NCBI GenBank assembly: GCA_021773835.1
Contig: JAJFJQ010000062.1
Coordinates: 1-64,000 of the forward strand
DNA: 64,000 bases
Direction of reading: 5' to 3'
Source of the DNA: Gammaproteobacteria bacterium
GTDB taxonomy: Bacteria > Pseudomonadota > Gammaproteobacteria > Ga0077536
Shown one piece after another: positions 1-64,000 of the stretch. How positions within the stretch are numbered: the stretch's first letter is position 1; the number at the start of each line of letters is the position of its first letter. A program made the translations under genes and the position numbers. Under the pieces are notes generated by a model, which worked only from the letters and a program-made list of their open reading frames with translations, ran no database searches and had not been told where the DNA came from.

Positions 1-342
1 ACCAGCGGCATAGTTTTCAAGCGCGCCATCGCTGGCGACAGTTGCTTCACCAAGGTGCTTAATTGATACGTCAAGGTAGTCTTGGCGCGGCGTCAGGTCG
101 GATGGTTCGACGATCGGCATTTCCATACCATCGAAGATCAGCGTTGCTTGCTGCTCGATCGGAATGAAAGGCCGGATGAGGTCTGCATTATCGATTGTGA
201 TGGTGTCACCAACGACGAATTGCGGCGTCGCTTTCTGGTTTTCTGCTAGCCAGGCTAGATGCTCTTCACGTCCAGCCGCATTTACCGCGAGTGAACTCGC
301 AGTCAGTATCGCGACCAGCGCGTATTGCGTCGGTTTTAACAT
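1..342 (-). CDS. DUF1329-like secreted protein, N-terminal part (runs off left edge)
   Basis: The reading frame is open from an ATG at 342 down to base 1 (114 codons) and continues outside the window. A GGAGGT Shine-Dalgarno (350-355 on the opposite strand) sits about 7 nt before the ATG, which fixes the start. Residues 1-22 form a Sec signal peptide (Lys-Pro, then a hydrophobic stretch ending AVNA). The mature part has features that resemble DUF1329 proteins: a region IPIEQQATLIFDGMEM, then LTPRQDYLDV and a DGALENYAAG segment. DUF1329 proteins are periplasmic or outer-membrane-associated, of poorly defined role, and often sit beside DUF1302 proteins and RND pumps. The family call is from memory of the pattern and is moderate. 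It is transcribed divergently from glcD. Confidence 0.6.
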   Translation of the reverse strand, partial: MLKPTQYALVAILTASSLAVNAAGREEHLAWLAENQKATPQFVVGDTITIDNADLIRPFIPIEQQATLIFDGMEMPIVEPSDLTPRQDYLDVSIKHLGEATVASDGALENYAAG

Positions 343-553
343 GATAGATACCTCCGGTATCATTAAAGGGGCGAGTCGTACGCGCACCAACATACGCAAA
401 AACCCTTGGAAATACACACACTTCCTGCAACTTTATTTTCCAAAATTTCACATCGATTTCACATTCGGTGTGTTACCGGCCGTGCACATTGATCGCGAAT
501 TTGATGATGTTATGGTGTTCTAAACCTGTATTTGCGAGTGCAAGAACATCGCC

Positions 554-1999
554 ATGGATTTCGAGACCGCATTGGCTGAGATATTGCCCATGCAAGCCCT
601 GCTGACGACGGTCGAAGAAAAGCGTCCGTACGAATGCGATGGCCTACCTGCCTATCGCGCGGTTCCACGAGTGGTGGTCCTACCCGAATCGCGAGATCAG
701 GCCCAGGCAATCGTCAAGCTATGTGGCGACTATGGCGTGCCGATCATTGCGCGCGGTGCAGGTACGGGTTTGTCTGGTGGCGCCTTACCGTTAGAACACG
801 GTTGCCTTATGAGTTTGGCGAAGTTCAATCGCATCAAACACATCGACCCGGATAACCGCACCGCGGTGGTGGAACCTGGGGTCCGAAATATTGCAATATC
901 GGAAGCTGCGGCCGCGTATGGCTTGTACTATGCGCCCGATCCTTCGTCGCAGATCGCGTGTTCGATCGGTGGCAACGTTGCTGAGAATTCCGGTGGCGTG
1001 CACTGTTTGAAATACGGCCTCACGGTGCATAACGTGATCGCCGTCGAGGTCCTCACCGCTGAGGGTGAATGGTTAACGGTCGGCGGCGCGGCGCTCGATA
1101 GTCCGGGTTACGACCTGCTCGCGATGATAAACGGCTCGGAAGGCATGCTCGGGATCATCATGCAGATCACAGTGAAACTTCTGCCAAGCCCACCAGTTGC
1201 TCGCGTGATGCTTGGCGCCTTTGGAGCGGTACAAGATGCCGCCGATACGGTCGCCGGGGTTATCGCGGCAGGTATCATCCCGGCTGGCTTGGAGATGATG
1301 GATCAGCTTGCGATTGGCGCTGCGGAAGATTTTTGTCACGCCGGCTATCCACGCGAGGCTGCAGCAATTCTGTTATGCGAGTTGGACGGTACGACCAGCG
1401 AGGTTGAGTCGCAGCTTGAACAGGTACAGAAAATCTTTGAGCTGCATCGCTGCAGCGAGATCCGGATTTCGAACACGGAAGAGGAACGCCAGCGGTTTTG
1501 GATCGGTCGAAAGTCCGCGTTCCCGGCGCTCGGACGCATCGCACCAGATTACTACTGTATTGACGGAACGATCCCGCGTCGACACCTTGGCTTTGTGCTC
1601 AAACGCATCGCTGAATTGTCCCAGGAATACGGACTCTTGGTTGCGAACGTGTTTCACGCCGGAGACGGAAATCTACATCCATTGATTGCCTATGACGGTA
1701 ATGAAGATTCCCAACTCGAGGCGGCGGAAACGATCGGTGGAAAAATTTTAGAACTATGTGTGGAAGTCGGCGGTACGATAACTGGTGAGCATGGTGTCGG
1801 GGTCGAGAAGCTGAACCAGATGTGCGTGCAATTCTCGGCGCCTGAACTGAGCGCGTTTCACGCGATCAAGGACGCCTTCGACCCAGCCGCACTTTTAAAT
1901 CCGGGTAAAGCAATACCGACCTTGCATCGTTGCGCCGAATTTGGCGCTATGCATGTTCACGGTGGGAAGTTGCCGCACCCGGAGTTGGAACGCTTCTAG
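554..1999 (+). CDS. glcD: FAD-linked oxidase, glycolate oxidase subunit GlcD type
   Basis: The 481-residue product matches the FAD-binding PCMH/GlcD family in length and motifs. The FAD-binding [13 protein letters not shown] loop is near residues 67-79. [12 protein letters not shown] follows near residue 140. The C-terminal cap has [10 protein letters not shown] and TGEHGVG. Such enzymes oxidise 2-hydroxy acids (glycolate, D-lactate) and pass electrons to GlcE/GlcF. No glcE or glcF follows: the next gene, tldD, is convergent and its stop overlaps this stop. The protein is therefore either a stand-alone D-2-hydroxyacid dehydrogenase or its partners lie elsewhere. Substrate specificity cannot be read from sequence. 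The ATG lacks a strong Shine-Dalgarno. Confidence 0.85.
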
Positions 2000-3444
2000 C
2001 CCGCGTCGGTTCCGCCGACGGTAATGCCGTCAATACGCAGCGTTGGTTGACCGACCCCGACTGGTACCGACTGGCCATTCTTACCGCATGTCCCGACGCC
2101 GTTATCTAAGGTGAGATCATCGCCAACCATCGAGACTCGGGTTAGTACCTCGGGCCCATCACCGACCAAGGTCGCACCTTTAACCGGTGCAGTGATCTTC
2201 CCGTTCTCGATCAAATAGGCTTCACTCGCGCTGAAAACGAACTTCCCGTTTGTAATATCAACTTGTCCGCCGCCAAAATTAACCGCATAGAGGCCGTTGT
2301 CGACACTTTGGACGATTTCCGCAGGGTCGAATTTGCCCGCCAACATGTAGGTATTGGTCATCCGTGGCATTGGTCGGTGTGAATAAGATTGGCGGCGTCC
2401 GTTGCCGGTCGAGGTAACCCCCATGAGCTTCGCATTCTGTTTGTCTTGGAGGTAGCCGCGCAAGATCCCGTTTTCAATCAGCAGTGTGTTTTGTGTGGCA
2501 ACACCCTCGTCATCGATGGTGAGCGAACCGCGCCGGTCAACCAAGGTTCCATCATCAACTACCGTACATTGCTCATCGGCGACTCTTTCGCCGATGCGAC
2601 CCGAAAAAGCCGAGGTTCCTTTGCGGTTAAAATCTCCTTCGAGACCATGGCCGATCGCTTCATGCAGCAAGATGCCTGGCCACCCCGGTCCCAGCACAAC
2701 GGTCATCTCGCCCGCCGGTGCATTGCGTGCGTCGAGGTTGATAAGGGCTTGCCGTAATGCTTCGTCGGCAATAGCTTCGGCGCTGTTGTCACCGAAAAAG
2801 CACTCGTAACCGGTGCGCCCACCGCCGCCATAACTTGCCGATTCGCGCCGGCCGTCCTGTTCGACAATTACAGATACATTCAAGCGCACGAGCGGTCGTT
2901 GGTCTGCGCCCAGCGTGCCATCCAAACCGGCGACGATAATCGACGAAAAACTTCCTGCTAAACTGACCATCACTTCACGCACGCGGGGATCCGCATTCCT
3001 GATACGGCTATCTAGCGACTTCAGTAGTTGTATTTTCGATTCAGTGGCAGTGCTTGATAGGGGGTCGATGGGCGTATAAAGCGTCGGTACGAGAGATTGC
3101 TCAGCGACCTTAATTTCCCGTGACTGTCCTTGACGGGTAATTGCACGCGCGGCTTGGGACGCTTTTTGCAGTGCCGGCAACGCAAGTTCGTCGGAATAGG
3201 CAAAGCCGGTTTTTTCGCCACTAACCGCACGTACTCCGACGCCTTGATCGATGGCGTGTGATCCTTCTTTGACGATGCTGTCTTCAAGACTCCAGGATTC
3301 ATGTTTCGAATATTCGAAATAGAGATCGGCCAGGTCGATGGAGCGACCGGCGAGTGTTCCTAGTACCGTCTCGAGGTCGTTGATACCGATACCGCTTGGG
3401 GCAAGTAGCATCTGGCTGGCCTGGTTAATTACGGATTCAGTCAT
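1996..3444 (-). CDS. tldD: Metalloprotease TldD
   Basis: TldD is the catalytic half of the TldD/TldE zinc protease that trims small peptides such as microcin B17 and CcdA. The metal-binding HEAIGH motif lies in the middle of the protein, followed by [10 protein letters not shown] and the conserved C-terminal [14 protein letters not shown] region. I chose the ATG at 3444 (482 aa) rather than the upstream in-frame start at 3495. The protein from 3444 begins MTESVINQA, has an AGAGG-like ribosome site 7 nt upstream and fits family length. TldE (PmbA) is not in the window. The last bases overlap glcD tail to tail. TldD/E proteases mature some RiPPs, but there is no evidence linking this one to the RiPP operon at 13 kb. 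Confidence 0.95.
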
Positions 3445-3587
3445 ATTGGGCCTCTGTCCGATCGCTGCTGTTTGTGTGGGAAATTGACACACCAATCATG
3501 GTATATTCCGCCGCTGCGGCAGGCTAAAGCTCATTGCTTTTGACAGCCACGGATCCGGATATCAATCTTAAAAGTAGTGTAATCATT

Positions 3588-4802
3588 TTGGCTAAAGAGT
3601 TCCCGCGGATCGCGCGGCTCCCACCTTACGTATTCAATCAAGTTAATGAGTTGAAGCTGGCGGCGCGCCGGCGCGGCGAAGATATTGTGGATTTCGGGAT
3701 GGGGAACCCCGATCAACCGACGCCCAAGCATATCGTCGATAAGCTAGTCGAGGTCGCCGAACGGGGTGATACGCACCGTTATTCGGTATCACGCGGGATC
3801 CCGCGGCTGCGACGCGCCATTTGCCGTTGGTATGGTACACGCTATGACGTTGATATCGACCCTGAACTTGAAGCCATCGTTACGATAGGGTCGAAGGAAG
3901 GTCTCGCGCATTTGGCCTTAGCCACCATCGATCGCGGTGACGGGGTTCTCGTGCCGAATCCGGCCTATCCGATCCATCCATACGGGTTCGTCATCGCTGG
4001 TGCAGATATTCGCCATGTGCCGATCGGTCCCGGGATCGATTTTTTTGAAGAACTAGAAGCGGCGATCCGTAATTCGTGGCCGAAGCCTAAGATGTTGCTG
4101 CTTAATTTTCCGAGCAATCCGACAACTCAGTGCGTTGAACTCGATTTTTTCGAACGTATCATCGATATCGCTCGGGAGAACGATATTTACGTTGTACATG
4201 ATCTTGCCTATGCCGATCTCGTGTTTGATGGCTATAAAGCGCCCTCAATTATGCAAGTACCGGGGGCAAAGGAGATTGCGGTCGAATTTTTTTCGCTGTC
4301 TAAAAGCTACAACATGCCCGGTTGGCGGGTCGGATTCATGGTTGGGAATCGAGAACTCGTGCATGCGCTAGCGCGATTAAAGTCGTATATGGATTACGGT
4401 ACCTTTACCCCGATCCAAGTTGCAGGCATCGCCGCCCTCGAAGGTCCGCAAGATTGTGTGGGTGAGATCCGGGACATGTACCAAGCGCGACGTGATGTCT
4501 TATGCGATGGTCTTAATGCGGCGGGATGGGAAGTAGAACGGCCGCGCGCGACAATGTTTGTATGGGCCCGCCTCCCCGAGCGTTTTCGCGCGATGGGCTC
4601 GCTTGAATTCACCAAAATGTTGATCCGCGATGCGAAGGTCGCGGTTTCGCCTGGGATCGGTTTTGGCGAATACGGGGATGAATTTGTTCGCTTCGCGCTG
4701 ATCGAGAATGCTCATAGATCACGCCAAGCGGTGCGTGGCATCAAGGAAGTCTTGCGCAGCGCGGATATCGAGTCCATCGCTGTCAGCGCCGAATCACTTT
4801 GA
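3588..4802 (+). CDS. alaC: Alanine transaminase AlaC (class I/II aminotransferase)
   Basis: PLP-dependent aminotransferase that interconverts pyruvate plus glutamate with alanine plus 2-oxoglutarate. The protein follows E. coli AlaC closely: RLPPYVFN near the N terminus, [47 protein letters not shown], and [19 protein letters not shown] containing the PLP lysine. I prefer the TTG at 3588 (404 aa, [16 protein letters not shown]), which matches usual family N termini. A longer TTG start at 3534 is possible; neither has a good Shine-Dalgarno. The gene is 10 nt upstream of hom, so it probably forms an operon with hom and thrC, an arrangement common in Gammaproteobacteria. Identity is strong; the exact start is uncertain. 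Confidence 0.93.
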
Positions 4803-4812
4803 GAGCATCACT

Positions 4813-6129
4813 ATGTCGTCTTCTGCACTAAAGATCGGGTTGCTTGGGCTCGGTACCGTTGGTGGTGGAACCATCGCGGTGTTGAGTCGCAACGCTGATG
4901 TTATTGCCCGCCGCGCGGGTAGGCCTATCGAGGTGGTTGCAGCGAGCGCGCGCGACATCACAAAACCCCGGGCTTTCGATCTTTCTGGGATAGCGCTCGT
5001 TGAGGATCCGATCGAGTTAGTTGGGCGCCCGGATGTCGATGTCGTGGTTGAGCTGATCGGTGGCACGACGCCGGCAAAGGATTTGGTTCTTGCAGCGCTC
5101 GAGAACGGAAAGCATGTGGTGACCGCGAATAAAGCGCTGATCGCGTTGCACGGCAATGAAATCTTTGAGGCCGCCCAACGCACGCAAACTATGGTTGGCT
5201 TTGAAGCGGCGGTCGCTGGGGGAATTCCGGTCATAAAGGCTGCGCGCGAGGCCTTGTCGGGTAACCGCATTGAATGGATTGCCGGCATTATTAATGGGAC
5301 GTGTAATTTTATTCTTAGTGCAATGAGCGAGCCGGGTCGTGAATTCGAACCGGTCCTCGCCGAGGCGCAGGCGCTCGGTTATGCCGAGGCAGACCCCTCG
5401 TTTGATATCGACGGTATCGATGCGGCGCACAAGCTCACCATATTAGCGGCGATCGCATTCGGTATACCGCTTCAATTCGAGTCGGTGTTTGTCGAGGGGA
5501 TCCGTCATATCTCGCGCGCCGATGTCGAATATGCCGCAAGGCTTGGTTACCGGATAAAGCATTTGGCGATGGCACGCCAGGTGGCCGATGGTATTGAACT
5601 ACGCGTGCACCCTACGCTGATCCCAACCAGCCAATTGCTTGCCAATGTCGACGGGGTGATGAACGCGATAATGATCAATGGGGACGCCGCTGGACCAACG
5701 CTCTATTACGGCGCGGGTGCGGGCGCTGAGCCTACCGCATCGGCCGTTGTCGCGGATCTTGTCGATGTGGCCCGAGCCTTCGGCAGCGATAGTGAGAATC
5801 GCGTTCCGCCGTTAGCCTTTCAAGCAGACCGACTCACCGACTTGCCGATTGTTTCAATGGAGGCACTTGAAACTGCCTACTACCTACGGCTGCACGTGCT
5901 CAACCAAGCTGGTGTGCTCGCGGACGTAACGCGGGTACTCGGTGCCGGCGGGATCAGTATCGAGGCAATTTTGCAGCAAGAGTCTGATCCGGGAGCCGCG
6001 ATCGTACCGATCATTATTCTGGTGCACCCGGTCCCAGAACACGCGATGAATCAAGCGCTGGTAGAAATTGCGGCGCTGTCGCAGGTTCACGAACCGATAG
6101 TGAAGATCCGAATGGAATCACTGACGTGA
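4813..6129 (+). CDS. hom: Homoserine dehydrogenase
   Basis: Reduces aspartate semialdehyde to homoserine with NAD(P)H, the branch point to threonine and methionine. The 438-aa protein starts at ATG 4813 (GAGAG 7 nt upstream). It has a Rossmann GLGTVGGG near residue 11, NKALIA, the NGTCNFIL homoserine motif, and ALGYAEADPSFDIDGIDAAHK. A C-terminal ACT domain (about residue 355 onward, YLRLHVLNQAGVLADV) is the usual site of threonine feedback. It is a monofunctional enzyme with no fused aspartokinase. Its TGA overlaps the GTG of thrC in a GTGA, indicating translational coupling. The upstream long-ORF extension to 4708 lies inside alaC and is not used. Confidence 0.97.
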   Translation: MSSSALKIGLLGLGTVGGGTIAVLSRNADVIARRAGRPIEVVAASARDITKPRAFDLSGIALVEDPIELVGRPDVDVVVELIGGTTPAKDLVLAALENGKHVVTANKALIALHGNEIFEAAQRTQTMVGFEAAVAGGIPVIKAAREALSGNRIEWIAGIINGTCNFILSAMSEPGREFEPVLAEAQALGYAEADPSFDIDGIDAAHKLTILAAIAFGIPLQFESVFVEGIRHISRADVEYAARLGYRIKHLAMARQVADGIELRVHPTLIPTSQLLANVDGVMNAIMINGDAAGPTLYYGAGAGAEPTASAVVADLVDVARAFGSDSENRVPPLAFQADRLTDLPIVSMEALETAYYLRLHVLNQAGVLADVTRVLGAGGISIEAILQQESDPGAAIVPIIILVHPVPEHAMNQALVEIAALSQVHEPIVKIRMESLT

Positions 6130-7259
6130 GTGTTGGAGCGCACTACCAAGGGATCATAGAGCGCTATCGCGATCGTCTACCGGTCGAAGCTTCCACCAGC
6201 ATCATATCGCTAGCAGAAGGGAACACGCCCTTGATCCGGCTCGAGAATATCGAGCGGAAAATCGGGCGGGGGATCGAACTCTACGCCAAGATTGAAGGGC
6301 AAAATCCGACCGGTTCATTCAAGGACCGGGGCATGACAATGGCAGTGACCCAGGCAGTGGCCGAGGGCAGTAAGGCAATTATATGTGCTTCAACTGGGAA
6401 TACCTCCGCGTCTGCGGCCGCCTATGCGGCCCGTGCCGGAATCCGAGCATTCGTGTTAATACCCCAAGGCAATATCGCCTTGGGAAAACTCGCCCAAGCA
6501 ATGATCGAAGGCGCGTGCGTAATTCAAATCAAAGGCAACTTCGATGACGGCATGCAACTCGTCAAAGACGTGGCTTCCGCAGCACCGGTGACGATCGTAA
6601 ATTCCATCAACCCCTACCGCTTGCAAGGGCAGAAGACAGCGGCCTTTGAAATCATCGACGCGCTTGGCCGCGCACCCGACGTTCATGGCATCCCGGTCGG
6701 CAACGCCGGTAACATCAGCGCATATTGGACCGGCTACAGCGAATACGCGGCGGTGTCCCCGGCAACGGCGTCATGTTCGTTTTGCACGGATGTTTGCCGC
6801 TACCAGGCAGCGGCTAAGGCGCAATCGCGCCCGCGAATGTTCGGATACCAAGCAGCGGGCGCGGCGCCGTTTGTGCGCGGCGAAATGGTGGACGAGCCAG
6901 AGACGGTGGCGACCGCCATCCGTATCGGGCGACCGCAATCGTGGGACCTCGCATGGGCTGCCGTGCGCGAATCAGGGGGTGCGGTGGCGAGCCTAACGGA
7001 TGACGAAATCCTGCAAACGCAGCGCATGCTCGCTGACACGGAGGGCGTGTTCTGCGAACCTGCTTCGGCAATTTCAATCGGTGGTGTATTGCGTGATATC
7101 GACAACGGCAATATCGCGGAGGGCTCATTGATAACCTGTACCCTCACTGGGCATGGATTGAAGGACCCGGATACGGCAATCAAGCAGAGTGAGGGCGCGG
7201 TGATCGAGATCCCGGCAGAGCTCGACGCAGTTAAATCCGCGATCCTTGACAATCTCTAG
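6126..7259 (+). CDS. thrC: Threonine synthase
   Basis: PLP enzyme that converts O-phosphohomoserine to threonine. The 377-aa product shows NPTGSFKDRGMT with the PLP lysine, ASTGNTSASAAAYAARAG, PVGNAGNISAYW and GFCEPASA-like GVFCEPASA. It starts at a GTG that overlaps the hom stop by four bases. An unusual feature is a stretch of about 18-20 residues with three Cys (ATASCSFCTDVCRY, encoded about 6756-6813) inserted between SAYWTGYSEY and RPRMFGYQAAGAAP, where the homologues I remember have only a short loop. The reading frame stays open through it, so it is either a lineage-specific insertion or a compensated sequence error. The rest of the protein looks normal. Confidence 0.95.
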   Translation: MSVGAHYQGIIERYRDRLPVEASTSIISLAEGNTPLIRLENIERKIGRGIELYAKIEGQNPTGSFKDRGMTMAVTQAVAEGSKAIICASTGNTSASAAAYAARAGIRAFVLIPQGNIALGKLAQAMIEGACVIQIKGNFDDGMQLVKDVASAAPVTIVNSINPYRLQGQKTAAFEIIDALGRAPDVHGIPVGNAGNISAYWTGYSEYAAVSPATASCSFCTDVCRYQAAAKAQSRPRMFGYQAAGAAPFVRGEMVDEPETVATAIRIGRPQSWDLAWAAVRESGGAVASLTDDEILQTQRMLADTEGVFCEPASAISIGGVLRDIDNGNIAEGSLITCTLTGHGLKDPDTAIKQSEGAVIEIPAELDAVKSAILDNL

Positions 7260-7354
7260 TCGCATGTATGGCTTGAAGCCGAGCTATAAAATCTAACACG
7301 CACCGTGACCTTGCCCGATCTTGATAATGCGGTCACAGCAAAGGGCACTGCCTG

Positions 7355-8371
7355 ATGTCCCGATTGACCGTATTTGCGCCAGATCTCTTTGCTAACCTGT
7401 TAGAAAATTCTCATACGACATTTGACCATCGTCGCTGGCCGGTGCTCGGCATGATGATCTCTCGAGCGCGCGAGCACGACCGCAAGTGCACCGCAATTGA
7501 GGATAATCTGGGTGCACTGTTTGGTCCCGGTCCGGGCGACGGCGCGCCGTTGTCAGTTCCCGAGCTTACCGCCTCGATCGACGAAATCGTGGACCGAAGT
7601 GATCGGATGATGCGGGCCGATCCCGTTCATTTGAGGGCGGACCCGACGCAAATTCTCTTGTTCAATGATCCGAGCATCATGCCGTCTCTAGCCGAGGCAG
7701 ACGCCTTGATCGAAACGCTGAATGTGGGTCTGCCGGGCCTTAATTTACGTCGCGGCCGCCATCCCGGACGATGGTATTGCGATCCGCCGACCGACGGCGA
7801 TGCGATCATGGCGGCACCGAGTACTGTCAATGGACGCTCAATTGCAAATTTTCTGCCACGCGAACCAGGTGCCAGTTCGACTGTGCAACTAATGAATGAG
7901 GCACAAATGTTGCTGCACGATTTATCGGTCAATTCCGTGCGTGAGGCAAGTGGGGTTCCGCCGATCAATTCGATTTGGATCTGGGCAACCGAATTGACCC
8001 ACGGCGATCTCGGCGCCGCGCCTCGGTTTGTTGTGGGCGACGACGTTTTGACCGCGGCCCTCGCCGAGCGCCTTGAGTTGGACTGGTATGCTGAAATAGA
8101 GCCAGAGAAGCTGTTATTCAACATCACGAGCGGCGCCGGCGATGGATTGCTAGTGTTGGGCTCGCCCACTGGATCGGTTGAGCGCAACGAGCAAACTTCG
8201 GCGATCGACGACTTTGAGCGGCATTGGGGGCCACCAATATTGAATTCATTACGCCGGTTTCGTCTGGCGGAGTTGTGCGTCGTAACTGATCGGCAAGCGT
8301 TCACACTGACACCGCTGGGTGTTCGCAAATTCTGGCGACGCCACTTGCCGACGCAAAAGAACAAGCATTGA
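7355..8371 (+). CDS. RpfE-like / phosphoglycerate-mutase-related conserved protein (COG4255 type)
   Basis: The 338-aa soluble protein has no signal peptide. It contains the segment MRADPVHLRADPTQILLFND followed later by GRWYCDP, which I associate with the conserved proteobacterial family annotated as 'regulatory protein RpfE' or cofactor-independent phosphoglycerate-mutase-like. Members typically sit directly beside recJ, as here: the TGA at 8369-8371 overlaps the TTG start of recJ (TTGA). The WIWATELTHGD region is probably part of the alkaline-phosphatase-like fold. I cannot identify an intact metal or phosphate site, so no enzyme activity is assigned. Confidence is good that the gene is real and moderate for the family name. 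Confidence 0.7.
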   Translation: MSRLTVFAPDLFANLLENSHTTFDHRRWPVLGMMISRAREHDRKCTAIEDNLGALFGPGPGDGAPLSVPELTASIDEIVDRSDRMMRADPVHLRADPTQILLFNDPSIMPSLAEADALIETLNVGLPGLNLRRGRHPGRWYCDPPTDGDAIMAAPSTVNGRSIANFLPREPGASSTVQLMNEAQMLLHDLSVNSVREASGVPPINSIWIWATELTHGDLGAAPRFVVGDDVLTAALAERLELDWYAEIEPEKLLFNITSGAGDGLLVLGSPTGSVERNEQTSAIDDFERHWGPPILNSLRRFRLAELCVVTDRQAFTLTPLGVRKFWRRHLPTQKNKH

Positions 8372-10110
8372 ACGAATTAACTATCGTTCGCCGCAGTGTG
8401 CCGGCCCGCAGCAAATTGTCGGATGAATATCACCCGGTGGTGAAACGTGTGCTCAGTGCACGTGGCGTGATCGACGCTGCCGATCTCGACACGTCCTTAG
8501 AGGGTCTGCATAAAACTGATTCACTAAGCGGTATCGATGCGGCCGTTGGATTACTGGAGGCCGCCTTGGTCGCCAACAAGCGGATACTGATCGTTGCCGA
8601 TTTCGACGCCGACGGGGCGACGAGTTGCGCGGTCGCTATGCGCGCGCTGAAGGCGATGGGTGCACAGCATGTGTCTTATATAGTCCCCAATCGATTCGAA
8701 TACGGTTACGGCTTGACGCCACCAATCGTCGAGCTTGCGTCGAGTCACGATCCAGACTTGCTCATAACGGTTGATAACGGAATATCTAGTATCGAAGGTG
8801 TCGCCGCTGCGCGGCGCGCCGGTATCGATGTTCTAATTACCGACCACCACCTACCCGGGGCTGAGATGCCGCGCGCGAATGCAATCGTTAATCCCAATGT
8901 GCCGGGTGATCTGTTTCCGAGCAAAGCACTGGCCGGCGTGGGTGTTATTTTTTACGTAATGCTGGCCTTGCGCAAGCGCCTACGGGCGCAAAATTGGTTT
9001 TCCGGTCGAGGCCTTGACGATCCCAAGCTCGCGTCCTTACTCGATCTGGTCGCGCTTGGTACGGTTGCCGACGTCGTGCCATTAGATCAGAACAATCGGC
9101 GCTTAGTAGCGCAAGGTTTGGCCCGGATCCGGGCCGGTCGATCGCAACCTGGCATCGCCGCATTGCTGAAGATTGCGGGTCGAGAGCGAAACCGACTCGG
9201 TTCTCTTGATCTCGCCTTCGCGCTCGGTCCCCGGTTAAATGCCGCTGGGCGCCTAGCCGACATGTCCCTTGGCATCGAATGCTTAATCGGGGACAGCGCG
9301 GATGAGTGCGATCGGATCGCGATTGCACTTGATGACCTCAATCGAGAGCGCCGGGAAATCGAGGCGGAGATGAAAACCCAGGCCGTCGCGATGATCGATG
9401 ATATGGAACTCAACGACGGCGAAGAATTGCCTTTTGGGCTGTGTTTGCAGGATGAGCTATGGCACCAAGGCGTAGTCGGGATCATCGCATCACGGATCAA
9501 GGAGCGGTACCACCGCCCAGTTATTGCATTTGCTCCAGGTGATGATGGGCAGCTCAAAGGTTCGGGTCGTTCGATCGCTGGGGTGCATATGCGCGACGCA
9601 TTAGATTCGATTGCGGCACAGAACCCCGGATTGCTAGAGAAGTTTGGGGGTCACGCGATGGCGGCAGGGTTGACCTTGTCTACGTCGGCATTGGAGAGGT
9701 TCAGCGCCGCCTTCGACCGCGAAATTAGGCGCCAACTTGGGGGTTCCGGAATTAAGCCAGAGATTACGACCGATGGCGATCTCAGGATCGAAGATTTCAC
9801 CTTAGACCTCGCCGAAGCATTGGCAGAAGCCGCGCCGTGGGGTCAACAATTCCCGGAGCCATTATTTGACGGCGCCTTTGAATTAGTTGAAAAACGGATT
9901 GTCGGCGAGACGCATCTGCGTATGCAACTGCGGCCACTCGATGGAAAGATCAACATTAACGCGATTGCGTTTGGTGCGGCCGGTGAGCCTTGGGCGAATA
10001 CAGCCGATGCGATTCACGCGGCCTATCGCTTGTCGGTCAATGATTATCGCGGTAGTCGTTCGTTACAGCTGATTGTCGAACACGCACGTAATATTGATAT
10101 CGCGTCATAG
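8368..10110 (+). CDS. recJ: Single-stranded-DNA-specific exonuclease RecJ
   Basis: 5'-3' ssDNA exonuclease acting in recombination, mismatch and base-excision repair. The 580-aa protein has the DHH-superfamily motifs in order: ADFDADGATS near residue 78, VDNG near 130, ITDHHLPG near 150, and later LVALGTVADVVPL. The DHHA1-type half contains GVVGIIASRIKERY and KFGGHAMAAGLTL. Length is typical. The start is a TTG overlapping the upstream stop by four bases, so it is translationally coupled to the RpfE-like gene. About 110 nt separate it from prfB, a neighbour order seen in many Gammaproteobacteria. Confidence 0.96.
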   Translation: MNELTIVRRSVPARSKLSDEYHPVVKRVLSARGVIDAADLDTSLEGLHKTDSLSGIDAAVGLLEAALVANKRILIVADFDADGATSCAVAMRALKAMGAQHVSYIVPNRFEYGYGLTPPIVELASSHDPDLLITVDNGISSIEGVAAARRAGIDVLITDHHLPGAEMPRANAIVNPNVPGDLFPSKALAGVGVIFYVMLALRKRLRAQNWFSGRGLDDPKLASLLDLVALGTVADVVPLDQNNRRLVAQGLARIRAGRSQPGIAALLKIAGRERNRLGSLDLAFALGPRLNAAGRLADMSLGIECLIGDSADECDRIAIALDDLNRERREIEAEMKTQAVAMIDDMELNDGEELPFGLCLQDELWHQGVVGIIASRIKERYHRPVIAFAPGDDGQLKGSGRSIAGVHMRDALDSIAAQNPGLLEKFGGHAMAAGLTLSTSALERFSAAFDREIRRQLGGSGIKPEITTDGDLRIEDFTLDLAEALAEAAPWGQQFPEPLFDGAFELVEKRIVGETHLRMQLRPLDGKININAIAFGAAGEPWANTADAIHAAYRLSVNDYRGSRSLQLIVEHARNIDIAS

Positions 10111-10159
10111 TCGATCGCAGGTACACGTGTTAGACACGGTATTCGGAGAAAGGGATCGG

Positions 10160-10188
10160 TTCCCTCGTCTAGGTACAGCCGATACAAT
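10160..10188 (+). promoter_or_regulatory. Weak sigma70-like promoter candidate for prfB-lysS
   Basis: TTCCCT (10160-10165) and TACAAT (10183-10188) are 17 nt apart in the only gap between recJ and prfB. The -10 is good and the -35 poor. This is a plausible but unproven promoter; transcription could also read through from recJ. Confidence 0.3.
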
Positions 10189-10219
10189 CCACTGTCCCAA
10201 AAATCGACTGAGATGACTT

Positions 10220-11315
10220 ATGGAACTCAACCCATTGTTGCTTCGAATCAAGGATCTACAAGACCGCGCTCAGTCGCTCAGGGGGTATCTTTGACTTCGA
10301 CCGGAAATCGGAACGCCTGGTAGAGGTCAATCGAGAACTTGAAGATCCAAAAATCTGGGACGATCCGGAACGCGCCCAAGGATTAGGCCGCGAGCGGGTC
10401 GAGCTCGAGCGGATAGTATCGACGCTCAATCGGTTAACATCCGGTTTGGAAGATGCCGCAGAATTGTTGCGGCTCGCGGAGTCAGAAAACGACCAAGAGA
10501 CGGTCGCTGCGGTCGCAGATGATTTGAAGGTCGCGGAGGCGGAGCTCGAACCGCTTGAGTTTCGCCGAATGTTTTCCAATGAAATGGATCCCGCGAATGC
10601 GTTTGTCGATATTCAGGCAGGATCGGGCGGTACCGAAGCGCAAGATTGGGCGGAAATGTTGCTGCGAATGTACCTGCGGTGGGGAGAGGACCACAATTTT
10701 CGTACCGAATTGATTGAGGTGTCACCGGGTGAGGTCGCTGGGGTTAAGAGCGCGACGGTCAAGTTCGAAGGAGAATACGGATTCGGCTGGCTTCGGACAG
10801 AGACCGGTGTACACCGTCTGGTCAGAAAGTCACCATTCGATTCGGGAAATCGCCGCCACACATCGTTTGCCTCCGTATTTGTGTCACCCGAAGTGGATGA
10901 CAACATTGAGATTGAGGTAAATCCGGCTGATTTGCGTATCGATACCTACCGCGCGAGTGGCGCTGGTGGCCAGCATGTTAATAAGACAGACTCCGCGGTG
11001 CGCATCACGCATAGTCCCAGCGGTATTGTTGTGCAGTGTCAGAACGAACGCTCGCAGCATAAGAATAAAGATCAGGCCATGAAACTATTGCGAGCAAGAC
11101 TGTATGAGCAGGAGATGCTCAAGCGAAATTCCGAACAGCAAGCGCTCGAGGAGTCCAAGGCGGATATTGGTTGGGGTAGTCAAATTCGTTCCTACGTTCT
11201 CGATCAATCGCGCATCAAAGATCTCCGCACTTCGGTGGAAACAGGAAATACGCAAGCCGTACTCGATGGGGACCTTGATCAATTTATTGAGGCGAGTTTA
11301 AAGCAAGGACTGTAG
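10220..11315 (+). CDS. prfB: Peptide chain release factor 2 (programmed +1 frameshift)
   Basis: RF2 ends translation at UGA and UAA. The gene is in two frames. Codons 1-24 run from the ATG at 10220 to an in-frame TGA at 10292-10294. The rest is read after a +1 shift, from GAC at 10293, to the stop ending at 11315, giving 364 aa (E. coli RF2 is 365). The RF2 stop-recognition tripeptide SPF (RKSPFDSG) and the peptidyl-tRNA hydrolysis motif [18 protein letters not shown] are both present. The first part is too short to show as a separate gene and would be missed by a plain ORF caller. It is followed after 74 nt by lysS, the classic prfB-lysS pair. Confidence 0.97.
10280..10295 (+). promoter_or_regulatory. 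prfB programmed frameshift site
   Basis: AGGGGGTATCTTTGAC is the canonical autoregulatory cassette. The internal Shine-Dalgarno AGGGGG lies just before the slippery CTT, which is followed by TGA and then C. When RF2 is scarce the ribosome slips from CUU to UUU and continues in +1; when RF2 is plentiful it stops at UGA. Confidence 0.97.
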
Positions 11316-11389
11316 ACTGGTGCAGGAACGAGCGTTGTAACCCATATTCGAACGATAAAAAGACGTTTTCGACGGATCCGAATTACCGC

Positions 11390-12895
11390 ATGACGAAACA
11401 AAGTGACACAAGTACCGAAGCCCAGCTCATTGCGCAGCGGCGGGCAAAGTTGGCGCTACTGCGAGAAGCTGGGCAGGCCTACCCCAATGACTTTCGGCGC
11501 GACGCTTTGGCAGGAGATCTGCATGAACAATTTAAAGATGCGACGGCTGAGGAGCTGGTAGAAAAAAATGTGCGCGTGTCGGTGGCTGGGCGCATGATGA
11601 CCCAGCGTGTTCAAGGCAAGACGTCGTTTGCGAATATCAAAGACATGTCCGGTCAGATCCAACTTTATGTAAAGCGCGATGATTTGCCAGAAGATGTCTA
11701 TCCAGCGTTCAAAAAATGGGACCTTGGTGACATCCTCGGTGCTAGCGGCGTTGTGTTTCGCACACAACGTGGCGAACTATCGATTCTGGTCGACCATTTG
11801 CGACTGATCACTAAATCCCTGCGCCCTCTGCCTGAGAAATTTCATGGTCTAACAGACTTAGAAGCACGCTATCGCCAGCGCTACATTGATCTGATTATGA
11901 ACGATGAGAGTCGTCGTGTTTTCGAGGTGCGCTCCAAGGCAATCGAGTGCATCCGTGGGTTCTTGCATCAGCGGGGTTACTCAGAAGTCGAGACGCCGAT
12001 GATGCAGGTGATACCCGGTGGCGCGACCGCGAAGCCGTTTGTGACGCACCATAATGCTCTCGACATGCAACTCTATTTGCGCGTTGCACCTGAGCTCTAT
12101 CTGAAGCGCTTGGTTGTCGGCGGCATGGAGAAAGTTTTCGAGATCAATCGTAATTTTCGTAATGAGGGCCTTTCGACCCGGCACAATCCCGAATTCACAA
12201 TGTTGGAGTTCTACGAAGCCTACGCCGATTACCAAGATTTAATGCGACTAACAGAAGAGATGATGCAACACGTCGCTAATATTGTTGTCGGTTCTACGAG
12301 CATTGAATATCAAGGCGACACCCTGGATTTTTCAAGCCCTTTCGCAACGATGACCTTGAAACAGTCAATTGTCGAACTGAATGATGGCGTGGTGGCTAGC
12401 GATCTCGATGATTTGGAGCGGGCCCGCGATGTTGCAACGCGGCTTGGTGTTTCGATCGATAATGAGTACGGCCTTGGAAAGGTGCAAACGGAGATTTTTG
12501 AAAAAACCGTCGAATCACGCCTAGTGCAGCCGACTTTTATTACAGCCTATCCAGCTGAGGTGTCGCCCCTAGCGCGGCGTAACGATAGCGATAGTTTTGT
12601 CACTGATCGTTTCGAGTTAATTGCCGCCGGACGGGAAATTGCCAATGGCTTTTCGGAACTTAATGACCCTGATGACCAAGCCGAGCGCTTCAGGGCACAA
12701 GCCGAAGCAATGGCCGCGGGTGACGATGAGGCGATGCATTACGATGCGGACTATATTCAGGCCTTGGAACATGGCATGCCGCCGACGGCCGGCGAGGGGA
12801 TCGGTATTGACCGATTTGTGATGCTATTGACGGACTCCGCTTCGATACGAGACGTATTATTGTTCCCCCATATGCGCCCGAGACAGGCGGATTAA
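11390..12895 (+). CDS. lysS: Lysyl-tRNA synthetase, class II
   Basis: Charges tRNA-Lys. The 501-aa protein has the N-terminal OB-fold anticodon-binding domain (about residues 60-170, [21 protein letters not shown]) and the class II catalytic domain. Motif 1 surrounds [12 protein letters not shown], motif 2 includes [21 protein letters not shown], and motif 3 is [20 protein letters not shown]. Length is standard. It follows prfB in the same direction and is probably co-transcribed. A tRNA-Lys (CTT) gene lies at 47.7 kb. Confidence 0.98.
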
Positions 12896-13078
12896 GGTAG
12901 TAGTGGCCGGATTCTCTCCATTTGTGGAACCAGATGGTACAAAGCGCGGTCTATGTTTGTGGCTCTAGATATGCCCACCTAATCTATTCAGGGGAAGTGC
13001 TCCAGGGCACCATAATTGATGTCTTCGCAAGTCAATGAGGACATTTTGTTTACATAATCTGGTAAGGAGATTGATTTA
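12896..13078. other. Intergenic leader of the bufferin/Hvf operon
   Basis: This 183-nt gap holds the control region of the RiPP operon. The clearest element is the ribosome-binding site TAAGGAGA at 13063-13070, 8 nt before the ATG of hvfA, much stronger than the AAGG in front of hvfB. CATAAT at 13053-13058 could be a -10, but no matching -35 stands out, so an alternative sigma factor or activator is possible. I see no CRP-like palindrome and no recognisable copper-regulator box. Confidence 0.5.
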
Positions 13079-13414
13079 ATGGCCAAGAACATGAGATTGA
13101 AGCCGGTTGCGGCTGCCTTGGGAACGACTTTTGCGGTAACGCTCGCGGCTTCGCCACTGGCAAATGCGGCCGAGAACCCGTTCTCAGTGACTTCATTCGA
13201 TTCCGGCTACATGGTGGCGGGTGACACTGAAGGCAAATGCGGTGAAGGCAAATGCGGCGGCGACAAAGCCGAAGGCGAAGGCAAATGCGGTGAAGGCAAA
13301 TGCGGCGGTGATAAAGCCGAAGGCGAAGGCAAATGCGGTGAAGGCAAATGCGGCGGTGACAAAGCCGAAGGCGAAGGCAAATGCGGTGAAGGCAAATGCG
13401 GCGGTGACAAGTAA
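13079..13414 (+). CDS. hvfA: Bufferin/HvfA-type RiPP metallophore precursor with eight-Cys EGKCG repeats
   Basis: The 111-aa precursor has three parts. Residues 1-30 are a Sec signal peptide ending ANA. Residues 31-50 are a short acidic spacer (ENPFSVTSFDSGYMVAGD). Residues 51-111 are almost pure EGKCG repeats with Cys at 54, 59, 70, 75, 86, 91, 102 and 107. EGKCG is the modified motif of bufferins and HvfA peptides. In those families the MNIO enzyme converts Cys to thiooxazole or oxazolone/thioamide groups that bind copper in the periplasm. The signal peptide with no separate leader is typical of bufferins. The gene precedes the MNIO maturase by 11 nt and has the strongest ribosome site of the operon, fitting a highly made substrate. 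The chemistry is inferred from family knowledge. Confidence 0.9.
   Translation: MAKNMRLKPVAAALGTTFAVTLAASPLANAAENPFSVTSFDSGYMVAGDTEGKCGEGKCGGDKAEGEGKCGEGKCGGDKAEGEGKCGEGKCGGDKAEGEGKCGEGKCGGDK
13229..13411 (+). repeat. 48-bp in-frame tandem repeat, 3.8 copies, in the RiPP core
   Basis: Units lie at 13229-13276, 13277-13324, 13325-13372 and a truncated 39-nt copy at 13373-13411. Each full unit encodes 16 residues with two EGKCG motifs and a GDKAEG linker. Full units differ only at two silent third positions (GGC/GGT and GAC/GAT), so the amplification is recent or kept uniform by recombination. This is coding repeat DNA, not a CRISPR. Confidence 0.97.
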
Positions 13415-13425
13415 CCGCAAGGTAA

Positions 13426-14286
13426 ATGCCTGACCAATATCCAGTAACGGGGAAAGGGCTGGGACTGCGGCGATCGTTTTTACGGAAGTTGCAGGCCCGG
13501 TCGCTTGATGGGGTCGACTTCATGGAAGTCGCACCGGAGAACTGGATCGATGTTGGCGGCCAATTTGGCCGCCGATTTCGTCAGATCTCAGAAGTCATGC
13601 CGTTTGTGTGCCATGGATTATCCTTGAACCTCGGTGGCCCGGCCGCATTGGACGAACCGTTCGTGCGTCGCATCAAGCAGTTTCTAGATAGTCACCAAAT
13701 CCGATGCTATAGCGAACATCTAAGCTATTGTGCCGACGACGGCCACTTGTACGACTTAATGCCGATTCCGTTTACCGAAGCGGCCGTGAAATATGTTTCG
13801 GCAAGGATCCGACGCACGCAACAAATCCTTGAGCGACGTATTGCAATCGAAAATGTCTCATATTACTGCGCACCTGGCGCGGAAATGAGCGAAATTGAAT
13901 TCATCAACGCGGTTTTGATCGAGGCAGACTGCGACCTTTTGATCGACATAAACAATATCTACGTTAATAGTATTAATCACAAATATGACCCAGTGACGTA
14001 TATGCAAGCGCTACCGGCGGACCGAATTGCCTACGGCCATATCGCCGGTCATTACGATGAAGCAGACGACCTCAGGGTCGATACGCACGGCGCCGATGTG
14101 ATTGACAAAGTCTGGGATCTACTCGAGCTCGCGTATGCGCACTTTGGTGTGTTCCCTACGCTACTCGAACGCGACTTCAACATACCTCCTATCGCAGAAC
14201 TTGTAGCAGAAGTGGCACGTATCGGCGAGACGCAAGAGCGCTATCGCAATGATTCGGGCTCATCCGATGCCGTCAGCCATGGCTGA
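13426..14286 (+). CDS. hvfB: MNIO-family (DUF692) RiPP maturase HvfB/BufB
   Basis: Multinuclear non-heme iron oxidase that modifies Cys of the precursor. The 286-aa TIM-barrel protein has the metal-ligand pattern in order: GLGLR at residues 11-15, EVAPENW near 34-40, HGLSLNLGG from H63, YSEHLSY with E97 and H98, IENVSYY with E142 and N143, [15 protein letters not shown] with D174 and H185, GHIAGHY with H205 and H209, VDTHG with H221, and LLERDFNIP with E248. All positions expected of MbnB/BufB relatives look filled. It starts at ATG 13426, 11 nt after hvfA, with only a weak AAGG, suggesting translation tuned below that of the precursor. Its end overlaps hvfC. Confidence 0.93.
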
Positions 14287-15046
14287 ACCGAGTACGGATT
14301 TTCGTGCGCTGCAGCTCGAATTTACCGCCCACATTCGTGACCCCGACAATAGCCCGGCACCGGGCGGGATTGAAGATCGCCGCCTAGAGATCTATCGAGA
14401 TCTCCTGTACCGCAATATCGAAGGATTTCTCGCCAATAGTTTTCCGGTATTGCGTAGCATCACCGCAGATCCGGAATGGCACGCGATGGTGCGCCACTAC
14501 TTTGCCCAACATCGTGCGCGAACCCCGTTATTTCCAAAGCTTCCACAAGAATTTCTGCATTACCTCGCGGAAGAACGAGACCCACACGATGGCCCACCAT
14601 TTATGCAGGAGTTGGCGCATTACGAATGGTTGGAACTCGAGGCTTCACTGGATACGCGTGAAATCGATGCCGTATTGGTGGACGAAAATGCGAATTGTCT
14701 AACCGGCATCCCTGTCCTGAATCCGATTGTGCGAGCGCATTCTTATCAATTTCCGGTGCATCGCATTAGTCCTAGCTTCCAGCCGCGAGAGCCTGGTGAT
14801 GAATCGACCTATTTGGTGGTCTATCGTGACCGGGACGACGAGGTAGGATTCATGCAGTTGAATCCAATCACAGCGCGTCTCATCGACTTAATAATGCAAA
14901 ACCCCGACACGGCGGGACGCTCCCTACTTCTTCAAATTTCTGAAGAAATGTCGCATCCGGATCCCGAGGTCGTTATCTCAGGTGGCGCGGAAATCATGAG
15001 CGAGCTGTGCCAACGCGAGGTACTTTTAGGCGCGCGCGAAGTCTAA
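14279..15046 (+). CDS. hvfC: HvfC/BufC (DUF2063) RiPP maturation partner
   Basis: DUF2063 proteins pair with MNIO enzymes and are thought to recognise the precursor and activate or position it. The N-terminal domain carries the family signature: [41 protein letters not shown] and [24 protein letters not shown]. The C-terminal half is the variable domain. I chose the ATG at 14279 (255 aa, [12 protein letters not shown]), which overlaps the hvfB stop by 8 nt. Earlier in-frame ATGs at 14249 and 14267 would overlap hvfB more and add no conserved sequence. A stoichiometric complex with HvfB is likely by analogy with MbnB-MbnC. Confidence 0.88.
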
Positions 15047-15144
15047 ATTCGGCACCGTTTGCGACAATCTAAGCCCCGCACACAGCTCGTTGCATCGGTG
15101 CATAATAGGCGCCGCGGGACCCTACAACTTTTGGAGGTGACGGG

Positions 15145-16659
15145 ATGGAGGTTGGCCACGTCTCTGCGTTTCTTTTATCGACGCTTGAGGTACTTGCAGC
15201 GGTATTCGTCTTTGGCTGTGGCCTCGGTATTATCGCTGTCGCCATAATCTACGTTATCGATCGAAACCAGACCGCGCACGCGGTGCGCCGTAACTATCCG
15301 GTGATCGGGCGTTTTCGTTATCTATTCGAACATATTGGCGAATTTTTTCGTCAATATTTTTTCGCAATGGATCGCGAAGAGTTACCGTTTAATCGAGCAC
15401 AGCGGAGTTGGTGTTACCGCGCGGCAAAAAATGTGGACAACACGACCGCATTCGGATCGACCCGAGATCTTCGGGTCAACGGTTCGGTTATTTTCGTAAA
15501 CTGCCCCTACCCGACACTGAGTGAAGATGCGGTTGAGCCAGAGCCAATGACGATCGGGCCGACTTGCGCAAAGCCGTACCGAACGGACTCATTAGTTAAT
15601 ATTTCTGGGATGAGCTACGGCGCCATATCACGGCCCGCAGTTCTGGCGTTATCAAACGGCGCTCAAATTGCCGGGTGTTGGATGAACACCGGGGAAGGTG
15701 GTCTATCCGACTATCATCTCGAGGGTGGCGGCGACATCGTATTTCAGATCGGAACCGCGAAAAACGGTGTGCGCGACCTCGACGGCAAATTAAGTGACGA
15801 TAAACTGCGCGACGTCGCGGCCTTTGAACAGGTTCGAATGTTTGAAATTAAACTGAGCCAGGGTGCGAAACCGGGAAAGGGCGGGATCCTGCCCGGGGCT
15901 AAGGTCAGTGAAGAAATCGCTCGGATCCGCAATATCCGAGTCGGCGAGGATGCTATCAGTCCCAATCGCCATCCGGACATCAATTGCAATGAAGACCTGC
16001 TGGATATGGTCAATCATGTGCGCAATGTAACCGGGAAACCGACTGGTTTTAAATGTGTCATCGGGGCCTATGGTTGGCTCGACGAGGTATTTGAAGAAGT
16101 TCACCGTCGGGGTATTGATTGCGCACCGGACTTTATTACCGTTGACAGCGCTGACGGGGGAACTGGCGCCGCACCGCTGCCGCTAATCGATGACATGGGG
16201 TTGCCTTTGCGGGAGAGTCTACCGCTATTGGTTGATAGCTTGGTCAGACATGGTTTGCGGGATCGAATTAAAGTAATCGCATCAGGTAAGTTAGTAACCC
16301 CGGCGGATGTTGCCTGGGCGCTATGTGTCGGCGCCGACTTCGTTGTTTCTGCCCGTGGGTTTATGTTTGCATTGGGCTGCATTCAAGCGTTGCAATGTAA
16401 TCGTAATACTTGCCCGACGGGTATCACGACGCATGACGTGAAACTGCAACGCGGACTAGTACCGGAAGACAAAGCAGTTCGAGTCGCCAGCTACTGCAAG
16501 AATTTGAACCACGAAGTGGGCATTATCGCGCATTCCTGCGGCGTGCCTGAACCTCGCCGGCTAAAGCGATTTCATGCCCGGATTGTCGCTGACAACGGAA
16601 AATCGATCCCGCTGAATGAACTGTATCCCGATCAAACGCCCCGTGAGGTCGCGTGTTGA
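15145..16659 (+). CDS. Membrane-anchored FMN-binding glutamate-synthase-family protein
   Basis: The 504-aa protein corresponds to the FMN and central part of the glutamate synthase large chain (GltB/COG0069) without the amidotransferase domain. Residues about 8-38 form one transmembrane helix. The barrel contains ISGMSYGAISRPAVLALSNGA, NTGEGGLSDYH, KPGKGGILPGAKV, TVDSADGGTGAAPLP and a late IQALQCNRNTCPTG that supplies the Cys ligands of a 3Fe-4S cluster. A strong GGAGGTGA precedes the ATG by about 6 nt. It lies 98 nt after hvfC and 57 nt before hvfX, so it sits inside the RiPP locus. The natural substrate of these orphan enzymes is unknown; a role in supplying electrons to RiPP maturation is only a guess from position. 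Confidence 0.85.
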   Translation: MEVGHVSAFLLSTLEVLAAVFVFGCGLGIIAVAIIYVIDRNQTAHAVRRNYPVIGRFRYLFEHIGEFFRQYFFAMDREELPFNRAQRSWCYRAAKNVDNTTAFGSTRDLRVNGSVIFVNCPYPTLSEDAVEPEPMTIGPTCAKPYRTDSLVNISGMSYGAISRPAVLALSNGAQIAGCWMNTGEGGLSDYHLEGGGDIVFQIGTAKNGVRDLDGKLSDDKLRDVAAFEQVRMFEIKLSQGAKPGKGGILPGAKVSEEIARIRNIRVGEDAISPNRHPDINCNEDLLDMVNHVRNVTGKPTGFKCVIGAYGWLDEVFEEVHRRGIDCAPDFITVDSADGGTGAAPLPLIDDMGLPLRESLPLLVDSLVRHGLRDRIKVIASGKLVTPADVAWALCVGADFVVSARGFMFALGCIQALQCNRNTCPTGITTHDVKLQRGLVPEDKAVRVASYCKNLNHEVGIIAHSCGVPEPRRLKRFHARIVADNGKSIPLNELYPDQTPREVAC

Positions 16660-16716
16660 CCCATTACCTAATCTTAATTCGTACGAATTAATCATGTCCG
16701 ATTGAGGAGCGATGCG

Positions 16717-17364
16717 ATGAGCATACTAATTTGGTGCCAAAATTTATTCGATAGAGTCCGTGTCGTGTTCGATTTCATCGGCCCAGTGCTGCTGCGTCTA
16801 TATTTAGTACCGGTATTTTTCGTGGCGGGAAGCAACAAATGGGATCCGTTCGCTGAAAACGGGACATTGGACCCGACTGTAGGTCTCAAGGACATTGCTG
16901 ACTGGTTTGGAAATCCCGATTGGGGACTCGGTTTGCCGGCCCCAATGTTGATGGCAATACTTGCATGGGCGGCCGAATACGTCGGCGCAATTTGTTTGGC
17001 TTTAGGCGTTGCCGTTCGTTGGATCTGTGTGCCGCTGATGATAACCATGGTCGTCGCCATGACTACCGTTCACTGGGACCACGGTTGGCAGGCGGTTCAC
17101 GATCTGAAAAGTCCCTACGCATCTGAAAATGCTGAGGGCGCGATTGAACGCCTAAGCGCAGCCAAAAGTCTGCTTAAGAAACATGGCAACTATAAGTGGC
17201 TTACCGCGAACGGCAATTTTGTGATATCGAATAACGGAATCGAGTGGGCTGCGACGTACTTCATTATGCTGGCTGCACTGTTCTTTCTAGGTGGCGGCCG
17301 ATACTTTAGTGTTGATTATTGGATCCGTAGAAAATACGGGCTACCCGATCCCCAGCAACAGTAA
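16717..17364 (+). CDS. hvfX: DoxX-like membrane protein HvfX (BufD/GigD type)
   Basis: The 215-aa protein has about four transmembrane helices, with the DoxX pattern RLYLVPVFFVAGSNKWD near residue 28, a second helix from AILAWAAEYVGAICLALG, and a last one near FIMLAALFFLGGG. The His-rich segment TTVHWDHGWQAVHD could bind metal. DoxX genes of this kind are the fourth gene of many bufferin/gig/hvf operons (HvfX, GigD). I use the ATG at 16717, with GAGGAG 7 nt upstream, rather than the TTG at 16702. Here the gene is separated from hvfABC by the FMN enzyme, a less usual order. Its precise function in RiPP maturation or redox coupling is not established. Confidence 0.82.
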   Translation: MSILIWCQNLFDRVRVVFDFIGPVLLRLYLVPVFFVAGSNKWDPFAENGTLDPTVGLKDIADWFGNPDWGLGLPAPMLMAILAWAAEYVGAICLALGVAVRWICVPLMITMVVAMTTVHWDHGWQAVHDLKSPYASENAEGAIERLSAAKSLLKKHGNYKWLTANGNFVISNNGIEWAATYFIMLAALFFLGGGRYFSVDYWIRRKYGLPDPQQQ

Positions 17365-17369
17365 ACCCT

Positions 17370-17393
17370 TCGAGCCGGGCGGCTACGGCTCGA
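17370..17393 (+). terminator. Hairpin after hvfX, possible terminator
   Basis: TCGAGCCG (17370-17377) pairs perfectly with CGGCTCGA (17386-17393) around an 8-nt loop, just after the hvfX stop. It is followed by CTTTAG rather than a long T tract, so termination may be partial and the antiporter gene may still be co-transcribed. Confidence 0.4.
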
Positions 17394-17427
17394 CTTTAGT
17401 GTAGTGCGACTATATTTGGCGTAGAAG

Positions 17428-18657
17428 ATGTCACTGCCGGAAACCGTCGTTCTGGTCTCGGTCGCGCTTATCGTTGGCGCGGCGCTGTTACCGATCTCGC
17501 GAAAACTAGGCGTGCCGCACTGTGTGCTACTGGTGCTTATCGGATTCATTGGGTCTGAGCTGGTAATCGCCCTTGGTATCGATACCGGGCTACGTTGGCA
17601 TCATTTCAGCGGTATCGTATTTTATTTGTTGATCCCGCTACTGATTTTCGAAGCAGCACACCGGGTTGACGTGAAAGCGCTTCGCGGCTTGTTTAGTTTG
17701 ATCTTGCTACTTGCAATCCCCGCATCGATTCTAAGTGCGGTCGGTGCCGGCGTTCTTTTCTTTTGGATGATTGATCACCCCGTCGGGTTCCCGCTCTTAG
17801 TTGCCCTACTCACGGGCGCCATCGTCTCGCCAACCGATCCTACCGCTGTCGTTGGCCTTTTAAAGCAGCTACCCGGAGCACAGCGGGTCGCCATGATTTT
17901 GGAAGGTGAAAGTCTATTCAACGATGCAACGGCAATTGTGATGTACTCGCTGCTACTTGGACTAGCATTGATGCAACAGTCAGTGCCATCGGCAGGGCAG
18001 ATAGCAGGAATGCTGTTCTTTGTTTTAACCGGCGGCCTCGGCTTAGGTCTCGCGGTCGGCATTGCAGTTAGATGGCTTAATGGATATGTCAATAACGTGG
18101 ACGCCGAAGCGCTAATATCCGTTGCGGTGGCGTACACTGTTTTCATCATTTGCGAATATTGGTTTGGGCTCTCAGGTGTCGTTGCGGTGCTTGCCTGTGG
18201 CCTGGTAGTGGCGGACAAATCGCGAACAGGAAGGACCGTCGCGGCTCCCAGTTGGCGAATTCTCAGCCTGGCTGCCGAGATCTCGGTATTTTTAATTGCG
18301 GGCGCGACAATTACCTGGATCTTGTTACGTGACCAATGGCTTGCCATGCTGATCGGGATCGTGGGCGCGTTGTGCGCGAGAACCATCGCAGTATTTATTA
18401 CAGTATCGTTTTGGAATTACGTTAAGCGGACAGAGCAACCGTTCGTGCTATCGGAGCAAATGCTAATCGCCGCCGGCGGCGCGCGCGGTGTCGTGACCTT
18501 AGCACTGGCTCTATCTTTGCCGTTAGAGCTAGAGGCGTGGTTTACGGTTCAGGCGATTGCTTATGGGGTCGCGTTATTTACACTATTCGTGCAAATACCA
18601 ATAGTGTCAGTGTTACTACAGCACTCATCTCGGTGGCGAGCTACTCGGATTGGGTGA
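17428..18657 (+). CDS. CPA1-family cation/proton antiporter
   Basis: The 409-aa integral membrane protein has about 12 hydrophobic segments, as in NhaP/CPA1 Na+(K+)/H+ antiporters. Diagnostic motifs are GAIVSPTDPTAVVGLLK (the ion-binding ND/TD region of helix 5) and EGESLFNDATAIVMYS (helix 6). Another is AAGGARGVVTLALALSLP near the C terminus. There is no cytosolic C-terminal regulatory domain. It begins 63 nt after hvfX, beyond a hairpin, so it could be the last gene of that operon or an independent unit. Cation preference cannot be told from sequence. Confidence 0.88.
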   Translation: MSLPETVVLVSVALIVGAALLPISRKLGVPHCVLLVLIGFIGSELVIALGIDTGLRWHHFSGIVFYLLIPLLIFEAAHRVDVKALRGLFSLILLLAIPASILSAVGAGVLFFWMIDHPVGFPLLVALLTGAIVSPTDPTAVVGLLKQLPGAQRVAMILEGESLFNDATAIVMYSLLLGLALMQQSVPSAGQIAGMLFFVLTGGLGLGLAVGIAVRWLNGYVNNVDAEALISVAVAYTVFIICEYWFGLSGVVAVLACGLVVADKSRTGRTVAAPSWRILSLAAEISVFLIAGATITWILLRDQWLAMLIGIVGALCARTIAVFITVSFWNYVKRTEQPFVLSEQMLIAAGGARGVVTLALALSLPLELEAWFTVQAIAYGVALFTLFVQIPIVSVLLQHSSRWRATRIG

Positions 18658-18708
18658 CATTAGGCTGGTCGAATTCCGACCAATCAACGCCCCAAGATCC
18701 GAGTCACC

Positions 18709-21129
18709 CTAGTGCGTGATTCCAGTGCCACTTAGTACTGGACGCGGCTGGTCAATCAGTAAACCCTGCACGTAGTCGACGCCCATTCCCAACAGCGAGT
18801 CTTTGGTTGCGAGCGTAGTTACACCTTCAGCGATTGTTTTAACGCGTAAGGTCTTGGCTATTCTGCTGAGTGCGAGCACGATTTCGTAGTCCACGGAATT
18901 GTAGGCCATGTTGCGGACAAAATTGGCGTTGATCTTCAAATAATCAACCTGCAGCCGTTTTAATAGTTCAAATGAGCTGGTGCCGAGACAGAAATCATCG
19001 AGCGCAATTCGACAACCCAGTTCCTTCAACGTGGCAATAAAAAATTGCGCGCGATCGACGCTGGAAATCAGGCTAGCTTCGGAAATATCAAAACATATAC
19101 GCTGATTATCGAATTCATCGTCCAGCAGATTAACAATATACTCAAGAAACCTATCGTCGTTTATCGACTGCCCAGAGATGTTGATGCAAACGGTCTCCAT
19201 TTCATTCAGTGCCGGATGATTTAGTCGCAATGCGTCTATCGCAGCCTTGGTAACCCAACGGTCAATATCGGGCATCAATTGATAGCGTTCGGCGGTCAAG
19301 AGGAAATCGCGAGGAGAAAGAATTTCACCGCTACTGTCTTGCATACGAAGTAGCACTTCACAGGTCCGCGGATGATGATCTTCGCCTCTAATCGGGTGAA
19401 TATGCTGAAAATAGAGTTCAAAATGACCGGTCTGTATCGCCGACTGTACTTGGCGCACATGCTCGATACTTTCGCTGTAGTGCTGTTGTGATTCCTCACC
19501 TTGACCGAAGGTGTGTACCCTGTTTCCGCTGTCCTTCTTCGCGCAATCGCACGCTGCCTCAGCATTACTAAGGACATCGGTGAGGCCGTCTTCCGCAGGA
19601 TTTATCCCTACAACGCCGATGCTGACGCTAATAGAAAGATCGTTACCGTGCCAATCAGTCTGAAAATCTTCGACGATACGTCGGAGCCCCTCGGCAATTA
19701 ACCGCGCTTTATCTAGTGGACATGCGTATAGCAGTACGCCGAATTTATCCTCACCGATTCTGGCGAGCGTGTCGGCCCCGCGAATTTTTTGCTTGAGTTC
19801 GATCGCAATTGACTTCAACACATGGTTCCCAGCTTCCACACCGTGTGTTTCATTGATGAATTTAAACTGGTCGAAGTCGATGAAGCACAGCGCGTGTCGT
19901 TTTTGATCCGAATCTATATTGGCAGACAGCAGTTTCTTGATTCTGTCTTCAAACTCTGTGCGATTTATAAGATTGGTTAGAGGATCGTGGGTTGAACGCC
20001 AGGCAACGTTCTTAATCAGGTTTCTTTTGGTTGTTATATCTCGAATAAGGCATGTCGTTCCTGTAGATACACCACGGTCGTTTTTTATTGCCGAAAGTTG
20101 AAATTCGACTTCGTATTCAACGCCATCGCACCGTTTTAAGACTGTGCGGTCGCCGTTGCTTTGTACGCGCGCTTCGGTTCGAGTTTGCTCAACGAGCCCG
20201 CGTAGTAAATTTTCACCACCGAGCGAAGTCATCGTTACGACGTCTTCTATATTTTGGCCGTGGGCATCACGAAATAGAACGCCGGTTAGCACTTCGGCGA
20301 CTGGATTCATGTAGTCAACTAAGTTTCGGTCGTTGGTTGTAATGATTGCGTCCCCAATCGCGTCTAAGGTGGCGCACGCGCGGCTGTGTTCACGAGCAAA
20401 ACGTTTCAGAGCTCTAATTCGCTGCTCGAACACTCGCGATAGGTCGCCGGAACTGGTCTGGTTATCGGCCCCGCCGATGCCTATAAAACTCGTCAAGGTG
20501 TCTACGATGTACCGTATATATTTCGTGCAAACTGATGCCAGCAATAGTGCCATGACGAGCGCCGACGCAGCATATAGCTCGACGTAACTAAGATGCGAGT
20601 TTCGACCAAATCCGATCGCGGCTAAGATCGCGAATAGGGATGCGAACACCAGGTAAGCGCCGCGATGCACCGCAAAAACTGGAATTGCTGCAGTCGCTAT
20701 GATCAAATTTATCGCGATGACTACCACGAGCACCGCATGTGAAAGCATGGGAGCGAAAACGATCCCGCATGCTCCCCAAATAGCGGCGAATATTAACGCC
20801 ATCGCGATGTGCGTGTAGCTTGCGTTCGGATCGATATGTAGAAATCCGTACGCGAATTTACGGGCTATTAGAATGTATAAGCCTGCGTTTAAGGATACGA
20901 GCAACAGCCACGCCACCGTAACGGAACGCGGCGCGTGGTCCCAAACCAGAATTGAACAGGCGAGAGCGGCAATCGCATTGATCGAACACCACCATAAGCT
21001 CGCATGTCGGATATAGGTATCGCTAATTAGGGAAGAGGGCGGCGTCGCTATATCGTCCACGCCAATATGATCGCCGAGGGGCCGGGTGAGATGAGTCGCT
21101 GAATTTTCCATTTTGGTGTCGTAATACAC
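18709..21129 (-). CDS. Membrane PAS-GGDEF-EAL protein; degenerate cyclase, intact phosphodiesterase residues
   Basis: The 806-aa protein has an N-terminal membrane region (about residues 45-215, six or seven hydrophobic segments), a PAS domain (about 250-370), a GGDEF domain (about 385-540) and an EAL domain (about 550-800). The GGDEF signature is IGEDKFGVLL: the second Gly and the Glu are replaced, so cyclase activity is unlikely. The EAL side reads CEVLLRM and keeps the key residues: the N of INIS, the E of FDISE, DDF, the K of LKIN, AEGV and VQG. This suggests a c-di-GMP phosphodiesterase controlled by the PAS/membrane part. The start is uncertain: GTG 21129 or ATG 21111, neither with a clear Shine-Dalgarno. 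Two CRP-like sites lie upstream. Confidence 0.88.
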   Translation of the reverse strand: MYYDTKMENSATHLTRPLGDHIGVDDIATPPSSLISDTYIRHASLWWCSINAIAALACSILVWDHAPRSVTVAWLLLVSLNAGLYILIARKFAYGFLHIDPNASYTHIAMALIFAAIWGACGIVFAPMLSHAVLVVVIAINLIIATAAIPVFAVHRGAYLVFASLFAILAAIGFGRNSHLSYVELYAASALVMALLLASVCTKYIRYIVDTLTSFIGIGGADNQTSSGDLSRVFEQRIRALKRFAREHSRACATLDAIGDAIITTNDRNLVDYMNPVAEVLTGVLFRDAHGQNIEDVVTMTSLGGENLLRGLVEQTRTEARVQSNGDRTVLKRCDGVEYEVEFQLSAIKNDRGVSTGTTCLIRDITTKRNLIKNVAWRSTHDPLTNLINRTEFEDRIKKLLSANIDSDQKRHALCFIDFDQFKFINETHGVEAGNHVLKSIAIELKQKIRGADTLARIGEDKFGVLLYACPLDKARLIAEGLRRIVEDFQTDWHGNDLSISVSIGVVGINPAEDGLTDVLSNAEAACDCAKKDSGNRVHTFGQGEESQQHYSESIEHVRQVQSAIQTGHFELYFQHIHPIRGEDHHPRTCEVLLRMQDSSGEILSPRDFLLTAERYQLMPDIDRWVTKAAIDALRLNHPALNEMETVCINISGQSINDDRFLEYIVNLLDDEFDNQRICFDISEASLISSVDRAQFFIATLKELGCRIALDDFCLGTSSFELLKRLQVDYLKINANFVRNMAYNSVDYEIVLALSRIAKTLRVKTIAEGVTTLATKDSLLGMGVDYVQGLLIDQPRPVLSGTGITH

Positions 21130-21256
21130 GAGATTGGAGGTTAGGCGCCGTCGGTCAAATCAAGGACGCCGATTGCCACTACGATGGTGTTCATTAGCCA
21201 GTCCCCTTAGTGAGGGAAAGACTAAATGTTATTCGAGGGATTAGCTTGCAGGTCGA

Positions 21257-21272
21257 TGTGACGTCGATCACA
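21257..21272. promoter_or_regulatory. CRP/Vfr-like site, perfect half-sites
   Basis: TGTGACGTCGATCACA matches the CRP consensus TGTGA-N6-TCACA exactly. It lies about 128-143 nt before the GTG of the GGDEF/EAL gene. On the minus strand a TAACAT element (21231-21226) could be a -10, placing this site about 45 nt upstream of a start point, close to class II activator geometry. Binding is inferred. Confidence 0.65.
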
Positions 21273-21288
21273 CCGGATGTTTGCCGAT

Positions 21289-21304
21289 CGTGACCGACAT
21301 CACA
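21289..21304. promoter_or_regulatory. Second CRP/Vfr-like site, one mismatch
   Basis: CGTGACCGACATCACA fits TGTGA-N6-TCACA with a single mismatch. Its centre is 32 bp (about three helical turns) from the centre of the site at 21257-21272, so both would lie on the same face of the DNA. The spacing strengthens the case that both are real operators. Confidence 0.55.
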
Positions 21305-21408
21305 AATTCGAACGACGATTGTCAAACATTGGATCTGGACACCGGAGGCACCAGGGTAGGCCGTTGCTTATTCCATTGCTTACTAATGAGGTGATAGCGC
21401 CAGTATGC

Positions 21409-22632
21409 CTACGATCTGGTTCCGCGCCGCGCACCAACCCGCAGTCGAAGCGCGTTTAGCTTTATGAATCCTTCCGCGTCCGCTTGTCGGTATGAGCCTG
21501 CGTCGTCTTCGAACGTAGCTAAGGCGGCATCAAACAAGCTGTCGTCGGCTGAGCGACGTCCAAGAACCGTAACATTCCCTTTATACAACGATATTCGCAC
21601 GGTACCGTTTACGCGTTTCTGCGAATCGTCAATCATTGTTTGCAGAAGCTCACGTTCAGGACTCCACCAATAGCCGTTGTACACCAAGCTAGCATAGCGG
21701 GGCATAATTTCGTCCTTTAAATGGGCAACTTCACGGTCGAGCGTGAGCGATTCAATTGCACGATGCGCTTTGAGCATGATCGTGCCACCGGGCGTTTCGT
21801 AGCAACCGCGAGACTTCATCCCGACGTAACGATTCTCGACGATATCTAGGCGCCCAATGCCGTGTTCACCCCCGATCCGATTAAGCTCCGTCAAAACCTG
21901 AGCCGGAGACAGATCTTTACCGTTGATCGTTTTAATATCACCAGCAACATACCCCAGCTCGATGACATGAGCTGCGTCCGGGGCGTCTTCAGGGGCAACC
22001 GTCCAGCGCCACATTGAGCGCTCCGGTGACTCCCATGGATCTTCTAATACGCCGCCTTCATAGGATATGTGCAGCAGGTTCGCGTCCATGGAGTAGGGTG
22101 ATTTCTTTCCGGCTTGGTATTCGATTGGGATCGCATGCCGCTCAGCATATGCCAATAGTTTTTCGCGCGAATTCAAATCCCATTCGCGCCACGGGGCGAT
22201 CACCTTGATATTCGGCTCTAGCGCGTACGCACCGATTTCAAAGCGAACTTGGTCGTTGCCCTTTCCAGTGGCGCCATGGGATATTGCATCGGCGTTGGTC
22301 TCGCGCGCGATCTCGATCAATCGTTTCGCGATCAACGGGCGTGCGATCGATGTGCCTAAAAGATATTCGCCTTCGTAGATCGCGTTCGCGCGAAACATAG
22401 GGAATACGAAATCGCTAACAAATTCATCCGTAAGATCGTCAATATAAATTTCCTTTATCGCCATCTGCTCCGCTTTGGCGCGGGCTGGCTCGAGCTCTTC
22501 ACCTTGTCCGATATCCGCCGTGAAGGTGACGACTTCGCAGTCATAGGTTTCTTGCAACCATTTTAATATGACGGATGTGTCTAGGCCGCCAGAATAGGCG
22601 AGCACGACCTTGTTGATTGATTTTTTGATCAT
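21409..22632 (-). CDS. argG: Argininosuccinate synthase
   Basis: Joins citrulline and aspartate using ATP in arginine biosynthesis. The 407-aa protein has the ATP pyrophosphatase loop [15 protein letters not shown] near residue 10, then DIGQGEE, the substrate-binding [16 protein letters not shown], and [19 protein letters not shown]. Length is normal. No argH or other arg gene is adjacent. The downstream gap of 279 nt holds the CRP-like sites, which point at the GGDEF/EAL gene rather than argG. Upstream, 156 nt separate it from the esterase gene on the same strand. Confidence 0.98.
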
Positions 22633-22788
22633 TTGAATTTTTGAGACGCTGGCAACCAGGACGCATTGTGCCTGCGTCGAATCCCACCGTCTAGGTTCAC
22701 CCGTTCAGTAAGGGTTCGCGTATAGACATCAAACTCGGAGCGACTCTTGTCTTTACTTTACGGTGCACCCGTCTCGCGTCGTTGTCCC

Positions 22789-23580
22789 TTATCGGTCGAG
22801 TAGCTGACGTAGTTTGGTAAGAAACTCCACCGGGTTTTCTGCGTGCGGCCAGTGGCCAGCATTAGCTATCGTGACCAGGTCCCAGTTAGGGAATAACCTA
22901 CTAATGGGTGATGAACTGCGCTCACCGATCCGATCCGAATTCTCCCCACGAATAAAATGCGCAGGTGCGTTAAACGGTACGGCGCTATCGCTAGGTATAG
23001 GTATCGCATCGACGATATTATCGATCGCTTCACGAATAGCTGGGAGGTTGATCCGCCAGTGTGGTGATGCAGCGCCATTAAAGCTTAGGTTTTGCAATAT
23101 AAACGAGCGGATTTCGTTATTGGGGATCGCCGCCTTAAGTTGTATTTGTGCATCTGAACGCCGGGTAATTTGGTCCAAATCCAACCCAGACATTGCACCG
23201 AGTAGGTCGTTGTAATCGTTTTCGTAAGCCTCCGGACCAATATCGACGATGACGAGTTGAGAGATTCGATCCGGGTTGGTCAACGCCAAGGTCATAGCCA
23301 CTTTCCCGCCCATGCTATGGCCGATCAAGGTCACTTCTGCAAGGTCGAGTTTTTGCAATAGCCTGGAGACATCCTGAGCCATTGCAGCGTAGCCCATTTG
23401 TGTTGCATGAGGGGAGGTACCGTGATTGCGCAAGTCGACGGTGACGACGAGAAAGTTGTTAGCGAGATTGCGGGCTACCGATTGCCAATTTCGCGAGGAC
23501 CCGAACAAACCGTGCAGAATGACGATGGGCGGACCTGAACCGAATTGGTGGTAGTGCAGTTCTACAGTCTGGGGATCCAC
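22789..23580 (-). CDS. Alpha/beta-hydrolase, YbfF-like esterase
   Basis: The 263-aa protein follows the YbfF acyl-CoA/carboxyl-esterase pattern. It has an oxyanion HGLFGSSRNW near residue 23, the nucleophile elbow LIGHSMGGKVA near residue 85, an acid around IRGENSDRI, and the catalytic His in NAGHWPHAENP close to the end. It begins with GTG and lies 10 nt downstream of the NUDIX gene stop, so the two are probably co-transcribed. The substrate is unknown. Confidence 0.85.
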   Translation of the reverse strand: MDPQTVELHYHQFGSGPPIVILHGLFGSSRNWQSVARNLANNFLVVTVDLRNHGTSPHATQMGYAAMAQDVSRLLQKLDLAEVTLIGHSMGGKVAMTLALTNPDRISQLVIVDIGPEAYENDYNDLLGAMSGLDLDQITRRSDAQIQLKAAIPNNEIRSFILQNLSFNGAASPHWRINLPAIREAIDNIVDAIPIPSDSAVPFNAPAHFIRGENSDRIGERSSSPISRLFPNWDLVTIANAGHWPHAENPVEFLTKLRQLLDR

Positions 23581-23590
23581 CGTGATTGGT

Positions 23591-24061
23591 CTAACTTACA
23601 ATGAGTCGAGGCGGAAGTCTCGACGGGTTGAACATGTTCGCGGGCCAGATGCCGAGCAACACAATGTCTTCCTCCACCCCCAGCATTACGTCCAGGTTCT
23701 TGAATTCATTCGCGGCCACCCAGGCAAACTCCGTGTGTTCATCGTTGAGTTCAACCGTGCCCGCAGCCCAATAAAAGTGAAATAGGTGGATTTCGAATTT
23801 TCCACCGTAGAACGTATCTCTGACCGGCCCCAGCATATTGAGCTGTTCAATTTCATGTTCCGGCCCGATCTCCTCATCCATCTCTCTTTTGGCGCACTCA
23901 ATGGGAGACTCGCCTCTCTCAATATGGCCTGCAGGAAAACCCCATTTCCCAGCGCCGATCGAATCGTCGGGCGAGCGCTTCACGAATAACAGGCGCTTGC
24001 TCGTGTCTTCTATTAGGCAAATGGAGAATCGCGCGGTCGGTTCTGGGGGCTGCAGGGCCAT
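23591..24061 (-). CDS. NUDIX hydrolase
   Basis: The 156-aa protein has a clear Nudix box, GHIERGESPIECAKREMDEE, followed by IG, fitting GX5EX7REUXEEXGU except for Pro at the final hydrophobic position. The region before it (FVKRSPDDSIGAGKWGFPAG) is typical of small NTP or nucleotide-sugar pyrophosphohydrolases. It lies between aceF (24 nt upstream on the same strand) and the esterase gene. The substrate cannot be assigned. Confidence 0.88.
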   Translation of the reverse strand: MALQPPEPTARFSICLIEDTSKRLLFVKRSPDDSIGAGKWGFPAGHIERGESPIECAKREMDEEIGPEHEIEQLNMLGPVRDTFYGGKFEIHLFHFYWAAGTVELNDEHTEFAWVAANEFKNLDVMLGVEEDIVLLGIWPANMFNPSRLPPRLIVS

Positions 24062-24085
24062 CGTGCGGGTACTAGCACCAAGTTA

Positions 24086-25687
24086 TTACAATAAGATTTG
24101 GCGAATGTCGCTTAAAACTACACCAAGGTGACGCGTGAATTGGGCACCGGCGACGCCATCTATAACGCGATGATCGAATGACAGTGCGTAGGGCAGTAAC
24201 AGCCTGGGTACAAACTCGTCGTTTAAGTATACGGGTTTCATCGCCGACGGAGAGACCCCTAGTATTGCAACTTCGGGAATATTAATAATGGGTGTAAATG
24301 CCGTACCGCCGACGCCGCCAAGACTCGAAATTGTAAAGCAGCCGCCTTGCATATCCGCGGGGGTCAGTTTTCTATCACGTGCCTTCGTACTGAGCTCGCT
24401 GATTTCGCCGGCGAGGTCGTAGAGTCCTTTTTGATCCGCGTCTTTGATCACTGGGACAAGCAGTCCGCGCTGTGTATTTACGGCGATGCCAATGTGGAAG
24501 TAATTTTTGTGGATGATCGATTCCCCGTCGGCCGACAACGAGGCGTTAAAATCGGGATACTTACGTAATACGACAACGACCGCCTTTATCAAGAATGCCA
24601 ACAATGTCAATTTAACATTATGTTCTTTGGCGTCGGTCAGTTTAGATTTCCTGAAATCTTCGAGGTCGGTGATATCCGCCTCATCGAATTGAGTGACGTG
24701 TGGAGCGGTGATCCAACTTCTCTGTAAATTCTGTCCAGTGATCCGCTTAATTTTGGTCAAGGCCTGTGTTTCGATCGGACCAAATTGAGAAAAATCGATG
24801 GCTGGGAGTTCTGGTAATGCAAATCCGCCTGTCGACGCGTTGGCCTGCTTACCAGCTATTACCGACTTAACGAATTCTTGTACATCCGATTTCACGATAC
24901 GGCCTTTGCGCCCGCTACCGCTTACCGAACTAATATCGACGCCGAGTTCACGTGCGAATTTTCTGATACTGGGGCTGGCGTAGGACTTCGATGCATGCGT
25001 GGCTGGCGTGCTAGTCGGAACTGCATCGTTCGCGGGCGCCGTAGTTGACGTCCCCGACGTGGTCGCCCTCGGGGGTTCTGTGGCCGTTACTGGCGCCGAT
25101 GGTATGTGCTCAGCAGAATCGACAACTGCAGAGGGCGAGATTGTCGCGATCACGTGGCCTTCCGAAACCTTATCACCGACGGTGACTCGTATGCTTTCCA
25201 GTTGGCCACCGACGGGAGCCGGGATATCCATTGTCGCCTTGTCGCTTTCGAGTGTCACGAGCGGATCTTCCGGTGCGACTGTATCGCCCGCTTGCGCGAG
25301 GATTTCGATCACATCGACATCTTCGAAATCGCCGATATCTGGGACGGAAACTTCCACAAGCGCTAGCTTCTCCGCTTGCCGCTGTGGTTCGATTTTGGCC
25401 TCAGTTACCGTCGGCGAGCTGATTTCCGTGCCGGTCGTTTCATCATCAGTGGTCACAATGGTGACGATGATTGAGCCCTCAGAAACTTTATCTCCCACGG
25501 AGACACTTATCTGCGCGATCTTGCCGGCGGCCGGCGCCGGGATGTCCATCGCCGCCTTATCGCTTTCGAGCGTTACCAACGGGTCTTCTTCACGGACTTC
25601 GTCACCGACCGCAATCAAGATCTCGATCACGTCGACGTCTTCGAATTCGCCGATATCCGGAACGGTGACTGGAATTTCAATACTCAT
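24086..25687 (-). CDS. aceF: Pyruvate dehydrogenase E2, dihydrolipoamide acetyltransferase
   Basis: Core of the PDH complex; transfers acetyl groups from lipoyl-lysine to CoA. The 533-aa protein has two N-terminal lipoyl domains with lysines in LESDKAAMDIPAP (near residue 44) and LESDKATMDIPAP (near residue 148). A Pro/Ala/Thr-rich linker follows, then an E3-binding domain (ASPSIRKFARELGVDISSVSG) and the catalytic domain ending SFDHRVIDGVAGAQF with the active-site His. E. coli has three lipoyl domains; two is common elsewhere. It lies 27 nt after aceE. No lpd (E3) gene follows; a NUDIX gene does. Confidence 0.97.
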   Translation of the reverse strand: MSIEIPVTVPDIGEFEDVDVIEILIAVGDEVREEDPLVTLESDKAAMDIPAPAAGKIAQISVSVGDKVSEGSIIVTIVTTDDETTGTEISSPTVTEAKIEPQRQAEKLALVEVSVPDIGDFEDVDVIEILAQAGDTVAPEDPLVTLESDKATMDIPAPVGGQLESIRVTVGDKVSEGHVIATISPSAVVDSAEHIPSAPVTATEPPRATTSGTSTTAPANDAVPTSTPATHASKSYASPSIRKFARELGVDISSVSGSGRKGRIVKSDVQEFVKSVIAGKQANASTGGFALPELPAIDFSQFGPIETQALTKIKRITGQNLQRSWITAPHVTQFDEADITDLEDFRKSKLTDAKEHNVKLTLLAFLIKAVVVVLRKYPDFNASLSADGESIIHKNYFHIGIAVNTQRGLLVPVIKDADQKGLYDLAGEISELSTKARDRKLTPADMQGGCFTISSLGGVGGTAFTPIINIPEVAILGVSPSAMKPVYLNDEFVPRLLLPYALSFDHRVIDGVAGAQFTRHLGVVLSDIRQILL

Positions 25688-25714
25688 GCATCTCTCTCAC
25701 AGCGATCGTGCCAA

Positions 25715-28363
25715 TCAGGCAACCCGCGGGTTTGACTTTTCCGGGTCGATGCCCAATTTTGTAATGGCCTCGGCCACTACAGCATTATCGATAGTCCCCT
25801 CGTCGGCTAGCGATTTCAGTGCGCCGAGGCAGATGAAATTACGATTCACCTCGAAAAACTGCCGTAGCTGCGCTCTAGAGTCGGAGCGGCCAAAGCCATC
25901 GGTACCTAGCGTTCGAAAACTTTGAGGCACAAATTCTCGAATTTGATCGGCATAGACCTTCATGTAGTCAGACGCCGCGACGACTGGGCCCGCGTGCCCA
26001 CTAAGCATTGAACTGACGTAGCTTATACGTGGCGTACTGTCCGGATGCAGCATGTTCCAACGTTCGCAATCCAAACCTTCGCGACGTAGCTCATTGAAGC
26101 TCGTGACGCTCCAAGTATTGGCCGCTATTCCGAACTCATTGCGGAGTAGGTCAGCGGCGGCGATTACCTCACGCAAAATAGCACCACTACCGAGGAGTTG
26201 GATCTGTGCATCTTCGTTCTGATGAAGGAGATACATTCCTTTGACGATCCCGTCGCTTACCCCTTCAGGGAGCGGCGGTTGTTCGTAGTTCTCGTTCATC
26301 ACAGAGATGTAGTAGAAAACGTTTTCTTGATCGCCGAACATACGCTCCATGCCGTGATGGATGATCACCGCGAGCTCATAGGCGTAAGTTGGATCGTAGG
26401 ACACGCAATTGGGAATGGTCGATGCAAGCAAGTGGCTGTGACCATCCTGATGTTGGAGTCCTTCGCCAGCCAATGTTGTACGGCCGGCCGTGCCACCGAG
26501 CAAGAATCCTCGTGCTTGCATATCTCCGGCTGCCCAGGCGAGGTCGCCAACCCGTTGAAATCCGAACATCGAGTAGTAGATGTAGAACGGGATCATCTGT
26601 AGATTGTGATTGCTATATGCAGTCGCAGCTGCGATCCATGAACACATGGCGCCGGCCTCGTTGATCCCTTCTTCCAGTATCTGGCCACTCTTATCTTCGC
26701 GATAATACATAAACTGATCGTGATCGACGGGCTCGTAGAGCTGTCCCACCGACGAATAGATGCCGAGCTGACGAAACATGCCTTCCATGCCAAAGGTTCT
26801 AGCCTCGTCCGGCACGATCGGGACGATCCGCGATCCAATTTCTTTGTCTCTGGTTAATGCAGTTAGCATGCGAACGAATGCCATCGTAGTGGAGATTTCA
26901 CGGTCGCCGCTGCCGGCCAGCATGTTATCGAAAATACTAATATCGGGAATGGTTATTGGGTCTGCGCGTTCGCGACGCTGGGGCAGGAATCCGCCCATTG
27001 CTCGCGTGCGTTCACGCAGGTAAACCATCTCGGGTGAATCTTCCGCCGGTTTATAAAACGGTGCGTCGGCGATCGCTTCGTCGGAGATCGGTATGTTGAA
27101 GCGATCGCGGAAGTGCTTGAGGGCATCTTCGCCCATCTTTTTTTGTTGATGGGTTATGTTCTTACCTTCACCAGCTTCACCCATGCCATAACCCTTGACG
27201 GTCTTGCACAGGATGACTGTTGGTTGCCCCTCATGCGCAATGGCGGCGGTATAGGCGGCGAAAACCTTGTGTGGATCGTGGCCGCCGCGATTTAAACGCC
27301 AAATATCTTCGTCGCTCATATTAGAAACTAACGCCAGTAGTTCCGGATATTTGCCGAAGAAGTGCTCGCGCACATAAGCGCCATTGAAGGCCTTATAGCT
27401 TTGGTACTCGCCGTCGACAGCTTCTTCCATCCGTTGCCGCAAAAGTCCCGAGGTATCGCGCGCCAGTAGCGGGTCCCAGTAGGAGCCCCAAATGACCTTA
27501 ATGACGTTCCAACCGGCGCCGCGAAAGTCAGATTCGAGTTCTTGAATGATCTTCCCGTTTCCTCGTACCGGACCATCGAGCCGCTGTAGATTGCAATTCA
27601 CAACGAACACGAGGTTGTCGAGATTTTCCCGCGACGCGAGTGACGCGGCGCCAAAGGCTTCGGGCTCGTCCATTTCGCCGTCACCCATGAATGCCCAGAC
27701 CTTGCGTCGATGGGTGTCGCGCAAACCTCGATTTTCTAGATAGCGCATAAAGCGTGCTTGATAAATTGCCATGATTGGACCAAGTCCCATGGAGACGGTC
27801 GGGAATTGCCAAAAGCGCGGCATCAGCCAAGGATGTGGATAGGACGTAAGTCCGTTTCCGTCAACGTCTTGCCTAAAGTTATCGAGGTCCTCGTCAGTGA
27901 TGATTCCGAGTAGATAGGCGCGGGCATAAATGCCAGGAGCGCAGTGCCCCTGAAAAAATATGAGATCACCACCGTGCTCGTCGCTTGGCGCATGCCAGAA
28001 ATGGTTGTATCCGACCTCGTACAAGGTCGCGGCCGAAGCGTAACTCGCGATATGCCCGCCGAGCTCTGCGTTCTTACGGTTGGCTTGAACCACCATTGCC
28101 ATGGCGTTCCAGCGATTAATCGAGCGGATGCGCCATTCGAGCGCAGGGTCGCCAGGCGTGTATTGTTCCTTATGTGCGGGGATCGTATTGATGTAGGCGG
28201 TATTTGCAGAATAGGGCAAATAAGCGCCCGATTCCCGCGCCTTACCGATAAGACGCTCTAATAAATAGTGAGTTCGATCGAGCCCCTCGACTTCGATAAG
28301 CGACTCAAGTGCCTCTAGCCATTCGTTGGTTTCCTGCGGATCAATATCAGATGTACCGGACAT
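25715..28363 (-). CDS. aceE: Pyruvate dehydrogenase E1 component, homodimeric type
   Basis: Thiamine-diphosphate enzyme that decarboxylates pyruvate and acetylates the E2 lipoyl groups. The 882-aa length matches the homodimeric AceE of Gammaproteobacteria. Seen motifs include HANRKNAELGGHIASYAS-like QANRKNAELGGHIASY near the N terminus, the ThDP-binding GDGEMDEPE followed by NCNLQRLDGPVRGN, and EGINEAGAMCSW with the catalytic Glu region. The ATG at 28361-28363 is 253 nt from the next gene upstream, and the gap contains a tandem repeat. The operon is aceE-aceF, possibly continuing into the NUDIX and esterase genes. Confidence 0.98.
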   Translation of the reverse strand: MSGTSDIDPQETNEWLEALESLIEVEGLDRTHYLLERLIGKARESGAYLPYSANTAYINTIPAHKEQYTPGDPALEWRIRSINRWNAMAMVVQANRKNAELGGHIASYASAATLYEVGYNHFWHAPSDEHGGDLIFFQGHCAPGIYARAYLLGIITDEDLDNFRQDVDGNGLTSYPHPWLMPRFWQFPTVSMGLGPIMAIYQARFMRYLENRGLRDTHRRKVWAFMGDGEMDEPEAFGAASLASRENLDNLVFVVNCNLQRLDGPVRGNGKIIQELESDFRGAGWNVIKVIWGSYWDPLLARDTSGLLRQRMEEAVDGEYQSYKAFNGAYVREHFFGKYPELLALVSNMSDEDIWRLNRGGHDPHKVFAAYTAAIAHEGQPTVILCKTVKGYGMGEAGEGKNITHQQKKMGEDALKHFRDRFNIPISDEAIADAPFYKPAEDSPEMVYLRERTRAMGGFLPQRRERADPITIPDISIFDNMLAGSGDREISTTMAFVRMLTALTRDKEIGSRIVPIVPDEARTFGMEGMFRQLGIYSSVGQLYEPVDHDQFMYYREDKSGQILEEGINEAGAMCSWIAAATAYSNHNLQMIPFYIYYSMFGFQRVGDLAWAAGDMQARGFLLGGTAGRTTLAGEGLQHQDGHSHLLASTIPNCVSYDPTYAYELAVIIHHGMERMFGDQENVFYYISVMNENYEQPPLPEGVSDGIVKGMYLLHQNEDAQIQLLGSGAILREVIAAADLLRNEFGIAANTWSVTSFNELRREGLDCERWNMLHPDSTPRISYVSSMLSGHAGPVVAASDYMKVYADQIREFVPQSFRTLGTDGFGRSDSRAQLRQFFEVNRNFICLGALKSLADEGTIDNAVVAEAITKLGIDPEKSNPRVA

Positions 28364-28483
28364 AGTGGTTTCTAATCGCTGTGGTGAAATTTTGCCAACG
28401 CGTCCATCGCCACTGGTAGTTTAGCGGATCTCCGGCTGGCAATGCGTCGGCAATTCGCAATGCCGTACGTCTGGAGTATTTTT

Positions 28484-28533
28484 ATATCGGCCTTGGAGCA
28501 ATCCATATCGGCCTTGGAGCAATCCATATCGGC
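28484..28533. repeat. 21-bp direct repeat, about 2.4 copies, in the aceE leader
   Basis: Two identical 21-nt copies abut at 28484-28504 and 28505-28525, followed by the first 8 nt of a third. Each contains TTGGAGCAATCC. The array lies 120-170 nt upstream of the aceE ATG, where a promoter or operator is expected, so it may be a regulator-binding array. It does not match the PdhR operator consensus that I know. Confidence 0.85.
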
Positions 28534-28616
28534 GTACCGGGGCGAAAACTTGATCAAGACGTGACCACTTCCAGACTACAGACCCTGTAACGAGCGGCGC
28601 TGGCACGTAGGCGCAC

Positions 28617-29198
28617 TCAGGGTGACGGCGTTTCCGCTGGGCACGGTCCTTCACGGTCGCATTGGAGTCCATTTTCGTACATAAATTGGATAAATTGTGC
28701 CCCGGGCACGAACCGTTTCTCAAGGTCTTCAACATGCTCGCCGCGATCAATTTCGGACAAGTAACAATTCGTTAGCTCTCCTTCACTGACACATGAGAAT
28801 TCAAGCGGGCGAACAAATTCTGAGTTCGTTGTTAAGCGATAACGGCCTGGTAGCCGTTCCCACGACTTAACAAAACGCGATCCAGAACAATCGCAAGATA
28901 AATACCGATCGGCGAATTCGATCAGCTTACCCACCGTTATTCGCGGCGTTTTTTCATCCGCGGGCGGATTTATCAAGCGAGCCGTAAGTAACTCACGTGG
29001 GGTAACTTGTAAGTCTATAGCCGCCGTAACGCGAGGTGCTTCTGATTTAGGAGCCCTTTTAATGAACGATGGCTTACTGATAAACGATGGTGTACTACAC
29101 GCGGCTAGTAACGCGACGAGCGATCCAATCGCGATGGCGCGCAGCGTATAAGCTATGTCCCCAGTCCCAGTGGGGCCCCGTTCATATCGATGTTTCAT
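28617..29198 (-). CDS. Predicted lipoprotein of unknown function
   Basis: The 193-aa protein has a long basic N region, a hydrophobic segment and the lipobox LLAAC near residue 34, so it is probably lipid-anchored. The mature part has six more Cys, including CDCSGSRF and two near the C terminus (LQCDREGPCP), which suggests disulfides. I recognise no domain. The ATG directly follows the TAA of the HAD gene with no spacer, so translation is likely coupled to it. A stretch of 253 nt separates it from aceE. Confidence 0.75.
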   Translation of the reverse strand: MKHRYERGPTGTGDIAYTLRAIAIGSLVALLAACSTPSFISKPSFIKRAPKSEAPRVTAAIDLQVTPRELLTARLINPPADEKTPRITVGKLIEFADRYLSCDCSGSRFVKSWERLPGRYRLTTNSEFVRPLEFSCVSEGELTNCYLSEIDRGEHVEDLEKRFVPGAQFIQFMYENGLQCDREGPCPAETPSP

Positions 29199-30080
29199 TT
29201 AATCCAAGTATTCTTGTTGGAACTTAAATTTTTCATGCTCAAATAATATTTTGGCAACGATGATGTCAATAATAGTGTGTACGCGTTTTTCGAGCTTTCG
29301 GCCTTTGTTGTAATCTGCGGGAGCGAAGTAGTCTATTCTGTTTGCGTCTGCCAAGTCCCGGCACACAGATATGGAAGCGTGATTATTTGGGTTGTGTACG
29401 GCGACCGCAAAGCCGCCATAGTTTTTCACCACGGTCATGCATGGTACATCGGTCAATCCATCGCCGATGTAAAGCATATTGTCGAACGGAATCGGTCGGT
29501 CTCCTTCGGGCATATATTCATTAATTGAATCGCCAGCTTCTTCGCGCCCTTTATTGATCCTGAACAGGTACTGCGTTTTCGTCGTATCGTTAATCACAAT
29601 AGTCGGAAAGCATGCTGCTTCGTGGTGGTTAAAGAAATATTCCGAAGCATAGATCCGCTCAAACTTCGATTTAATGCTCACGCCTTCAAGAATCTCGTTC
29701 AAGCCAGCTGAAATTATGTAATGCCTGACAACTACGCGGCCGGCGGACTTTTCTTCGACGTATTTATTTATTCGATCGAACCAGGAATCAACGCCCGGAT
29801 AGTATTTAATATTCGCAGCCAGTTTGCGCAGGGCTTCACGACTGAGGTGCTTTTTATTATGGTCGATTTTCTCGACCAACAACCGCATATAAGTAAGAAT
29901 ACTGTCTCCGCCGGTGCGGGCAACCTCATCGTTGACTTCGTTCCAAAATGCCTCGCCAGTGATCCCTAGCTCTGGTAACACCGTATATTCCTGCATCGGT
30001 TGCGGCGTCAGTGTGCCGTCGAAATCGTAGACCATCGCAAGAACATTTCGGGTAAATCGTGGTTTTGCTGTTCTTGCCAT
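29199..30080 (-). CDS. HAD-superfamily phosphatase
   Basis: The 293-aa cytosolic protein has HAD motif I as VYDFDGTLTPQPM near residue 18, motif II as HYIISAGLNEI (Ser), and motif III/IV as LYIGDGLTDVPCM near residue 215. The cap insert between motifs I and II places it near the phosphoserine-phosphatase-like subfamily, but the substrate is not known. It is transcribed 7 nt downstream of the macro-domain gene and directly upstream of the lipoprotein, so these three form one unit. Confidence 0.85.
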   Translation of the reverse strand: MARTAKPRFTRNVLAMVYDFDGTLTPQPMQEYTVLPELGITGEAFWNEVNDEVARTGGDSILTYMRLLVEKIDHNKKHLSREALRKLAANIKYYPGVDSWFDRINKYVEEKSAGRVVVRHYIISAGLNEILEGVSIKSKFERIYASEYFFNHHEAACFPTIVINDTTKTQYLFRINKGREEAGDSINEYMPEGDRPIPFDNMLYIGDGLTDVPCMTVVKNYGGFAVAVHNPNNHASISVCRDLADANRIDYFAPADYNKGRKLEKRVHTIIDIIVAKILFEHEKFKFQQEYLD

Positions 30081-30087
30081 CGTGTCG

Positions 30088-30636
30088 TTAAGGCCTAGAG
30101 GGGTCTGGGTTGAATTTATTTAGCTTACTTATTTCGTTTGTGTAAGCGTGTAATATTTCATCATTGAAGCATGCAAACAATACGTGATCGAGTTGCGGAT
30201 AATTCTCTAGATACGCTACTGTTTCGGTGATAGCGATCCTCGCTGCGGGTTCGACGGGGAAACCATACACCCCGCAACTTATTGCTGGGAACGCAATCGT
30301 TCTAACTTGGTTTTCGTGCGCTAGGGCAAATGCCCCTGTGTAGCACTGTGCCAGTAGTTTTGCTTCGCCGGCGCCTCCGTCGCGCCATACTGGACCCACG
30401 GTATGAATGACGTATTTTGCACGGAGTTTATACCCGAGTGTTATTTTGGCGGCCCCTGTTTCGCATCCACCGAGTTTTTTGCAGGCCCGTAGTAACGCCG
30501 GACCGGCGGCTTTGTGTATGGCACCATCGACACCGCCGCCGCCAAGTAGCGAATTATTTGCTGCGTTAACGATAGCATCGTAATTCAGGGATGTGATATC
30601 GGTCAGCGTCGCATCAATTCGATTATTAACTGGCAT
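30088..30636 (-). CDS. Macro-domain protein, O-acetyl-ADP-ribose deacetylase YmdB/MacroD type
   Basis: The 182-aa single macro domain binds ADP-ribose. The diagnostic sequence is AIVNAANNSLLGGGGVDGAIHKAAG near residue 25 (given here as two adjoining parts: AIVNAANNSLLGGGG and VDGAIHKAAG), followed by GAAKITLGYKL, VIHTVGPVW and FPAISCGVYGFP. Family members remove ADP-ribose from proteins or deacetylate O-acetyl-ADP-ribose. The start is the ATG at 30636; a TTG one codon earlier is less likely. It precedes the HAD and lipoprotein genes. Confidence 0.9.
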   Translation of the reverse strand: MPVNNRIDATLTDITSLNYDAIVNAANNSLLGGGGVDGAIHKAAGPALLRACKKLGGCETGAAKITLGYKLRAKYVIHTVGPVWRDGGAGEAKLLAQCYTGAFALAHENQVRTIAFPAISCGVYGFPVEPAARIAITETVAYLENYPQLDHVLFACFNDEILHAYTNEISKLNKFNPDPSRP

Positions 30637-30737
30637 CAAATTTCTAGTCGTTTTTTAGCCAAGGCCTTGATTAGTGCTTCTGCAGACTTAACAGTGGCGT
30701 AGTTGAAACGTCAACAAACCCGTATACTCGACGCGCG

Positions 30738-31238
30738 CTAGCGTCGAATCACAGGCTTCCATCCACCATTTTCTAATACGAATGCCATGCTTTCCTGGTC
30801 TCCGCCGCTGCCGACTTCCCAATACACCATCGCGCGGTCTTCTTGAATCTGCTCGCGCACGAAACGTGTAGACTTAAACTGCTCCGCCCGTATCTTTACT
30901 ACCTCCGGCAGCGCGCGGTCCGCGCCATTCATGATCGCGATAAAAAAATCCCGCGGTTGCATATTCGCCAGAGTCTGCGCCGGGATTTTGAATTTGTGCT
31001 GCATCGTCTCGCGATATTTGGAATCGCGCTGCACATGCGTTAGTACGCGGATTGTGTCCTGGCGTGATCCCTCTGACATACTGTCCCAAAGAGCACCGTA
31101 ATCGCGCGCCGCGAACGATTCCATATACCGTTCCCATGCTGTCCGAGGTGTGTCGCCACCTAACTCACCACATCCGGTAGATACGAGGCAAAAGTAAAAG
31201 AATATGCCGTTCGCGAAAAGCCCAAAGCTACCCTTCAT
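30738..31238 (-). CDS. Predicted lipoprotein, NTF2-like domain possible
   Basis: The 166-aa protein has an N-terminal hydrophobic segment ending in a lipobox-like VSTGC near residue 23. The mature part starts with TAWERYMESFAARDYGALWDSMS, which resembles the first helices of NTF2/DUF4878-like secreted proteins, and ends with a strand-rich MVYWEVGSGG and AFVLENGGWKPV, also typical of that fold. Its ATG overlaps the stop of the upstream secreted gene (ATGA), so the two are translationally coupled. Function is unknown. Confidence 0.72.
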   Translation of the reverse strand: MKGSFGLFANGIFFYFCLVSTGCGELGGDTPRTAWERYMESFAARDYGALWDSMSEGSRQDTIRVLTHVQRDSKYRETMQHKFKIPAQTLANMQPRDFFIAIMNGADRALPEVVKIRAEQFKSTRFVREQIQEDRAMVYWEVGSGGDQESMAFVLENGGWKPVIRR

Positions 31239-31630
31239 TCGCTCTCAGTAGGTGCGGGCGTGGTTACTCGCCATTCACCTCCGATGCGTTGTAGGTGGAC
31301 TTCAGTCTGTTTTTTTTCTTTACCATGAATTCTTGAATAGGTTGCTCTTGCCGTCGCCCGGTCGCCATCTATTTCTGTAAATTCAACATCGTCAACACGT
31401 ACGTTTTCGTTTGAACTACCTTTGTCCTCCGCACGGATCTTTTGCATCGCCTCGTATTGATCGGGATCGGTAATTTCCCGCAACACCGCTTCATTTTTCG
31501 ATTGCTGCCCATATACGAAAACCTCAGCCAAATCGGCCGCTTCTTCGAGTGAATCGCCTGCTTGTACGCTGCTAATGGAAATGAGGGCGCTAACCAATAC
31601 AGCGGAATAATGTACTGCAACATTAGCCAT
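31235..31630 (-). CDS. Small secreted NTF2/DUF4878-like protein
   Basis: The 131-aa protein has a signal peptide ending SSVQA near residue 24. The mature domain starts DSLEEAADLAEVFVYGQQ and ends with strands (ATARATYSRIHG, EVHLQRIGGEWRV), the pattern of DUF4878/NTF2-like periplasmic proteins. An AGGAG site lies 8 nt before the ATG. It is the first gene of a two-gene unit with the lipoprotein at 30738-31238, and both look like versions of the same fold. Function is unknown. Confidence 0.72.
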   Translation of the reverse strand: MANVAVHYSAVLVSALISISSVQAGDSLEEAADLAEVFVYGQQSKNEAVLREITDPDQYEAMQKIRAEDKGSSNENVRVDDVEFTEIDGDRATARATYSRIHGKEKKQTEVHLQRIGGEWRVTTPAPTESE

Positions 31631-31749
31631 AAGAATTCTCCTAAAGCAAAAGACCGACCGTAATGTTCGCCCCGAATTGAGCTATACCATTTAAGTCGTC
31701 AAGTTATCCTACCTTATCGCATCATACGACCCCAATATGACGCGCCGGT

Positions 31750-32421
31750 TCAATTACTCAATAGGCTTAGGATCCGTTCCATTGCTGCCGCCATAGACGG
31801 CTGGATCTCGGAGGCTAGGTCCCGCGTTTGCGCGTCGGGTAGTTTTAGGTCTGGCACCATGATCGTATACATGCTCGCCGCCGCTGCTGCACGAACCCCG
31901 ACTTTAGAATCTTCGACCGCGATGCAATGGGTTGCTTCCGCGGCGATGAGTGTCGCAGCTCGGAGGAAAATGTCTGGTGCGGGTTTGCCGTTATCGATCT
32001 CATCACCACCAATTAGGAATTCGAATCGGTCACCAAGACTCGCGAGCTGCAACGATTTTACCGCCCTTTCGTGCGGAGTCGATGTCGCGACTGCATACGG
32101 TACCGCCAGATCGTCGAGCCGCTCAATCAATTCGAAAACACCGGGTTTTACTTCAATCCCGTGTGCTTCTACGTGTTCCTCCCAGTACGCCGCAAAGCGC
32201 TGGCGAAATGCATCTAATGGAAAGTTTTGCCCAAATGCATTGAGGATCCCCTTTTCAACTTCGATCCCCGGAAGGCCGATTAAGTCTATATACAGCTCAT
32301 CGGTGAAGCATTGATCGAAATCTTCGGCGGCAAGTTTCGCTACTGCCTGAAATACGGGTTCGGAATCGATCAACGTACCGTCTAGATCGAAAATCACGGC
32401 TGAATAACACGTGTTGGTCAC
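31750..32421 (-). CDS. HAD-IA hydrolase, phosphoglycolate-phosphatase / beta-phosphoglucomutase-like
   Basis: The 223-aa protein has motif I IFDLDGTLIDSEPVF at residues 9-23, a helical cap, motif II VATSTPHERA, and GKPAPDIFLRAA with CIAVEDSKVGVRAA as motifs III/IV. This is the standard layout of small sugar-phosphate or phosphoglycolate phosphatases. The start is GTG at 32421. It stands alone, about 120 nt upstream of the small secreted gene. Phosphoglycolate would link it with glcD, but the substrate cannot be told. Confidence 0.85.
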   Translation of the reverse strand: MTNTCYSAVIFDLDGTLIDSEPVFQAVAKLAAEDFDQCFTDELYIDLIGLPGIEVEKGILNAFGQNFPLDAFRQRFAAYWEEHVEAHGIEVKPGVFELIERLDDLAVPYAVATSTPHERAVKSLQLASLGDRFEFLIGGDEIDNGKPAPDIFLRAATLIAAEATHCIAVEDSKVGVRAAAAASMYTIMVPDLKLPDAQTRDLASEIQPSMAAAMERILSLLSN

Positions 32422-32591
32422 AACTTATGGGTACCGCTTAGTTGTTCGGGGTGTAGGAGAAAAAATTGTTGCGCATCGCGTTTACTTAACCCAGGCGGTG
32501 TGCGACCACTTCATATACTGAATCAGTACCAGTGCGGGCTCGTTCGATCAAAGATATGATGATCATAGGTGTGATCAATATCGTGCACCTG

Positions 32592-33203
32592 TTATTCGGG
32601 TGCGGTGATCCATACCAGTGAACCGGACGTCACCTGCCATTGGTCCGGCAATGTTTGAACCAGATTGATCAGCCTGCCAGAACCACATTTAGCACCACAC
32701 TCGAATTCCAGGTATAGAAGCGCAGCGTTCGCAGTGGCGTCGGTGCTTGGGCGTGACACCCGGATAATGCCAGGCGCATCCGGAAAGCGCGCTCGAAATT
32801 GCTGCCAATTAACTTCTGGGTCGTCGCTGTTGAAAATTTGCAAACGCTCGTCATTCGCTAGCAGATGGTATGGCTCTTCGAGCTTCAACTGCTGTTGTAA
32901 ACGGTAGCGGTCGCGATTAATTAGCGACCACTCACGCAGCGCCGGCGGCGTTGTACCAAGCTCCTTGGCAAATTCTTCAATCGTTTTCTCCGGATCCGCG
33001 ATATCGACCGATTCGCCGGTTGTTGATTCATCAATAACGATTTTTCCAGCACCTCCACTAAGGCCATGTTTTATCACAGTGGAAATAATCGCGTATTCAA
33101 ATTCTTGAAGTTTTGAACCAACTGCTTGCGCGGACGTAGCGGTGGTCGTTAAGGCAACCCATAGGAACAGCCGGAAAATCGTGACGGGCAGCAAAAGTTT
33201 CAT
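32592..33203 (-). CDS. Secreted protein of unknown function
   Basis: I use the ATG at 33203 (203 aa), which gives a signal peptide (KLLLPVTIFRLFLWVAL, ending SAQA) and has a GGAG upstream. The frame is open to 33374, but the extra part reads like non-coding DNA and overlaps ppsR. The mature protein has a KTIEEFAKELGTTPPALREWSLINR segment (KTIEEFAKELGTT, then PPALREW), which looks like a helix-turn-helix or LysM-like fold, and a Cys pair in FECGAKCGSG. I recognise no family. Confidence 0.65.
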   Translation of the reverse strand: MKLLLPVTIFRLFLWVALTTTATSAQAVGSKLQEFEYAIISTVIKHGLSGGAGKIVIDESTTGESVDIADPEKTIEEFAKELGTTPPALREWSLINRDRYRLQQQLKLEEPYHLLANDERLQIFNSDDPEVNWQQFRARFPDAPGIIRVSRPSTDATANAALLYLEFECGAKCGSGRLINLVQTLPDQWQVTSGSLVWITAPE

Positions 33204-33327
33204 TGTTGGTCGCTCCAAATTAAAGTTGATTTCGGAATGGTGAACCTTGACGGTATATCCATTAGGCCTATTTCTTGTGGTTTGAATATTGAACGAATAA
33301 AACGTCCCGCGTTGCTCGAATGATGCA

Positions 33328-34134
33328 TTAGTGAAGTTCCATATCGCGGACAATTGTTGCTGCAATCTCTTCAATCGAAATGGTCGTCGTATCGAGAAAC
33401 GGAATCCCTTCGTGATGGAATAAGGCCTCCGCTTGCGCGACTTCGGAACGGCATTGGGCTAGCTTTGAATAGTTCCCGTCCGGCCTGCGTTCCCGACGGA
33501 TACGGCTAAGTTGTTCTGGGACGATGGTCAGCCCGTACAATTTGTCGCGGCAACTTTTAAGTATTTCTGGTAGCCCAGTTTGTCCGAAGTCGTCGTCAGT
33601 CAGGGGATAGTTTGCCACAGGTAGAGAATAGTGCATTGCTAAATACAGGCACGTTGGGGTCTTCCCGCAACGCGAAACGCCAACCAACACTACATCCGAA
33701 CCGTCAATATCCCGTGTACTGAGACCATCGTCGTGACTCAGCGTAAAGTTTAGCGCGTTGAGGCGGCGTTCGTAATCGCCGACATTTCCGATGCCATGCA
33801 TGCGCCCGGCCGTATGGGACGACTCGGTGCCGAGCGCATCTTCTAGCGGTTCAATAAATGTACCGAAAAGATCGAATACATATTCATTGCACGAAGCGAT
33901 AATAAATTGCGTCGCCGGATCGGTCAGTGTGCTGAATACCAAGGGCGCCAAGCCGTCCTGTTCGCGGGCGCCGCGAATCGTAGCGGCGGCTTGTTCTGCC
34001 GCGACTTGATTTATAACGAACGGCACATGCGTGATGCGAAACTCCGTATCAGGAAATTGTGTAAGTAAGCTACGACCAAGTGTTTCGGCCGTGATGCCGG
34101 TCCGATCGGATACGTAGAATACCCGGCGTATCAT
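33328..34134 (-). CDS. ppsR: PEP synthase regulatory protein (kinase/pyrophosphorylase, DUF299)
   Basis: Bifunctional ADP-dependent kinase and Pi-dependent pyrophosphorylase that switches PEP synthase off and on by threonine phosphorylation. The 268-aa protein begins RRVFYVSDRTGITAETLG, has the P-loop-like VGVSRCGKTPTCLYLA near residue 150, and RPDGNYSKLAQCRSEV near the C terminus, all family hallmarks. It is divergent from its target ppsA with 275 nt between the starts, the usual arrangement. The ATG is at 34132-34134. Confidence 0.96.
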   Translation of the reverse strand: MIRRVFYVSDRTGITAETLGRSLLTQFPDTEFRITHVPFVINQVAAEQAAATIRGAREQDGLAPLVFSTLTDPATQFIIASCNEYVFDLFGTFIEPLEDALGTESSHTAGRMHGIGNVGDYERRLNALNFTLSHDDGLSTRDIDGSDVVLVGVSRCGKTPTCLYLAMHYSLPVANYPLTDDDFGQTGLPEILKSCRDKLYGLTIVPEQLSRIRRERRPDGNYSKLAQCRSEVAQAEALFHHEGIPFLDTTTISIEEIAATIVRDMELH

Positions 34135-34315
34135 CGAATCCTCGGATTGCAGCGCGCGTCATTTTTGCGGTTATGTCTCATAGCTGGTGATTAAGTATTT
34201 GTCGGAGGCAATCACAAAAGTCAACCGTCTTCGAAATTTATCATGGCCTCCCGTGACCAATGGTCGCGGTGGTTCGGTTACCTGCAGATCATGCATCTTG
34301 CCGACCGTTTTTATT

Positions 34316-34344
34316 TTGACAATTCGTGGGGACCTCCCCAGAAT
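34316..34344 (+). promoter_or_regulatory. Sigma70-like promoter candidate for ppsA
   Basis: TTGACA (34316-34321, perfect -35) is followed after 17 nt by CAGAAT (34339-34344, 4 of 6 to TATAAT). Transcription would start near 34351, about 60 nt before the ppsA ATG. A CCTGCAG-like context lies further upstream but no clear operator is seen. Confidence 0.45.
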
Positions 34345-34409
34345 CCCCGCTACCTGGGTGCAATGTCGCGCCGATTCAATCACGGTTGATCTAGATTGTA
34401 GGGAAAAGA

Positions 34410-36770
34410 ATGGCGGATTATATCGTTTCTTTGGACCAAATCGGTATGTCCGATATTGATCGAGTTGGCGGCAAAAACGCGTCGCTCGGGGAAATGATCC
34501 AGCACTTGAGTGCCGCGGGAGTGAGCGTACCGGGCGGGTTCGCCACAACCGTCGACGCGTTTCGTGAGTTTCTCGCTCACGACAAACTTGGGGATCGGAT
34601 CCGCACACGGCTCGAAGATTTAGACATTACCGACGTTACCGCGCTATCTAGTGCTGGTAAAGAGATACGAGCATGGATTGCCCAGACGCCCTTGCCCGAC
34701 GCATTGGAACAGGCAATTGCGAGCGCGTACGCGTTGATGAGCGCGGGGGAAGGAGAGGATTTTTCGGTTGCCGTTCGCTCCTCCGCAACAGCCGAAGATC
34801 TGCCCAACGCGTCGTTCGCTGGGCAACAAGAAACCTACCTCAATGTGCGTGGCTTAGATGATGTGATTCGGCGAGTAAAGGATGTATTCGCCTCGCTATT
34901 TAACGACCGCGCAATTTCATATCGCGTGCATCAAGGATTCGATCACTATCAAGTGGCGCTCTCTGCCGGTATCCAACGCATGGTGCGTAGTGATGTTGGC
35001 GCGAGCGGAGTCTTGTTTACCCTAGACACGGAATCCGGCTTTCGCGATGTCGTATTTGTCACCGCTAGTTATGGTCTCGGCGAGTTGGTGGTCCAGGGCG
35101 CGGTAAATCCGGATGAGTTTTACGTCTACAAGCCTGCTTTGGCAGCAAAACGGCCCGCGATTCTGCGGCGTAATGTCGGCAGCAAACACATACGCATGGG
35201 GTATGCCGCTGGGCGAGGAGGCGACAGCGTTGAGACCCATACCGTGGATCAAGCAGAAAGTCAGAAATTCTGCGTCACCGATGCGGAGGTCGAAGAGCTC
35301 GGTCGCATCGCAATGGCGATTGAAGCCCATTACGGACGGCCGATGGACGTCGAGTGGGCGAAGGACGGCGTAAACGGGAACTTATATGTAGTCCAGGCGC
35401 GTCCAGAGACTGTGCAAAGTCACGAAGACCATGTCATTGAACGCTATGAACTAAAACGCTCCGGGGAGGTACTCGCAGAAGGGAGAAGTATCGGGCAGCG
35501 GATTGGGGCCGGCCGTGCGATGGTCATCACCGATATTAGTGCGATGGATCAATTGCGTGAAGGCGACGTCCTAGTAACCGATATGACCGATCCTGACTGG
35601 GAACCCGTTATGAAACGGGCGGCCGCAATTGTGACCAACCGTGGCGGTAGAACTTGCCACGCCGCAATCATTGCCCGCGAGCTCGGAGTTCCAGCTGTTG
35701 TGGGTTGCGGCGATGCAACGGATCGCATCGGCGATGGCGTCGAGGTGACCGTGTCTTGTGCACAGGGCGACACCGGTTATATCTATGATGGGGATCTAGG
35801 CTTCTGTCGAAACGAGATAAAGCTTGATGCAATGCCGGACATTCCGGTCAAGATCATGATGAACGTTGGTAACCCGGATAGAGCTTTTGCTTTTTCTAAG
35901 CTGCCGCATCGAGGTGTTGGGCTCGCTCGCTTAGAGTTCATTATTAACCGCATGATCGGTATCCATCCGCGCGCTTTACTGGAATTTGACCAGCTTTCGG
36001 CAGAATTAAGGGGCGAAATAGAACCAAAAATAGCTGCTTATAGCTCAGCGCGGGAGTTTTTCGTCGCGCGATTGGCGGAGGGTATTTCGACAATCGGCGC
36101 GGCATTCGCGCCGCAACCCGTCATCGTTCGACTCTCCGATTTCAAGTCTAACGAATACGCTAATTTGATTGCCGGGTCGCTTTATGAGCCGACCGAAGAA
36201 AATCCGATGCTCGGATTTCGCGGTGCGTCCCGATACTTATCTAAAGCGTTTCACGCTTGTTTCGAGATGGAATGCGAAGCCCTCCGGAGGGTGCGAAATG
36301 ACATGGGCTTATCAAACGTCGAGATCATGGTGCCGTTTGTAAGGACGGTCGCTGAGGCTAAACAAGTGACAGAACTACTTAGCGACTGCGGTCTTACTCG
36401 TGGCGTCGATGGCCTTCGGATCGTCATGATGTGCGAGTTGCCTTCTAACGCGCTGTTGGCAGATGAGTTCTTACAATTCTTCGACGGATTCTCGATCGGT
36501 TCGAACGATTTAACTCAGCTAACCTTAGGTTTGGATCGCGACTCTGGGCTGGTCGCGGGTGCATTCGATGAACGTGACGCCGCCGTTAAACGGATGATGG
36601 AGATGGCGATCTCTTCTTGCCGCAAGGCGGGAAAATATGTTGGTATCTGCGGGCAAGGCCCGTCGGATCATCAAGATCTGGCCGTATGGTTATTGGAGCA
36701 AGGGATCGACAGCGTGTCCCTGAATCCGGATTCGGTTATAGAAACCTGGATTAAACTGGCGACTAGTTGA
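34410..36770 (+). CDS. ppsA: Phosphoenolpyruvate synthase (pyruvate, water dikinase)
   Basis: Makes PEP from pyruvate and ATP for gluconeogenesis. The 786-aa protein has the three expected parts. The ATP-grasp domain shows [11 protein letters not shown] near residue 17, [19 protein letters not shown] near 120 and DVEWAKDG. The swivelling phosphohistidine domain has [21 protein letters not shown], where the His carries the phosphate and the preceding Thr is the target of PpsR. The C-terminal PEP/pyruvate barrel has [22 protein letters not shown] and [14 protein letters not shown]. Length is standard. Confidence 0.98.
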
Positions 36771-36813
36771 TCGTCTCACCGGCACAATAGCGCATCGCAT
36801 CAGGTGGTGCGCT

Positions 36814-37527
36814 CTAGATATATGCCTCGAGCATCTCCCGCTCGTCTTCGGTGATTGCAGTATTCTGCATTCGGTTTCGAATCATCAGGTCGTTGACGCC
36901 CCCAGAATCTATGAGGAATTTTTTTTCTTCCGGTAGTAGGCTATCGAGAAAGAAAAGATTACTTGGAGGAATCAACGATTCACCCACGATCATCTGAATT
37001 TCATCGGTCATGAGACGAAATTTCCCTATTCCTTGAGAAGTTCGCAATTCCGCGAATTCGTCGGTTGCGATCCCTCCCGCGTAGACCGCATGGATTTCCA
37101 TCTTGTAGCTCATGATAGTTGACGGATCAGTCGTTCGACTGATCTTCGCTTCCGTAGCGCTAAATCGGGCGGGTAGGAGCTCGCGCAAAGTGACGAGCAA
37201 TTCGTCATCCTCCAGCCTATCCGTATAAATGTCGAGAATGTTGTCGATGTCTAGATGGTCATAGGTGTCGGTCGAAAAAAGCTCGTTGCGTCGGTACGAG
37301 AGGAGTTTGTACGAAGAAAAACCAATGACCGAAAGAATATCGGTCAGATCTCGGATGTTTCCGTTGAAGCCAAGGGCACAAACGAGTTGCGCATGACTGA
37401 CGCCCAGTTGCGCCGCTGTATGGTCGATTTTCGCAATGAAATCATCGTGGCGCAGAGGTCTAACGCGGTGGAAAAGTGCGACAAGCTTTTCTTCCGAAGC
37501 TACCAATATGTCACGAAACTCCGCCAC
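36814..37527 (-). CDS. Unrecognised protein, copy B of a tandem paralogue pair
   Basis: I place the start at GTG 37527 (237 aa, beginning VAEFRDILVASEEKLVALFHR), with GAGGAG 10 nt upstream. The frame is open to 37641, but that extension overlaps the upstream gene. The protein is soluble and mostly helical, with no signal peptide. It shares an obvious pattern with the gene at 37577-38299: AQLVCALGFNGNIRDL, VIGFSSY, RRNELFSTDTYD, LLPEEKKFLIDSG and a final EDEREMLEAY. By eye about a third of positions match. I do not recognise the family. It ends 43 nt from the ppsA stop, in convergent orientation. Confidence 0.75.
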   Translation of the reverse strand: MAEFRDILVASEEKLVALFHRVRPLRHDDFIAKIDHTAAQLGVSHAQLVCALGFNGNIRDLTDILSVIGFSSYKLLSYRRNELFSTDTYDHLDIDNILDIYTDRLEDDELLVTLRELLPARFSATEAKISRTTDPSTIMSYKMEIHAVYAGGIATDEFAELRTSQGIGKFRLMTDEIQMIVGESLIPPSNLFFLDSLLPEEKKFLIDSGGVNDLMIRNRMQNTAITEDEREMLEAYI

Positions 37528-37576
37528 CTGAGATGATCTCCTCAGCCTGAGTCGCAATTTGCGATTATCTATCCGG

Positions 37577-38299
37577 CTAGAGTAGCCGCAATTGATCTTC
37601 CAACATCCTGCGCTCCTGCGGCGACACGGCGGTGTCCGCAAGTCGCTGTTCCACGAGCTCCTTTGGAATTAGTCCTTTTACGATAAGGCGCCGTTTTTCC
37701 TCTGGCAGTATTGTATCGCGAAAAAAAATATCCCCAATCGGGATTAATCGCGCGTCTACAATCATAACGACTTCATTGAGTAGCGCACGAAAGCCGCTGT
37801 GTGTTTTGCTCAAGCGATCTTCGGCAAATTCAATCTGTGCGACTCCATCGTTATATATTGCGCGCATTTCTTTTTTGTATCGCTCAATTACAATCGAGTT
37901 TACGGTTTCTTCAATTCGATTTTCAATATGTGCGAGTCGATTAATTAACAAATATTGCATCACGCCAAGCATTTGCATGTCGTTCGGCACGTGCAGGTAA
38001 ATGGCCAGTACGTCCTTAATCCCCAACCGGTCGTAAATATCGTTGGCGAAAAAATCATTGCGTTCATGCGCCAGCGCATCGTAGGAGCTGAAACCGATAA
38101 TTTCAATTACATCGGGTAACTCTTTGATGTTTGAGTTAAATCCAAGCGCGCACACCATTTGTGCGTAGGTCAGCCCCAGGTTGCGTGCATATTCGTGCGC
38201 CGAGCTGGCCGTTGTACGATTGCTGCCGCTACTCGACCGATACAATAGCTTCAATAAGCCTTCGCTTGAAGACGTCAGTATCTCCTGGAATTTTGCCAT
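37577..38299 (-). CDS. Unrecognised protein, copy A of a tandem paralogue pair
   Basis: The 240-aa soluble protein begins MAKFQEILTSSSEGLLKLLYR. The shared core with its neighbour is AQMVCALGFNSNIKEL, EIIGFSSYDAL, ERNDFFANDIYDRL, ILPEEKRRLIVKG and QERRMLEDQ at the end. Between them is a less conserved helical middle (RLAHIENRIEETVNSIVIERYKKE region) that could be a coiled coil. The two copies are 49 nt apart and surely arose by tandem duplication followed by long divergence, which implies separate roles. No known domain is recognised. It lies 74 nt downstream of the Sel1/SPOR gene and may be co-transcribed with it. Confidence 0.78.
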   Translation of the reverse strand: MAKFQEILTSSSEGLLKLLYRSSSGSNRTTASSAHEYARNLGLTYAQMVCALGFNSNIKELPDVIEIIGFSSYDALAHERNDFFANDIYDRLGIKDVLAIYLHVPNDMQMLGVMQYLLINRLAHIENRIEETVNSIVIERYKKEMRAIYNDGVAQIEFAEDRLSKTHSGFRALLNEVVMIVDARLIPIGDIFFRDTILPEEKRRLIVKGLIPKELVEQRLADTAVSPQERRMLEDQLRLL

Positions 38300-38373
38300 G
38301 GTATCAAGGTACGAATTACTCCCGGTCAGCGCATGATATCACCGCGAAGTGAGTCCGCCTTAATTGCGGTGAG

Positions 38374-39483
38374 TTAGAGTCCGTTTTTATCTCCAGCTAG
38401 GGCCTGAACGGATCCGAAGCGACGGATCCAAGGGTTATCAACTCGCAGTTCTGGCGCCAGCGAGTTGAGAAATGCGATCGCTTCAAGGTATGACGGGAAT
38501 GAGCCGACGAGCGCGATATAACGCGCATTGTTAGTCTCATTAATGTAATAACTGGCGCGGATTATTTTCGAGTTGTAACGTTCTAATATTTTCAGTATCG
38601 CGGACTCACTTACACCTGTCGCTACTTGTAAGGTGTAGTGATCCGGGCTTTGGCTTAGTACCCAAGTCGAATCGTGAATGCGGCCGGCCAACTCGTCTTC
38701 GGTATCTTGGAAGTCTTTTAGGCGGAAGAGGGCCCCGTCAACATTTGCTGCCGCAGCTTTACGGTACCAATGAAGGGCTAGTTTTGGGTCGCGATCAATA
38801 CCGACGCCGTGTTCGTACATCGATGCGAGGTTGAATTGGGCGCGCGCCAACCCTGCGCTTGCTGCCAATTCAAAGCTTTCGAATGCGTTACCGAATTCTT
38901 CCGCATTGAATTGCAATACGCCCAAGGCGAACCGCGCATCCTGTGATCCGCTGTCCGCCGCTCGGTTAAACCAATGTTTCGCATGCTCCAAGTCGACGGC
39001 GACACCGCCCCCCTTCGCGTAGGCCAGACCAAGATTGAAGGCCGCCGGTATCGAGCCAGTTTCCGCTGCAATCCGCCACCACTCAACCGCCTGTTCTAAA
39101 TCTTGGTCGGATCCGTGTCCAAGGTAATTTCGATTTCCTAGCTCGAGCGCGGCCTGGGGCAACCCCTGATTGGCCGCCTGTCGTAGTAGCTCGATAGGCG
39201 GAAGTGGATACTCCGTCGCGACCCGCCCCGATTCCATTAAAGTTCCAAGCGCGGCTTGTGCATGCGGATCCCCATCATCGGCAAGATACGTGAGGATCGC
39301 GGCGGCGCCATCGTAATCAAGGCGCTGCAGCGCACCGAGTGCCAATTCGCGATTTTGGTTCGCATTGGCGAATAGAGAAAGTCCCAATAGCGCCACGCCG
39401 ATCGCCCATTTAGTTGAATGGTCTACTGCACGGCGTAGTGCTCGTCTATTGGTTATGCGGAGTAACGCAGTCTGGTCCTTCAT
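38374..39483 (-). CDS. Sel1-repeat protein with C-terminal SPOR domain
   Basis: The 369-aa protein has an N-terminal signal anchor (about residues 25-42, WAIGVALLGLSLFANA). About six Sel1-like repeats follow (AALELGNRNYLGHG, AAFNLGLAYAKGGG, ARFALGVLQF, AQFNLASMYEHGVG), each with the SLR AxxxLGxxYxxG pattern. The C-terminal 75 residues form a SPOR domain (YTLQVATGVSESAILKIL, RYIALVGSFPSYLEAIAFL). SPOR domains bind denuded glycan at the division septum, so the protein is probably periplasmic and cell-wall associated. Its start overlaps the end of the SRAP gene by 38 nt, so the two may be coupled. Confidence 0.87.
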   Translation of the reverse strand: MKDQTALLRITNRRALRRAVDHSTKWAIGVALLGLSLFANANQNRELALGALQRLDYDGAAAILTYLADDGDPHAQAALGTLMESGRVATEYPLPPIELLRQAANQGLPQAALELGNRNYLGHGSDQDLEQAVEWWRIAAETGSIPAAFNLGLAYAKGGGVAVDLEHAKHWFNRAADSGSQDARFALGVLQFNAEEFGNAFESFELAASAGLARAQFNLASMYEHGVGIDRDPKLALHWYRKAAAANVDGALFRLKDFQDTEDELAGRIHDSTWVLSQSPDHYTLQVATGVSESAILKILERYNSKIIRASYYINETNNARYIALVGSFPSYLEAIAFLNSLAPELRVDNPWIRRFGSVQALAGDKNGL

Positions 39484-40111
39484 GGGCAGGCGAATTCACG
39501 AACGTACTAACTGGGTACGCGCTAAAGGTACCATTAGCGGCGGGTTTAAGTAATTCGATCAGATCCTTGGGATCCGATTGATCAGCCAACCATCGATGAT
39601 GATCTGAGGCATCTAAAACCACTGGCATCCGATGGTGGAGCGCCGCGAGTTCTGCACCAGAGGCGCAAGTAATTATTGAACAACTGAGGTAGGGCTCTCC
39701 CGGAGCGTCTGACCAGGTTTCCCATAGGCCCGCAAATGCAAACGGCTGATGCGACTGTTGGAAAATGTGGTAGGGCTGCTTGACGTTGCCGTGTTTTACC
39801 CATTCGTAATAGCCATCGGCGAGGATCAGACACCGACGTTTCTGAAACGCCGTTCGAAACGACGGCTTCTCGGCCACGGTTTCCGCGCGCGCGTTGATTA
39901 GCCGCGAGCCCATTTTCCGATCTTTCGCCCACGGTGGCACGAGACCCCAGTGCAATTTTTCGACGACCATCGATCCATTAATTTGCTTTAGCGTCGGTAC
40001 CAGTTGAGTCGGTGCGATGTTGTAGCGCGGTGCCCATGAAGCTAGCTGGTCCACTCCAAAAGCGGCGGCTAGCGTTTCGCCGTCGCTCGCCAATGTATAG
40101 CGACCGCACAA
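39446..40111 (-). CDS. yedK: SRAP-domain abasic-site protein, YedK/HMCES family
   Basis: Forms a thiazolidine crosslink with abasic sites in single-stranded DNA, shielding them during replication. The catalytic Cys2 is present (MCGRYTLAS). RYNIAPTQLVPTL follows, then WGLVPPWAKD, NARAETVAEKPSFR with the conserved Asn and Glu, RRCLILADGYYEW, and HHRMPVVL with the conserved His. The 221-aa length is typical. The start codon is TTG at 40111. Its end overlaps the Sel1/SPOR start. Confidence 0.93.
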   Translation of the reverse strand: MCGRYTLASDGETLAAAFGVDQLASWAPRYNIAPTQLVPTLKQINGSMVVEKLHWGLVPPWAKDRKMGSRLINARAETVAEKPSFRTAFQKRRCLILADGYYEWVKHGNVKQPYHIFQQSHQPFAFAGLWETWSDAPGEPYLSCSIITCASGAELAALHHRMPVVLDASDHHRWLADQSDPKDLIELLKPAANGTFSAYPVSTFVNSPAHEGPDCVTPHNQ

Positions 40112-40229
40112 GCTATCTAGCTCCTGCGTAACTCGTGGTTGGGCCGGAGCCGTCTAATTTGTCGAATTGTCGGACCCCACGTTATCGGTTGATCGGGGCC
40201 ACACATCGCGCTGGTAGGTTCAGATGCGA

Positions 40230-41063
40230 CTAACACGCGAGAAACCGCATGGAAAAATCGATTGCGCGAAGATGTTTCGTTAGCGCGCCGACCGACACAA
40301 AATCGACGCCGGTTTCGGCGACAGCACGTATGTCTTCAAATTCAAAACCACCTGATGCCTCAAGCTCTACTCGGCCGTGGACGTGTTGAACAGCCTCCCG
40401 CAGATCTTCGACGGAAAAATTGTCGAGCAGCAACATGTGTGCGCCCGCTGTAATCGCGGGCTCTACGTCGGCGACAGATTCAACTTCTATTTCGACTTTG
40501 TGATTCGGAAACTTATTGCGCATCTCGGTGACTGCCCTCGGAATCGAGCCGGCTGCTGCTATATGGTTCTCCTTGATGAGAATACCGTCGAACAATCCGA
40601 TCCGGTGATTTTTTCCACCGCCACAAAGAACTGCATACTTCTGCACGCTACGAAGGCCGGGAATGGTTTTGCGAGTGTCTAGTAGCACGACCCCGGTGCC
40701 GTGTACCTGTTCAACATAGTCCCGCGTCGTCGTGGCGGTTCCCGACATGGTCTGCAAAAAATTCAATGCTGTTCGTTCTCCCGTAAGCAACGCGCGAGCG
40801 GGTCCCTCAAGCTTGCAAATGACATCATCCGCCGCTATTCGATCGCCGTCGTGCTTAGACCAAGTGATTAGGCAGGTGTCTGAAAGTTGATGAAACGTCT
40901 GTTCAAACCAAGCGGCGCCGCACAATATCGCGGACTCGCGGCAGACTACTTGAGCGCTCGTGTCGGTGTCCGCTGAAATTAACTCAGCCGTTATATCCCC
41001 GCTACCAACGTCCTCTTCAATAGCGTTTCGGACGACCGTAATCATATCGTCGGGTAGGTTCAT
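40230..41063 (-). CDS. nadC: Nicotinate-nucleotide pyrophosphorylase (carboxylating)
   Basis: Converts quinolinate and PRPP to nicotinate mononucleotide in de novo NAD synthesis. The 277-aa protein has the N-terminal EEDVGSGDITAELI, then LTGERTALNFLQTMSGTAT, LLDTRKTIPGLRSVQKYAVLCGGGKNHR (the key segment, here beginning LLDTRKTIPGLR), IKENHI, EVEV-type EIEVESVADV, and LLLDNFS. These are all expected family motifs. No nadA or nadB is adjacent. It lies 39 nt upstream of nothing obvious and 118 nt from the SRAP gene. Confidence 0.97.
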   Translation of the reverse strand: MNLPDDMITVVRNAIEEDVGSGDITAELISADTDTSAQVVCRESAILCGAAWFEQTFHQLSDTCLITWSKHDGDRIAADDVICKLEGPARALLTGERTALNFLQTMSGTATTTRDYVEQVHGTGVVLLDTRKTIPGLRSVQKYAVLCGGGKNHRIGLFDGILIKENHIAAAGSIPRAVTEMRNKFPNHKVEIEVESVADVEPAITAGAHMLLLDNFSVEDLREAVQHVHGRVELEASGGFEFEDIRAVAETGVDFVSVGALTKHLRAIDFSMRFLAC

Positions 41064-41102
41064 GGCGTTAGCCGTTCTCCCGTTGCTTAAGGTGATTGAT
41101 CA

Positions 41103-42443
41103 CTAGCGCCGACTCATGAATTTTCGCGTTTCTGAAAATATAACTGGGCTAAGCAATAAAAGCGCCACTAAGTTCGGGAGCGCCATGAGTCCGTTGAAGA
41201 GATCGGCGAAGGCCCACACCAAATTGAGTTTGAATACTGCGCCCATCACGATAGCGGTGATCCATGCAATACGGTAGTACGGGATGAATCCGGTGCTAAA
41301 AAGATACGCCGCGCAGCGTTCTCCGTAATAGCTCCAGCCGATGATAGTTGTAAAGGCGAATATCGCCAGCCCAACAGTAACGATATGTCGGCCGGGCTCA
41401 CCCAAGACGTTTAAGAATGCCATCGCCGACATACTCGCGCCTTGTTCTCCCGACGACCATGCTCCCGACACGATGAGAACAAGCCCGGTCAAGGTACACA
41501 TAATTATCGTATCGATAAATGTCCCGAGCATTGCGACCATTCCTTGATGGACTGGATCGTTTGTCTTTGCTGCCGCGTGTGCGATTGCGGCGCTGCCTAG
41601 TCCTGCTTCATTCGAGAAAATTCCACGTGCACAGCCCCATCTAATGGCCATCCAAAAACTTGCACCGAGAAACCCGTCGGTGGCCGTGTGGCCGTTGAAA
41701 GCGCTGTCAAAGATTAATGTAAACGCCGAGGGGACAAGATCGGCTTTTAGTAACAGGATCGCGAGCGCTGCACCGAGATAGGAGATCGCCATTAGCGGTA
41801 CCAAGCGGGAGGCAACGTCGGCAATACGGCGAACACCACCGATTATCGTAATGCCGGCAATAAATGCGATGACCAGGCCGGTCACCGAAGGCGGGATCCC
41901 ATAGGCCGAAGAAAGCACATCAGCAACAGAATTCGACTGCACCATGTTACCGATTCCGAATGCAGCGACCATGCCGAAAAGCGCAAAGGCGCTGGCAAGC
42001 CACCGCCAGTTCACCCCTAAACCATTCTTAATGTAGTACATAGGCCCGCCGACATATTGTCCATCACGGTCAACCTGCCGGTATTTCACTGCCAGTACAG
42101 CTTCACTGTACTTAGTCGCCATACCAACTAGGGCGATGACCCACATCCAGAAAAGCGCCCCTGGTCCACCGAAGTACAGGGCGGTTGCGACGCCGGCGAT
42201 GTTGCCAGTGCCAATCGTCGCCGAAAGAGCCGTCATGAGCGCCTGGAAGGAAGATATTTCACCTCGCGCGCGGGATTTTGTCGGTCGACTCAATAACCGT
42301 ACTGCGTAGGCTAGATAACGCCACGGCATTAACCGTAAGCCGAGCGTCAAATAAATACCGACCACGCTTAGTAGTGGTATTAGAACGTATTCACCCCACA
42401 ACAAGCCCACAAGATCGTTTAGCAATAATTCGACGGCTTGCAT
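41103..42443 (-). CDS. AGCS-family sodium:alanine (or glycine) symporter
   Basis: The 446-aa membrane protein has about 11 hydrophobic helices. AGCS signatures are present: ISSFQALMTALSATIGTGNIAGVATA near residue 70 (seen as SSFQALMTALSATIG then TGNIAGVA), GGPGALFWMWVIALVGMATKYSEA, GGPMYYI, and RGIFSNEAGLGSAAIAHAAA. I use the ATG at 42443 with AGGA upstream instead of the TTG two codons earlier. It starts 8 nt after the protease gene stop. Alanine uptake would fit the AlaC enzyme at 3.6 kb. Confidence 0.92.
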   Translation of the reverse strand: MQAVELLLNDLVGLLWGEYVLIPLLSVVGIYLTLGLRLMPWRYLAYAVRLLSRPTKSRARGEISSFQALMTALSATIGTGNIAGVATALYFGGPGALFWMWVIALVGMATKYSEAVLAVKYRQVDRDGQYVGGPMYYIKNGLGVNWRWLASAFALFGMVAAFGIGNMVQSNSVADVLSSAYGIPPSVTGLVIAFIAGITIIGGVRRIADVASRLVPLMAISYLGAALAILLLKADLVPSAFTLIFDSAFNGHTATDGFLGASFWMAIRWGCARGIFSNEAGLGSAAIAHAAAKTNDPVHQGMVAMLGTFIDTIIMCTLTGLVLIVSGAWSSGEQGASMSAMAFLNVLGEPGRHIVTVGLAIFAFTTIIGWSYYGERCAAYLFSTGFIPYYRIAWITAIVMGAVFKLNLVWAFADLFNGLMALPNLVALLLLSPVIFSETRKFMSRR

Positions 42444-42451
42444 ATTCAATC

Positions 42452-43003
42452 CTACGGTGCGACAGATCTGTGTTTTTGCGCTTGGTTGTGACTGAAGCGC
42501 TGGGTTAGCACCAATGTATCGTCACGTTGTGAAAAGTCTAGGCGTTTTAAAAAGCTCATGCCGAGCAGGATCTGGTCGCCGGGTAGGTTCGGGACAATCG
42601 TGGCGGCAATGTCGTGTTCCTCAATGTCCCCAACGATTAAACTATCAACGTGAGTGGCGTAAGCGACGGTAATTCCGTTTGCTGTGAGCGCACGGTGTTG
42701 TGGACCTCGCTCCAGCCCAATATTTTTGGCGACCGATGCTGGTACCGATACAGAGGTCGCGCCCGTGTCAACGATAAATTCCGCCGGAACACCGTTGATC
42801 TTTCCGTTGAAAACATAGTGCCCATCGGAATTACGTTGCAGAATTATCGACCTTTCCCCGGTATCGGTCGATAATGACCGAGGCTCCCGGTTTGGATTTC
42901 GTTGCCGATCAATCGCGTCCCCAAACAACATAGTCATAAGGGCCAGCACCAACACGGTCGCTAGAATATACATTCCTGCGCCAACGCGCTTGGTGCCGCT
43001 CAT
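42452..43003 (-). CDS. Membrane-anchored retropepsin-like aspartic protease (TIGR02281 type)
   Basis: I place the start at ATG 43003 (183 aa), which puts a single transmembrane helix at about residues 11-27. An ATG at 43057 and an open frame up to 43192 are alternatives, and no start has a clear Shine-Dalgarno. The protease domain has the catalytic FIVDTGATSVSVPASVAKNIGL, with the flap region ALTANGITVAYATHVDSLIVGD, and ILLGMSFLKRLDF at the end. These are the features of the single-domain clan AA proteases of Proteobacteria. It is divergent from egtD and precedes the AGCS symporter by 8 nt. Confidence 0.85.
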   Translation of the reverse strand: MSGTKRVGAGMYILATVLVLALMTMLFGDAIDRQRNPNREPRSLSTDTGERSIILQRNSDGHYVFNGKINGVPAEFIVDTGATSVSVPASVAKNIGLERGPQHRALTANGITVAYATHVDSLIVGDIEEHDIAATIVPNLPGDQILLGMSFLKRLDFSQRDDTLVLTQRFSHNQAQKHRSVAP

Positions 43004-43173
43004 CGGCGGTAAATAACTATTTGGAAAGAGAAAAACGTGATGTCGGTGCGACTCCATAAGCGCTTTATGTCGTTTTCCATCCGCGAGTGGTAATCTATTG
43101 CGGCGTCTCGCGAATTCGAATCCGCGCGCAATTGAATACTTCCCTGATGATATAAAAAATTTGGCACAGACGT

Positions 43174-44160
43174 ATGGATACCCATGTAGCAAACGAAATT
43201 ATATGCCGTCCAGTTCACCCGACGAAATTAGTCCCAAGTTTGACTGAGGATGTGACGGCAGGTCTATTCGCAAGTTCAAAGCAACTCCCGCCCAAGTATT
43301 TTTACGACGACCACGGCTCGGCATTGTTCGATCGGATTTGCGACGAACCCGAGTACTACCCGACGCGTACCGAAGATGCCCTACTCGAAAGCTCAGCGCG
43401 AGACATTATCGCGAGCGTAGAGCCAGCGCGTATTATTGAATTCGGTAGCGGCATGTCGCGAAAAATACGCCATTTGTTCAGAGCATGCTCAGAGCTCGAA
43501 TGTTACCCGACCTACGTGCCGTTCGATGTATGCGACGATGTGATGATCAAAAGTGGGGAAGAGCTAACCGAGCGATTCGAATGGTTGGATGTTGCCCCCT
43601 TGTCTGGTGATTATACGGCTGGCTTGGGAAACCTCCCGGTGGAGGGGGGGCAGAACTTGTTGATGTTCTTGGGTGGCACTATTGGCAACTTCACGGAGGA
43701 GCAGGGGATTACGTTTCTCAGCGAAATGCTCGATCTAATGGGTCCCACCGACCAGCTACTGCTTGGTGCTGATCGCATGAAGGACCCAGATATCCTGCAT
43801 GCTGCCTATAATGATGGCGCCGGTATTACCGCGGCGTTTAATCTAAACTTGCTGGAAGTATTGAATCGGGAACTCGACGCAAATTTCAACCGCGAAAATT
43901 TTGAGCATTACGCCTTTTACAATCCAGCCGAAAATCAAATAGAAATGCACCTTGTGTGCATGAGCGACCAGGACATTCGGTTTGACGCGCTTGGACGTTC
44001 GCTAAGCTTTAAGGAGGGCGACGCGATACGTACCGAGATCAGCCGTAAGTTCACTCGCGAAACATTGGAAGGCATGCTGCATCAGGCGGGATTCGAAGTT
44101 CGTTCGCATTATGAATCTTACGCATACCCGTTCTCTTTGGTTCTCGCAGCTCCACGTTAA
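43174..44160 (+). CDS. egtD: L-histidine N-alpha-methyltransferase (EgtD-like)
   Basis: SAM-dependent enzyme that makes hercynine, the first step of ergothioneine synthesis. The 328-aa protein has LPPKYFYDDHGSALFDRICDEPEYYPTRTE (seen as PPKYFYDDHGSALFD and EPEYYPTRTE), the SAM-binding IIEFGSGMSRKIRHL, LGGTIGNF, LLGADRMKD, and NFEHYAFYN with EMHLV, all typical of EgtD/DUF2260. No egtB sulfoxide synthase is adjacent, so ergothioneine synthesis from this locus alone is not supported. There is no Shine-Dalgarno; TATAAA at 43151-43156 lies only 17 nt before the ATG, so the mRNA may be nearly leaderless. Confidence 0.9.
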   Translation: MDTHVANEIICRPVHPTKLVPSLTEDVTAGLFASSKQLPPKYFYDDHGSALFDRICDEPEYYPTRTEDALLESSARDIIASVEPARIIEFGSGMSRKIRHLFRACSELECYPTYVPFDVCDDVMIKSGEELTERFEWLDVAPLSGDYTAGLGNLPVEGGQNLLMFLGGTIGNFTEEQGITFLSEMLDLMGPTDQLLLGADRMKDPDILHAAYNDGAGITAAFNLNLLEVLNRELDANFNRENFEHYAFYNPAENQIEMHLVCMSDQDIRFDALGRSLSFKEGDAIRTEISRKFTRETLEGMLHQAGFEVRSHYESYAYPFSLVLAAPR

Positions 44161-44175
44161 GCGAGTAATCGCCCG

Positions 44176-44769
44176 GTGCCAGCCCGAGCGACGCTAGAGC
44201 CATCGGGTTGGTTCACTGGCGCGCAAAGGATCGTATCGCCGAATTTCGATCCGCGCCCAGCCGGTAGCGAAATCGAATTAGTTGTTATTCATGCGATTAG
44301 TCTGCCCCCAGGCGAATTTGGCGGCGGCAATATCGATCACTTGTTTCAAAACTGCCTAGACGCTGCGAAACATCCGTACTTTAAAGAAATCGACGACCTC
44401 AAAGTATCCGCGCATCTGCTTATTGAGCGAACGGGCGTATTGAAGCAGTTCGTCTCGACAACGTGTCGCGCATGGCACAGCGGCGTCTCTACGTTTGCGG
44501 GACGCAGTGCTTGTAATGATTTTTCTATCGGAATCGAGCTCGAAGGGTGTGATGAGCTACCGTTCGAGATACAGCAATACACTCGGCTAACCGATGTCCT
44601 AGCTGAATTGTGTACGCATTATCCGGCTTTAAATCCAACTCGCATCGTTGGACACTGTGATATCGCGCCCAGTCGTAAGACAGATCCAGGGCCGTTTTTC
44701 GAGTGGCAAATGATGCGCGATCTTCTGCAAGAAAAAATCCAAATATCCATCGGGGACGAAGCAGGATGA
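44176..44769 (+). CDS. ampD: 1,6-anhydro-N-acetylmuramyl-L-alanine amidase AmpD
   Basis: Cytosolic zinc amidase that recycles peptidoglycan and, where AmpC exists, prevents its induction. The 197-aa protein starts with GTG at 44176. It has VVIHAISLPPGEFGG with the first Zn His, VSAHLLIERTG, CRAWHSGVSTFAGR, FSIGIELEG with the catalytic Glu, and GHCDIAPSRKTDPGP with the other ligands. It is followed by ampE with an ATGA overlap, the standard ampDE pair. No ampC or ampR is in the window. Confidence 0.96.
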   Translation: MPARATLEPSGWFTGAQRIVSPNFDPRPAGSEIELVVIHAISLPPGEFGGGNIDHLFQNCLDAAKHPYFKEIDDLKVSAHLLIERTGVLKQFVSTTCRAWHSGVSTFAGRSACNDFSIGIELEGCDELPFEIQQYTRLTDVLAELCTHYPALNPTRIVGHCDIAPSRKTDPGPFFEWQMMRDLLQEKIQISIGDEAG

Positions 44770-45608
44770 TATTCTTAGTAGTGTTTCTTTGCTGCGTGTT
44801 TGAACTTAATTATGTAAGCTTCGCGCCATTAAGGCGTGGTCGATGGATTTTGTCGTGGCACAAATGGTTGTGTGATAATTTTGCGCTGCAGAAGTTTCTC
44901 GGCAGCGGCGCGCTTCTGGTTTCAATCGCCATTCCATGTGCATTACTTGCCTACCTATTCAGTAACATTTTCATAAGCTCGGTTTTCCTAACTTTTGTAG
45001 GGGGAACGGCAGTACTGTTGTATTGCTGCGGGCCTGGCGATATCGCCCAGGAAATAGAAACCTATACTCGTAATTATCTAGATGAACACGGCAACCAGTC
45101 GCCTCCCGACGCAGAGAATTTTCTGATTAATATTGAATCGAGTGAAGGTGACCCAGATCGTCCATTTTTGCGGGCAATAGCGGTCGAGGCGAACGACCGA
45201 CTATTCGCACCGGTATTTTGGTTTTGCATCCTAGGCCCTGTCGGGGCGCTGTTATTCCGTATGACCCTTACGATGAAACGAGCGGGAGGTTTGTTGACCG
45301 CTGAAGCAGGGATCGCCGAGCGCTTGTACGGTGTTCTGGTCTGGCTGCCAGCCAGGTTGTTTGCTATCGGTCTTGGCTTAGGCGGCACCTTGGGACCAGT
45401 GATCGGGGTCATTGGTGAACGGTGTTTTGATTTGACGAGGTCAAATGCGGTGCTCGGCGATGCGGCAATTGTCGCATTGGATCAGAGGTTAGACGATGAG
45501 GCCGACCAACATACTGCTGCAATCGGAAACATGTTTAGCCTTGTAAAGCGTGGCTTTGTCGTTTGGCTTGCGATACTAGCGCTACTCGTTGTTGCCGGAG
45601 TACTGTAA
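44766..45608 (+). CDS. ampE: AmpE-like regulatory membrane protein
   Basis: The 280-aa inner-membrane protein begins at ATG 44766, overlapping the ampD TGA. It shows the AmpE pattern: a first helix (IFLVVFLCCVFELNYV), FAPLRRGRWI, a second helix near LVSIAIPCALLAYLF, the conserved EVNDRLFAPVFWF-like VEANDRLFAPVFWFCILGP, then GALLFRMTLTMKRAG, and a final C-terminal helix. AmpE is a CobD-like protein of unclear role in beta-lactamase induction. It ends convergent to lpxH, 35 nt away. Confidence 0.9.
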   Translation: MIFLVVFLCCVFELNYVSFAPLRRGRWILSWHKWLCDNFALQKFLGSGALLVSIAIPCALLAYLFSNIFISSVFLTFVGGTAVLLYCCGPGDIAQEIETYTRNYLDEHGNQSPPDAENFLINIESSEGDPDRPFLRAIAVEANDRLFAPVFWFCILGPVGALLFRMTLTMKRAGGLLTAEAGIAERLYGVLVWLPARLFAIGLGLGGTLGPVIGVIGERCFDLTRSNAVLGDAAIVALDQRLDDEADQHTAAIGNMFSLVKRGFVVWLAILALLVVAGVL

Positions 45609-45643
45609 CGTCATTTAGGGCGCGCTTCGGCGCAATGGTCCGA

Positions 45644-46399
45644 TTAATCGAATACGGAATCTGGTGCCGCGACGAATTCTGCAGCCGCCAACCGCCTTAG
45701 ACCACTCGAAGTAGAAACAATAACGCTACCGAGCTCGTACCAATCGCCGAGGACGTGGCGTTCACGCGCGCGACCACCCCCAGAATCAAATCGATGCGAT
45801 GCCGGGCGGTGGGTGTGGCCGTGGATCAAATGGTCTACCTCGAACTGGTCCATAAATTTTTCGACCGTAGATTGTTCGACATCCATGATGTTCTCGTCTT
45901 TTTCGAGCATAGATGCCTGGGTGCCGCTTCGAGTGTTAGCAGCGATTTTCCGGCGTTCGTCGAGAGAACAGTCGAGAAACGATTTTTGGTTCTCCGGATC
46001 ACGAACGTATTTCCGAAATTCTTGGTACTGCACATCCTTGGTACAGAGCAAATCGCCGTGGGTAAGTAGGGTTGGGACGCCGAATAAATCGACAGTGTGC
46101 CAATCGGGGAGTAGGTTCGCGCCGGTTCCCTGCGCGAAGTCAGGTCCAAGCAGAAAATCTCGGTTACCACGCATGACGAATAGCTGTGTAGCGGAATCGG
46201 TAAATCGTCGTAGAGATTCGATTATTCGCGGATGCGGGTCAGAATCATCGTCGTCACCGAGCCATATTTCAAATACATCGCCTAGCAGGTAGAGCGCCTC
46301 CGCACTTTTCGCAGTGCGCGACAAAAACGCTTCAAATAGGTCGATTTTTTCTGGAGACTCGCAACTTAGATGGAGATCGGAAGCAAAAACGTAGGCCAC
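45644..46399 (-). CDS. lpxH: UDP-2,3-diacylglucosamine diphosphatase
   Basis: Hydrolyses UDP-diacylglucosamine to lipid X in lipid A synthesis, at the inner membrane surface. The 251-aa metallophosphoesterase has FASDLHLS, LLGDVFEIWLGDDD, VMRGNRDFLLG, LLTHGDLLCTKD and LIHGHTHRPASH, giving all di-manganese ligands. The start is a GTG at 46399. It lies 15 nt downstream of ppiB, the same neighbour as in E. coli, and indicates a Gram-negative outer membrane with lipid A. Confidence 0.96.
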   Translation of the reverse strand: MAYVFASDLHLSCESPEKIDLFEAFLSRTAKSAEALYLLGDVFEIWLGDDDDSDPHPRIIESLRRFTDSATQLFVMRGNRDFLLGPDFAQGTGANLLPDWHTVDLFGVPTLLTHGDLLCTKDVQYQEFRKYVRDPENQKSFLDCSLDERRKIAANTRSGTQASMLEKDENIMDVEQSTVEKFMDQFEVDHLIHGHTHRPASHRFDSGGGRARERHVLGDWYELGSVIVSTSSGLRRLAAAEFVAAPDSVFD

Positions 46400-46414
46400 T
46401 GTCCGCGGTCTCGG

Positions 46415-46924
46415 CTAATCACGGTCAACGGTAGCACTTGTGATTTCAATGACCTCAGTGGGGACGTCGCGCATTGGGCCGCTTGATCCGGTCGATACGC
46501 CCTTGATGGCATTGACGGTATCCATGCCATCGATTACACGTCCGAATACACAATACCCCCAACCGTCTGCGGTTGGACTCGTGTGGTCTAGGAAATGATT
46601 ATCTTTCACGTTGATGAAGAATTGCGCGGTTGCAGAATGGGGGTCGTTGGTGCGTGCCATTGCAACTGTGGCATGAAGGTTGCTCAAGCCATTGTCCGCT
46701 TCGTTTTTGATCGGCGCGCGGGTTTGTTTGTTGTTCATTTCTGAATCGAGGCCACCGCCCTGAACCATGAACCCATCGATAACGCGGTGAAAAATGGTGC
46801 CGGTATAAAAGTCATCGTCAACATACTGGACAAAGTTGGCAACTGTCTGTGGCGCTTTCTCGTCGTCAAGCTCCAGTGTTAGGTCGCCCATCGTTGTTAC
46901 AAGTTTTACGCGAGTCATTGTCAT
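46415..46924 (-). CDS. ppiB: Cyclophilin-type peptidyl-prolyl cis-trans isomerase B
   Basis: Cytosolic proline isomerase. The 169-aa protein has the cyclophilin signature FYTGTIFHRVIDGFMVQGGG and later HATVAMARTNDPHSATAQFFINV and GWGYCVFGRVIDGMDTV. The ATG at 46924 has AGGA 11 nt upstream; ATG 46918 is close, and an earlier one at 46972 adds only unconserved residues. No signal peptide, so it is the cytosolic form. It leads the ppiB-lpxH unit. Confidence 0.95.
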   Translation of the reverse strand: MTMTRVKLVTTMGDLTLELDDEKAPQTVANFVQYVDDDFYTGTIFHRVIDGFMVQGGGLDSEMNNKQTRAPIKNEADNGLSNLHATVAMARTNDPHSATAQFFINVKDNHFLDHTSPTADGWGYCVFGRVIDGMDTVNAIKGVSTGSSGPMRDVPTEVIEITSATVDRD

Positions 46925-47010
46925 AGTAATTTCTATCCTGCACAGCTCATTCGCGAGACATGTTGACCGCACCCGGATTATTCCGCAAGTTCAGATGTTG
47001 GATCATGTAA

Positions 47011-47039
47011 TTGACCCAAATATGGGTCCTGCGTATCAT
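47011..47039 (+). promoter_or_regulatory. Sigma70 promoter for the tRNA-Pro gene
   Basis: TTGACC (47011-47016) and TATCAT (47034-47039) are separated by exactly 17 nt. Transcription would start near 47046, about 35 nt before the tRNA-Pro 5' end. Both boxes match 5 of 6 consensus bases. Confidence 0.7.
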
Positions 47040-47080
47040 CGCCGTCTCTCGTAGCGACCCACGTAGTCAACCATTTTTAC

Positions 47081-47157
<77 letters not shown>

Positions 47158-47243
47158 AAGTGGATTTCGTCGTAGATTATTTCGCTACGCCAGGCGACCG
47201 TCCAGCCGTCACAATAAATTAGGGTTGGAGCAAAAGACACGAA

Positions 47244-47320
47244 GCGCCTGTAGCTCATATGGATAGAGCATCGGCCTTCTAAGCCGAGGGTAGCAGGTTC
47301 GAGTCCTGCCAGGCGCGCCA
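47244..47320 (+). tRNA. tRNA-Arg (TCT)
   Basis: 77 nt with CCA encoded. Acceptor GCGCCTG pairs with CAGGCGC. The anticodon stem TCGGC/GCCGA encloses CTTCTAA, with anticodon TCT at 47278-47280. The T arm holds GGTTCGAGTCC. A long hairpin begins at its CCA end. Confidence 0.97.
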
Positions 47321-47355
47321 AACCATTGTCCCCCGGTGGGGGGCAATGGTTTGGC
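47317..47355 (+). terminator. Long hairpin at the 3' end of tRNA-Arg
   Basis: GCCAAACCATTGTCCCCC (47317-47334) pairs with GGGGGGCAATGGTTTGGC (47338-47355) around a 3-nt GGT loop: 18 bp with one G-T pair. It includes the tRNA discriminator and CCA. No T tract follows, so it is unusual for an intrinsic terminator; it may be a processing signal or a mobile-repeat remnant. Confidence 0.5.
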
Positions 47356-47510
47356 GTGTTTGGTAGCGAGAAAGCCGCTGACCCAGATAAGGGTCCGTAA
47401 GTTGAAGTGGCTAGCCACCAGGTGAGAAACTGCTGGCCAAATACCTTTCAACACTAAGATTGAATACTGAGGTAAGAAACAAGACATCCTGTATCGATAT
47501 TGCTAACGAT

Positions 47511-47587
47511 GGTGAGCGTAGCTCAGTTGGTAGAGCGCTGGACTGTGACTCCGGAGGTCGCGGGTTCGAACCCCGTCGCTCACCCCA
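47511..47587 (+). tRNA. tRNA-His (GTG)
   Basis: 77 nt including the encoded G at position -1 typical of tRNA-His, which pairs with the C discriminator. Acceptor GTGAGCG pairs with CGCTCAC. Anticodon GTG at 47545-47547, in loop CTGTGAC. CCA is encoded. Confidence 0.97.
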
Positions 47588-47695
47588 TCTTTCAGTGATC
47601 CGCGTGCGATATTGGGATGCGAAAGTGCGTCCATATCTATCAGCTCACAGGGCGCGTCGAGGTCCCACAGAAAATTACAGGTGATTTTAGATACA

Positions 47696-47771
<76 letters not shown>

Positions 47772-47827
47772 ATTCAATTGGTTAAGGCCGCTTGAACGTT
47801 GATAGCAGTGACCTTCGGCGACGAAAC

Positions 47828-47843
47828 TGTGACAGGCGTCACA
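47828..47843. promoter_or_regulatory. CRP/Vfr-like site upstream of the adenylate cyclase gene
   Basis: TGTGACAGGCGTCACA matches TGTGA-N6-TCACA exactly. It lies about 221-236 nt before the cyclase start and 56 nt after tRNA-Lys, within a 293-nt gap that has no other gene. A TTGACC at 47852-47857 lies just downstream, but no good -10 follows it. Confidence 0.6.
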
Positions 47844-48064
47844 GAGCGTCTTTGACCGACCTAAAGACAACGTCCATGTGATGTGCCATCGTTAGCGGCC
47901 TGCACCAAGGGGAAACGTTGGCACGGTGCCGCTTCGGTTCCGACCGTAGCTGATTAGAATAAGAATTTGGCATCGAGGGAGACCCGATAGCCAAGATTAT
48001 TCGGACTGGCCCGACATTAATAAGGGACAGCCGAAGGCATAGGCAGTATCTGGGAGGGTAATTA

Positions 48065-49144
48065 GTGCAACTGCACGTGGTTGACCACGTTGCGTATCAC
48101 GGACGAGACGCTGCGAAAACTATTCTCGTAGCCGATGACGACCGGACCGTGCGAGCGGTGCTGACCCGGATCCTTGAGGCTGACGGCTTCAAGGTAATGC
48201 AGGCCGAACGAGGAGAGAAATGTCTTTTCCTTTCAATGGAAAAGTCTATCGACGGATTCCTCGTTGATTTGAATATGCCAGGCCTCGATGGCGTGGAGTT
48301 GTGCCGGCGCCTACGCGCTCTCGAACGGCACAAGCTGACCCCAATTATTTGTGTCACCGGTAATGATGACGACACGTCCGTAAGTCGGGCATTTGCCGCT
48401 GGTGCGGACGACTTCATCGCAAAACCAGTCAATCCGACGACGCTTCGTGCCCGACTTTCAGGGCACCTTCAAAAAATGGACTACATGAAGGAGATGGAAA
48501 GGGTTCGGAAGAATCTCAATCGATATATCTCCCGCCGCACGCAAACGATGGTAGAGGCGTATTCGATAACCGGTATCTTGCCGTTGCCGGAACAGCAGGA
48601 TGTCTGTGTCATGTTTTCGGATGTACGTGGTTTTACTCAATTGAGCCAAGAACTCGAGCCCACGACTTTGTTTAACGTATTGAGTCGCCATCTCGGTATG
48701 CAGGTCGATTGCGTGTATCGGCATGGCGGTTACATCGACAAATTCGCTGGCGATGGCATCATGGCCGTGTTCGACTCCGAGCGACGCGTGGCCGAAGCTT
48801 GCCGTTGTGCCCTTGAAATAATGGAGACAACTCAGTCTGAGAGCATGGGGCGAAATGAACGAATGCTAGGCCTCGGCATTGGTATTCATACCGGTACGGC
48901 ATTGGTGGGGAACATCGGCTCGGATAAGCATCTGGACTATTCGGTTATCGGTGAGACGGTTAATTTGGCTGCGCGACTTTGCGGGTACGCTGAACCACTG
49001 TCTATTGTGGTGTCGGACAAAATCGTTGCTGCGGCGGAAATGGAATCCGATTTATTTTTCACCGCCCCATGCGCAGTAAAAGTGCGTGGCTTACGCGAAC
49101 CGGTTACGGTGTTTAATGTGGAGCGCCCACGGCAGCTACGCTAG
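48065..49144 (+). CDS. Response regulator fused to class III adenylate cyclase
   Basis: The 359-aa protein has a receiver domain (about residues 18-135) with acidic pocket ADDD (23-26), phosphoacceptor D68 in GFLVDLNMPGLDG, VTGN near 97 and K120 in FIAKP. A helical linker of about 30 residues follows, then a class III cyclase domain. Metal-binding aspartates are D186 (MFSDVRGF) and D230 (DKFAGDGIMAVF). YSVIGETVNLAARL holds the transition-state region. K226 in the YIDKF segment favours ATP over GTP. A histidine kinase probably controls cAMP output; none is adjacent. Start is GTG, with GGGAGG 8 nt upstream. A CRP-like site lies further upstream. Confidence 0.92.
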   Translation: MQLHVVDHVAYHGRDAAKTILVADDDRTVRAVLTRILEADGFKVMQAERGEKCLFLSMEKSIDGFLVDLNMPGLDGVELCRRLRALERHKLTPIICVTGNDDDTSVSRAFAAGADDFIAKPVNPTTLRARLSGHLQKMDYMKEMERVRKNLNRYISRRTQTMVEAYSITGILPLPEQQDVCVMFSDVRGFTQLSQELEPTTLFNVLSRHLGMQVDCVYRHGGYIDKFAGDGIMAVFDSERRVAEACRCALEIMETTQSESMGRNERMLGLGIGIHTGTALVGNIGSDKHLDYSVIGETVNLAARLCGYAEPLSIVVSDKIVAAAEMESDLFFTAPCAVKVRGLREPVTVFNVERPRQLR

Positions 49145-49190
49145 CGCCCGCAGTCGTCCTTTCGTCTAAATGCTAGCAATCGCTATTGCA

Positions 49191-49616
49191 TTAGTGACGG
49201 GTCTCGGCCGGTTCTTCATTGCTTGAGCGGCGATCGGTGGCGGCATCGAGACTGGCATGGTGCGCGACCATGTACCAACTGTCGTCGTAGAATTTGTATA
49301 TGTTTGTGGCGATAACCGGCGCGAAGTGGAGTCCGCTGGTCGGGACGGCAATAATTTCGTCAACAACACGTACGGCAATGTTAGCGTCTGCCCAACTGGC
49401 CTTTAAGCGGATGTCGAAGACCCGTTGCGGTTCACCGGCAAGGATTTGTTGCCAGCTCGCGCTAATGACGTCCCAAGTACTGAGGCGCGGTCCCATCGGG
49501 TGTACGCAGACGAGGTCCGCAGTAGTCGCCCACACGGCCATCATTTCCCGGTGGTCACCACTGCTGAACGCGGCGTAGAAGGCGGATTCTGCCTCGGCAG
49601 GGCTTTTTCGTGTCAC
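49191..49616 (-). CDS. SnoaL/NTF2-like protein
   Basis: The 141-aa cytosolic protein has the NTF2/DUF4440 pattern: AESAFYAAFSSGDHREMMAVWATTADLVCVHPMG at the N terminus (starting AESAFYAAFSSGD), ISASWQQIL, then strands AVRVVDEIIA and ATNIYKFYDDSWYMVAHHAS. Such domains form conical folds that bind small ligands. The exact role is unknown. It starts with GTG at 49616. It is convergent with the cyclase gene and lies 21 nt downstream of the glutaredoxin-like gene, likely in one transcript. Confidence 0.82.
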   Translation of the reverse strand: MTRKSPAEAESAFYAAFSSGDHREMMAVWATTADLVCVHPMGPRLSTWDVISASWQQILAGEPQRVFDIRLKASWADANIAVRVVDEIIAVPTSGLHFAPVIATNIYKFYDDSWYMVAHHASLDAATDRRSSNEEPAETRH

Positions 49617-49637
49617 TGCCTCGGCGCCGGACCTAGC

Positions 49638-50093
49638 TCAGGGATACCCGGCATTGTCTAATGCGGACTTGAGGTCAGCGCGGCTGTACCCGGAGTATTT
49701 ATAGTCGCCAATTGTGATGGTTGGAACCGCCAATGCGCCGCCCGTCACGGCCATGAGTTCCGCTTGAATGTCGCGGTCTTGCGACGAATCCTTCTCCGTG
49801 AACGGAACGCTTCTACCATTGAGTAATTCGCGCACGAGTTGGCAAGCCTCGCAATCTGGGGCGGTAAATAAAACCACCGGAGTCTGGTTACCGGCGTCCT
49901 CGGATCCCTCTGCAGGTACCTGCGTTCCACGCAACTTTTTAGTGGATTTGACAGTCATTTCTGGTGGGCAATTGTCCCGGAACGAGGTACTGCCGTCCTT
50001 CTCCAGGCATTCGACTACGGTTACCGCCGGTACACACAACGGCGCGATCAAAGTAACGATTAAGCAAATTACATGAGATATCGACATCTTCAC
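49638..50093 (-). CDS. Secreted glutaredoxin-fold protein with N-terminal DUF4124-like segment
   Basis: The 151-aa protein starts with GTG at 50093, supported by GAGGAGG 9 nt upstream. Residues 1-24 are a signal peptide. Next comes a Cys pair segment (VVECLEKDGSTSFRDNCPPE) that resembles DUF4124, a short linker, and a glutaredoxin fold with PDCEACQLVRELL (CxxC), the cis-Pro loop AVPTITIG and a final GYSRADLKSAL. It is likely a periplasmic thiol-disulfide protein. Its partner is not known; a link to copper thiol chemistry at 13 kb is only a thought. Confidence 0.82.
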   Translation of the reverse strand: MKMSISHVICLIVTLIAPLCVPAVTVVECLEKDGSTSFRDNCPPEMTVKSTKKLRGTQVPAEGSEDAGNQTPVVLFTAPDCEACQLVRELLNGRSVPFTEKDSSQDRDIQAELMAVTGGALAVPTITIGDYKYSGYSRADLKSALDNAGYP

Positions 50094-50225
50094 AGAACCA
50101 ATCCTCCTCTATCATCCGACAAATTGTGCGTGCAAGCGTTCACTCAGAGTATAGCTGCAGCACCCGACCTACGGTGCGTGCAGGGGTATCAAACCCGTGA
50201 ACCAGTCATTATAATGGCGACAAAG

Positions 50226-50254
50226 TTGACCAATGCTACCGTGGACACTTAAAT
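50226..50254 (+). promoter_or_regulatory. Sigma70-like promoter candidate for tRNA-Leu
   Basis: TTGACC (50226-50231) and TTAAAT (50249-50254) with 17 nt between them. Transcription would start near 50261, about 76 nt before the tRNA. It lies in a 243-nt gap in which I see no gene. Confidence 0.4.
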
Positions 50255-50336
50255 CACGCGGGACACAGTTGGGCACGCTAATGTTCCGGTACATGAGGTA
50301 CTGGAGCGGCCTATCTCTACTGTGGGGGACGTCCGG

Positions 50337-50421
<85 letters not shown>

Positions 50422-50451
50422 ATACAGAACAGACTCCCATGTAGATTCCGC

Positions 50452-50480
50452 CAACACCTGTTTATCTTACCCAGGTGTTG
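50452..50480 (+). terminator. 9-bp hairpin between tRNA-Leu and tig
   Basis: CAACACCTG (50452-50460) pairs perfectly with CAGGTGTTG (50472-50480) around an 11-nt loop, ending 27 nt before the tig ATG. No T tract follows, so it may be a leader hairpin or operator rather than a terminator. Confidence 0.4.
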
Positions 50481-50507
50481 CATGAACTTTGAGCTATGTA
50501 AATCGTT

Positions 50508-51839
50508 ATGCAGGTATCAGTCGAACAATCCGGTGATCTCCAACGCAAAATGACCGTCGAGGTGCCGGAAGACCGGATAGCGGGTCAGGTAAAAGATCGG
50601 CTCCGCGAACTGGGCAAAACAGTTAAGGTCGATGGTTTTCGACCTGGCAAAGTACCGTTTAGCGTTGTCCAGCGCCGCTTTGGCCCGCGCGTTCGTGAGG
50701 AAGTCTTGAGCGAAGTCTTACGCGCGAGCTTTTCGGAAGCAATGACGCAAGAGGATCTTCGGCTCGTCGGTGAACCGGCAATCGAGCCGCAATCGATGGA
50801 GCCCGGTAGCGGTATGAGTTACACGGCGACCTTTGAGGTCTACCCGACGGTCGTACTAGAGCCGATAGAAAAATTGACGATAGAGCGTCCGGTCTGCGAA
50901 ATCGTCGACGCTGACATAGAACAAATGATCGAAACGCTGCGCGAGCAACATAAAACTTGGCAGGCCGTGGACCGCGAATCGACTGGCGGCGATCAGCTGA
51001 CCATCGATTTTACGGGAAAAATCGATGGTGAAGTTTTTGAAGGCGGTGAAGCCACTGACTTCGAACTGGTATTGGGCGCCGGGCATATGATCGACGGCTT
51101 CGAAGATGGATTAATCGGGCAGCGGGTTGACACGGAAACACAATTGAACCTGACTTTCCCGCCTAATTATCAGGCCGAGCACTTGGCTGGCAAAGCGGTT
51201 CAGTTCGACGTAAAAATCAAGCAGGTGGCGGTACCTGTCTTGCCGGCACTTGACGATGAATTTTTTAAGAAATTCGGAGTCGAATCCGGAGGTGAAGCGG
51301 CATTTCGCACCGAAGTTAGCGAAAATATGGCGCGTGAGCGAGAACGGGCGTTACAACGCCGATTTAACGCCGGCGTATTGGACGCAGTAGCAGCCGCTAA
51401 CGATCTGAGTGTTCCACGAGCCTTGGTCGAGTCGGAAATCCAGCGTATGCAGCAACAAGCGGTCCAATCGATGCTTCAGCGGGGTGGGAATCCCGGTGAG
51501 TTTGATCCGGCTACGATGAACACGATGTTTGAGGAGCCGGCGCAAAAACGGGTAAAGCTCGGGCTGCTAATGGCCGAAATGATAAAAAACGCTGAAATCA
51601 CAGCCGATCCCGCCAAAGTTCGAGGATTGGTCGAGTCGATGGCCGCAAGCTACGAAGATTCTGCCGCCGTTGTTAAATGGTATTACGACGATCCACAGCG
51701 CTTAAATGAGATAGAAGCCATGTGTCTTGAGGATGAGGCCGTGACCTGGATCGCAGAACGGGCGGAGGTAAATGAGGTAAATATCTCGTTTGACGATCTC
51801 ATGAATCCAGGGCAGACTGACCGCCAGCCAGAGGCCTGA
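50508..51839 (+). CDS. tig: Trigger factor
   Basis: Ribosome-bound chaperone with proline isomerase activity. The 443-aa protein has the N-terminal ribosome-binding domain with the signature region [21 protein letters not shown] (seen as [17 protein letters not shown]), the FKBP-type domain (about residues 155-245, [19 protein letters not shown]... [16 protein letters not shown] in two pieces) and the helical C-terminal chaperone domain. Length is standard. It leads the tig-clpP-clpX run, with clpP starting 8 nt after its stop. Confidence 0.97.
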
Positions 51840-51847
51840 AACAACCT

Positions 51848-52513
51848 ATGAAGGATAAAAACATCAATTCCTTAGCTCCTGATATTCAAGCACTTAATTT
51901 GGTGCCGATGGTAGTCGAGCAAACCGCGAGGGGAGAACGGTCCTACGACATCTATTCGCGCTTATTGAAGGAGCGCGTTGTGTTTTTGGTCGGTCCAGTG
52001 GAAGACCACGTGGCGAACGTAATCGTCGCGCAATTGCTGTTTTTAGAGTCGGAGAATCCAGATAAGGATATCCATCTTTATATCAATTCCCCCGGTGGTT
52101 CGGTAACTGCGGGACTTGCGATCTACGACACCATGCAATTTGTGAAGCCCGCGGTGAGCACCATGTGTGTCGGCCAAGCCGCGAGTATGGGTGCGTTGCT
52201 GTTATCCGGCGGAGCGGAGGGCAAGCGATTTTGCCTACCCCACTCTAGAGTAATGATCCACCAACCATTGGGTGGATTTCAGGGTCAAGCAACGGACATT
52301 GATATCCATGCTCGTGAAATTTTGTCGATTCGCGATCGACTCAATGAGATATTGTCGAAACATACGGGCCAGCCGATTGATAAGGTAGCGAATGACACGG
52401 AACGTGATAACTTCATGAGCGCAGAAGATGCCAAGGCATATGGCTTAATTGACGAAGTACTAGACAACCGAGACGCGGCGCCAACAACGATCGATGGCCC
52501 GACTGCGGCGTAG
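51848..52513 (+). CDS. clpP: ATP-dependent Clp protease proteolytic subunit
   Basis: Serine protease ring that partners ClpX and ClpA. The catalytic triad is visible: S113 in [15 protein letters not shown]138 in [10 protein letters not shown], and D187 in [13 protein letters not shown]. The N-terminal segment [19 protein letters not shown] holds the propeptide and axial loop. The 221-aa length is a little longer than E. coli ClpP (207) because of its C-terminal tail. It is in one unit with tig and clpX. Confidence 0.98.
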
Positions 52514-52551
52514 CGTAAAATTTTGGCACGACACATTCAGAGGCATAGCGA

Positions 52552-53832
52552 ATGAGCGAAGGTAAAAACTCAAAGGGCGGTGACGGTGACCGACTTTTGT
52601 ACTGCTCCTTTTGCGGCAAAAGTCAGCACGAAGTCCGAAAGCTAATTGCTGGTCCATCGGTATTTATATGCGACGAGTGCGTCGAGCTGTGCAACGATAT
52701 TATTCGAGAAGAAATTCAAGAGAAGTCGGGCGGAGGTGTTGGCAGCAAATTACCAATACCCGAAGAGATCAACCATATCCTCGACGAATATGTAATTGGC
52801 CAGCGGCAGGCGAAAAAGATCCTTGCCGTAGCAGTATACAACCATTACAAACGCTTAGATTCGCGCGTCAAGCAGACCGACGTCGAACTTTCGAAAAGCA
52901 ACGTATTGCTGATTGGTCCTACGGGTAGCGGCAAGACACTACTGGCGGAAACACTCGCGCGGCTCCTGAACGTACCGTTTACGATCGCTGATGCAACGAC
53001 CTTAACTGAAGCGGGTTACGTTGGTGAGGATGTCGAGAACATCATTCAGAAGCTGCTGCAGAAATGTGACTACGATGTCGAGAAGGCACAAACGGGCATC
53101 GTCTATATCGACGAGATCGATAAGATTTCGCGCAAATCGGACAACCCATCGATCACTCGTGATGTGTCCGGCGAGGGCGTGCAACAAGCGCTGTTGAAAT
53201 TGATCGAAGGAACGGTCGCATCCGTGCCGCCGCAGGGTGGCCGAAAACACCCGCAGCAAGAGTTTTTGCAAGTCGATACCGCCAACATATTATTCGTTTG
53301 CGGCGGGGCATTTTCCGGGCTCGACAAGATCATTCGCGACCGATCTGAAAAAGGCGGAATTGGATTTTCCGCAGAAGTGAAAAGCAAGGACGACAAGAAG
53401 ACGACCGGTGAGATGTTACATCAGGTCGAACCTGAGGATTTGATTCGATACGGACTGATTCCAGAGTTTGTTGGCCGGCTGCCGGTAGTCGCGGTGTTGG
53501 ACGAGTTAGAGGAATCGCAGTTGGTTCAGATACTCGTCGAACCGAAGAACGCCCTAACCAAACAATATGCACGGCTGTTCGAAATGGAAGGTTGCGATCT
53601 AGAGTTTCGCGAAGATGCTTTGCGCGCCGTCGCCAAGAAGGCGGTAGAGCGTAAAACCGGCGCTCGCGGATTGCGTTCGATAATCGAGCAGAATTTATTG
53701 GATACGATGTACGAACTACCATCATTAGATAACGTGGCGAAAGTTGTCGTCGATGAAGGTTCAATCACTGGTGAGTCCAAGCCTTTAGTTATCTATGAAG
53801 GGTCGGATATTCCGAAGGCTGCATCCGATTGA
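52552..53832 (+). CDS. clpX: ATP-dependent Clp protease ATP-binding subunit ClpX
   Basis: AAA+ unfoldase that feeds substrates to ClpP. The N-terminal zinc finger has C18, C21, C40 and C43. Walker A is GPTGSGKT at 122-129, Walker B is VYIDEID, and the pore and ClpP-contact regions (GYVGEDVEN and the IGF-like loop) are present, followed by sensor 2 in [10 protein letters not shown]. Length (426 aa) is normal. AGAGG lies about 9 nt before the ATG. The 158-nt gap to lon has inverted repeats but no gene. Confidence 0.98.
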
Positions 53833-53990
53833 CCGTTTCGTCTCTAGCGCACCCGCGGGACGAAATTGTTCTCGCCTCGACCGGATGATAGTCCGGCAAT
53901 AACGATGACTGCCCCGACGGTTTCACCTTCGGTATCACGCGGCAGCCCATACAACATTCCCTGTCACAAAATTCAGCTTCCTTGAGACCT

Positions 53991-56402
53991 ATGCCAATGA
54001 GCGAGTCCAATATTCTTGCGGTATTACCCTTACGCGACGTTGTCGTCTATCCGCATATGGTTATTCCATTGTTTGTCGGGCGCGACAAATCGATTAGAGC
54101 ATTAGAATCGGCAATGGAGAATGCAAAGCAGATATTGCTGGTCGCGCAACGAAGCGCGGCTGATGATGATCCTTCGATTGATGATATTCATGAAGTCGGT
54201 ACCGTCTCCAATATCCTTCAGCTTCTGAAGTTGCCCGATGGAACGATAAAGGTACTCGTCGAAGGCGTTAGCCGGGCTCGTACGATTGAATTTGTCGATA
54301 CTGATAATTTTTTCGCTGCCCGGACCGAGGCACTAGAACCAGAACCGATCACCGATCGCGAAGCGGAGGTACTGACCCGGTCGCTAATGGGTCAGTTTGA
54401 CCAGTACGTCAAACTAAACAAGAAGGTTCCGCCTGAGATCATTTCATCTCTATCTAGCATCGATGATCCCTCCCGCTTGGCTGACACAATTGCCGCGCAT
54501 ATGTCGATCAAGATCCAGGACAAGCAAGATGTCCTTGAGTTTGTAAATCTTCGCGAGCGCTTAGAGCATTTGATCAGTTTAATGGAGTCCGAGATCGATC
54601 TGCTGCAAGTCGAGAAGCGTTTGCGCGGGCGCGATAAAAAACAAATGGAGAAAAGCCAGCGCGAATACTATTTAAATGAGCAAATGAAGGCCATTCAAAA
54701 CGAGTTGGGTGAGTCCGAAGATGGGTCGAACGAATTCGATGAACTCGCTGAAAAGATCGCAGCATCCGGAATGCATAAAGAAGCGCGGGAAAAGGCAGAA
54801 TCCGAGCTTAAAAAGCTGCGAATGATGTCACCCATGTCGGCGGAAGCGACGGTCGTTCGCAACTATATCGATTGGATAATCGGGGTGCCATGGAAAAAGC
54901 GCTCAAAGACCGGGCGGAACCTCAATAAGGCCGAGGAGATACTTGACGAGGACCACTACGGCTTAGAGAAGGTTAAAGAGCGAATCGTAGAACATCTCGC
55001 CGTGCAGCAGCGCGTAAAAAAAATGAAGGGACCGATCCTGTGCTTGGTTGGACCCCCAGGGGTCGGCAAGACATCCCTAGGGAGATCGATCGCGCGCGCT
55101 ACGAACAGAAAATTCGTTAGGATGTCTCTTGGCGGGGTCCGCGATGAGGCAGAAATAAGAGGTCACCGAAGGACCTACGTGGGATCACTGCCGGGCAAAA
55201 TCTTACAGAACATGGCAAAGGTCGGCACCCGAAACCCACTGTTCCTACTCGATGAAGTAGACAAAATGGCGATGGATTTTCGTGGCGATCCTGCTTCTGC
55301 GTTGCTAGAGGTCCTCGACCCGGAACAAAACAATTCCTTTAATGACCACTACCTTGAAGTTGACTATGACCTATCCGAGGTTATGTTCATCACGACCGCG
55401 AATAGTTTAAATATCCCGGCGCCGTTGCTCGACCGGATGGAGGTCATTCGTCTCGCGGGCTACACCGAAGACGAGAAGGTGAACATAGCAAAGAGATATC
55501 TAATCCCTAAGCAGATTAAGAACAATGGGCTTAAAGCCGAAGAAATTACGATATCCGAATCGTCGATTAGAGAAATTATTCGATATTATTCGCGCGAGGC
55601 CGGAGTTCGAAACTTGGAACGAGAAATTGCGAATGTCTGCCGCAAGGTCGTCAAGCAGATCCTAAAGAAGGATCCTGGACGGTCAGTATCAGTAACGTCC
55701 AAGTCAATCGAAAAATATCTTGGTGTAAAAAAATTCCGCTATGGCTTGGCAGAGGAAGAAGACCGCATAGGGCAGGTTACAGGACTTGCATGGACCGAGG
55801 TGGGTGGCGACCTACTCACCATAGAGGCGGCAGTGGTCCCCGGTAAGGGTAAGGAAACCTATACCGGCCGTCTTGGTGATGTAATGCAAGAGTCGATAAA
55901 AGCGGCGATGACGGTTGTAAGAAGTCGCGCTTCGAGTCTTGGCATAAAACCGGATTTTTATCGTGCCCATGATGTCCATTTCCATGTTCCTGAAGGCGCA
56001 ACACCCAAGGATGGTCCGAGCGCGGGAGTGGGAATGTCAATCGCACTAGTGTCTGCTTTGACTGGTATTCCGGCGAAAGCAAATGTGGCAATGACCGGTG
56101 AAATTACACTACGCGGTGAAATTTTGCCGATAGGCGGCCTCAAAGAAAAATTGCTTGCTGCATTGCGTGGCGGTATTCAGACTGTACTGATCCCAATCGA
56201 AAACGAACGCGAACTCAAAGAAATTCCGAGTAACATTAAGCAAGGCCTTGATATTAAGCCGGTCCGTTGGATCGACGAAGTGTTCACGTTGGCCTTGCAG
56301 CGCTCACCCGATCCGCTACCGATTGATGACGCTAGTGATGAGGCCGTCGGTCAGGAAGCATCAGATCCAGATGACGATTCTGACGTCATCCGCCCACATT
56401 AG
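53991..56402 (+). CDS. lon: Lon protease
   Basis: ATP-dependent serine protease that removes damaged and regulatory proteins. The start is the ATG at 53991 or 53997; both give the canonical [21 protein letters not shown]-terminus, and the in-frame TTG at 53982 is less likely. The N-terminal substrate domain and coiled coil span about residues 1-300. The AAA+ module has [15 protein letters not shown] and FLLDEVDKM. The peptidase domain has the catalytic Ser in [12 protein letters not shown] and the Lys in the following helix region. The length of about 803 aa fits the family. Confidence 0.98.
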
Positions 56403-56433
56403 TTTGTTGCTTCTTAATTGTTAAGCGGCTTGC

Positions 56434-56462
56434 TTGACGCTCTTAGGGGTGCTTGGTATAAC
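56434..56462 (+). promoter_or_regulatory. Sigma70 promoter for hupB
   Basis: TTGACG (56434-56439) and TATAAC (56457-56462), exactly 17 nt apart, each match 5 of 6 consensus bases. Transcription would start near 56469, giving a leader of about 92 nt before the hupB ATG. Confidence 0.75.
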
Positions 56463-56560
56463 GGCCGAGTCACGCACGCGCGGACCAAGGATAGGAATAA
56501 CGTCAAACATCAACCATAACTTACTCACGCTGGGTATGTGAATTGAAGGGGAGTTCCCGC

Positions 56561-56833
56561 ATGAACAAAGCAGAATTAATAGACAGTGTCGCCGAAGCTG
56601 CAGATCTATCAAAGGCCAGCGCAGCGCGCGCAGTCGATGCAGTTACTGAAGCAATCGCCGATTCACTAAAGAAAGACGATCAAGTAACAATAGTAGGCTT
56701 TGGAACTTTCAGCGTACGAAAACGTGCAGCTCGCTCCGGGCGAAACCCACGAACGGGAGAAACCATTCACATCAAAGCGTCAAACGTCCCCGGGTTCAAA
56801 CCTGGAAAAGCCCTAAAGGATGCCGTAAACTGA
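56561..56833 (+). CDS. hupB: DNA-binding protein HU-beta
   Basis: Small histone-like protein that bends DNA. The 90-aa product starts [14 protein letters not shown], has the beta-arm tip [17 protein letters not shown] and [25 protein letters not shown], all diagnostic. The ATG at 56561 has GAAGGGGAG upstream; the six-codon upstream extension from 56543 is not part of HU. Position directly after lon is conserved in Gammaproteobacteria and fits HupB rather than HupA. Confidence 0.97.
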
Positions 56834-56851
56834 CGCGCTTCCCTGGGGTGC
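56561..56851 (+). other. Region spanning hupB end and start of tRNA-Val
   Basis: The hupB stop at 56831-56833 and the tRNA-Val 5' end at 56846 are only 12 nt apart, so the mRNA and tRNA are probably made in one transcript and separated by RNase P. Confidence 0.4.
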
Positions 56852-56921
56852 TTAGCTCAGTTGGGAGAGCGTCGCCCTTACAAGGCGAAGGTCGGGGGTT
56901 CGAACCCCTCAGCACCCACCA
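56846..56921 (+). tRNA. tRNA-Val (TAC)
   Basis: 76 nt with CCA encoded. Acceptor GGGTGCT pairs with AGCACCC. Anticodon TAC at 56879-56881 in loop CTTACAA. It starts 12 nt after hupB. Confidence 0.97.
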
Positions 56922-56933
56922 GCGATGACCACG

Positions 56934-57010
56934 GGAGTGGTAGTTCAGTTGGTTAGAATACCGGCCTGTCACGCCGGGGGTCGCGGGTTCGAGTCCCGTC
57001 CACTCCGCCA
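56934..57010 (+). tRNA. tRNA-Asp (GTC)
   Basis: 77 nt with CCA encoded. Acceptor GGAGTGG pairs with CCACTCC. Anticodon GTC at 56968-56970 in loop CTGTCAC. It follows tRNA-Val by 12 nt. Confidence 0.97.
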
Positions 57011-57029
57011 TATATTCCGAGAACATTAA

Positions 57030-57057
57030 AAAGGCGCACCGATTCAGGTGCGCCTTT
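57030..57057 (+). terminator. Intrinsic terminator after tRNA-Asp
   Basis: AAAGGCGCACC (57030-57040) pairs with GGTGCGCCTTT (57047-57057) around a 6-nt loop. The A-tract and T-tract at its ends make it a good terminator for the hupB-tRNA transcript and separate it from ppiD. Confidence 0.75.
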
Positions 57058-57134
57058 GCACGGTTTTAAAACGAACATAAAATTGTTTCGTCGCTGCGCG
57101 GCGATAAATTCGTATACGCGAGGATAATTAACAA

Positions 57135-59042
57135 ATGTTGCAAATGATTCGCGACCGTTCGCAGGGATTGGTCGTAGGGGTCATCGTATTCTTTATCTGT
57201 TTGACCTTTGCGCTTTTCGGGGTGCAGGAATACCTCGACGCGCGCAGTACCGTCGTCGTTGCTGAAGTCAACGGAGAAGAGGTCGCCCTGAAAGAATATC
57301 AACAGGCATTCCAACAAATGCGTCAACGCGCGCAGGCGATGCTTGGAGACGAATTTAACCCTGACGATTGGGCTCGTAGTGAGATCAAAGATACCGCGCT
57401 AGATTTTGTGGTGACTGAGCGTTTGTTATTACAAATCATCGACGACGCTAATTTGAGGGTATCGGATACCCAGGTCGCGAATTACATCCGTAGTTCGTCC
57501 CAGTTTCAACAAGACGGTGTATTTTCGCAGGACTTTTACCGGCAGATGGTACGTGCCCTCGGGTTTTCCGAGCTTGGGTTTGAACATCGTGTGCGAAAAG
57601 ACCTTGTGATCAATCAGCTGCGGGCTGGTATTGGTGCAACCTCAATTACTACAGCGGAAGAATTGCAACGCCTCGAGCAGTATCGCCAGCAAACTCGAGA
57701 TGTTGGCTTCGCGATACTTGGTATTGAACCGTTTCGGGAAGGCGTTGAACCCACCCACGACGAAATTGAATCATTCTTTGCCGAACAAGCGGAACAGTAC
57801 CGAATTGATGAGCGCGTATCTCTCGCCTTTGTGGAACTCTCGATCGAGTCGCTAATGGCCGATATTCCTACTGATGAATCCTCCCTAAAGGCTTATTACG
57901 AAACGAATCAAGGTAACTACGTAGCGCAAGAGCAACGGAACGTTAATCATATTCTGGTCAAAGTTACCCGAAGTGCCGATGACAGCGATGTTGACGCGGC
58001 GCGCGCGAGAGCCGAGGAGCTTCGCGAGCTTGCGCTTAGTGGCGAGAGTTTTGAAGATTTAGCGAGAGAACATTCTGATGATATCGGTTCGCGCGCGGAC
58101 GGCGGTGCGACTGGTTATTTTGGACGTGGAATCATGGCTCCGGAGTTTGAAGAGGCTGTGTTTGCGATGGCCGAGCAAGACATCAGCGAACCGATCCGCA
58201 CAGATTTTGGATTTCATGTCGTCAAGTTGAAAGAAATTAAAGCGGGTGGGACGAAAACCTACGAAGATGCGCGCACGGAAGTCGAATCGAGCTATCGGCG
58301 AGAGCAGGCCGAGGCTTTATTTTTCGAGCAGGCAGAAGAATTATCCGAGCTAGTCTACGAACAACCAGACTCTCTAGATGGCGCGACAGACATGCTGGGC
58401 TTGCCGGTGAAGACAACGGATTCGCTGTCGCGTTCTGAACTCGCTGTAAGGTTTTCTCCCAAAGTTGTGGCAGCCGCATTCGAGCCGGAAGTTTTGATTG
58501 AAGGGCTTAACAGCGAACCGATTGAACTCAGTAACACGCGGATCGTGGTCGTGCGGGTACTGGAGCATTCCCCAAGTTCGCTACCACAGCTTGACCACGT
58601 ACTCACGACCGTAACGCAAGATTTGCTCGATGCACAGGCGCGTGAGGCCGTTCACGCTAGCGGAAAAGCCTTGGTAGAGCGGCTGAACAATGGCGAGGAT
58701 TTGGAGGCCGTGTTGAGCTCGGCAGATCTGAAATGGGAGAAGATTGCCGGCGCAACCCGTGACTCGGCTAAACTCAGCCTTGCGGTATTGCGTGCGGCCT
58801 TTCGCGTAAAGCCGGCCCCGGATGGCGAGGTAATTTATACCGGTGTTCCCATCGGCACCGGCGACTACGGGGTCGTTGGTGTGTCGAACGTGGTTGTGCC
58901 ACCGATTGAACAGCTAAATGTCAGCGACATCACTGAGCTGCGCCGCGACGTCTCTGCAACGCGGACGGTCGCCCAATGGATGGATTTCGTGGCATTACTA
59001 AAATTGGATAGCAATATCGAATCGTTTCCCGACCGCTTGTAA
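57135..59042 (+). CDS. ppiD: Peptidyl-prolyl cis-trans isomerase PpiD (SurA-like folding factor)
   Basis: Inner-membrane-anchored periplasmic chaperone that works near the Sec translocon. The 635-aa protein has one N-terminal transmembrane helix (about residues 14-33, VVGVIVFFICLTFALFG). A SurA-type N domain follows with EVNGEEVALKEYQQAFQQM, and a parvulin domain sits near residues 270-370: NVNHILVKV, ALSGESFEDLAREHSDD, GYFGRGIMAPEFEEAVF and TDFGFHVVKL. The length and position after hupB match E. coli PpiD. GAGGA lies 9 nt before the ATG. Confidence 0.95.
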   Translation: MLQMIRDRSQGLVVGVIVFFICLTFALFGVQEYLDARSTVVVAEVNGEEVALKEYQQAFQQMRQRAQAMLGDEFNPDDWARSEIKDTALDFVVTERLLLQIIDDANLRVSDTQVANYIRSSSQFQQDGVFSQDFYRQMVRALGFSELGFEHRVRKDLVINQLRAGIGATSITTAEELQRLEQYRQQTRDVGFAILGIEPFREGVEPTHDEIESFFAEQAEQYRIDERVSLAFVELSIESLMADIPTDESSLKAYYETNQGNYVAQEQRNVNHILVKVTRSADDSDVDAARARAEELRELALSGESFEDLAREHSDDIGSRADGGATGYFGRGIMAPEFEEAVFAMAEQDISEPIRTDFGFHVVKLKEIKAGGTKTYEDARTEVESSYRREQAEALFFEQAEELSELVYEQPDSLDGATDMLGLPVKTTDSLSRSELAVRFSPKVVAAAFEPEVLIEGLNSEPIELSNTRIVVVRVLEHSPSSLPQLDHVLTTVTQDLLDAQAREAVHASGKALVERLNNGEDLEAVLSSADLKWEKIAGATRDSAKLSLAVLRAAFRVKPAPDGEVIYTGVPIGTGDYGVVGVSNVVVPPIEQLNVSDITELRRDVSATRTVAQWMDFVALLKLDSNIESFPDRL

Positions 59043-59063
59043 TCGATCGCCGTGAACATCGCC

Positions 59064-59090
59064 GTTCGACGAAGTACGAATTCGTCGGAC
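59064..59090. terminator. Bidirectional hairpin between convergent ppiD and fabI
   Basis: GTTCGACGAA (59064-59073) pairs with TTCGTCGGAC (59081-59090) around a 7-nt loop: 10 bp with one G-T pair. It fills the 51-nt gap between the two stops. No T tract follows. Confidence 0.45.
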
Positions 59091-59093
59091 GAC

Positions 59094-59876
59094 TTAAAGT
59101 CCGGCCATCCCCATAATGTTGAAACCGCAGTCGACATAGGTGATCTCGCCGGTAATGGCAGAGGCCATGTCGGAACACAGAAACGCAGCGGCATTGCCAA
59201 CTTCTTCGGTTGTGACATTGCGTCGAAGCGGCGCGGTATTTTCCACGTAACCGAGAAATTTTCTTAGGTCTTTAACCCCTGAGGCGGCAAGCGTACGGAT
59301 AGGCCCGGCCGAGATCGCATTTACCCTAATACCCTCTGGCCCTAAACCTTCGGCCATATAGCGAACGTTGGCTTCGAGACTTGCCTTGGCCAAGCCCATC
59401 ACGTTGTAGCTCGGCATCGTCCGCACGGCACCGAGATAACTTAATGTTAGCATTGCTCCGGCACGACCTTTCATCAGCGGTCGGGCCGCATTGCCGAGGG
59501 CGGCAAAGCTGTACGAGCTGATCTCGTGCGCAATGCGAAAACCCTCACGAGTCACGGAGTCGAGATACTCGCCTTGCAACGATTCGCGTGGTGCGTATGC
59601 CACTGAGTGGATCAATATGTCTAGATGACCCCAGTAATCATCCAGATGATTGAACACGTTCTGGATCTCGTCGTCGCTTTGAACATCGCAAGGGACCGTA
59701 ATTTCCGAATTACACTCAGCCGCGAAATCCTCCACGCGGGACCGTAGTCGTTCGGTCTGATAGGTGAATGCTAAATCGGCTCCTTCGCGACGCATCGCTT
59801 GTGCAACGCCCCAAGCGATCGATTTGTTGCTTGCGACCCCAACGATTAAAGCACGTTTGCCTTCCAGAATACCCAT
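59094..59876 (-). CDS. fabI: Enoyl-[acyl-carrier-protein] reductase FabI
   Basis: NADH-dependent reduction that ends each fatty-acid elongation cycle; the target of triclosan. The 260-aa short-chain dehydrogenase has the divergent FabI cofactor site [17 protein letters not shown] near residue 10, [36 protein letters not shown] (seen as [16 protein letters not shown]) with the Tyr-x6-Lys catalytic pair, and [12 protein letters not shown]. The ATG at 59876 has GGAG 9 nt upstream; the track-length extension of five codons is not needed. Confidence 0.97.
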
Positions 59877-59962
59877 TAATCGATTCTCCAATGCGGCAGA
59901 TGAAATTCTCGATAGATGTGAGTGTACAGCCTCCGGTCGGAGTTTATAATCCTAGGCTCGCC

Positions 59963-62122
59963 ATGCGCATAAACCATTTCGTCAAAATAATAATGATCGG
60001 TATTACGTGCACGTCCTTGTGTTCGTGTGGCGATGTCGCGTGGAATAACCCTTATCCAAGAAGCGATGACAACAAATCAATATTCTATAGCTCTTTCTCG
60101 GAACGCCCAAAGCACCTCGATCCAGTATCGTCGTATAGCGAGAATGAAGCGACTTTCAATGCCCAGATTTATGAGCCCGTGGTGCAATATCACTTTTTAA
60201 AGCGGCCGTACGAACTGATACCGCTAACCGCAACCGCGGTACCCGAGCCCGAATATCGCGACGCGAACGGCGCTTTGCTGACACGGGACGCTAATGTCGG
60301 TGCGATCAAATCGGTCGTCTATCGCATTGAGGTCCAACCCGGGATTTTATACCAACCGCATCCCGCGTTCGCCCGCTCAGAAAGTGGTGATTTGCGATAT
60401 CACGGTCTAAGCATACAAGAAATTGATCAGTACCATACCTTGGCGGATTTTAGTGAGTCGGGTACGCGAGAATTGACTGCTCACGATTATGTATATCAAA
60501 TAAAGCGGCTCGCCCATCCCCGCATCCATTCACCTGTCGCCGGCTTTATGGGTCGCTACATCGTTGGGCTAAATGAATTGCAGGGAGATCTAAAGGAGGC
60601 GGCAAAAACCGGCGATGGATTTATCGACCTGCGTGAGTTTGAAGTTCCCGGCGTTAAAGTGATCGACCGCTATCACTATGAGATCCACCTAAGCGAAAAA
60701 TACCCACAATTCGTATATTGGTTGGCGATGCCATTCTTCGCGCCGATGCCGTGGGAGGCCGATCAATTCTACGCACAAGCTGGGATGAAGGATCGCAATA
60801 TAACGCTCGACTGGTACCCGGTTGGCACGGGTCCCTATATGCTGACCGAGAACAACCCGAATCGGCGCATGGTGCTACAGCGAAATCCAAACTTTCGCGG
60901 CGAAACTTACCCTTCAGTTGGCATGCCGGAAGACGAAGCTGCCGGTTGGCTCGACAGTGCTGGGAAAACGATGCCATTTATCGACGCCGCGCATTACAGC
61001 CTCGAGAAAGAAGCTATTCCAGGGTGGACTAAATTTCTGCAGGGATTCTACGATAGCTCGGGGATCGTATCCGATAGTTTCGACCAGGCCATCAAGTTCT
61101 CAAGCGAGGGTGAAGCGGAGCTTACGCAGGAAATGCGTGATCGGAATATTCGATTAGCGACGGCGGTGCAGGCATCGACGTCCTATATGGGTTTTAACAT
61201 GACCGACGAGGTCGTCGGAGGCGATTCGGAGCGTGCGCGTCTGTTGCGTAGGGCAATTTCAATTGCGGTGGATTACGAGGAACTCATATCGATCTTTGCC
61301 AATGGTCGGGGAATTCCGGCGCAGGGGCCGATACCGCCTGGGATCTTCGGCCAGATTGATGGTGCGCCCGGTATCAATTCGTACGTTTATGATTGGATCG
61401 GTGGTCGAACACAACGCAAACCCATTGACGAGGCGAAAGCATTATTAAGCCAGGCGGGCTATCCGAATGGACGCGACGCCAACACCGGTGAGCCCCTAAG
61501 CTTGTACTTCGAAGCAATTGCATCGGGTCCCGGCAGCAAGTCGATTTTGAATTGGTACCGTAAGCAGTTCGAAAAACTTGGTATCCAGTTGGTCATTCGC
61601 ACGACAGACTACAATCGATTCCAGGAAAAAATACGAACCGGAACGGCGCAAATTTTCGGCTGGGGTTGGAATGCAGATTACCCAGATCCGGAAAATTTCT
61701 TATTTTTGCTCTACGGGCCTAATGCCAAAGTCGTGAGCCAGGGAGAAAACGCGTCGAATTATCAAAATGACGAATTCGATGCGCTATTCGTGCGCATGCG
61801 GGCAATGCCTAATGGGCCCGAGCGCCAAGCAGTGATTGATCAAATGGTTGAAATTGCACGGCACGATGCACCGTGGCTGTGGGGCTACCATCCAAAAGCC
61901 TATTCCTTGTATCCGCAGTGGTATGGCAACGCCAAGCCAAATCTGATGGCTCGTAATACACTGAAATATAAAACGATCGATCCGCAACTGCGCGCGACGA
62001 TGCGCGCTCGGTGGAATCAGCCGATTATTTGGCCCGTCATCGTCTTGTTTACTATCTTGTTCATTAGCGCGATCCCCGCTTACCGTTCGTATCGACGTCG
62101 GCAGCAGGAGACGCTGAAATGA
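59963..62122 (+). CDS. Family 5 extracellular solute-binding lipoprotein of an ABC importer
   Basis: The 719-aa product starts at ATG 59963 and has a lipobox-like SLCSC with the acylated Cys at residue 22, then GDVAWNNPYP. The SBP_bac_5 body shows ERPKHLDPVSSYSENEATF, IYEPVV, GTGPYML, RRAISIAVD, and GWGWNADYPDPENF near residue 570, all typical of peptide-binding proteins (DppA/OppA/YejA). Uncommonly, a hydrophobic helix (PIIWPVIVLFTILFISAIPA) and a basic tail lie at the extreme C terminus. Its stop overlaps the first permease gene (ATGA). The ligand is probably an oligopeptide, but that is inferred. Confidence 0.88.
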   Translation: MRINHFVKIIMIGITCTSLCSCGDVAWNNPYPRSDDNKSIFYSSFSERPKHLDPVSSYSENEATFNAQIYEPVVQYHFLKRPYELIPLTATAVPEPEYRDANGALLTRDANVGAIKSVVYRIEVQPGILYQPHPAFARSESGDLRYHGLSIQEIDQYHTLADFSESGTRELTAHDYVYQIKRLAHPRIHSPVAGFMGRYIVGLNELQGDLKEAAKTGDGFIDLREFEVPGVKVIDRYHYEIHLSEKYPQFVYWLAMPFFAPMPWEADQFYAQAGMKDRNITLDWYPVGTGPYMLTENNPNRRMVLQRNPNFRGETYPSVGMPEDEAAGWLDSAGKTMPFIDAAHYSLEKEAIPGWTKFLQGFYDSSGIVSDSFDQAIKFSSEGEAELTQEMRDRNIRLATAVQASTSYMGFNMTDEVVGGDSERARLLRRAISIAVDYEELISIFANGRGIPAQGPIPPGIFGQIDGAPGINSYVYDWIGGRTQRKPIDEAKALLSQAGYPNGRDANTGEPLSLYFEAIASGPGSKSILNWYRKQFEKLGIQLVIRTTDYNRFQEKIRTGTAQIFGWGWNADYPDPENFLFLLYGPNAKVVSQGENASNYQNDEFDALFVRMRAMPNGPERQAVIDQMVEIARHDAPWLWGYHPKAYSLYPQWYGNAKPNLMARNTLKYKTIDPQLRATMRARWNQPIIWPVIVLFTILFISAIPAYRSYRRRQQETLK

Positions 62123-63096
62123 TCAGCTACATCGTGCGGCGGATCGCTTACGCCATCCCGATTCTAATCGGCGTCAATATCATTACCTTTATTTTATTTT
62201 TTGTGGTCAATTCACCAGATGATATGGCGCGGCTGCAACTCGGTGAACGCCGCGTTACTCAAGAAGCGATTGACAAATGGAAAGCCGAACGTGGATACGA
62301 TCGGCCACTGATTTGGAACGCACCTGCCGACGGGGTAAAAAAATTCAGCGAGACGATATTTTTTACGAACTCCATCCGGTTGTTTATGTTCGATTTTGGC
62401 CAGTCGGACAGTGGTAGAGATATCGGTTACGACATCTCTCAACGTATGTGGCCGAGTTTGGCAATTGCCGTGCCAGTATTGGTGATTGGCTTATTACTGA
62501 CGATCACATTGGCGCTAACGGTGGCGTTTTTCCGCGGCACTTACTTAGATACCTGGGCGGTTGTATTGTGCGTCGCTATGATGTCGATCTCGGGTCTGTT
62601 TTACATCATCGGCGGGCAATATCTCGTCGGCAAGTTACTCCATCTTGTGCCAATTTCTGGGTTCGATTCGGGCATCGCAAGTGTGAAATTTATTTTACTC
62701 CCGGTTGCGATAGGGGTTGTCGGGGGCTTGGGAAGCGGGATCCGCTGGTATCGCACGATCTTCCTCGAAGAGATTAATAAGGACTATGTTCGAACGGCGC
62801 GCGCGAAAGGATTGTCCGAAAGTGCCGTGCTTTATGTACACGTATTAAGGAATGCGCTGATCCCGATCTTGACCGGCGTTGTCGTCATTCTACCTAGCCT
62901 ATTTATGGGTAGCCTGATCACCGAGGCGTTCTTTGGCATCCCGGGCCTTGGTAGCTACACCATCGACGCGATCCAACGACAGGACTTCGCGATTGTGCGT
63001 TCGATGGTATTCCTCGGCTCCTTTCTCTATATCATCGGTCTATTACTGACTGACCTTTCCTACACCGTTGTGGACCCACGGGTTCGATTACAGTGA
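62119..63096 (+). CDS. ABC transporter permease, DppB/OppB/YejB type
   Basis: The 325-aa membrane protein has the standard N-terminal helix (YAIPILIGVNIITFILFFVV), about five further helices, and the EAA loop YVRTARAKGLSESAVLYVHVLRNALIP (here beginning YVRTARAKGLSES) that contacts the ATPase. The last part LITEAFFGIPGLGSYTIDAIQRQD is conserved in the family. It overlaps the binding-protein gene by four bases and the next permease by one, so the importer genes are tightly coupled. Confidence 0.94.
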   Translation: MISYIVRRIAYAIPILIGVNIITFILFFVVNSPDDMARLQLGERRVTQEAIDKWKAERGYDRPLIWNAPADGVKKFSETIFFTNSIRLFMFDFGQSDSGRDIGYDISQRMWPSLAIAVPVLVIGLLLTITLALTVAFFRGTYLDTWAVVLCVAMMSISGLFYIIGGQYLVGKLLHLVPISGFDSGIASVKFILLPVAIGVVGGLGSGIRWYRTIFLEEINKDYVRTARAKGLSESAVLYVHVLRNALIPILTGVVVILPSLFMGSLITEAFFGIPGLGSYTIDAIQRQDFAIVRSMVFLGSFLYIIGLLLTDLSYTVVDPRVRLQ

Positions 63097-64000
63097 TGCG
63101 CTTCACCCTGTTCGCTACCGACGCGCTGTTCTTTTCTTTGATCCTGGTGGCGGTGGCCTACGTCTTTTATGCATCAAGGCGCGAGCACCTACGCGCCCCG
63201 TGGCGCCGGGTTGCCAGGAATTCACTGGCCATGGCTGCGGCGACGGTGTTGGCTACATTTTTGGTCATCGCGATCTTAGATTCGATCCATTTCTTCCCAC
63301 GACTCGCCGCAGTCGACGGTGACGAAGGCGAAATCCAATATGCTTCAGAAGTGATCAGCCTATTTGATCTCATGGTCGGTCCAGTGCGACGGCAGGTCGA
63401 AAAGACGTACTCCGCGCCATTCGCCATTTACGCCTTCAGCAAAGAGACCATTGAGCTCGAAGACGGTCAGACCGTGCGTGACTATCCGCGCCTTGTGTAT
63501 GGCGGCGCGCATTTGGCAGACATTCATGAACGCAATAGTGATATCGCAAAGCGGATTGTGATCGGCGTTTCCGGCGCGTTAGTCGTATGGTTAGGCCTCG
63601 CTAGCATCGTGTTCTTTTGGATCAGTCACAAGGCATCGATCACATTTCGCGTTGGCTTCGTTAGGGCGCTCAGCGGTGGCGCGCCCGGTCCAGCTCGAAC
63701 ACTGATGGTGACGACGGCGATCATAGCGGTGGTGATTGGACTGTGTGCGGTACTAGCCCCGTACTACCATATTTTTGGCACGGATAAAGTCGGCACAGAT
63801 GTTCTATATCAAGCACTGAAAAGTATTCGTACCGGCTTAATTATCGGCACTTTGACGACCTTGGTGATGTTGCCATTTGCTGTATTGTTAGGGATCAGTG
63901 CGGGTTATTTCAGAGGGTGGATTGATGACGTGATCCAATATCTGTATACGACCCTCTCGTCAATTCCTGGCGTGCTGCTGATCGCATCCGCCGCCTTACT
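63096..64000 (+). CDS. ABC transporter permease, DppC/OppC type, 5' part (runs off right edge)
   Basis: From the ATG at 63096, which shares the A of the previous TGA (TGATG), the frame is open to the end of the window (301 codons). The first 220 residues are unusual for DppC: two hydrophobic helices near residues 8-25 and 42-62, an extra periplasmic-looking segment, then a helix near 155-175. The recognisable DppC part starts near residue 225 with YHIFGTDKVGTDVLYQALKSIRTGL (seen as HIFGTDKVGTDVLYQ), followed by GISAGYFRGWIDDVIQYLY and SSIPGVLLIASA. The ATPase genes are expected just beyond the edge. Confidence 0.9.
   Translation, partial: MRFTLFATDALFFSLILVAVAYVFYASRREHLRAPWRRVARNSLAMAAATVLATFLVIAILDSIHFFPRLAAVDGDEGEIQYASEVISLFDLMVGPVRRQVEKTYSAPFAIYAFSKETIELEDGQTVRDYPRLVYGGAHLADIHERNSDIAKRIVIGVSGALVVWLGLASIVFFWISHKASITFRVGFVRALSGGAPGPARTLMVTTAIIAVVIGLCAVLAPYYHIFGTDKVGTDVLYQALKSIRTGLIIGTLTTLVMLPFAVLLGISAGYFRGWIDDVIQYLYTTLSSIPGVLLIASAAL

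Follow-up and report, generated by a model that had tools for sequence, protein, structure and literature searches.

The window analysed here, a stretch of 64,000 nt from a gammaproteobacterial contig (JAJFJQ010000062.1), contains a five-gene operon in which hvfA, hvfB and hvfC are followed by a gene for a glutamate-synthase-like FMN enzyme and by hvfX (Table 1). Profile searches bear out the gene order and the single direction given in the preliminary description. The hvfA and hvfB genes are separated by 11 nt, while hvfC, whose longest open reading frame starts at 14249, likely begins at ATG 14279 and would then overlap hvfB by 8 nt (ATGGCTGA). The gaps of 57-98 nt described earlier are those that flank the FMN enzyme gene, i.e., 98 nt after hvfC and 57 nt before hvfX, the latter counted from ATG 16717, with TTG 16702 as a possible alternative start. 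No terminator-like hairpin was found in either of these gaps; one lies 3′ of hvfX, and the NhaP-like antiporter gene located past it is probably outside the core operon.

Table 1. Features of the hvf operon and its 3′ flank in the window.
Feature	Position	Strand	Basis
hvfA-hvfB-hvfC-FMN enzyme-hvfX operon	13079-17364	+	all five genes found
hvfA, EGKCG-repeat RiPP precursor, 111 aa	13079..13414	+	NCBIfam KCGExKCG_twice and motif count
hvfB, MNIO maturase	13426..14286	+	PF05114, 340 bits; NCBIfam HvfB NF003818
hvfC, DUF2063 partner protein	14279..15046	+	NF050145; PF09836 (DUF2063) and PF22106 (NGO1945_C)
FMN/3Fe-4S glutamate-synthase-like membrane-anchored oxidoreductase, 504 aa	15145..16659	+	PF01645, 288 bits
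Transmembrane helix at the N-terminus of the FMN enzyme, about residues 8-38	15166..15258	+	hydropathy and AlphaFold model
3Fe-4S ligand motif of the FMN enzyme, C412-x5-C418-x4-C423	16378..16413	+	aligned with glutamate synthase cluster Cys
hvfX, DoxX-family membrane protein	16717..17364	+	NF050144; PF07681
terminator-like hairpin 3′ of hvfX	17370..17393	+	8-bp stem, 6 G-C pairs, T-rich tail
NhaP-like cation/proton antiporter gene	17428..18657	+	PF00999, 157 bits

The HvfA precursor carries exactly eight cysteines, as counted before, each within an EGKCG motif and all held by four 16-residue repeats, and its N-terminus, read by eye, resembles a signal peptide. It passes the NCBIfam KCGExKCG_twice model (57 bits, cut-off 19.5) and scores 65 bits against the equivalog model, under the cut-off of 95. 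HvfC and HvfX are recognised by their NCBIfam models (302 bits against a cut-off of 142, and 217 bits against 80, respectively). The operon had been labelled "Bufferin/Hvf", of which only the second half stands: the maturase passes the HvfB cut-off (434 vs. 360 bits) and fails that of BufB (257 vs. 310 bits), which places the cluster in the Hvf/oxazolin type, and profile searches of the precursor found neither the DUF2282 nor the BufA2 match that goes with bufferins. By its genes, i.e., an EGKCG precursor with a signal peptide, an HvfB-type MNIO, HvfC and HvfX, the operon is an EGKCG-type Hvf (oxazolin) copper-RiPP cluster, whose peptide is predicted to carry 5-thiooxazole groups and to bind copper. 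The Haemophilus oxazolin cluster (hvfABCX) and the fontiphorin/"captophorin" MNIO-PME1 clusters likewise combine an EGKCG precursor bearing a signal peptide with an HvfB-type MNIO, a DUF2063 partner and a DoxX-family HvfX, yet no glutamate-synthase-like gene occurs in those published oxazolin and fontiphorin clusters that were consulted. Bufferin clusters (BufA1/BufA2, BufB, BufC, DoxX) draw on the same enzyme families but differ in their precursor and maturase.

The FMN enzyme is a lone glutamate synthase "synthase" domain carried on one N-terminal transmembrane helix. Hydropathy peaks at 2.75 around residues 16-38, the modelled helix spans residues 2-41, and basic residues follow it, so that the catalytic domain is predicted, by the positive-inside rule, to face the cytosol. 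The AlphaFold model (pLDDT 85) finds its closest solved fold in the FMN domain of the glutamate synthase large subunit (1ofd, 1ea0, 6s6s; TM-score about 0.6 over the query), with about 24% identity over the domain. The spacing of the cluster cysteines is the same in both, and C412, C418 and C423 are invariant among 71 aligned homologues. Active-site residues are kept only in part. E184, K242 and R262 align with E903, K972 and R992 of glutamate synthase, residues with a role in 2-oxoglutarate binding, whereas Ile takes the place of Q978 in at least 90% of the 71 rows and PPPHHD reads PNRHPD. Further differences from glutamate synthase are the membrane anchor and the domain content: only PF01645 and a weak FMN_dh match were found, with no amidotransferase, central or GXGXG domain, and the full-length family model NF008730 is failed by far (124 bits, cut-off 1047). 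A stand-alone FMN-binding glutamate synthase domain is also known in MgsC of N-methylglutamate synthase, which works with MgsA (amidotransferase-like) and MgsB (GltB3-like) (PMC6237917); no MgsA or MgsB gene lies beside the FMN enzyme of the window, whose neighbours are hvfC and hvfX.

The preliminary description proposed that the FMN enzyme might be a true member of the operon and called for a genome survey. We counted its associations in 369 genomes of a single class, the Gammaproteobacteria. The enzyme and HvfB occur together in 58 of these genomes; in 27 of the 58 they lie within 7 kb of each other (roughly 0.3 by chance), on the same strand in 26 of the 27, with 160 kb between the genes of the next closest pair. 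The association with HvfX is tighter: 29 genomes have the two genes within 5 kb (roughly 0.04 by chance), all on the same strand, and in 27 of them the distance is no more than 850 nt. The next closest pair is separated by 255 kb, and in 10 loci the frames overlap or are at most 25 nt apart. HvfX is the closer partner of the enzyme, because 8 of these 29 genomes have no HvfB nearby; in three genomes (G171, G180 and G375), the enzyme and HvfX are present and an MNIO is undetectable. A broken FMN enzyme gene, considered for G171 and G378, is ruled out, since the frames are intact (494 aa) and the reported in-frame stops fall past their end. Positions in or beside copper-peptide operons extend across 22 families. 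The FMN enzyme thus belongs to Hvf (EGKCG, thiooxazole) copper-RiPP clusters as a genuine though optional component, found well beyond one strain, and we regard the association itself as real with very high confidence; a one-strain oddity, which the preliminary description named as a refuting outcome, is ruled out by the two co-location counts. Optional it is on both sides, as most Hvf loci have no FMN enzyme and 92 of the 127 genomes carrying the enzyme show neither HvfB nor HvfX close to it. HvfX, too, can do without it, since 46 of 67 genomes with HvfX near HvfB show no FMN enzyme nearby.

Several gene orders are observed, namely A-B-C-FMN-X, A-FMN-X-B-C, A-B-FMN-X-C and A-B-C-X-FMN, with letters standing for the hvf genes. 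Hvf-linked copies are dispersed over the enzyme tree, with 22 state changes compared to 24-36 in shuffles, in a tree where some nodes are weak and gains are indistinguishable from losses. This scatter, together with the varying orders, indicates that the link to Hvf has been made or broken many times, and the scatter disfavours a single ancient insertion. Passive-looking neighbours do exist at Hvf loci (Rnf-nth, lysS and argG), and two loci (L032 and L035) keep the FMN enzyme beside lysS after hvfB and hvfC were lost and hvfA degenerated. Such cases would suit a bystander gene, retained by chance or passive synteny with no functional link. Recurrence near HvfB and HvfX on the same strand, permuted orders, overlapping frames and many independent transitions all argue against this reading, which is strongly disfavoured and, in our estimate, very improbable.

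Other genes co-travel with the FMN enzyme: an acetolactate-synthase-like (ALS) gene, an aldehyde dehydrogenase (ALDH) gene and the NhaP antiporter gene, the last at 20 of the 88 FMN loci examined. None of the three was found at 20 Hvf loci devoid of the FMN enzyme. Rnf-nth is ruled out as part of the same module, as rnf/nth lies upstream of 13 of those 20 loci. ALDH or ALS adjoins the FMN enzyme in many loci, Hvf-linked or not, and this grouping without Hvf, along with the 92 unlinked genomes, suggests that the enzyme has a metabolic role of its own. One could then envisage a copper-stress module in which the FMN enzyme, the ALS-like TPP enzyme and ALDH convert a small substrate of the 2-oxo or amino type. 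This module would share its regulation with the RiPP operon only because copper damages the usual enzymes (bypass or repair metabolism), and it would make no direct contact with HvfA, HvfB, HvfC or HvfX. The aligned E184, K242 and R262 are in keeping with such a module, as are two gene contexts: a second copy in the source genome (contig C47), divergent from a Buf1 operon, overlaps an ALS gene, and at locus L186, an FMN-ALS pair sits between a BufA2 operon and a DUF2282 operon. However, the window and most A-B-C-FMN-X loci have no ALS or ALDH gene, the gene found closest to the enzyme, and most regularly, is the one for the membrane protein HvfX, and the Ile at the position of Q978 departs from glutamate synthase. 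Glutamate synthase as a target of copper is a background idea that we keep out of the evidence; a literature search on copper and this enzyme brought up mainly plant work. Altogether, this metabolic reading is a serious contender, although we would not expect it to hold.

We tentatively favour a different mechanism, at a confidence approaching even, in which the FMN enzyme and HvfX form an inner-membrane redox pair. When copper or oxidative stress induces the peptide, the FMN enzyme would pass electrons between HvfX or the quinone pool on one side and a donor or substrate in the cytosol, either ferredoxin or a small 2-oxo or amino compound, on the other. The enzyme would then be a redox module accessory to the peptide pathway, with no role in modifying HvfA. 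No conserved cysteine was found in HvfX and its model has no significant match among PDB folds, so that a quinone or thiol site in this protein is a guess. The role of the DoxX protein is itself conjectural in the literature (PMC13097082; see also PMC13419390). Periplasmic thiol chemistry, raised in the preliminary description, is disfavoured because the catalytic domain is predicted to be cytosolic.

Two readings would bring the FMN enzyme closer to peptide maturation. It could be a dedicated MNIO reductase that sets the mixed-valent Fe(II)/Fe(III) state of HvfB or keeps the HvfA thiols reduced. HvfBC indeed depends on a reductant, DTT or ascorbate in vitro, on two counts, its cofactor and the thiols of HvfA (PMC13419390). 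Whether MNIOs rely on an outside reductant is described as an open question (PMC13097082), and the enzyme, encoded inside the operon, is predicted to share the cytosol with the modification step. Yet HvfB/C or FonB/C form thiooxazoles without it, HvfABC and FonABC yielding modified peptide on heterologous expression (PMC13097082, PMC13419390), most Hvf loci lack it, and it accompanies HvfX in the three genomes with no detectable MNIO. These three genomes, the 92 unlinked ones and the published HvfB/C and FonB/C results speak against an enzyme dedicated to maturation; we consider the reductase reading quite improbable, and a direct part in maturation is unproven. The other reading, also unlikely, is that the FMN enzyme and HvfX together are an electron-supply unit of both Hvf and bufferin pathways, with HvfX linking the quinone pool to the MNIO mixed-valent state or to the reduced precursor thiols. 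Electron supply, through HvfX or to the MNIO, is possible, and precedent for it comes from the few EGKCG clusters that carry ferric reductase or oxidored_molybd genes (PMC12452194), redox accessories like the FMN enzyme but of other protein families.

The glutamate-synthase-like gene is mentioned neither in the MNIO landscape survey (PMC12452194) nor in PMC13097082, and a literature search for yerD found nothing. The landscape survey took in unrelated genes only within 10 bp (PMC12452194), a limit that would leave out genes 57-98 nt away. By the survey of genomes, the FMN enzyme is a real companion of the copper-RiPP pathway, and one that is undescribed in the literature consulted. Research on MNIO copper-RiPP clusters is active, and a recurrent redox gene adjoining HvfX provides a concrete partner with which to test both the source of the MNIO reductant and the role of the DoxX protein.

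The preliminary description had placed the FMN/3Fe-4S glutamate-synthase-like, membrane-anchored oxidoreductase (FMN enzyme) in a one-directional order hvfA-hvfB-hvfC-FMN-hvfX, which holds, all five genes lying on a single strand of the window. It had also named a bufferin/Hvf operon. The Hvf part of that name stands, with HvfB, HvfC and HvfX over their cut-offs, while the bufferin part does not, the BufB model giving the maturase 257 against a cut-off of 310. Because HvfB is over its cut-off and BufB under, the cluster is, on these model scores, of the Hvf/oxazolin type and not a bufferin cluster proper.

Features of the Hvf cluster in the window
Feature	Position	Strand	Evidence or remark
hvfA (EGKCG RiPP precursor)	13079-13414	same as other four genes	
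hvfB (MNIO maturase)	13426-14286	same	NCBIfam HvfB 434, cut-off 360
hvfC (DUF2063 partner)	likely 14279-15046	same	NCBIfam HvfC 302, cut-off 142
FMN glutamate-synthase-like gene	15145-16659	same	PF01645 288 bits
hvfX (DoxX-family membrane protein)	16717-17364	same	NCBIfam HvfX 217, cut-off 80
Terminator-like hairpin	17370-17393		3' of hvfX; such matches suggestive only

By motif count, all eight HvfA cysteines fall within EGKCG, arranged in four repeats of 16 residues each. hvfB shares 8 nt with hvfC. For the FMN gene, the sequence shows a clear ribosome site, GGAGGTG, and the gaps on either side of the gene contain no terminator-like hairpin, matches of this kind being suggestive only. Between the operon and argG, the minus strand (18709-21129) encodes a regulator of 806 aa, judged GGDEF/EAL-like by eye and conserved in related genomes at loci L033, L036 and L037.

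The sole strong family match of the FMN enzyme is Pfam Glu_synthase; the full glutamate synthase model falls far under its cut-off (124 against 1047). By sequence as well as fold, the closest solved structures are glutamate synthase large chains, a structural model (pLDDT 85) matching 1ofd, 6s6s and 1ea0 in Foldseek at ~24% identity and TM ~0.6. The 3Fe-4S cysteines 412, 418 and 423 are invariant in 71 homologues. The counterparts of E903, K972 and R992 of Synechocystis glutamate synthase, residues that bind 2-oxoglutarate in that enzyme, are conserved, whereas Q978 is replaced by Ile and PPPHHD by PNRHPD. Residues ~8-38 form a single hydrophobic helix, with the basic residues R40, R48, R49, R56 and R58 after it; from this arrangement the positive-inside rule predicts a cytosolic catalytic domain.

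Across a class-level sample of 369 genomes, whose named relatives are mostly Gammaproteobacteria, 127 encode the FMN enzyme (E <= 1e-150), 118 encode HvfB above its cut-off, counting one that narrowly misses it, and 103 encode HvfX. The proximity to Hvf genes that had called for such a survey proves recurrent, and all co-location and order counts are lower bounds because contigs are broken. FMN enzyme and HvfB lie within 7 kb in 27 of the 58 genomes with both (same strand in 26), the next nearest pair being 160 kb apart; FMN enzyme and HvfX lie within 5 kb in 29 genomes, always on one strand and within 850 nt in 27. Uniform placement in an assumed 3-Mb genome predicts ~0.3 and ~0.04 such genomes, respectively, although little weight attaches to how small the binomial P values are, since the genomes are related and their size is an assumption. 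Co-location spans 22 families. The FMN gene sits uninterrupted between the DUF2063 and DoxX genes in six class genomes and a family relative (G035), and six more carry ALS/ALDH or other genes between hvfC and the FMN gene, followed by hvfX.

Gene orders at Hvf loci with the FMN gene (A, B, C, X: hvfA, hvfB, hvfC, hvfX; ALS, acetolactate-synthase-like; ALDH, aldehyde dehydrogenase)
Order	Loci
A-B-C-FMN-X	window, L036, L168, L173, L174, L178
A-FMN-X-B-C	L156, L158; L162, with short A-like frame
A-B-FMN-X-C	L157, L161, L166
A-B-C-X-FMN-NhaP	L159, L163
A-B-C-ALS-ALDH-FMN-X-NhaP	L169, L176; L160, L175 begin at hvfB

The operon is thus reshuffled with the FMN enzyme retained. Its gene overlaps hvfX or lies within 25 nt of it at ten loci, and the window's layout, prfB-lysS-A-B-C-FMN-X-NhaP ... 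argG, recurs at L076 of an uncultured gammaproteobacterium (named records). The Hvf-linked copies are not one clade: a quick tree gives 22 state changes against 24-36 in shuffles, its 89 tips having been picked to include linked loci and gains being indistinguishable from losses.

Could the FMN enzyme be a dedicated MNIO reductase? According to PMC13419390, both the mixed-valent diiron of HvfBC and the thiols of HvfA depend on DTT or ascorbate, and PMC13097082 treats it as an open point whether MNIOs need an external reductant, so such a role would match published needs. However, heterologous modification proceeds without the FMN enzyme, and the reading fits poorly with FMN loci that lack an MNIO. 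In 92 of the 127 genomes that encode the enzyme, its surroundings contain no HvfB and no HvfX, and PF05114 finds no MNIO in three genomes with FMN enzyme and HvfX, G171 (99% complete), G375 (85% complete) and G180. G171 has two loci encoding EGKCG peptides, one on contig C11 and the other on C13 (L164, 6552-9360), where an EGKCG-rich precursor and the FMN-HvfX pair are separated by a strong terminator-like hairpin between hvfA and the FMN gene. At two lysS loci (L032, L035), hvfB and hvfC are missing and hvfA has lost its EGKCG repeats, keeping the signal-peptide region, yet the FMN gene remains. The FMN enzyme is therefore not tied to MNIO, and HvfX is its closest constant neighbour.

NhaP, the ALS-like gene (NF006187, 720-772 bits, above cut-off) and ALDH are recurrent neighbours of the FMN gene whether Hvf is present or absent; none of the three occurs at 20 Hvf loci lacking the FMN gene. 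rnf-nth, in contrast, is a general neighbour that goes with Hvf and not with the FMN gene, since it lies upstream of hvfA at 13 of those 20 loci (L231-L250) and at many with the FMN gene (L156-L178). The window's own genome has a second FMN copy (71% identity), which overlaps an ALS-like frame at its 3' end and is divergent from a DUF2282-BufB-DUF2063-DoxX bufferin operon (whole region: contig C47:302782-308850, L039:5783-11851). In genome G382, an FMN-ALS pair lies between two bufferin operons, one BufA2 and one DUF2282 (L186, contig C11, region 5070-13388); this genome carries three FMN copies (L186, L187, L188), with MNIO genes near one only. A stress metabolism module of the FMN enzyme with ALS and ALDH is a close rival reading, if a somewhat doubtful one.

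The FMN gene is absent from the main text of the MNIO landscape paper (PMC12452194), whose survey would miss it because unrelated genes were admitted only within 10 bp. It is likewise unmentioned in the main texts of PMC13097082 and the Microbulbifer cluster paper, among open-access papers; an earlier mention may exist elsewhere in the literature.

The most likely reading, held tentatively, is that the FMN enzyme and HvfX would form a redox pair at the membrane, which may be active under the same stress as the peptide pathway.
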